A DNA stretch of 12,210 nucleotides from an uncultured Centipeda sp. GTDB lineage: Bacteria > Bacillota > Negativicutes > Selenomonadales > Selenomonadaceae. The notes beneath the pieces were generated by a model that searched no databases, was not told where the DNA came from, and saw nothing but the letters and a program-made list of their open reading frames with translations. Below are positions 1 to 12,210 of the stretch, piece after piece. The position numbers and the translations under genes are program-made. Position 1 is the first letter of the stretch. Every line of letters begins with the position of its first letter. The stretch covers positions 1 through 12,210 of the forward strand of contig CALALM010000460.1 in NCBI GenBank assembly GCA_937925565.1, given 5' to 3'.

Positions 1-35
1 CGAATGAGCTGCTCTACCAACTGAGCTAAATCAGC
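1..35 (-). tRNA. tRNA-Thr(CGU), 5' part only
   Basis: Read on the minus strand this is the first 35 nucleotides of a tRNA. It begins GCTGATTTAGCTC, followed by the D loop AGTTGGTA, GAGC, a 5' anticodon arm GCTCA, then TT-CG. In standard numbering the D stem is 10-13/22-25, U33 is present, and the first two anticodon bases are C34 and G35. The context TTCG after an A-ending stem matches bacterial tRNA-Thr(CGU), as in E. coli thrW, but the third anticodon base and the 3' half lie outside the window. Ala(CGC) or Pro(CGG) cannot be strictly excluded. The gene has its own promoter at 64-92. Confidence 0.8.
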
Positions 36-63
36 ATTATACCGCCTCAGAGGCGATAGTGGA

Positions 64-92
64 ATTATACCCGAGGAGGATGCTTCTGTCAA
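64..92 (-). promoter_or_regulatory. Consensus sigma-A promoter of the tRNA gene
   Basis: On the minus strand, TTGACA (92-87) and TATAAT (69-64) are separated by exactly 17 bp, a perfect match to the vegetative promoter consensus. Transcription should start near position 57, about 22 nt before the tRNA 5' end. The start region carries a 13-bp palindrome, CGCCTC-A-GAGGCG (43-55), which falls in the transcribed leader. Confidence 0.9.
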
Positions 93-198
93 CCCTGAAA
101 ATAAATTTTTTCGCCCGCACAAATTTCAACCTCCCTCTCATTCTTTTCTCATTGCAGTTTAATCATCCTTTGGAACAATACGGACAGGAGTGAATACA

Positions 199-1164
199 AT
201 GATAAAACAAATCCTGCGCGCGGCTCTCTGCGCGCTGATTCTTACCGCCGCCCTCTCGGGGAGTGCGCACGCGGCGCCCGAGATCATCGAGGCGGACGGC
301 GTCTATATGATGGGCGACAACGACACGCCGCGGAGCGCCCGCGATGCGGCGCGAAACGAAGCGATGCGTGCAGCGACGGAGCAGGCGGGCGTCTACATCG
401 AGAGCTACAGCGAGACACAGAACTATACGCTGACGCGCGATGAGGTCCGCATGGTCGCTGCCGCAGTGTTGCGCGTCCTGCACGAGGACGTGACGCCGGA
501 GCTCATCGAGGGAGCGTGGCGTTACCGCGTCCACCTCGTCTGCTCCGTGGATACGGAGGGGATCGACCTCAAGGCGCTCGCACAGAACAAGGCGGAGCTC
601 GCACGCCTCACACAGGAACGCGACGCATTGAAGAGGGCGAACGACGATCTCATGCGCCACTATGAGCAAAAGGATTCTGCAGCAAACGCCGCGACCGTCA
701 CGGACAGCGACAAGCTGAACGCCATCTTCGATGATGTATCAGCGATGATCCTGCGCGGCGAAACCGATCACGCGGTCGCAGACCTCTCTCTCCTCCTGCA
801 GGATCCGAGCGTTACGGGTGACGCACGCGCCTATGCTTACGTGCTGCGCGGGCGTGCTTACTACGATCAGCACAGCCGCGCGCTCGCCCGCGCCGACTTT
901 ACGGCGGCAGAGCGCACGCCGCACACGAACGGCACCTATCCCATCTGGAGACTCTACGAGTACCGCGGCAGGATCGCCTATGACGAGGGGCGCTATGACG
1001 ATGCGGTGAATGATCTCGTGAGCGCATGGGATGCCTCGGACAAGACGGACGACGAGCTCCGGATGACCCTGCGCCGCGCCGAACGCAGAGCGGAGCAGGA
1101 ACGCCGTCATCGCGTGCGCGGGGACGGCGGTGCACGCAGCTGGGGCATCGTCATCGTCCCATAG
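199..1164 (+). CDS. Exported protein with FlgT-N/LPP20-like domain, coiled coil and TPR-like repeats (paralog A)
   Basis: 321-residue predicted periplasmic or outer-membrane-associated protein of unknown function. ATG 199 is chosen because AGGAG (186-190) sits 8 nt upstream; an in-frame GTG at 190 overlaps that ribosome site. Residues 1-25 are a Sec signal peptide ending AHA|A. Residues 27-118 form a small alpha/beta domain (GVYMMG strand, ARNEAMRAATEQAG helix, closing WRYRVHLVCSV strand) that resembles FlgT N-terminal/LPP20 domains by pattern. Residues 122-160 are a charged probable coiled coil. Residues 172-300 contain TPR-like helices (AYVLRGRAYYDQ, YEYRGRIAYDEGRYDDAV). It aligns almost without gaps with the next gene, 11 bp downstream, so the two form an operon of tandem duplicates. 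Upstream, TTTAAT (158-163) could be a -10 box, but I see no good -35. The domain call is from pattern only. Confidence 0.85.
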   Translation: MIKQILRAALCALILTAALSGSAHAAPEIIEADGVYMMGDNDTPRSARDAARNEAMRAATEQAGVYIESYSETQNYTLTRDEVRMVAAAVLRVLHEDVTPELIEGAWRYRVHLVCSVDTEGIDLKALAQNKAELARLTQERDALKRANDDLMRHYEQKDSAANAATVTDSDKLNAIFDDVSAMILRGETDHAVADLSLLLQDPSVTGDARAYAYVLRGRAYYDQHSRALARADFTAAERTPHTNGTYPIWRLYEYRGRIAYDEGRYDDAVNDLVSAWDASDKTDDELRMTLRRAERRAEQERRHRVRGDGGARSWGIVIVP

Positions 1165-1175
1165 GAGGATATACC

Positions 1176-2168
1176 ATGCGCATACAACTCTATGCGGCAC
1201 TCCTTGCCGCGCTACTCGTCCTTTCGCTTTTTGGACAGACAGCAACTGCCGCCCCACAGATCATCACCGCCGAGGGCGTCGCCATCATGGGCGAGAGCGA
1301 CATGCCGAAGGACGTGCGTGCAGCCGCGCGGCGCGAGGCGATGCGTGCAGCAACAGAGCAGGCGGGCGTCTACGTCGAGAGCTATACCGAGATGCAGGAC
1401 TTCACCCTGACGAAGGACGAGGTGCGCATGATCGCGGGCTCCATCCTCCATATCATCAAGGAGGAGGCGATTCCCGAGGTCATTGAGGGAACATGGCAGT
1501 ACCGCGTCCGCCTCACCTGCGAGGTGGACACCTCCGAGGTCGACATCGCCGCCCTCGCGGAGAAAAAGGCGGAAATCGCGCGCCTCCAAAAAGAACGTGA
1601 CACCCTGGAGGCACAGAACAACGCCCTGCGCATCCGCGATGAACAGCGAAAGCGTGCGGCAGAGGCGGCGCGCGGGACACGCCTTGAGGACTCCCTCCCC
1701 TACACGGCGATCTTTGACGAGACGCTGCGCCTCATTCGGAGCGGTCAGGCAAAGGAGGCTACACTTGAGGTCACACGCCTCATCGGTGACCCGCGCGTCA
1801 CGGGCGATGCACTTGCGTACGCCTACTGTCTGCGCGGCATTGCATACTACGAGCTGGGCGAGGACAAGACCGCCATCCAGAACCTCAGGAGCGCGGACGA
1901 GATCTCACGTTCGAGTGCGCTCTATCCCCTCTGGCGCGGCGATCAGTACTACGCGCTCATCTGCGAGCGTCAGAAGCGTTGGAAGGACGCCGCCAAGTTC
2001 TTCCGCCTCGCGTGGGAGGCATCGGACAAGACCGACACACAGCTCAAAGAACAGCTCGAACGCGCCGAAGACCGCGTCGGGAAAAAGCGCGGCGGCATCG
2101 GCGCGTTTCTCGGCGGCATCGTAAACGGCGTGCTCAGCGTCGCCGGCGCCCTCGTTGGGATCGGTTGA
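1176..2168 (+). CDS. Exported protein with FlgT-N/LPP20-like domain, coiled coil, TPR-like repeats and glycine-rich hydrophobic tail (paralog B)
   Basis: 330-residue paralog of the preceding gene. ATG 1176 is supported by AGGAGG at 1163-1168, which overlaps the upstream TAG stop and indicates translational coupling. The order is the same: signal peptide (1-25, cut near ATA|A), FlgT-N/LPP20-like domain (27-118, with ARREAMRAATEQAG and WQYRVRLTCEV), coiled coil (about 122-165, AEIARLQKERDTLEAQN), and TPR-like helices (about 175-300, AYCLRGIAYYELGEDKTAI). It differs at the C-terminus, where residues 306-330 form a glycine-rich hydrophobic stretch (GGIGAFLGGIVNGVL and on) that could insert in a membrane or act as a glycine zipper. 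In DNA, 361-407 of the first copy and 1338-1384 of this one differ at only 3 of 47 positions. A role as scaffold or adaptor of an envelope complex is inference. Confidence 0.85.
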   Translation: MRIQLYAALLAALLVLSLFGQTATAAPQIITAEGVAIMGESDMPKDVRAAARREAMRAATEQAGVYVESYTEMQDFTLTKDEVRMIAGSILHIIKEEAIPEVIEGTWQYRVRLTCEVDTSEVDIAALAEKKAEIARLQKERDTLEAQNNALRIRDEQRKRAAEAARGTRLEDSLPYTAIFDETLRLIRSGQAKEATLEVTRLIGDPRVTGDALAYAYCLRGIAYYELGEDKTAIQNLRSADEISRSSALYPLWRGDQYYALICERQKRWKDAAKFFRLAWEASDKTDTQLKEQLERAEDRVGKKRGGIGAFLGGIVNGVLSVAGALVGIG

Positions 2169-2214
2169 TGAGCACCGGTGCATATGCCGATAGCGCCCCG
2201 CCTTTTGTCCCGCT

Positions 2215-2243
2215 TTGACAAAAATGCTCTCTTCCGCTATACT
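2215..2243 (+). promoter_or_regulatory. Sigma-A promoter of the DUF3829-like lipoprotein gene
   Basis: TTGACA (2215-2220), a 17-bp spacer and TATACT (2238-2243) make a near-perfect vegetative promoter. It lies 47 bp after the stop of the previous gene and 75 bp before the lipoprotein ATG, so that gene has its own transcription start, near 2250. Confidence 0.85.
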
Positions 2244-2287
2244 TTCCATGTTATGGAACAGTCATGCACGCCCCATGTTTTATGGAA
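2244..2287 (+). repeat. Two near-identical CCAT...ATGG palindromes at the transcription start
   Basis: TTCCAT-GTT-ATGGAA (2244-2258) begins one base after the -10 box. A second copy of its core, CCATGTTTTATGGAA, occurs at 2273-2287, 27 bp later. Each can form a small hairpin or serve as a dyad operator. A third hairpin, GGAAGC-CCT-GCTTCC (2284-2298), overlaps the second copy and ends 6 nt before the ribosome-binding site. The position over the start site suggests repressor binding or a leader-RNA role; neither can be decided here. Confidence 0.5.
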
Positions 2288-2318
2288 GCCCTGCTTCCGG
2301 ACCCAAAGGAGGATTTTC

Positions 2319-3242
2319 ATGTACCAACCTATGCGCCGTGCGCTCTCCGTCCTCGTGGTCGGCGGACTTCTCTGCGCGCCTGCCGCGCTCCTGTCTGGCT
2401 GCTTTGGCGGCAGCGACATGAAGGGGGAGGATGCCGCTTCGGCTGTCACGAGCATACTCGCCGGCAACACGACCGAGGACAAGATTGATGCCATCTCGCC
2501 CTACCTCGACGCGACCAACAACTACAATCACGTCATTGTCACGTTCGATTTCGCCATCTCCCCCTCGCTCGAAAAGATGCGCAGCGGTGAACGGCAGACG
2601 AGCATCTCTCTCCCGCATTTCGCCGCTCTGAAAAAGGATCTTGAGGAAGCGCGCGCCAACCCGAAGTCGGCGGGCGTCTTCCAGGACATCGACGCGGAGG
2701 CGGATGAGGTACTGAAGATCCTGAATGACCTCGCACCGCTCGCGGAAAAGATGGAGAGCTACTACTCCTCGAAGGGCTACCTGACGGACGACTATGCCGC
2801 CGCTGCGCAGATGACTGCACAGTACCTCCCGCTCTATGACAAGTTCGAGCCCGCCTATGACAAGTTCGACGCCGTCGTCACCGAGCGTTTCAAGGAAGTG
2901 CGCCTCGCTCAGCTCGAAGATATGAGGAAGGAAGGCAGGACGAACGCCGCCAACTTCCTCGAGCTCTCGATCAAGACACGCGATCTCGCGGATATGCTCG
3001 ACAATGAGAACATCGACAAGGCTGCCGCCGAGGCAAAGATCGCGGAGATCAACGAGCTTGCGGCAAAACTGCCGGATATCCCCGCACTCGCCTCCTACAA
3101 ACCGAACCTCAACCGCTTCATCGGCACGTTCCGCAGCTATGTCGCGGGCACGGAGGACGCCAACGAGGTCATCGACGACTTCAACGGTCTCGTACGCTCC
3201 TCCCAGAACCTCGATCTCGGCGAGCTCGACAAGAAGAAATAA
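2319..3242 (+). CDS. Lipoprotein, DUF3829/YiiG-like
   Basis: 307-residue predicted lipoprotein. ATG 2319 follows AAAGGAGG (2305-2312) by 6 nt. The signal peptide ends in the lipobox L25-S26-G27-C28, so Cys28 should be lipidated; residue +2 is Phe, not the Asp that retains lipoproteins in the E. coli inner membrane. The mature part is almost entirely helical and charged. It opens with a KIDAISPYLDATNNYN segment resembling the start of DUF3829 (E. coli YiiG family), and continues with repeated amphipathic helices (LAPLAEKMESYYSSKGYL, YDKFEPAYDKFDAVV, AAEAKIAEINELAAKLP). No catalytic motif is visible. The gene is monocistronic, with its own promoter and a strong terminator. Family assignment is by recalled pattern; function is unknown. 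Confidence 0.85.
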   Translation: MYQPMRRALSVLVVGGLLCAPAALLSGCFGGSDMKGEDAASAVTSILAGNTTEDKIDAISPYLDATNNYNHVIVTFDFAISPSLEKMRSGERQTSISLPHFAALKKDLEEARANPKSAGVFQDIDAEADEVLKILNDLAPLAEKMESYYSSKGYLTDDYAAAAQMTAQYLPLYDKFEPAYDKFDAVVTERFKEVRLAQLEDMRKEGRTNAANFLELSIKTRDLADMLDNENIDKAAAEAKIAEINELAAKLPDIPALASYKPNLNRFIGTFRSYVAGTEDANEVIDDFNGLVRSSQNLDLGELDKKK

Positions 3243-3254
3243 CGGACCGTCCTC

Positions 3255-3291
3255 AAAAAAGTGACGCAGCGCCCTGCTGCGTCACTTTTTT
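3255..3291 (+). terminator. Strong intrinsic terminator after the lipoprotein gene
   Basis: A perfect 16-bp stem, AAAAAAGTGACGCAGC / GCTGCGTCACTTTTTT, with a 5-nt loop GCCCT (3271-3275) and a six-T run in its 3' arm. It starts 13 bp after the TAA. The A-run on the 5' side means it could also stop minus-strand transcription. Confidence 0.95.
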
Positions 3292-3314
3292 CATATCATG
3301 CACACGTCCCCCCC

Positions 3315-3343
3315 TATACGTGCGCGAAAATTTATGGTATGAT
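3315..3343 (+). promoter_or_regulatory. Extended -10 promoter of the FlgT-like gene
   Basis: TGG-TATGAT (3335-3343) is an extended -10 element. A poor -35 (TATACG, 3315-3320, 3 of 6 matches) lies 17 bp upstream, as is usual for extended -10 promoters. Transcription would start near 3350, about 50 nt before the ATG. Confidence 0.6.
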
Positions 3344-3399
3344 GAAAAGGCAGAAAACACGTGCATTCCTTTGACAAACGAAAGGAGCGTACACACGTT

Positions 3400-4524
3400 A
3401 TGAAGAAACTACTCATCGCACTCTGCCTCTCTCTGGCGATGGTGCAGACCGCATTCGCCCAGACCGTCACCGTCGACGGCGTGGGCGTTGACCGCGACTC
3501 TGCAATGCGCGATGCCGCACGCGTCGCGGTCGAGCAGGTCGCCGGCATGTACATCAACTCAAATACCGTCGTCTCGAACACCTCTGTGGAGATGGACGAG
3601 ATTCTCTCGCACGCGCAGGGCTATGTCCAAAACATTCAGGTCATCAGCGAGTCCATGAATGGCGGCGAGTACCGCGTCCGTGCGAGCGTCGACGTGAACA
3701 CCGACCCGAACTCGGCGTTCATGAAGCGCATGGATGCCGTCATGCGCCTGAACGATCCGCGCATCGGTGTCGTTATCCTCACGGATGATTCGGACATCGA
3801 TCACGACTTCTATGGACTCCCCGGTCATGACACGATCCTCGAAACGGCACTCAACGAGCGGCTCCTCGCCGTCGGCTTCAAGCACGTCGTCGATGTGAGC
3901 CTCCTCTCGCAGCTGCAGGACTCTGCTGTGCTGAACGCCGTCTATCGCGGCGACAGCCGTCTCCCATACGCCGGCGATGCCTCCGCGCGCCCGATCGACT
4001 ACCTCGTCATCGGACGCAGCCACGCAGAGGGCTACAAGGTGAAGCTGCCGGACAATCAGGGCGGCTACGTCGAGACACAGATGTCCTCGGCACGCACACA
4101 CCTCGACCTCAAGATCATCTCGTTCGGCACGAGCACGATCATCGGAACCTACTCCGTCGATGGGCAGGGCGTCGAAAACAGCCCTGCGCTCGCGGCACGC
4201 AAGTCGCGTCAGGCGGCGGCGGTCAAGGCGGCGGAGAAGCTTGAGCAGCAGTTCCTGAAGGCAGCGGCAAGCGGATTCTCAGGCATCCAGTTCACCGTCC
4301 GCGCGAACGACTTCTCCCTCGTCGAGCAGCTCGTCAAGGAGCTCAAGGAACTGCGCGGCGTGCAGGATGTCTACGTACGTGGCACGAACGCGGGCAAGAC
4401 GACCATCGACATCGCCTCCGCGCAAAAGCCGTTCACCATCCTCCAGATGCTCCAGCGCAGCACCAGTCTCTCCATCTTCGTTGAGAGCACCAGCGACAGC
4501 GAGATCAAGATCACGCTGCGCTGA
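3400..4524 (+). CDS. FlgT-like three-domain exported protein
   Basis: 374-residue predicted periplasmic protein. ATG 3400 begins a clear signal peptide (MKKLLIALCL..., cut AFA|Q at 20/21); AAAGGAG (3381-3387) is 12 nt upstream, rather far. Domain 1 (about 22-102) is FlgT-N/LPP20-like: DGVGVDRDSAMRDAARVAVEQ helix, G49, closing YRVRASVDV strand. Domain 2 (about 118-288) begins RIGVVILTDD, contains ILETALNERLLAVGF and YLVIGRSHAEG, and looks like the TolB-N/CsgG-type alpha/beta fold of the FlgT middle domain. Domain 3 (about 295-374) is a small alpha/beta unit with two similar helix-strand halves. Vibrio FlgT forms the H ring around the flagellar basal body and has three domains. No flagellar gene is seen here, so a flagellar role is only one possibility. 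It is flanked by its own promoter and terminator. Confidence 0.85.
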   Translation: MKKLLIALCLSLAMVQTAFAQTVTVDGVGVDRDSAMRDAARVAVEQVAGMYINSNTVVSNTSVEMDEILSHAQGYVQNIQVISESMNGGEYRVRASVDVNTDPNSAFMKRMDAVMRLNDPRIGVVILTDDSDIDHDFYGLPGHDTILETALNERLLAVGFKHVVDVSLLSQLQDSAVLNAVYRGDSRLPYAGDASARPIDYLVIGRSHAEGYKVKLPDNQGGYVETQMSSARTHLDLKIISFGTSTIIGTYSVDGQGVENSPALAARKSRQAAAVKAAEKLEQQFLKAAASGFSGIQFTVRANDFSLVEQLVKELKELRGVQDVYVRGTNAGKTTIDIASAQKPFTILQMLQRSTSLSIFVESTSDSEIKITLR

Positions 4525-4552
4525 CGTTTCATCCTCTCGCAGGCAATAAGCT

Positions 4553-4582
4553 GCCGCATGAGTACTCGTGCGGCGGTTTTTT
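4553..4582 (+). terminator. Intrinsic terminator after the FlgT-like gene
   Basis: Stem GCCGCATGAG (4553-4562) pairs with CTCGTGCGGC (4565-4574) with one T-G wobble. The innermost pair probably opens into a GTAC loop. It is followed by GG and a six-T run (4577-4582), and lies 28 bp after the stop codon. Confidence 0.9.
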
Positions 4583-4706
4583 ATTGTTTTCCTGAAAAAC
4601 TTTTCATTTTTCCGAAACTGGTTTCCATCCGAAAGGCCCTGTAAAATCGCGTCATTACAAGCAACAATTCAGAAAATAGGACTTTTTAACCTGTCATATG
4701 TTACAG

Positions 4707-4735
4707 TTCCCATTTCTTTTAAATTATGCTAAAAT
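4707..4735 (+). promoter_or_regulatory. Promoter of the csgG-like/LPP20 operon
   Basis: TTCCCA (4707-4712, 4 of 6 consensus) is followed after 17 bp by TAAAAT (4730-4735), preceded by TGC, giving an extended -10. The transcript would start near 4742 and carry a leader of about 125 nt before the ATG at 4867. Within 4583-4866 I see no gene. There is a small dyad, GAAAC-TG-GTTTC (4614-4625), an imperfect TGTCA...TTACA dyad just upstream of the -35, and two short leader hairpins (GACAT...ATGTC at 4743-4757 and GCGTG-GTG-CACGC further on). Confidence 0.65.
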
Positions 4736-4866
4736 AACAGGCGACATCGAATATGTCAGTATCCATGCACCCACGGCAGGCAGCCGCGTGTTTTCTGCAA
4801 GAGTCACATCCGCCCATCCGCGTGGTGCACGCAGGGAGCCATTGGATCATTTTAAGGAGGAATTCT

Positions 4867-5541
4867 ATGTTGAAGAAAATGATGGGCATCCTTGTCCTTC
4901 TCGGTGGGCTGATGATGGGATCCGTCTGTCAGGCGGGACTCTACGACAACCCCACCGTTGCAATCATGCCCTTCCAGAACAAGGTGCCGGATCGGTGGGA
5001 CGGCTTCAGCGACCATGCGGGGGTTGCAACCGAGGAGCTCATCACCCTCATCAGCGACCGTCCCGACGTGTTCCAAGTCTATGAACGTATCGAACTCCAA
5101 GGGCTCGTGGATGAGCAGAGTCTCGGTATGACCGGACTCATCGCAGAGGACACCGCTGCCGAGGTCGGCAACCTCAGCGGTGTCGAGTACAAGATCTTCG
5201 GCGCACTCACAAACCTTTCGGCGAAGGAGGACTCCTTTGGTCTCGCCGGTCTCACGGGCGGTCTGCTCGGCAGTCAGGCAAGTGTCGTGGCAAATGTCTC
5301 AATCCGCGTCGTCGAGGTCTCGACGGGACGCGTCGTCCTCGTCGGGCAGGGCAAGGGCAGCTCGAAGCGCGTGTCAGGCGGCGTGGCCTCAGATGGTGGC
5401 GCGTTCATGCTCGGCTCTGCGAACGTCACCGACGAGATGGCGTTCAACGCCGTCTCCAAGGCGATCAAGGATGCCGTCAACGGCAAAGAGGGTCTCTTTA
5501 CGAAGATGGGCGTCAACGACAAAAAGGGAAAGAAACGTTAA
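4867..5541 (+). CDS. CsgG-family exported protein
   Basis: 224-residue member of the CsgG family (TolB-N-like fold), related to the outer-membrane pore that secretes curli subunits and to FlgO/LpoB-type envelope proteins. ATG 4867 follows AAGGAGG (4854-4860) by 6 nt. Signal peptide 1-23 is cut near CQA|G. Cys21 is preceded by Val, not Gly/Ala/Ser, so this is not a normal lipobox, unlike E. coli CsgG. Family hallmarks are in order: VAIMPFQNK (31-39), helix ATEELITLISDRPDVFQVYERIELQ, LGMTGLI, the VEYKIFGALTNL strand, the ASVVANVSIRVVEVSTGRVV strands, and VLVGQGKGSS. The segment GLAGLTGGLLGSQ (125-137) is small-residue-rich and could belong to a membrane hairpin. The C-terminus is very basic (KKGKKR). 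An LPP20 gene follows 63 bp downstream with no terminator, so they are probably co-transcribed. The substrate is unknown; no curli subunit is present. Confidence 0.9.
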   Translation: MLKKMMGILVLLGGLMMGSVCQAGLYDNPTVAIMPFQNKVPDRWDGFSDHAGVATEELITLISDRPDVFQVYERIELQGLVDEQSLGMTGLIAEDTAAEVGNLSGVEYKIFGALTNLSAKEDSFGLAGLTGGLLGSQASVVANVSIRVVEVSTGRVVLVGQGKGSSKRVSGGVASDGGAFMLGSANVTDEMAFNAVSKAIKDAVNGKEGLFTKMGVNDKKGKKR

Positions 5542-5604
5542 GTGCTTCCTTAAGAGAGCACCATCCGCCGAAAAGTTTCATTTTCACAAAAAGGAGCGAC
5601 AACA

Positions 5605-6507
5605 ATGAAGAATTTGAAGAAGAAGGCACTGGTCAGCGCCGTGGCAGGCGTATTTGCATTCGGGGCGGGCTTCTATGCCGCACCGAACTCCTCCCTCCCC
5701 TCCCTGACCATCATGCAGGCAGCCGAGGCAGCCGCTCAGTGGGAGCAGGGCACAATCACAGCCGAGGGCTTCGGCACGCCACCGATGGGCACCTACGGCT
5801 CGAAGGCGAGCATCATGGCGCGCCGCGCTGCGATTGTGGACGCACAGCGCAACCTCGCCGAGCAGATCAATGGCGTGCAGGTCGATGCGGAGACAACCGT
5901 CGAGAACTTCGTCATCCGCAGTGATGTCGTCAAAACCAAGGTCAGTGCGCTTATCAAGGGTGCCATGGTCGTTGAGGAGCAGATGATGCCCGACGGCGCC
6001 TACCGCGTCGTCATGTCCATGCCGATGTACGGTATGCAGGGTCTCTCCTCTGCCATCATGCCTGCGATCCGCGACAACACGCCGCCCACGCCGCCCCCGC
6101 CGGTCATCTCCGCCACCATCACGGCTGAGATCCGGGCGCAGGTCCAGACGAGAGGCGTAGGCTACACGGGCGTCATCGTGGATGCGAGCGGCATGGGCCT
6201 CAAGCCCAGCTTCTCCCCCGTCATCTATGACACAAACGGCAGAGCCATCTACGGCGTCAGCAATATCAACTACGATCAGGCGATCTCGCAGGGCATGGTC
6301 GGCTACTCAAGCAGCGTCTCTGCGGCACAGGCACTCCCGCGTGCTGGCGGCAGCCCGCTCGTCGTAAGAGCGGTGCAGGTGCGCGGCGGCAACAACTCCA
6401 CCAACCCCGTGAACGTTGTCGTCTCCGTTGACGACGGCGACCGCATCCTCGCGGCGAATGCGCAGAGCCAGATGCTCATGAACGGCAGCGTCGTGTTTGT
6501 GCGCTGA
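5605..6507 (+). CDS. LPP20-family exported protein with proline linker and C-terminal beta domain
   Basis: 300-residue predicted envelope protein. ATG 5605 follows AAGGAG (5591-5596) by 8 nt. A long signal region (basic MKNLKKK, hydrophobic core) is probably cut in the AEAAAQ segment near 42-45, with no lipobox, whereas Helicobacter LPP20 is a lipoprotein. Residues about 48-142 match the LPP20 pattern: GTITAEGFG, then SIMARRAAIVDAQRNLAEQINGV split into a strand-turn-helix, VDAETTVENFVI, and closing AYRVVMSMPMYG. A proline linker (TPPTPPPP, 159-166) leads to a second domain (about 168-300) rich in G/V/S/N, with GYTGVIVDASG and SPVIYDTNGRAIYGV, probably a beta sandwich. In other bacteria LPP20-domain proteins are often encoded with CsgG/FlgO-type genes, as here. 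The gene ends at a strong terminator. Function is unknown; a partner in an outer-membrane ring is inference. Confidence 0.88.
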   Translation: MKNLKKKALVSAVAGVFAFGAGFYAAPNSSLPSLTIMQAAEAAAQWEQGTITAEGFGTPPMGTYGSKASIMARRAAIVDAQRNLAEQINGVQVDAETTVENFVIRSDVVKTKVSALIKGAMVVEEQMMPDGAYRVVMSMPMYGMQGLSSAIMPAIRDNTPPTPPPPVISATITAEIRAQVQTRGVGYTGVIVDASGMGLKPSFSPVIYDTNGRAIYGVSNINYDQAISQGMVGYSSSVSAAQALPRAGGSPLVVRAVQVRGGNNSTNPVNVVVSVDDGDRILAANAQSQMLMNGSVVFVR

Positions 6508-6526
6508 GATAGAACGAACCATATTA

Positions 6527-6563
6527 AAAACACCTCTGCACTATTTTGATGCAGAGGTGTTTT
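6527..6563. terminator. Bidirectional intrinsic terminator between convergent genes
   Basis: A perfect 14-bp stem, AAAACACCTCTGCA (6527-6540) / TGCAGAGGTGTTTT (6550-6563), with a 9-nt loop CTATTTTGA. T-runs are present on both strands, so it should end both the plus-strand LPP20 transcript and the minus-strand dpaL-linked transcript, whose last stop codon is at 6593. Confidence 0.95.
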
Positions 6564-6592
6564 ACATTTCATATGCCATTTACGGATTTCCG

Positions 6593-7150
6593 TCATCCTG
6601 CCGTCCGAGGTTTCTGTGTAAGCGCATCCTCGCACGACGCAAGCACCTGTCCGGAGTAACAGTAAAAACTGTAAAAGAGTTCCGCCGGGAACACATCCTC
6701 GTCCTCCCAGCGCAGTTCGTCCTCCTCCTCGTCGTAAACCTCCGACCAGAGGTATTCTTCGCGCAGGAGATCGGAGAAGTACGGCAGGGGCGCGGCGTGC
6801 TCCATCACATCGCCCATGCGGACGCATTCAGCAATCAGCAGGAAGTGCTCCAAGAGCCGCTCCGCAATCCTGCGCGCGATTTCATTGTCTGCCTGCGCGG
6901 CAAGTGCGCGCCGAAAGATCCGCACGAGGAAGACGAGCGCAAACGGCGTTGCGTGCCAGAGCGTGCCCTGATGCTCCGTGTTGATGATCAGTTCGTAGAG
7001 GGCATCCTCCACCGCTGTAAGGTCGTCCATGGACTCCAACACGGCAAAGTACCGAGGAAACGCCGTTGCGCGCCCATAGGGCGTCGTCAGTCGATGCCAC
7101 GGCACATCATTCACGGTCAGCATCGCAATATAGCGTTCATTCTCAGTCAT
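6593..7150 (-). CDS. Small protein with HEAT-like 'HQGT' segment, function unknown
   Basis: 185-residue soluble protein with no signal peptide. ATG 7150 (MTENERYIAM) has GGAGGG 6 nt upstream (7157-7162); a longer frame to 7234 is rejected because it lacks such a site and would nearly reach dpaL. Residues 44-82 contain TAVEDALYELIINTEHQGT and ATPFALVFLVRIF. This resembles the first repeat of bacterial HEAT-repeat proteins, which commonly read '...HQGT.Y.AT..A.PFL..LL'. A helical middle part follows, then a strongly acidic stretch (137-152, DEEEDELRWEDED) and an aromatic segment (ELFYSFYCYSG). It lies 80 bp after dpaL in the same orientation with no clear terminator between, so co-transcription is likely. 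It could be a regulatory or immunity-type HEAT-like protein; I do not recognise a named family. Confidence 0.75.
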   Translation of the reverse strand: MTENERYIAMLTVNDVPWHRLTTPYGRATAFPRYFAVLESMDDLTAVEDALYELIINTEHQGTLWHATPFALVFLVRIFRRALAAQADNEIARRIAERLLEHFLLIAECVRMGDVMEHAAPLPYFSDLLREEYLWSEVYDEEEDELRWEDEDVFPAELFYSFYCYSGQVLASCEDALTQKPRTAG

Positions 7151-7230
7151 TCGGATCCCTCCAGTTATGGTGCCCTTTCCGGCGCAAGCGGCTCCCCTTT
7201 CCCTGCTGTGGCGGGGCAGCCGGGCCTCCC

Positions 7231-8430
7231 TCAATAACTCGGATACAGCCCGTCCCAGACGACGCGGCGATAGTGCGTACGATCGGTGTCGCCCTCCGTG
7301 GAGATACAGAGGATGCGCGCGTCCTTGCCAAGACCGATGCGGTCGCGCAGGTAGTCGAGGCTATGGTTTTGCATGAGCTCGGCAACGAGTCCCGTCGTGA
7401 CCGCGCCGCTCTCACCCGACACAACGCGCGCATCCGCGTCCAGCGGATTGCCGAGGATGCGCATGCCCTTCGCAGCAACCCATTCGGGTACGGAGACGAA
7501 ATGATCGGCATAGTCCTTCAGGATCTCCCACGCGATCGGATTCGGCTCACCGCACGAGAGCCCCGCCATGATGGAGTCAAGGTCACCCGTCACAATATGC
7601 CGCTCGCCGTCGCTGGCGGCAGCCGTGCGGTAGAGGCAGTCCGCGCGATTCGGTTCGACGATGGTGATCACGGGGCGCTTTTCCCCATAGCGCGCGGTAA
7701 AGTATCCCGTGACCGCACCCGCCAGCGACCCAACACCTGCCTGCAAAAAGATATGCGTCGGCGGCTCACCGAACTGTTCCGCCGCCTCATGTGCAAGCGT
7801 CGTATAGCCCTGCATGATTCGGAGCGGGATCTCCGTATAACCGTCCCACGCCGTATCTTGAATGAGCACCCAGCCCTGTTCTTTTGCCATCTTCGCCGCA
7901 TGGCGTACGGCATCGTCGTAGTTGTACGTCGTAAAGGACGCCGCCGCACCGAGCCCGCGAATATTCGCAAGGCGCTCGGGCGACCCGCCCTTGGGCATGA
8001 AGACGTGCGCAAAGAGCCCGAACAGCTTCGCCGTCCACGCAATGCCACGTCCGTGGTTGCCGTCCGTCGCCGTCACGAGCGTGACACTACGCAGGCGCTC
8101 GCGATACTCCGGCTTTTGGAGGCTTTCATATGTCATCTCGCTCTCGGGGATGCCGAGATCCTGTGCGAGATAACGCGCAACAGCGTAGCTGGCACCAAGT
8201 GCCTTGAATGCGTTGAGACCGAACCGCTTGCTCTCGTCCTTCACCGCGATCCGACCGAGCCCGAGTCCCGCCGAGAGACGCCGGAGATCGGCAAGCGGCG
8301 TCGGTTCGTAGTCCGGCAGACTTTGATGAAAACGCACGGCACGCGCGGCAGATTCTGCCCCGAACGCCGAAACATCCGTCTGCGTCGCATCCATGTGCGT
8401 GAGCTGCACGGATTTGATGGATTCATTCAT
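7231..8430 (-). CDS. dpaL: Diaminopropionate ammonia-lyase
   Basis: 399-residue PLP enzyme of fold type II, known in E. coli as YgeX/DpaL (398 aa). The family converts 2,3-diaminopropionate to pyruvate and two ammonia. ATG 8430 (MNESIKS) is chosen because GGAGG (8444-8440) lies 9 nt upstream; an in-frame TTG at 8454 precedes that site. Visible hallmarks: PLP lysine K76 in GLNAFKALGASYA; TATDGNHGRG with D123, matching the catalytic Asp near 120 of E. coli; QDTAWDGYTEIP (191-202) with D192, matching Asp189; the phosphate-binding glycine loop AGVGSLAG (231-238); MAGLSCGEP; and C-terminal CISTEGDTD. Nothing is missing, so the enzyme should be active. It probably works in cytosolic amino-acid catabolism. 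A threonine or other ammonia-lyase is less likely given the GLNAFK and DGNHGRG signatures. Confidence 0.93.
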   Translation of the reverse strand: MNESIKSVQLTHMDATQTDVSAFGAESAARAVRFHQSLPDYEPTPLADLRRLSAGLGLGRIAVKDESKRFGLNAFKALGASYAVARYLAQDLGIPESEMTYESLQKPEYRERLRSVTLVTATDGNHGRGIAWTAKLFGLFAHVFMPKGGSPERLANIRGLGAAASFTTYNYDDAVRHAAKMAKEQGWVLIQDTAWDGYTEIPLRIMQGYTTLAHEAAEQFGEPPTHIFLQAGVGSLAGAVTGYFTARYGEKRPVITIVEPNRADCLYRTAAASDGERHIVTGDLDSIMAGLSCGEPNPIAWEILKDYADHFVSVPEWVAAKGMRILGNPLDADARVVSGESGAVTTGLVAELMQNHSLDYLRDRIGLGKDARILCISTEGDTDRTHYRRVVWDGLYPSY

Positions 8431-8477
8431 GATGCATTTCCTCCCGATCAACAATAGTTATTCCATGATTTTCTTTC

Positions 8478-8506
8478 ATTATAGCACAGATGATATGTGC
8501 TTGTAA
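8478..8506 (-). promoter_or_regulatory. Extended -10 promoter of dpaL with internal dyad
   Basis: On the minus strand TGC-TATAAT (8486-8478) is a perfect extended -10. The 17-bp-distant -35 (TTACAA, 8506-8501) is weak. The spacer itself is an inverted repeat, GCACA-N7-TGTGC (8484-8500), and a further AT-rich dyad AAGAAT-N10-ATTCTT (8505-8526) lies just upstream. The arrangement looks like an operator for a dimeric regulator, which is inference. Confidence 0.6.
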
Positions 8507-8559
8507 GAATAATAAAATATATTCTTGTAGATATCCATTCACTTTTCTGAAATTTCTGC

Positions 8560-8589
8560 TTGACAATCACTTTCATCCATTCGTATAAT
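8560..8589 (+). promoter_or_regulatory. Sigma-A promoter of the SLH-porin gene
   Basis: TTGACA (8560-8565), an 18-bp spacer and TATAAT (8584-8589) give two perfect hexamers. A second possible -10, TACAAT, is at 8594-8599. The start would be near 8596, giving an unusually long leader of about 270 nt before the ATG at 8866. The promoter is divergent from that of dpaL; the two -10 boxes are about 100 bp apart. Confidence 0.85.
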
Positions 8590-8604
8590 AGGATACAATC
8601 TCAA

Positions 8605-8768
8605 GGGAATCACTGATAAAATGAAGTCTGTCAGATTGGTGCAGATTTTTTGTCCTGCCAAGGAGACAAACCGGACGCATAGCAAAGGCTATGTGGAGGA
8701 TTCTAGGGCACAGTCAGGGCGAAAACAGATGCATCAAGATGGCAGTGCTGAATTTATCAGTGCTTCCC
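8605..8768. mobile_element. MITE-like 164-bp element with 16-bp terminal inverted repeats
   Basis: The left end GGGAATCACTGATAAA (8605-8620) and the reverse complement of the right end (8753-8768) match at 15 of 16 positions, the inner ten perfectly. The element has no coding capacity. It contains small hairpins: TTTGTC/GACAAA (8649-8654/8665-8670) and CATAGC-AAAG-GCTATG (8678-8693). The ends begin GGG and are flanked by AA on both sides, at most a 2-bp target duplication. It lies just downstream of the porin promoter, so it would be transcribed as part of the leader. The alternative is a structured leader RNA closed by a long-range stem: TCCTGCCAA (8653-8661) inside it is also complementary to TTGGCAGGA (8777-8785) outside it. 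Confidence 0.5.
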
Positions 8769-8830
8769 AAGATTAGTTGGCAGGAGACAACGCCACAGAC
8801 ACAATGCGCGTCATTGGAAACACAGGCACA

Positions 8831-8858
8831 CCTCCTCCCCTCAGGATTCAAAAGGAGG
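8831..8858 (+). promoter_or_regulatory. Possible ribosome-site-sequestering hairpin before the SLH-porin
   Basis: CCTCCT (8831-8836) is exactly complementary to AGGAGG (8853-8858), the Shine-Dalgarno of the porin gene, across a 16-nt loop. Pairing would hide the ribosome site. ATG 8866 follows 7 nt after the site. A regulatory role is inference. Confidence 0.4.
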
Positions 8859-8865
8859 AATTTCC

Positions 8866-10188
8866 ATGAAGAAAACTCTGGTATCCGCGCTCAGCGCAGC
8901 ACTCGTCATCGGCGCAGCATCGACGACGTTCGCGGCGGCGAATCCATTTTCGGATGTGCCGCGCGACCACTGGGCGTACGATGCCGTGACGCAGCTCGCC
9001 GCCGACGGCGTGGTCGAGGGCTACGGCGACGGCACGTACCGCGGCGACCGCAACATCACGCGCTACGAGATGGCACAGATGGTCGCGAAGGCGATGGCAA
9101 AGGACAACCTGTCCTCCTCGGACCGCGCACTTGTCGACCGTCTCGCGGCGGAGTTCGCCGACGAGCTGAATAACCTCGGCGTTCGCGTGTCGAACCTCGA
9201 GCGCAATGCCGATATGGTCAAGTGGAACGGCGAGCTGCGCTACACCTATGAGCGTGTCGGCGGCGAATTCGTCGGCAAATATGTGGGGCAGCGTCAGACG
9301 AACAACGAGCTGCTCTTCCGCCTCAATCCGACGGCAGAGGTGAACGACCACTGGTCGGTCAGGGCACGCCTCGACGCGAAGACGAATCTGAAGTCCGACG
9401 CGGGAAATAACGGCACGGTCAAACTCAAGCGCGCGTGGGCGGAGGGCAAATACGGCGCGACTGTGGTCCGGCTGGGCAAATTCCCTGTCTTCACGGAACA
9501 GGGTGTGCTTTTCGACGGCGAAATGTCGGGCGCGGGACTGACCCTCGGTGCCGACAGGACAGTTTCCGCCACGCTCTATGCAGGCCGCTACAATCTCGAG
9601 GACTCTGCATGGGGGGACGAGATCACCGAGGCGAAAGAGGCGGGGAGCTACACCGGCGGAACGGCGGCAAGCATGCAGGGAATCACGCTGAACTGGGATC
9701 CCTCGGATCGGTTCCACCTCGGGGTGGATTACCTGCGGCTCGGCAACAACAAGCTCCTGACGGGCATGATGGACGTGAAGGATCCGCTGAATTACTACGG
9801 TGTCGGCATCACCTACCGTCCCGTGCAGACAGTCTATCTCTCGGGCGGCTACTGGAAGACGAACAGCCACGAAAGCGCCGAGATCAAAAAAGAGCACATG
9901 AAGTCGTACAACATCGAACTCGGCTACAAGGGCGCAGAGGCATCGGATCCCGGTTCGTTCGGTGTCTATGCCGCCTACCGCTACATCGGCGGCATGGGCA
10001 CGATCGCCCCGACGTTCGACGGCGCGATGTGGAACACAAAGGGCTGGGAGATCGGCGGTCAGTACACGATACGGAAGAATATTGTCGGTTCGCTCATCTA
10101 CTTCCAGGGCAACGAGATCTTCTCTGCCGAGCCCGAGGGCAAAACAGGCATCAAGAAGGGGTTCGGCCGCGTCGAGTTCTTCTTCTGA
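8866..10188 (+). CDS. SLH-domain outer-membrane porin (OmpM/Mep45-like)
   Basis: 440-residue outer-membrane protein of the type that in Negativicutes tethers the outer membrane to the cell wall. AAAGGAGG at 8851-8858 supports ATG 8866. Signal peptide is about 1-23 (TFA|A). Residues 27-75 are one SLH domain (NPFSDVPRDHWAYDAVTQLA, GVVEGYGDGTYRGDRNITRYEMAQMV); in Selenomonas and Veillonella such domains bind polyamine-modified peptidoglycan. Residues about 82-115 are a helical, probably coiled-coil spacer (LVDRLAAEFADELNNLGVRVSNLE). Residues about 118-440 show alternating beta strands of a porin barrel (WNGELRYTYERV, FGVYAAYRYIGG) and end FGRVEFFF, with the C-terminal Phe expected of BAM substrates. 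Length and order fit the OmpM family. It has its own strong promoter, a long leader and a terminator. I do not assign a specific ompM number. Confidence 0.93.
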   Translation: MKKTLVSALSAALVIGAASTTFAAANPFSDVPRDHWAYDAVTQLAADGVVEGYGDGTYRGDRNITRYEMAQMVAKAMAKDNLSSSDRALVDRLAAEFADELNNLGVRVSNLERNADMVKWNGELRYTYERVGGEFVGKYVGQRQTNNELLFRLNPTAEVNDHWSVRARLDAKTNLKSDAGNNGTVKLKRAWAEGKYGATVVRLGKFPVFTEQGVLFDGEMSGAGLTLGADRTVSATLYAGRYNLEDSAWGDEITEAKEAGSYTGGTAASMQGITLNWDPSDRFHLGVDYLRLGNNKLLTGMMDVKDPLNYYGVGITYRPVQTVYLSGGYWKTNSHESAEIKKEHMKSYNIELGYKGAEASDPGSFGVYAAYRYIGGMGTIAPTFDGAMWNTKGWEIGGQYTIRKNIVGSLIYFQGNEIFSAEPEGKTGIKKGFGRVEFFF

Positions 10189-10208
10189 TTTCCTGCTTTC
10201 ACGCACAG

Positions 10209-10238
10209 ATACCGCAGATTTCGGTCTGCGGTATTTTT
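10209..10238 (+). terminator. Intrinsic terminator after the SLH-porin
   Basis: A perfect 10-bp stem ATACCGCAGA (10209-10218) / TCTGCGGTAT (10225-10234), with loop TTTCGG and T-run 10234-10238, 20 bp after the TGA. Confidence 0.92.
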
Positions 10239-10254
10239 GTGCACAGAGATATCG

Positions 10255-10283
10255 TTGACGCACGCAAAAGCGTACGGTATAAT
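10255..10283 (+). promoter_or_regulatory. Promoter and candidate operator of the toxin-antitoxin operon
   Basis: TTGACG (10255-10260) and TATAAT (10278-10283) are separated by 17 bp. The spacer holds the dyad ACGC-AAAA-GCGT (10262-10273) and, next to the -10, CGTACG (10271-10276). YefM/YoeB systems repress their own promoter, so these dyads are plausible binding sites. Confidence 0.8.
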
Positions 10284-10308
10284 GAACGCATGGAAAGGAG
10301 GAGCGTAT

Positions 10309-10563
10309 ATGACTGCGATCAACGCCACTGCGGCACGTCGGAATCTCTATCAGCTCATCTCAGAGGTAAACGAGAACCGCAGACCTGTCATCATCACGAA
10401 CACACGCGGTAAGAACGCGGTTCTGCTCTCCGAGGAGGACTGGAACGCTGTACAGGAAACGCTCTATCTGAACGCCATCCCCGGTATGACCGCGAGCATT
10501 CTCGCCGCTGACCACGAGCCACTCGATACCTGTGCGACGTATGACCCAAACGAGGCGTGGTAA
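10309..10563 (+). CDS. YefM/Phd-family antitoxin
   Basis: 84-residue antitoxin. ATG 10309 follows AAAGGAGG (10294-10301) by 7 nt. The N-terminal half is the Phd/YefM fold: MTAINATAARRNLYQLISEV, then RPVIITNTRGKNAVLLSEEDW, then a short helix (NAVQETLYL). This part dimerises and binds DNA in the family. The C-terminal third (about 57-84) is the tail that would wrap and neutralise the toxin. The stop overlaps the toxin start by one base (TAATG), the usual coupled arrangement. It probably autorepresses the promoter at 10255-10283. It is complete, with no sign of damage. Confidence 0.92.
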   Translation: MTAINATAARRNLYQLISEVNENRRPVIITNTRGKNAVLLSEEDWNAVQETLYLNAIPGMTASILAADHEPLDTCATYDPNEAW

Positions 10564-10859
10564 TGTACCTCATTAAGTTCAGTAAACAGGCGGAAAAGGA
10601 TAAGCCGTGCCTCAAGGCTGCGGGACTTGAGGCAAAGGCAAAGGCACTGCTGAATCTCATGCAGGATAACCCGTTTCAGAACCCGCCGCCCTACGAAAAA
10701 CTCGTCGGCAATCTGAGCGGGAATCTTTCGCGGCGTATCAACATCCAACATCGACTGGTATACGCCGTACTGGAAAACACCAAAGGCTATGCTGCGCCGA
10801 CAGGAGAGCTCTACGATGGCATCATTCTCGTCAAACGGATGTGGACGCATTACGAATAG
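10563..10859 (+). CDS. YoeB/Txe-family ribosome-dependent mRNA interferase toxin
   Basis: 98-residue toxin of the RelE superfamily, which cleaves mRNA in the ribosomal A site. ATG 10563 overlaps the antitoxin stop. The family signature is clear: NPPPYEKLVGNLSG, then LSRRINIQHRLVYAV, and C-terminal MWTHYE. By alignment with E. coli YoeB, E45, R64, H96 and Y97 correspond to E46, R65, H83 and Y84, so all catalytic residues are present. Between the last two strands it has a longer loop (ENTKGYAAPTGELYDGI) than the 84-residue E. coli protein, a variation seen in Firmicute relatives. The unit is intact and so is probably functional. The small GNAT-like gene starts 17 bp downstream. Confidence 0.93.
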   Translation: MYLIKFSKQAEKDKPCLKAAGLEAKAKALLNLMQDNPFQNPPPYEKLVGNLSGNLSRRINIQHRLVYAVLENTKGYAAPTGELYDGIILVKRMWTHYE

Positions 10860-10876
10860 ACAAAGGAGGAATCACC

Positions 10877-11152
10877 ATGCAGATTCGATACGAAGTCGAA
10901 CACGGCCGCAGCGCGGCGTATGACGGAGAGAACCGCGTCGGCATCGCGGAGTTCGAGGATGCGGACGGACGTTGGGTCATCACCCACACAGAGGTCGATC
11001 CCGCCTACGGAGGACAGGGCATCGCCCGCCGCCTGATCGAGGAGGTCATTGCGGCGGCGCGCCGTGACGGTGCGAAGATCGTCCCACTCTGCTCCTACGC
11101 AGACAAAATGATGCGGAGAACAGACGAATATGCGGACGTTCTCGCGGACTGA
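10877..11152 (+). CDS. Small GNAT-like N-acetyltransferase (YjdJ-type)
   Basis: 91-residue protein. ATG 10877 follows AAAGGAGG (10862-10869) by 7 nt. It carries a minimal GNAT core: strand GIAEFEDADGRWVITHTEV, then the acetyl-CoA-binding motif VDPAYGGQGIARRLIEEVI (a Q/R-x-x-G-x-G/A match), then AKIVPLCSYADKMM. This fits the short 'acetyltransf_CG' group (about 90-100 aa), whose substrates are mostly unknown. It is only 17 bp after the toxin gene, with no terminator between, so it is probably expressed from the toxin-antitoxin promoter. A terminator follows at 11165. It could be a third component of the module or a chance neighbour; it is much shorter than the TacT-type GNAT toxins. Confidence 0.85.
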   Translation: MQIRYEVEHGRSAAYDGENRVGIAEFEDADGRWVITHTEVDPAYGGQGIARRLIEEVIAAARRDGAKIVPLCSYADKMMRRTDEYADVLAD

Positions 11153-11164
11153 GCGTACACACAA

Positions 11165-11201
11165 AAAGCCGCACGGAGGCATTTAACCTTCGTGCGGCTT
11201 T
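11165..11201. terminator. Intrinsic terminator, possibly bidirectional
   Basis: A 15-bp stem, AAAGCCGCACGGAGG (11165-11179) / CCTTCGTGCGGCTTT (11187-11201), with one G-T wobble and a 7-nt loop CATTTAA. On the plus strand the tail TTTCGTTT is modest; on the minus strand the run is CTTTTTGT. It ends the toxin-antitoxin/GNAT transcript. Confidence 0.85.
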
Positions 11202-11266
11202 CGTTTGGCATGGAGAAATAAACAGCGACGCGTTCAAGGCGCCCCTTTCACAGCTTGCGCAGTTCC

Positions 11267-11405
11267 CCTCCCCCGTGGCGGTCAACGTCATCCAATCACA
11301 CTTCGCTAACGCTTGTGTTCTTGGAACGTTTTCTCATACGAACTGTTGCCCAATCAGCTGCGTCCTTTCGGACTTGCTTCTTGGACGGGTCAGCAACGGG
11401 GGAGG
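11267..11405. repeat. Non-coding stretch bounded by a 10-bp inverted repeat
   Basis: CCTCCCCCGT (11267-11276) is exactly repeated in inverse as ACGGGGGAGG (11396-11405), with about 119 bp between. The similarity continues weakly inward. The stretch contains a small hairpin GTCC-TTTC-GGAC and no convincing gene. A second dyad, TGTATGCG-N6-CGCATACA (11410-11431), lies beside it, between the repeat and the malic-enzyme stop; it lacks a T-run in either direction. The region 11202-11442 otherwise holds nothing I can identify. It may be a dispersed intergenic repeat or the remnant of a small mobile element. Confidence 0.45.
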
Positions 11406-11442
11406 CTTTTGTATGCGGCGTATCGCATACAGCGCCCCCCTT

Positions 11443-12210
11443 CTAGTACGCCGCCTTCCAGACCATCGCCTCGACAGCGGCTTTCACATCTGTAACGGGG
11501 CGACGGTTCAGCCCCTGCCGCACGGCGCACTCGGCGACGGCGACCGCAACGGCAGCGGAGAACTCCGTGAGACGCGCAACGGGCGGGATCACCGCCGCAC
11601 CCTTTGCCTCGGGCGTAAGGAACGCGCCGAGCGCGTGCGCCGCAGCGGAGATCATCTCATCTGTGACGAGCCGTGCATCGACCGCCATACTTCCAAGCCC
11701 AAGCCCCGGGTAGATGAGCGCGTTGTTCGCTTGTCCGATCTCGTACGTCGTGCCACGGTAGGACACGGGATCACGTGGAACGCCCGTTGCGACCATCGCG
11801 CGCCCGTCCGACCAGCGGATCAGATCCTCCGCCGTCGCCTCGGCAAGTTCCGTCGGATTGCTCAGGGGGAAGATGATCGGATGGTCACACCACGATGCCA
11901 TTGCACGCACGATGGTCTCCGTGAACGCGCCCGGCATCGTCGACGTGCCGACGAGGATGGTCGGCTTCACTGCCATCACGGCGGCGGTCAGGCTCGTCAG
12001 CGAGTCCGCATGGTCGAACTCACTGCGGCTGCGCGCAAACGGCTTTTGCTCGGGCGTCAGATCTCCCATATCGTCAAACAGCAGTCCCTGCCTATCCACA
12101 AGGTAGAAACGCGCGCGCGCCTCCTCCTCACTCAGCCCCTGCTCGACCATCTCGCGGCAGATGCGCGCCGTGATGCCCGCGCCCGCCGTCCCCGCGCCGA
12201 AGCACATATA
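11443..12210 (-). CDS. Malic enzyme, C-terminal part (5' end outside window)
   Basis: 255 visible residues of a large-type malic enzyme, which oxidatively decarboxylates malate to pyruvate, normally with NAD in this class. The frame is open to the window edge (codon 12208-12210 is Tyr), so the Met at 12207 is internal. Hallmarks: the dinucleotide motif [10 protein letters not shown] at the start; [74 protein letters not shown]. The order and spacing match the C-terminal half of the family, about 540-560 aa in SfcA/MaeA-type enzymes, so roughly half the protein is outside. It ends with TAG at 11443-11445. The cofactor (NAD versus NADP) cannot be decided with confidence from this part. Confidence 0.93.

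Follow-up and report, generated by a model that had tools for sequence, protein, structure and literature searches.

Do six consecutive genes for exported proteins, located in DNA of an uncultured Centipeda sp., encode the parts of one outer-membrane complex, and, if not, which of them belong together? The genes, g1 to g6, lie in the window, i.e., the whole stretch of 12,210 nucleotides that was analysed, and the original prediction assigned them all to a single complex made of FlgT/LPP20-like and CsgG-like parts. FlgO/T/P-type rings are flagellar accessories, and CsgG forms rings.

Domains and transcripts of the six genes

The six open reading frames follow one another on the plus strand at positions 199-6507, and each product has a signal-like N-terminus as judged by eye, in agreement with the prediction that all six are exported (Table 1). 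The Pfam and NCBIfam scan covered nine window proteins, with the four genes at the right end outside it, and matched no flagellar or curli families in these nine other than FlgT_N, CsgG and LPP20. The locus also differs from those of the PelC-, TolB-N- or LptE-type outer-membrane helpers in that the nine include no pel, tol or lpt gene.

Table 1. Genes and putative transcription signals of the region (window positions)
Feature	Position	Strand	Basis
g1: exported FlgT_N (SHS2)-coiled coil-TPR protein, 321 aa	199..1164	+	Pfam, profile comparison, family alignment
g2: tandem paralogue of g1, 330 aa	1176..2168	+	Pfam, AF2 model
Sigma-70-like promoter before g3	2215..2243	+	promoter scan, 11/12 matches
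g3: DUF3829 helical lipoprotein, LSGC lipobox	2319..3242	+	Pfam, 58.3 bits
Intrinsic-terminator-like hairpin after g3, T-run	3255..3291	+	-24.8 kcal/mol, z -8.6
g4: FlgT_N, CsgG/FlgT_M-like middle and ACT-like C-terminal domains, 374 aa	3400..4524	+	Pfam, model, profiles
Intrinsic-terminator-like hairpin after g4, T-run	4548..4579	+	z -5.5
Weak sigma-70-like promoter before g5	4707..4735	+	promoter scan, 9/12 matches
g5: CsgG-like exported protein, 224 aa, no lipobox	4867..5541	+	Pfam (64.3 bits), profile search
g6: LPP20/FlgP-like protein with C-terminal domain, 300 aa, no lipobox	5605..6507	+	Pfam, profile search
Intrinsic-terminator-like hairpin after g6, T-run	6527..6563	+	z -8.1

The predicted N-terminal SHS2-type FlgT_N/LPP20 domain common to g1, g2, g4 and g6 is real at the level of sequence profiles. 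LPP20 (PF02169) is found in g6 with 29.4 bits, above the cut-off of 25.9, and the FlgT_N scores of g4, g1 and g2 (25.6, 21.0 and 20.4 bits) are below the 28.8-bit cut-off. The g4 and g6 families are joined by hhalign with a probability of 98.8% (E 1.2e-16), and those of g1/g2 and g6 with 96.4% (E 1.1e-9), the latter over a span that takes in part of the signal peptide. The anticipated CsgG-like protein and helical lipoprotein are g5 (cut-off of 20.8 bits for CsgG) and g3 (PF12889, cut-off of 26.8 bits), respectively.

The g6 family profile matches the 9hmf_C chain of a C. jejuni motor model, which we take to be FlgP, with an E-value of 8e-24 over the SHS2 domain including the hairpin segment, and the FlgP chains of 8z5n, 9yec and related entries, presumably from Vibrio, with E-values of ~1e-11. 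The likeness to the Campylobacter basal disk is thus one of the N-terminal half of g6; unlike Campylobacter FlgP, g6 has an additional C-terminal domain, which matches part of PDB 5jir, and no lipobox. The FlgP disk is described as a ring, together with the segment that forms its ring hairpin (PMC12222027), and in family profiles this segment aligns gap-free to both g6 and g4.

The model of g4 has as its top PDB matches the LPHT ring chain 8z5n_0 (E 3.9e-9) and FlgT (3w1e, E 4.6e-8), followed by CsgG and PelC, the latter a dodecamer. The global TM-scores against FlgT are low (0.25-0.28), and the model itself is moderate (pLDDT 68.8, pTM 0.54), with residues 49-73, the hairpin segment, below 50. 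The N, M and C domains that FlgT has in one chain are not all present in g4, where the M-like domain is followed by the ACT-like end. Leptospira LipL46 (NCBIfam NF033164), a lipoprotein by its family name, matches residues 30-329 of g4 (E 4.6e-5), but with 22.3 bits the match is far under the cut-off of 400. A "412-aa homologue" in several ~2.1-Mb genomes was set aside because it looked like an aspartokinase whose ACT domain accounts for the match; this was seen in a scan of the L077 protein, and the other 412-aa proteins were judged by equal length and match.

The g5 family profile matches CsgG (1e-5) as well as FlgT, both 3w1e (4.4e-5, positions 105-252) and 9ydo (2.5e-4, positions 104-297). 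The CsgG domain of g5 and the CsgG-like middle domain of g4 recall the curli channel, from which g5 differs in being shorter and in having no lipobox; segments at both places of the CsgG membrane hairpins are present in g5 and, judged from alignments only, look short. Pfam finds no FlgT_C (SH3) domain in g5, whereas distant CsgG relatives carry one, above the cut-off in two of the four tested and below it in two. One of these four partners (in L062) matches FlgO (PF17680) with 28.2 bits against a cut-off of 22.6; g5 does not match it. Lipobox-like motifs occur in one of 21 g5 family members (L055) and one of 22 g6 family members (L056).

The TPRs of g1 and g2 score below the Pfam cut-off. The AF2 model of g2 consists of a stranded N-terminal domain, a long helix (124-188) and a TPR region (171-308); the segment equivalent to the FlgP ring hairpin is helical in this model, and the fold search gave only TPRs among the matches listed, with the N-terminal domain barely covered.

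The three strong hairpins and the promoter-like sites before g3 and g5 make it plausible that the region gives rise to separate transcripts, as had been proposed; the accompanying idea that these transcripts serve a single six-gene complex does not hold (see below). A terminator scan of the window revealed no terminator-like sites in the g1-g2 and g5-g6 intervals. Since the promoter scan returned five sites in the window versus 2.0 (sd 1.5) in shuffles, the weaker promoter-like site may be due to chance. The best sigma-28 (flagellar) promoter sites in the window have three mismatches of 12 to the consensus, and there are 10 such sites compared with 7-17 in six mononucleotide shuffles. The genes flanking the region vary from strain to strain.

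Gene linkage across Negativicutes

Conservation of the neighbourhood was followed in 45 loci, i.e., L001-L005 and 40 regions, one from each of 40 genomes out of the 67 that gave a match; six loci without a g4 above 200 bits were dropped, leaving 39. In 36 of these 39 loci, which come from diverse Negativicutes, g4 has a CsgG gene no more than 2 kb away (L071, L073 and L074 have none by g4), and both CsgG and LPP20 genes are near g4 in 23. When seven close oral Centipeda/Selenomonas loci are removed, the counts become 29/32 and 16/32. The linkage of g4-g5-g6 persists at ~30% identity amid unlike neighbourhoods. Outside the 40 regions were G016, G063 (added later), G066, G067, G077, G094, G101, G105, G156, G173 and G194, along with weak matches and loci already in the sample. 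The 4-kb loci of G066, G101, G156 and G194 (L039, L019, L021 and L016) each have a CsgG match beside g4, and the divergent second g4 subtype of G016, G067, G077, G094, G105 and G173 has no g6 within 8 kb. A g6 within 8 kb of g4 is lacking in 19 of 49 g4 genomes overall, though contig ends can hide linkage.

The conservation predicted for the neighbourhood therefore extends to g4-g5-g6, hereafter the trio, but not to g1/g2: among the 24 sampled genomes with full-length g1/g2 relatives, these adjoin g4 in six, and five are without g4. A divergent g1-like protein of L075 (301 bits), which is outside these 24 genomes, is encoded 1.06 kb from a g4 gene. A g2 copy was found in four of the nine loci holding a g1 above 400 bits (L005, L041, L079 and L080). 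The genes g1, g2 and g3 (module A) are a separate module that neighbours the trio (module B) and is separable from it; the two part company in other genomes, which speaks against the six genes as one unit, and the predicted complex of all six products is not supported. No description of the trio turned up in the open-access literature searched, although this does not prove it undescribed.

Occurrence with and without flagella

In fold content and gene linkage the trio is like FlgO-FlgT-FlgP of Vibrio, with the domains distributed differently. The Vibrio genes have adjacent numbers (VF_1883-1885; PMC6375700), and the trio has the same three fold classes in neighbouring genes. Unlike in the H-ring of Vibrio, FlgT_C is found in distant members on the CsgG partner and not on the FlgT_N protein, g4 has an ACT-like end, typical lipoboxes are lacking, and the trio is not seen beside flagellar genes and occurs without flagella.

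It could nevertheless be genuinely flagellar, an accessory that surrounds the LP ring of flagellated Negativicutes as an H-ring or basal disk, with copies in non-flagellated genomes decaying or repurposed. The fold match to FlgO/T/P speaks for this, as does the precedent of FapH, a motor ring of H. pylori for which a protective role at the outer membrane is proposed (PMC11756786). Motors of Selenomonas sp. and Acetonema longum are among those already imaged by tomography (PMC8263016). In a survey of 200 genomes (g4 called at ≥150 bits and g6 at ≥166 bits), FlgI and FlgH were each found in 106, so that an LP ring is available to decorate; the equal counts also rule out the trio as a substitute for a missing L-ring. 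The presence of g4 in 41 of 106 FlgI-positive versus eight of 94 FlgI-negative genomes (Fisher 4.6e-7, without phylogenetic correction), i.e., FlgI in 41 of 49 g4 genomes, fits a flagellar role, and some non-flagellate copies are shortened (G034 and G057 are without the C-terminal domain) or interrupted by a stop (G192).

On the other hand, 65 of the 106 FlgI-positive genomes gave no g4 match; because the completeness of the 200 genomes is not given, some absences may be assembly gaps. Eight of the 49 g4 genomes are without FlgI, FlgH and FlhA, so the trio is not confined to flagellated genomes as expected of an H-ring, and in seven of the eight the g4 match is free of internal stops. Two of them, G062 and G036, have two g4 copies each, and tight CsgG-FlgT-LPP20 operons are present in non-flagellate G062 (L065) and G063 (L096). 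In the g4 tree, non-flagellate rows are nested among flagellate ones with at least four label changes; the exact places of three rows are unsure, that of G063 owing to its long branch and those of G118 and the second G062 copy owing to their unusual make-up. Inspection by eye of the loci read revealed no flagellar genes around the trio, in line with the lack of such neighbours noted originally, and in the Centipeda genome FlgI is ~300 kb away. We consider a dedicated flagellar accessory rather unlikely. The trio is kept together in relatives, some of them non-flagellate, and thus may build an outer-envelope ring with a job of its own. That it is a non-lipidated, presumably ring-forming and outer-membrane-associated FlgO/T/P-like module not dedicated to the flagellum seems to us to have about an even chance of being right.

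Possible structure built by the trio

If the trio is such a module, the likeliest arrangement of its products would be a set of concentric periplasmic rings directly beneath the outer membrane. The SHS2 domains of g6 and g4 would form a FlgP/FlgT-type ring and the CsgG/PelC-type domains of g5 and g4 a second one, and the two could act as an outer-membrane collar or gate, perhaps with a pore. The g1/g2 and g3 products may serve as a scaffold using the same SHS2 surface, should the modules be in contact. A ring, pore or trafficking function of the trio can accordingly be proposed from its folds, but each would be conjectural.

Alternatively, the trio may be a CsgG-type export pore for a surface protein, with g4 and g6 as periplasmic gate and plug. 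Besides the CsgG domain of g5, this is suggested by the loci L043-L052, where the operon is enlarged with more CsgG-like and other exported proteins, including two families of ~270 aa that recur in six loci each and could be cargo. However, around the window-type trio only module A and an SLH porin recur as exported neighbours (other neighbour families are found in at most eight of 45 loci), g5 has no lipobox, and CsgF and curlin were matched in none of 10 genomes searched (the window's own genome was not among them; the E. coli control was positive), so that we regard an export pore as distinctly improbable. On the same search in 10 genomes a curli system was rejected. Finally, the dividing hairpins, the separable modules and the variable flanks might suggest that the six envelope genes are unrelated, form no complex and lie together by chance or for reasons of expression, but this is very improbable given the persistence of trio linkage in distant relatives.

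A broader version of the non-dedicated module is tentative and, in our view, more doubtful than the module itself. In this version, an outer-membrane ring or export gate that does not depend on the flagellum would be common among diderm Firmicutes and would consist of FlgO/FlgT/FlgP-type parts devoid of lipid anchors. Either flagella elsewhere co-opted such a self-contained machine as their H-ring and basal disk, or the path ran the other way. If true, the fold kit of FlgO/T/P rings would have a wider role in the envelope, and the trio would offer a natural test of whether the flagellum is where such rings originated. Moreover, Negativicutes, for which Lol components are reported missing (PMC5491611), would have an outer-membrane structure made without lipid anchors.

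A tripartite-efflux partner of the trio was considered and rejected, the relative of the L071 periplasmic adaptor being present in only three of 45 loci (L043, L056 and L071). Genes named by eye as TolC/MacAB-like (L071) and TolC/RND-like (L056) flank the trio in at least two loci.

Conservation of the g4-g5-g6 trio

The trio of genes for exported proteins formed by g4 (FlgT-like), g5 (CsgG-like) and g6 (FlgP/LPP20-like) is real and conserved, and for these three genes conservation of neighbourhood across Negativicutes, originally proposed as a check, was borne out. A search with g4 gave matches at E <= 1e-3 in 67 of the 200 genomes sampled from the class, part of them ACT-only or FlgT_N-only, while stricter profile searches with a 150-bit floor placed g4 in 49 genomes, g6 in 64 and both in 48. 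At the 39 loci with g4 above 200 bits, a CsgG gene lies within 2 kb of g4 in 36 (same strand in 33), an LPP20 gene in 26 (same strand in all) and both in 23. Eight loci (L054-L056, L059, L060, L062, L063, L065) hold a tight same-strand CsgG-FlgT-LPP20 operon with gaps of 4-49 bases, and no neighbour family outside the trio recurs in more than 8 of the 45 loci compared.

The proposal that all six genes, g1 to g6, make one complex did not hold: the sextet is an over-reading of the locus. Full-length relatives of g1 and its tandem copy g2 occur in 24 of the 200 genomes (for two of these the match falls into two pieces); they adjoin g4 in 6, are present apart from it in 13, and no g4 was found in 5 (G052, G159, G167, G176, G200). 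The DUF3829 lipoprotein, g3 in the window, stands beside g1 at 12 of 23 loci of this g1/g2 module (9/9 in one locus set, 3/14 in the other). This separability and patchy company argue against a six-gene complex. As for the several transcripts proposed, terminator-like hairpins 3' of g3, g4 and g6 and promoter-like sites 5' of g3 and g5 suggest four units, g1-g2, g3, g4 and g5-g6.

In some relatives (L043-L052, L069, L075) the module is enlarged to runs of up to ~10 genes for exported proteins that include multiple CsgG-like copies as well as two ~270-aa families (6 loci each), two scanned members of which gave no Pfam match.

Relation to flagella

No flagellar gene was recognised beside the trio in the loci read by eye. 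The five reference genomes carry FlgI at another site. FlgI and FlgH were each found in 106 of 200 genomes. The g4 gene is commoner in FlgI-positive genomes (41/106 versus 8/94; Fisher 4.6e-7, without phylogenetic correction) yet is kept in eight FlgI-negative ones, in which neither FlhA (0/8) nor FlgH was found; by distribution, therefore, the trio is neither a fixed flagellar part nor independent of the flagellum. Among these eight, the tight operon persists in G062 (2.23-Mb contig, two g4 copies) and in G063; G034 and G057 have g4 without its C-terminal domain, and G192 has an internal stop in g4. In a g4 tree of 41 rows, ten non-flagellate rows are interspersed among flagellate ones, needing at least four changes, a nesting which implies several flagellum losses with retention, or transfers.

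Domain content and a possible ring

Distant CsgG partners end in FlgT_C, above the cut-off in two of four tested and below it in two; a Pfam scan of the window's g5 found no FlgT_C. Given these partners, the N, M and C domains of FlgT are split between g4 and g5 in Negativicutes. The typical trio member has no lipobox, a lipobox-like motif occurring in 1/24, 1/22 (g6 family) and 1/21 (g5 family) members. A second LPP20-type protein of ~390 aa, away from the trio in a Centipeda genome, matches the g6 profile in two pieces, as do proteins in G001, G002, G162 and G182.

The analysis shows the fold content, gene linkage, distribution and missing lipobox of the trio, which by analogy would function as a ring-forming envelope module, a variation on the known FlgO/FlgT/FlgP-type kind. 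FlgP, CsgG, PelC and FlgT, proteins of these folds, act as rings. In FlgP, a hairpin inserted after the SHS2 helix and before the second strand is described as making the ring, whose formation is said to follow this insertion (PMC12222027). The hairpin segment aligns without gaps to both g6 and g4, and we infer that the trio would form a concentric ring beneath the outer membrane. Against a ring count the AF2 models, of low confidence at this segment in g4 and helical at the matching segment of g2.

Among published systems, the Vibrio H-ring is given as FlgO, FlgP and FlgT, whose genes carry neighbouring numbers (PMC6375700), and H. pylori FapH as an outer-membrane ring protein sharing an operon with flgP (PMC11756786). 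A Veillonella outer-membrane proteomics list contains DUF3829 proteins and one TPR protein, and the same report describes Lol components as unseen in every Negativicute genome (PMC5491611). Flagellar motors were imaged for Selenomonas sp. and Acetonema longum (PMC8263016); for the latter, the relevant passages discuss a possible E-ring, not an H-ring (PMC11870540, PMC13023049).

Surroundings of the six genes

The locus of Centipeda periodontii DSM 2778 (L005), a close relative, is 99% identical to the window in g4, 97-98% in g2, g5 and g6, 91% in g1 and 89% in g3. All six genes of the window are on the plus strand. Gene content just 3' of g6 varies by strain (Abi_C, HsdM methylase, IrrE/M78 peptidase), and this site may be a hot spot of defence-gene insertion.

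Features around the six genes and in compared loci
Feature	Location	Strand	Remark
Truncated tRNA-like sequence (5' half), left neighbour	window 1-40	minus	leaves left edge; judged by eye
Sigma-70-like promoter of tRNA-like sequence	window 92-64	minus	perfect 12/12
Variable site 3' of g6	window 6507-6593		no inserted gene
Same site	L001 13183-14070
Same site	L003 13516-15522
Same site	L005 13820-14983
g7 and diaminopropionate ammonia-lyase, right neighbours		minus	pair
SLH-porin	window 8866-10188		SLH above cut-off; OmpM-like by resemblance
Two small adjoining genes	window 10309-10859		YefM/YoeB-type toxin-antitoxin-like, named by eye
Second LPP20-type protein	G005:C1:711210-712250

ARAGORN called no tRNA in the window. 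The SLH-porin has two divergent copies in L004 and L005, and the YefM/YoeB-like pair is ~87% identical between the window and L004.
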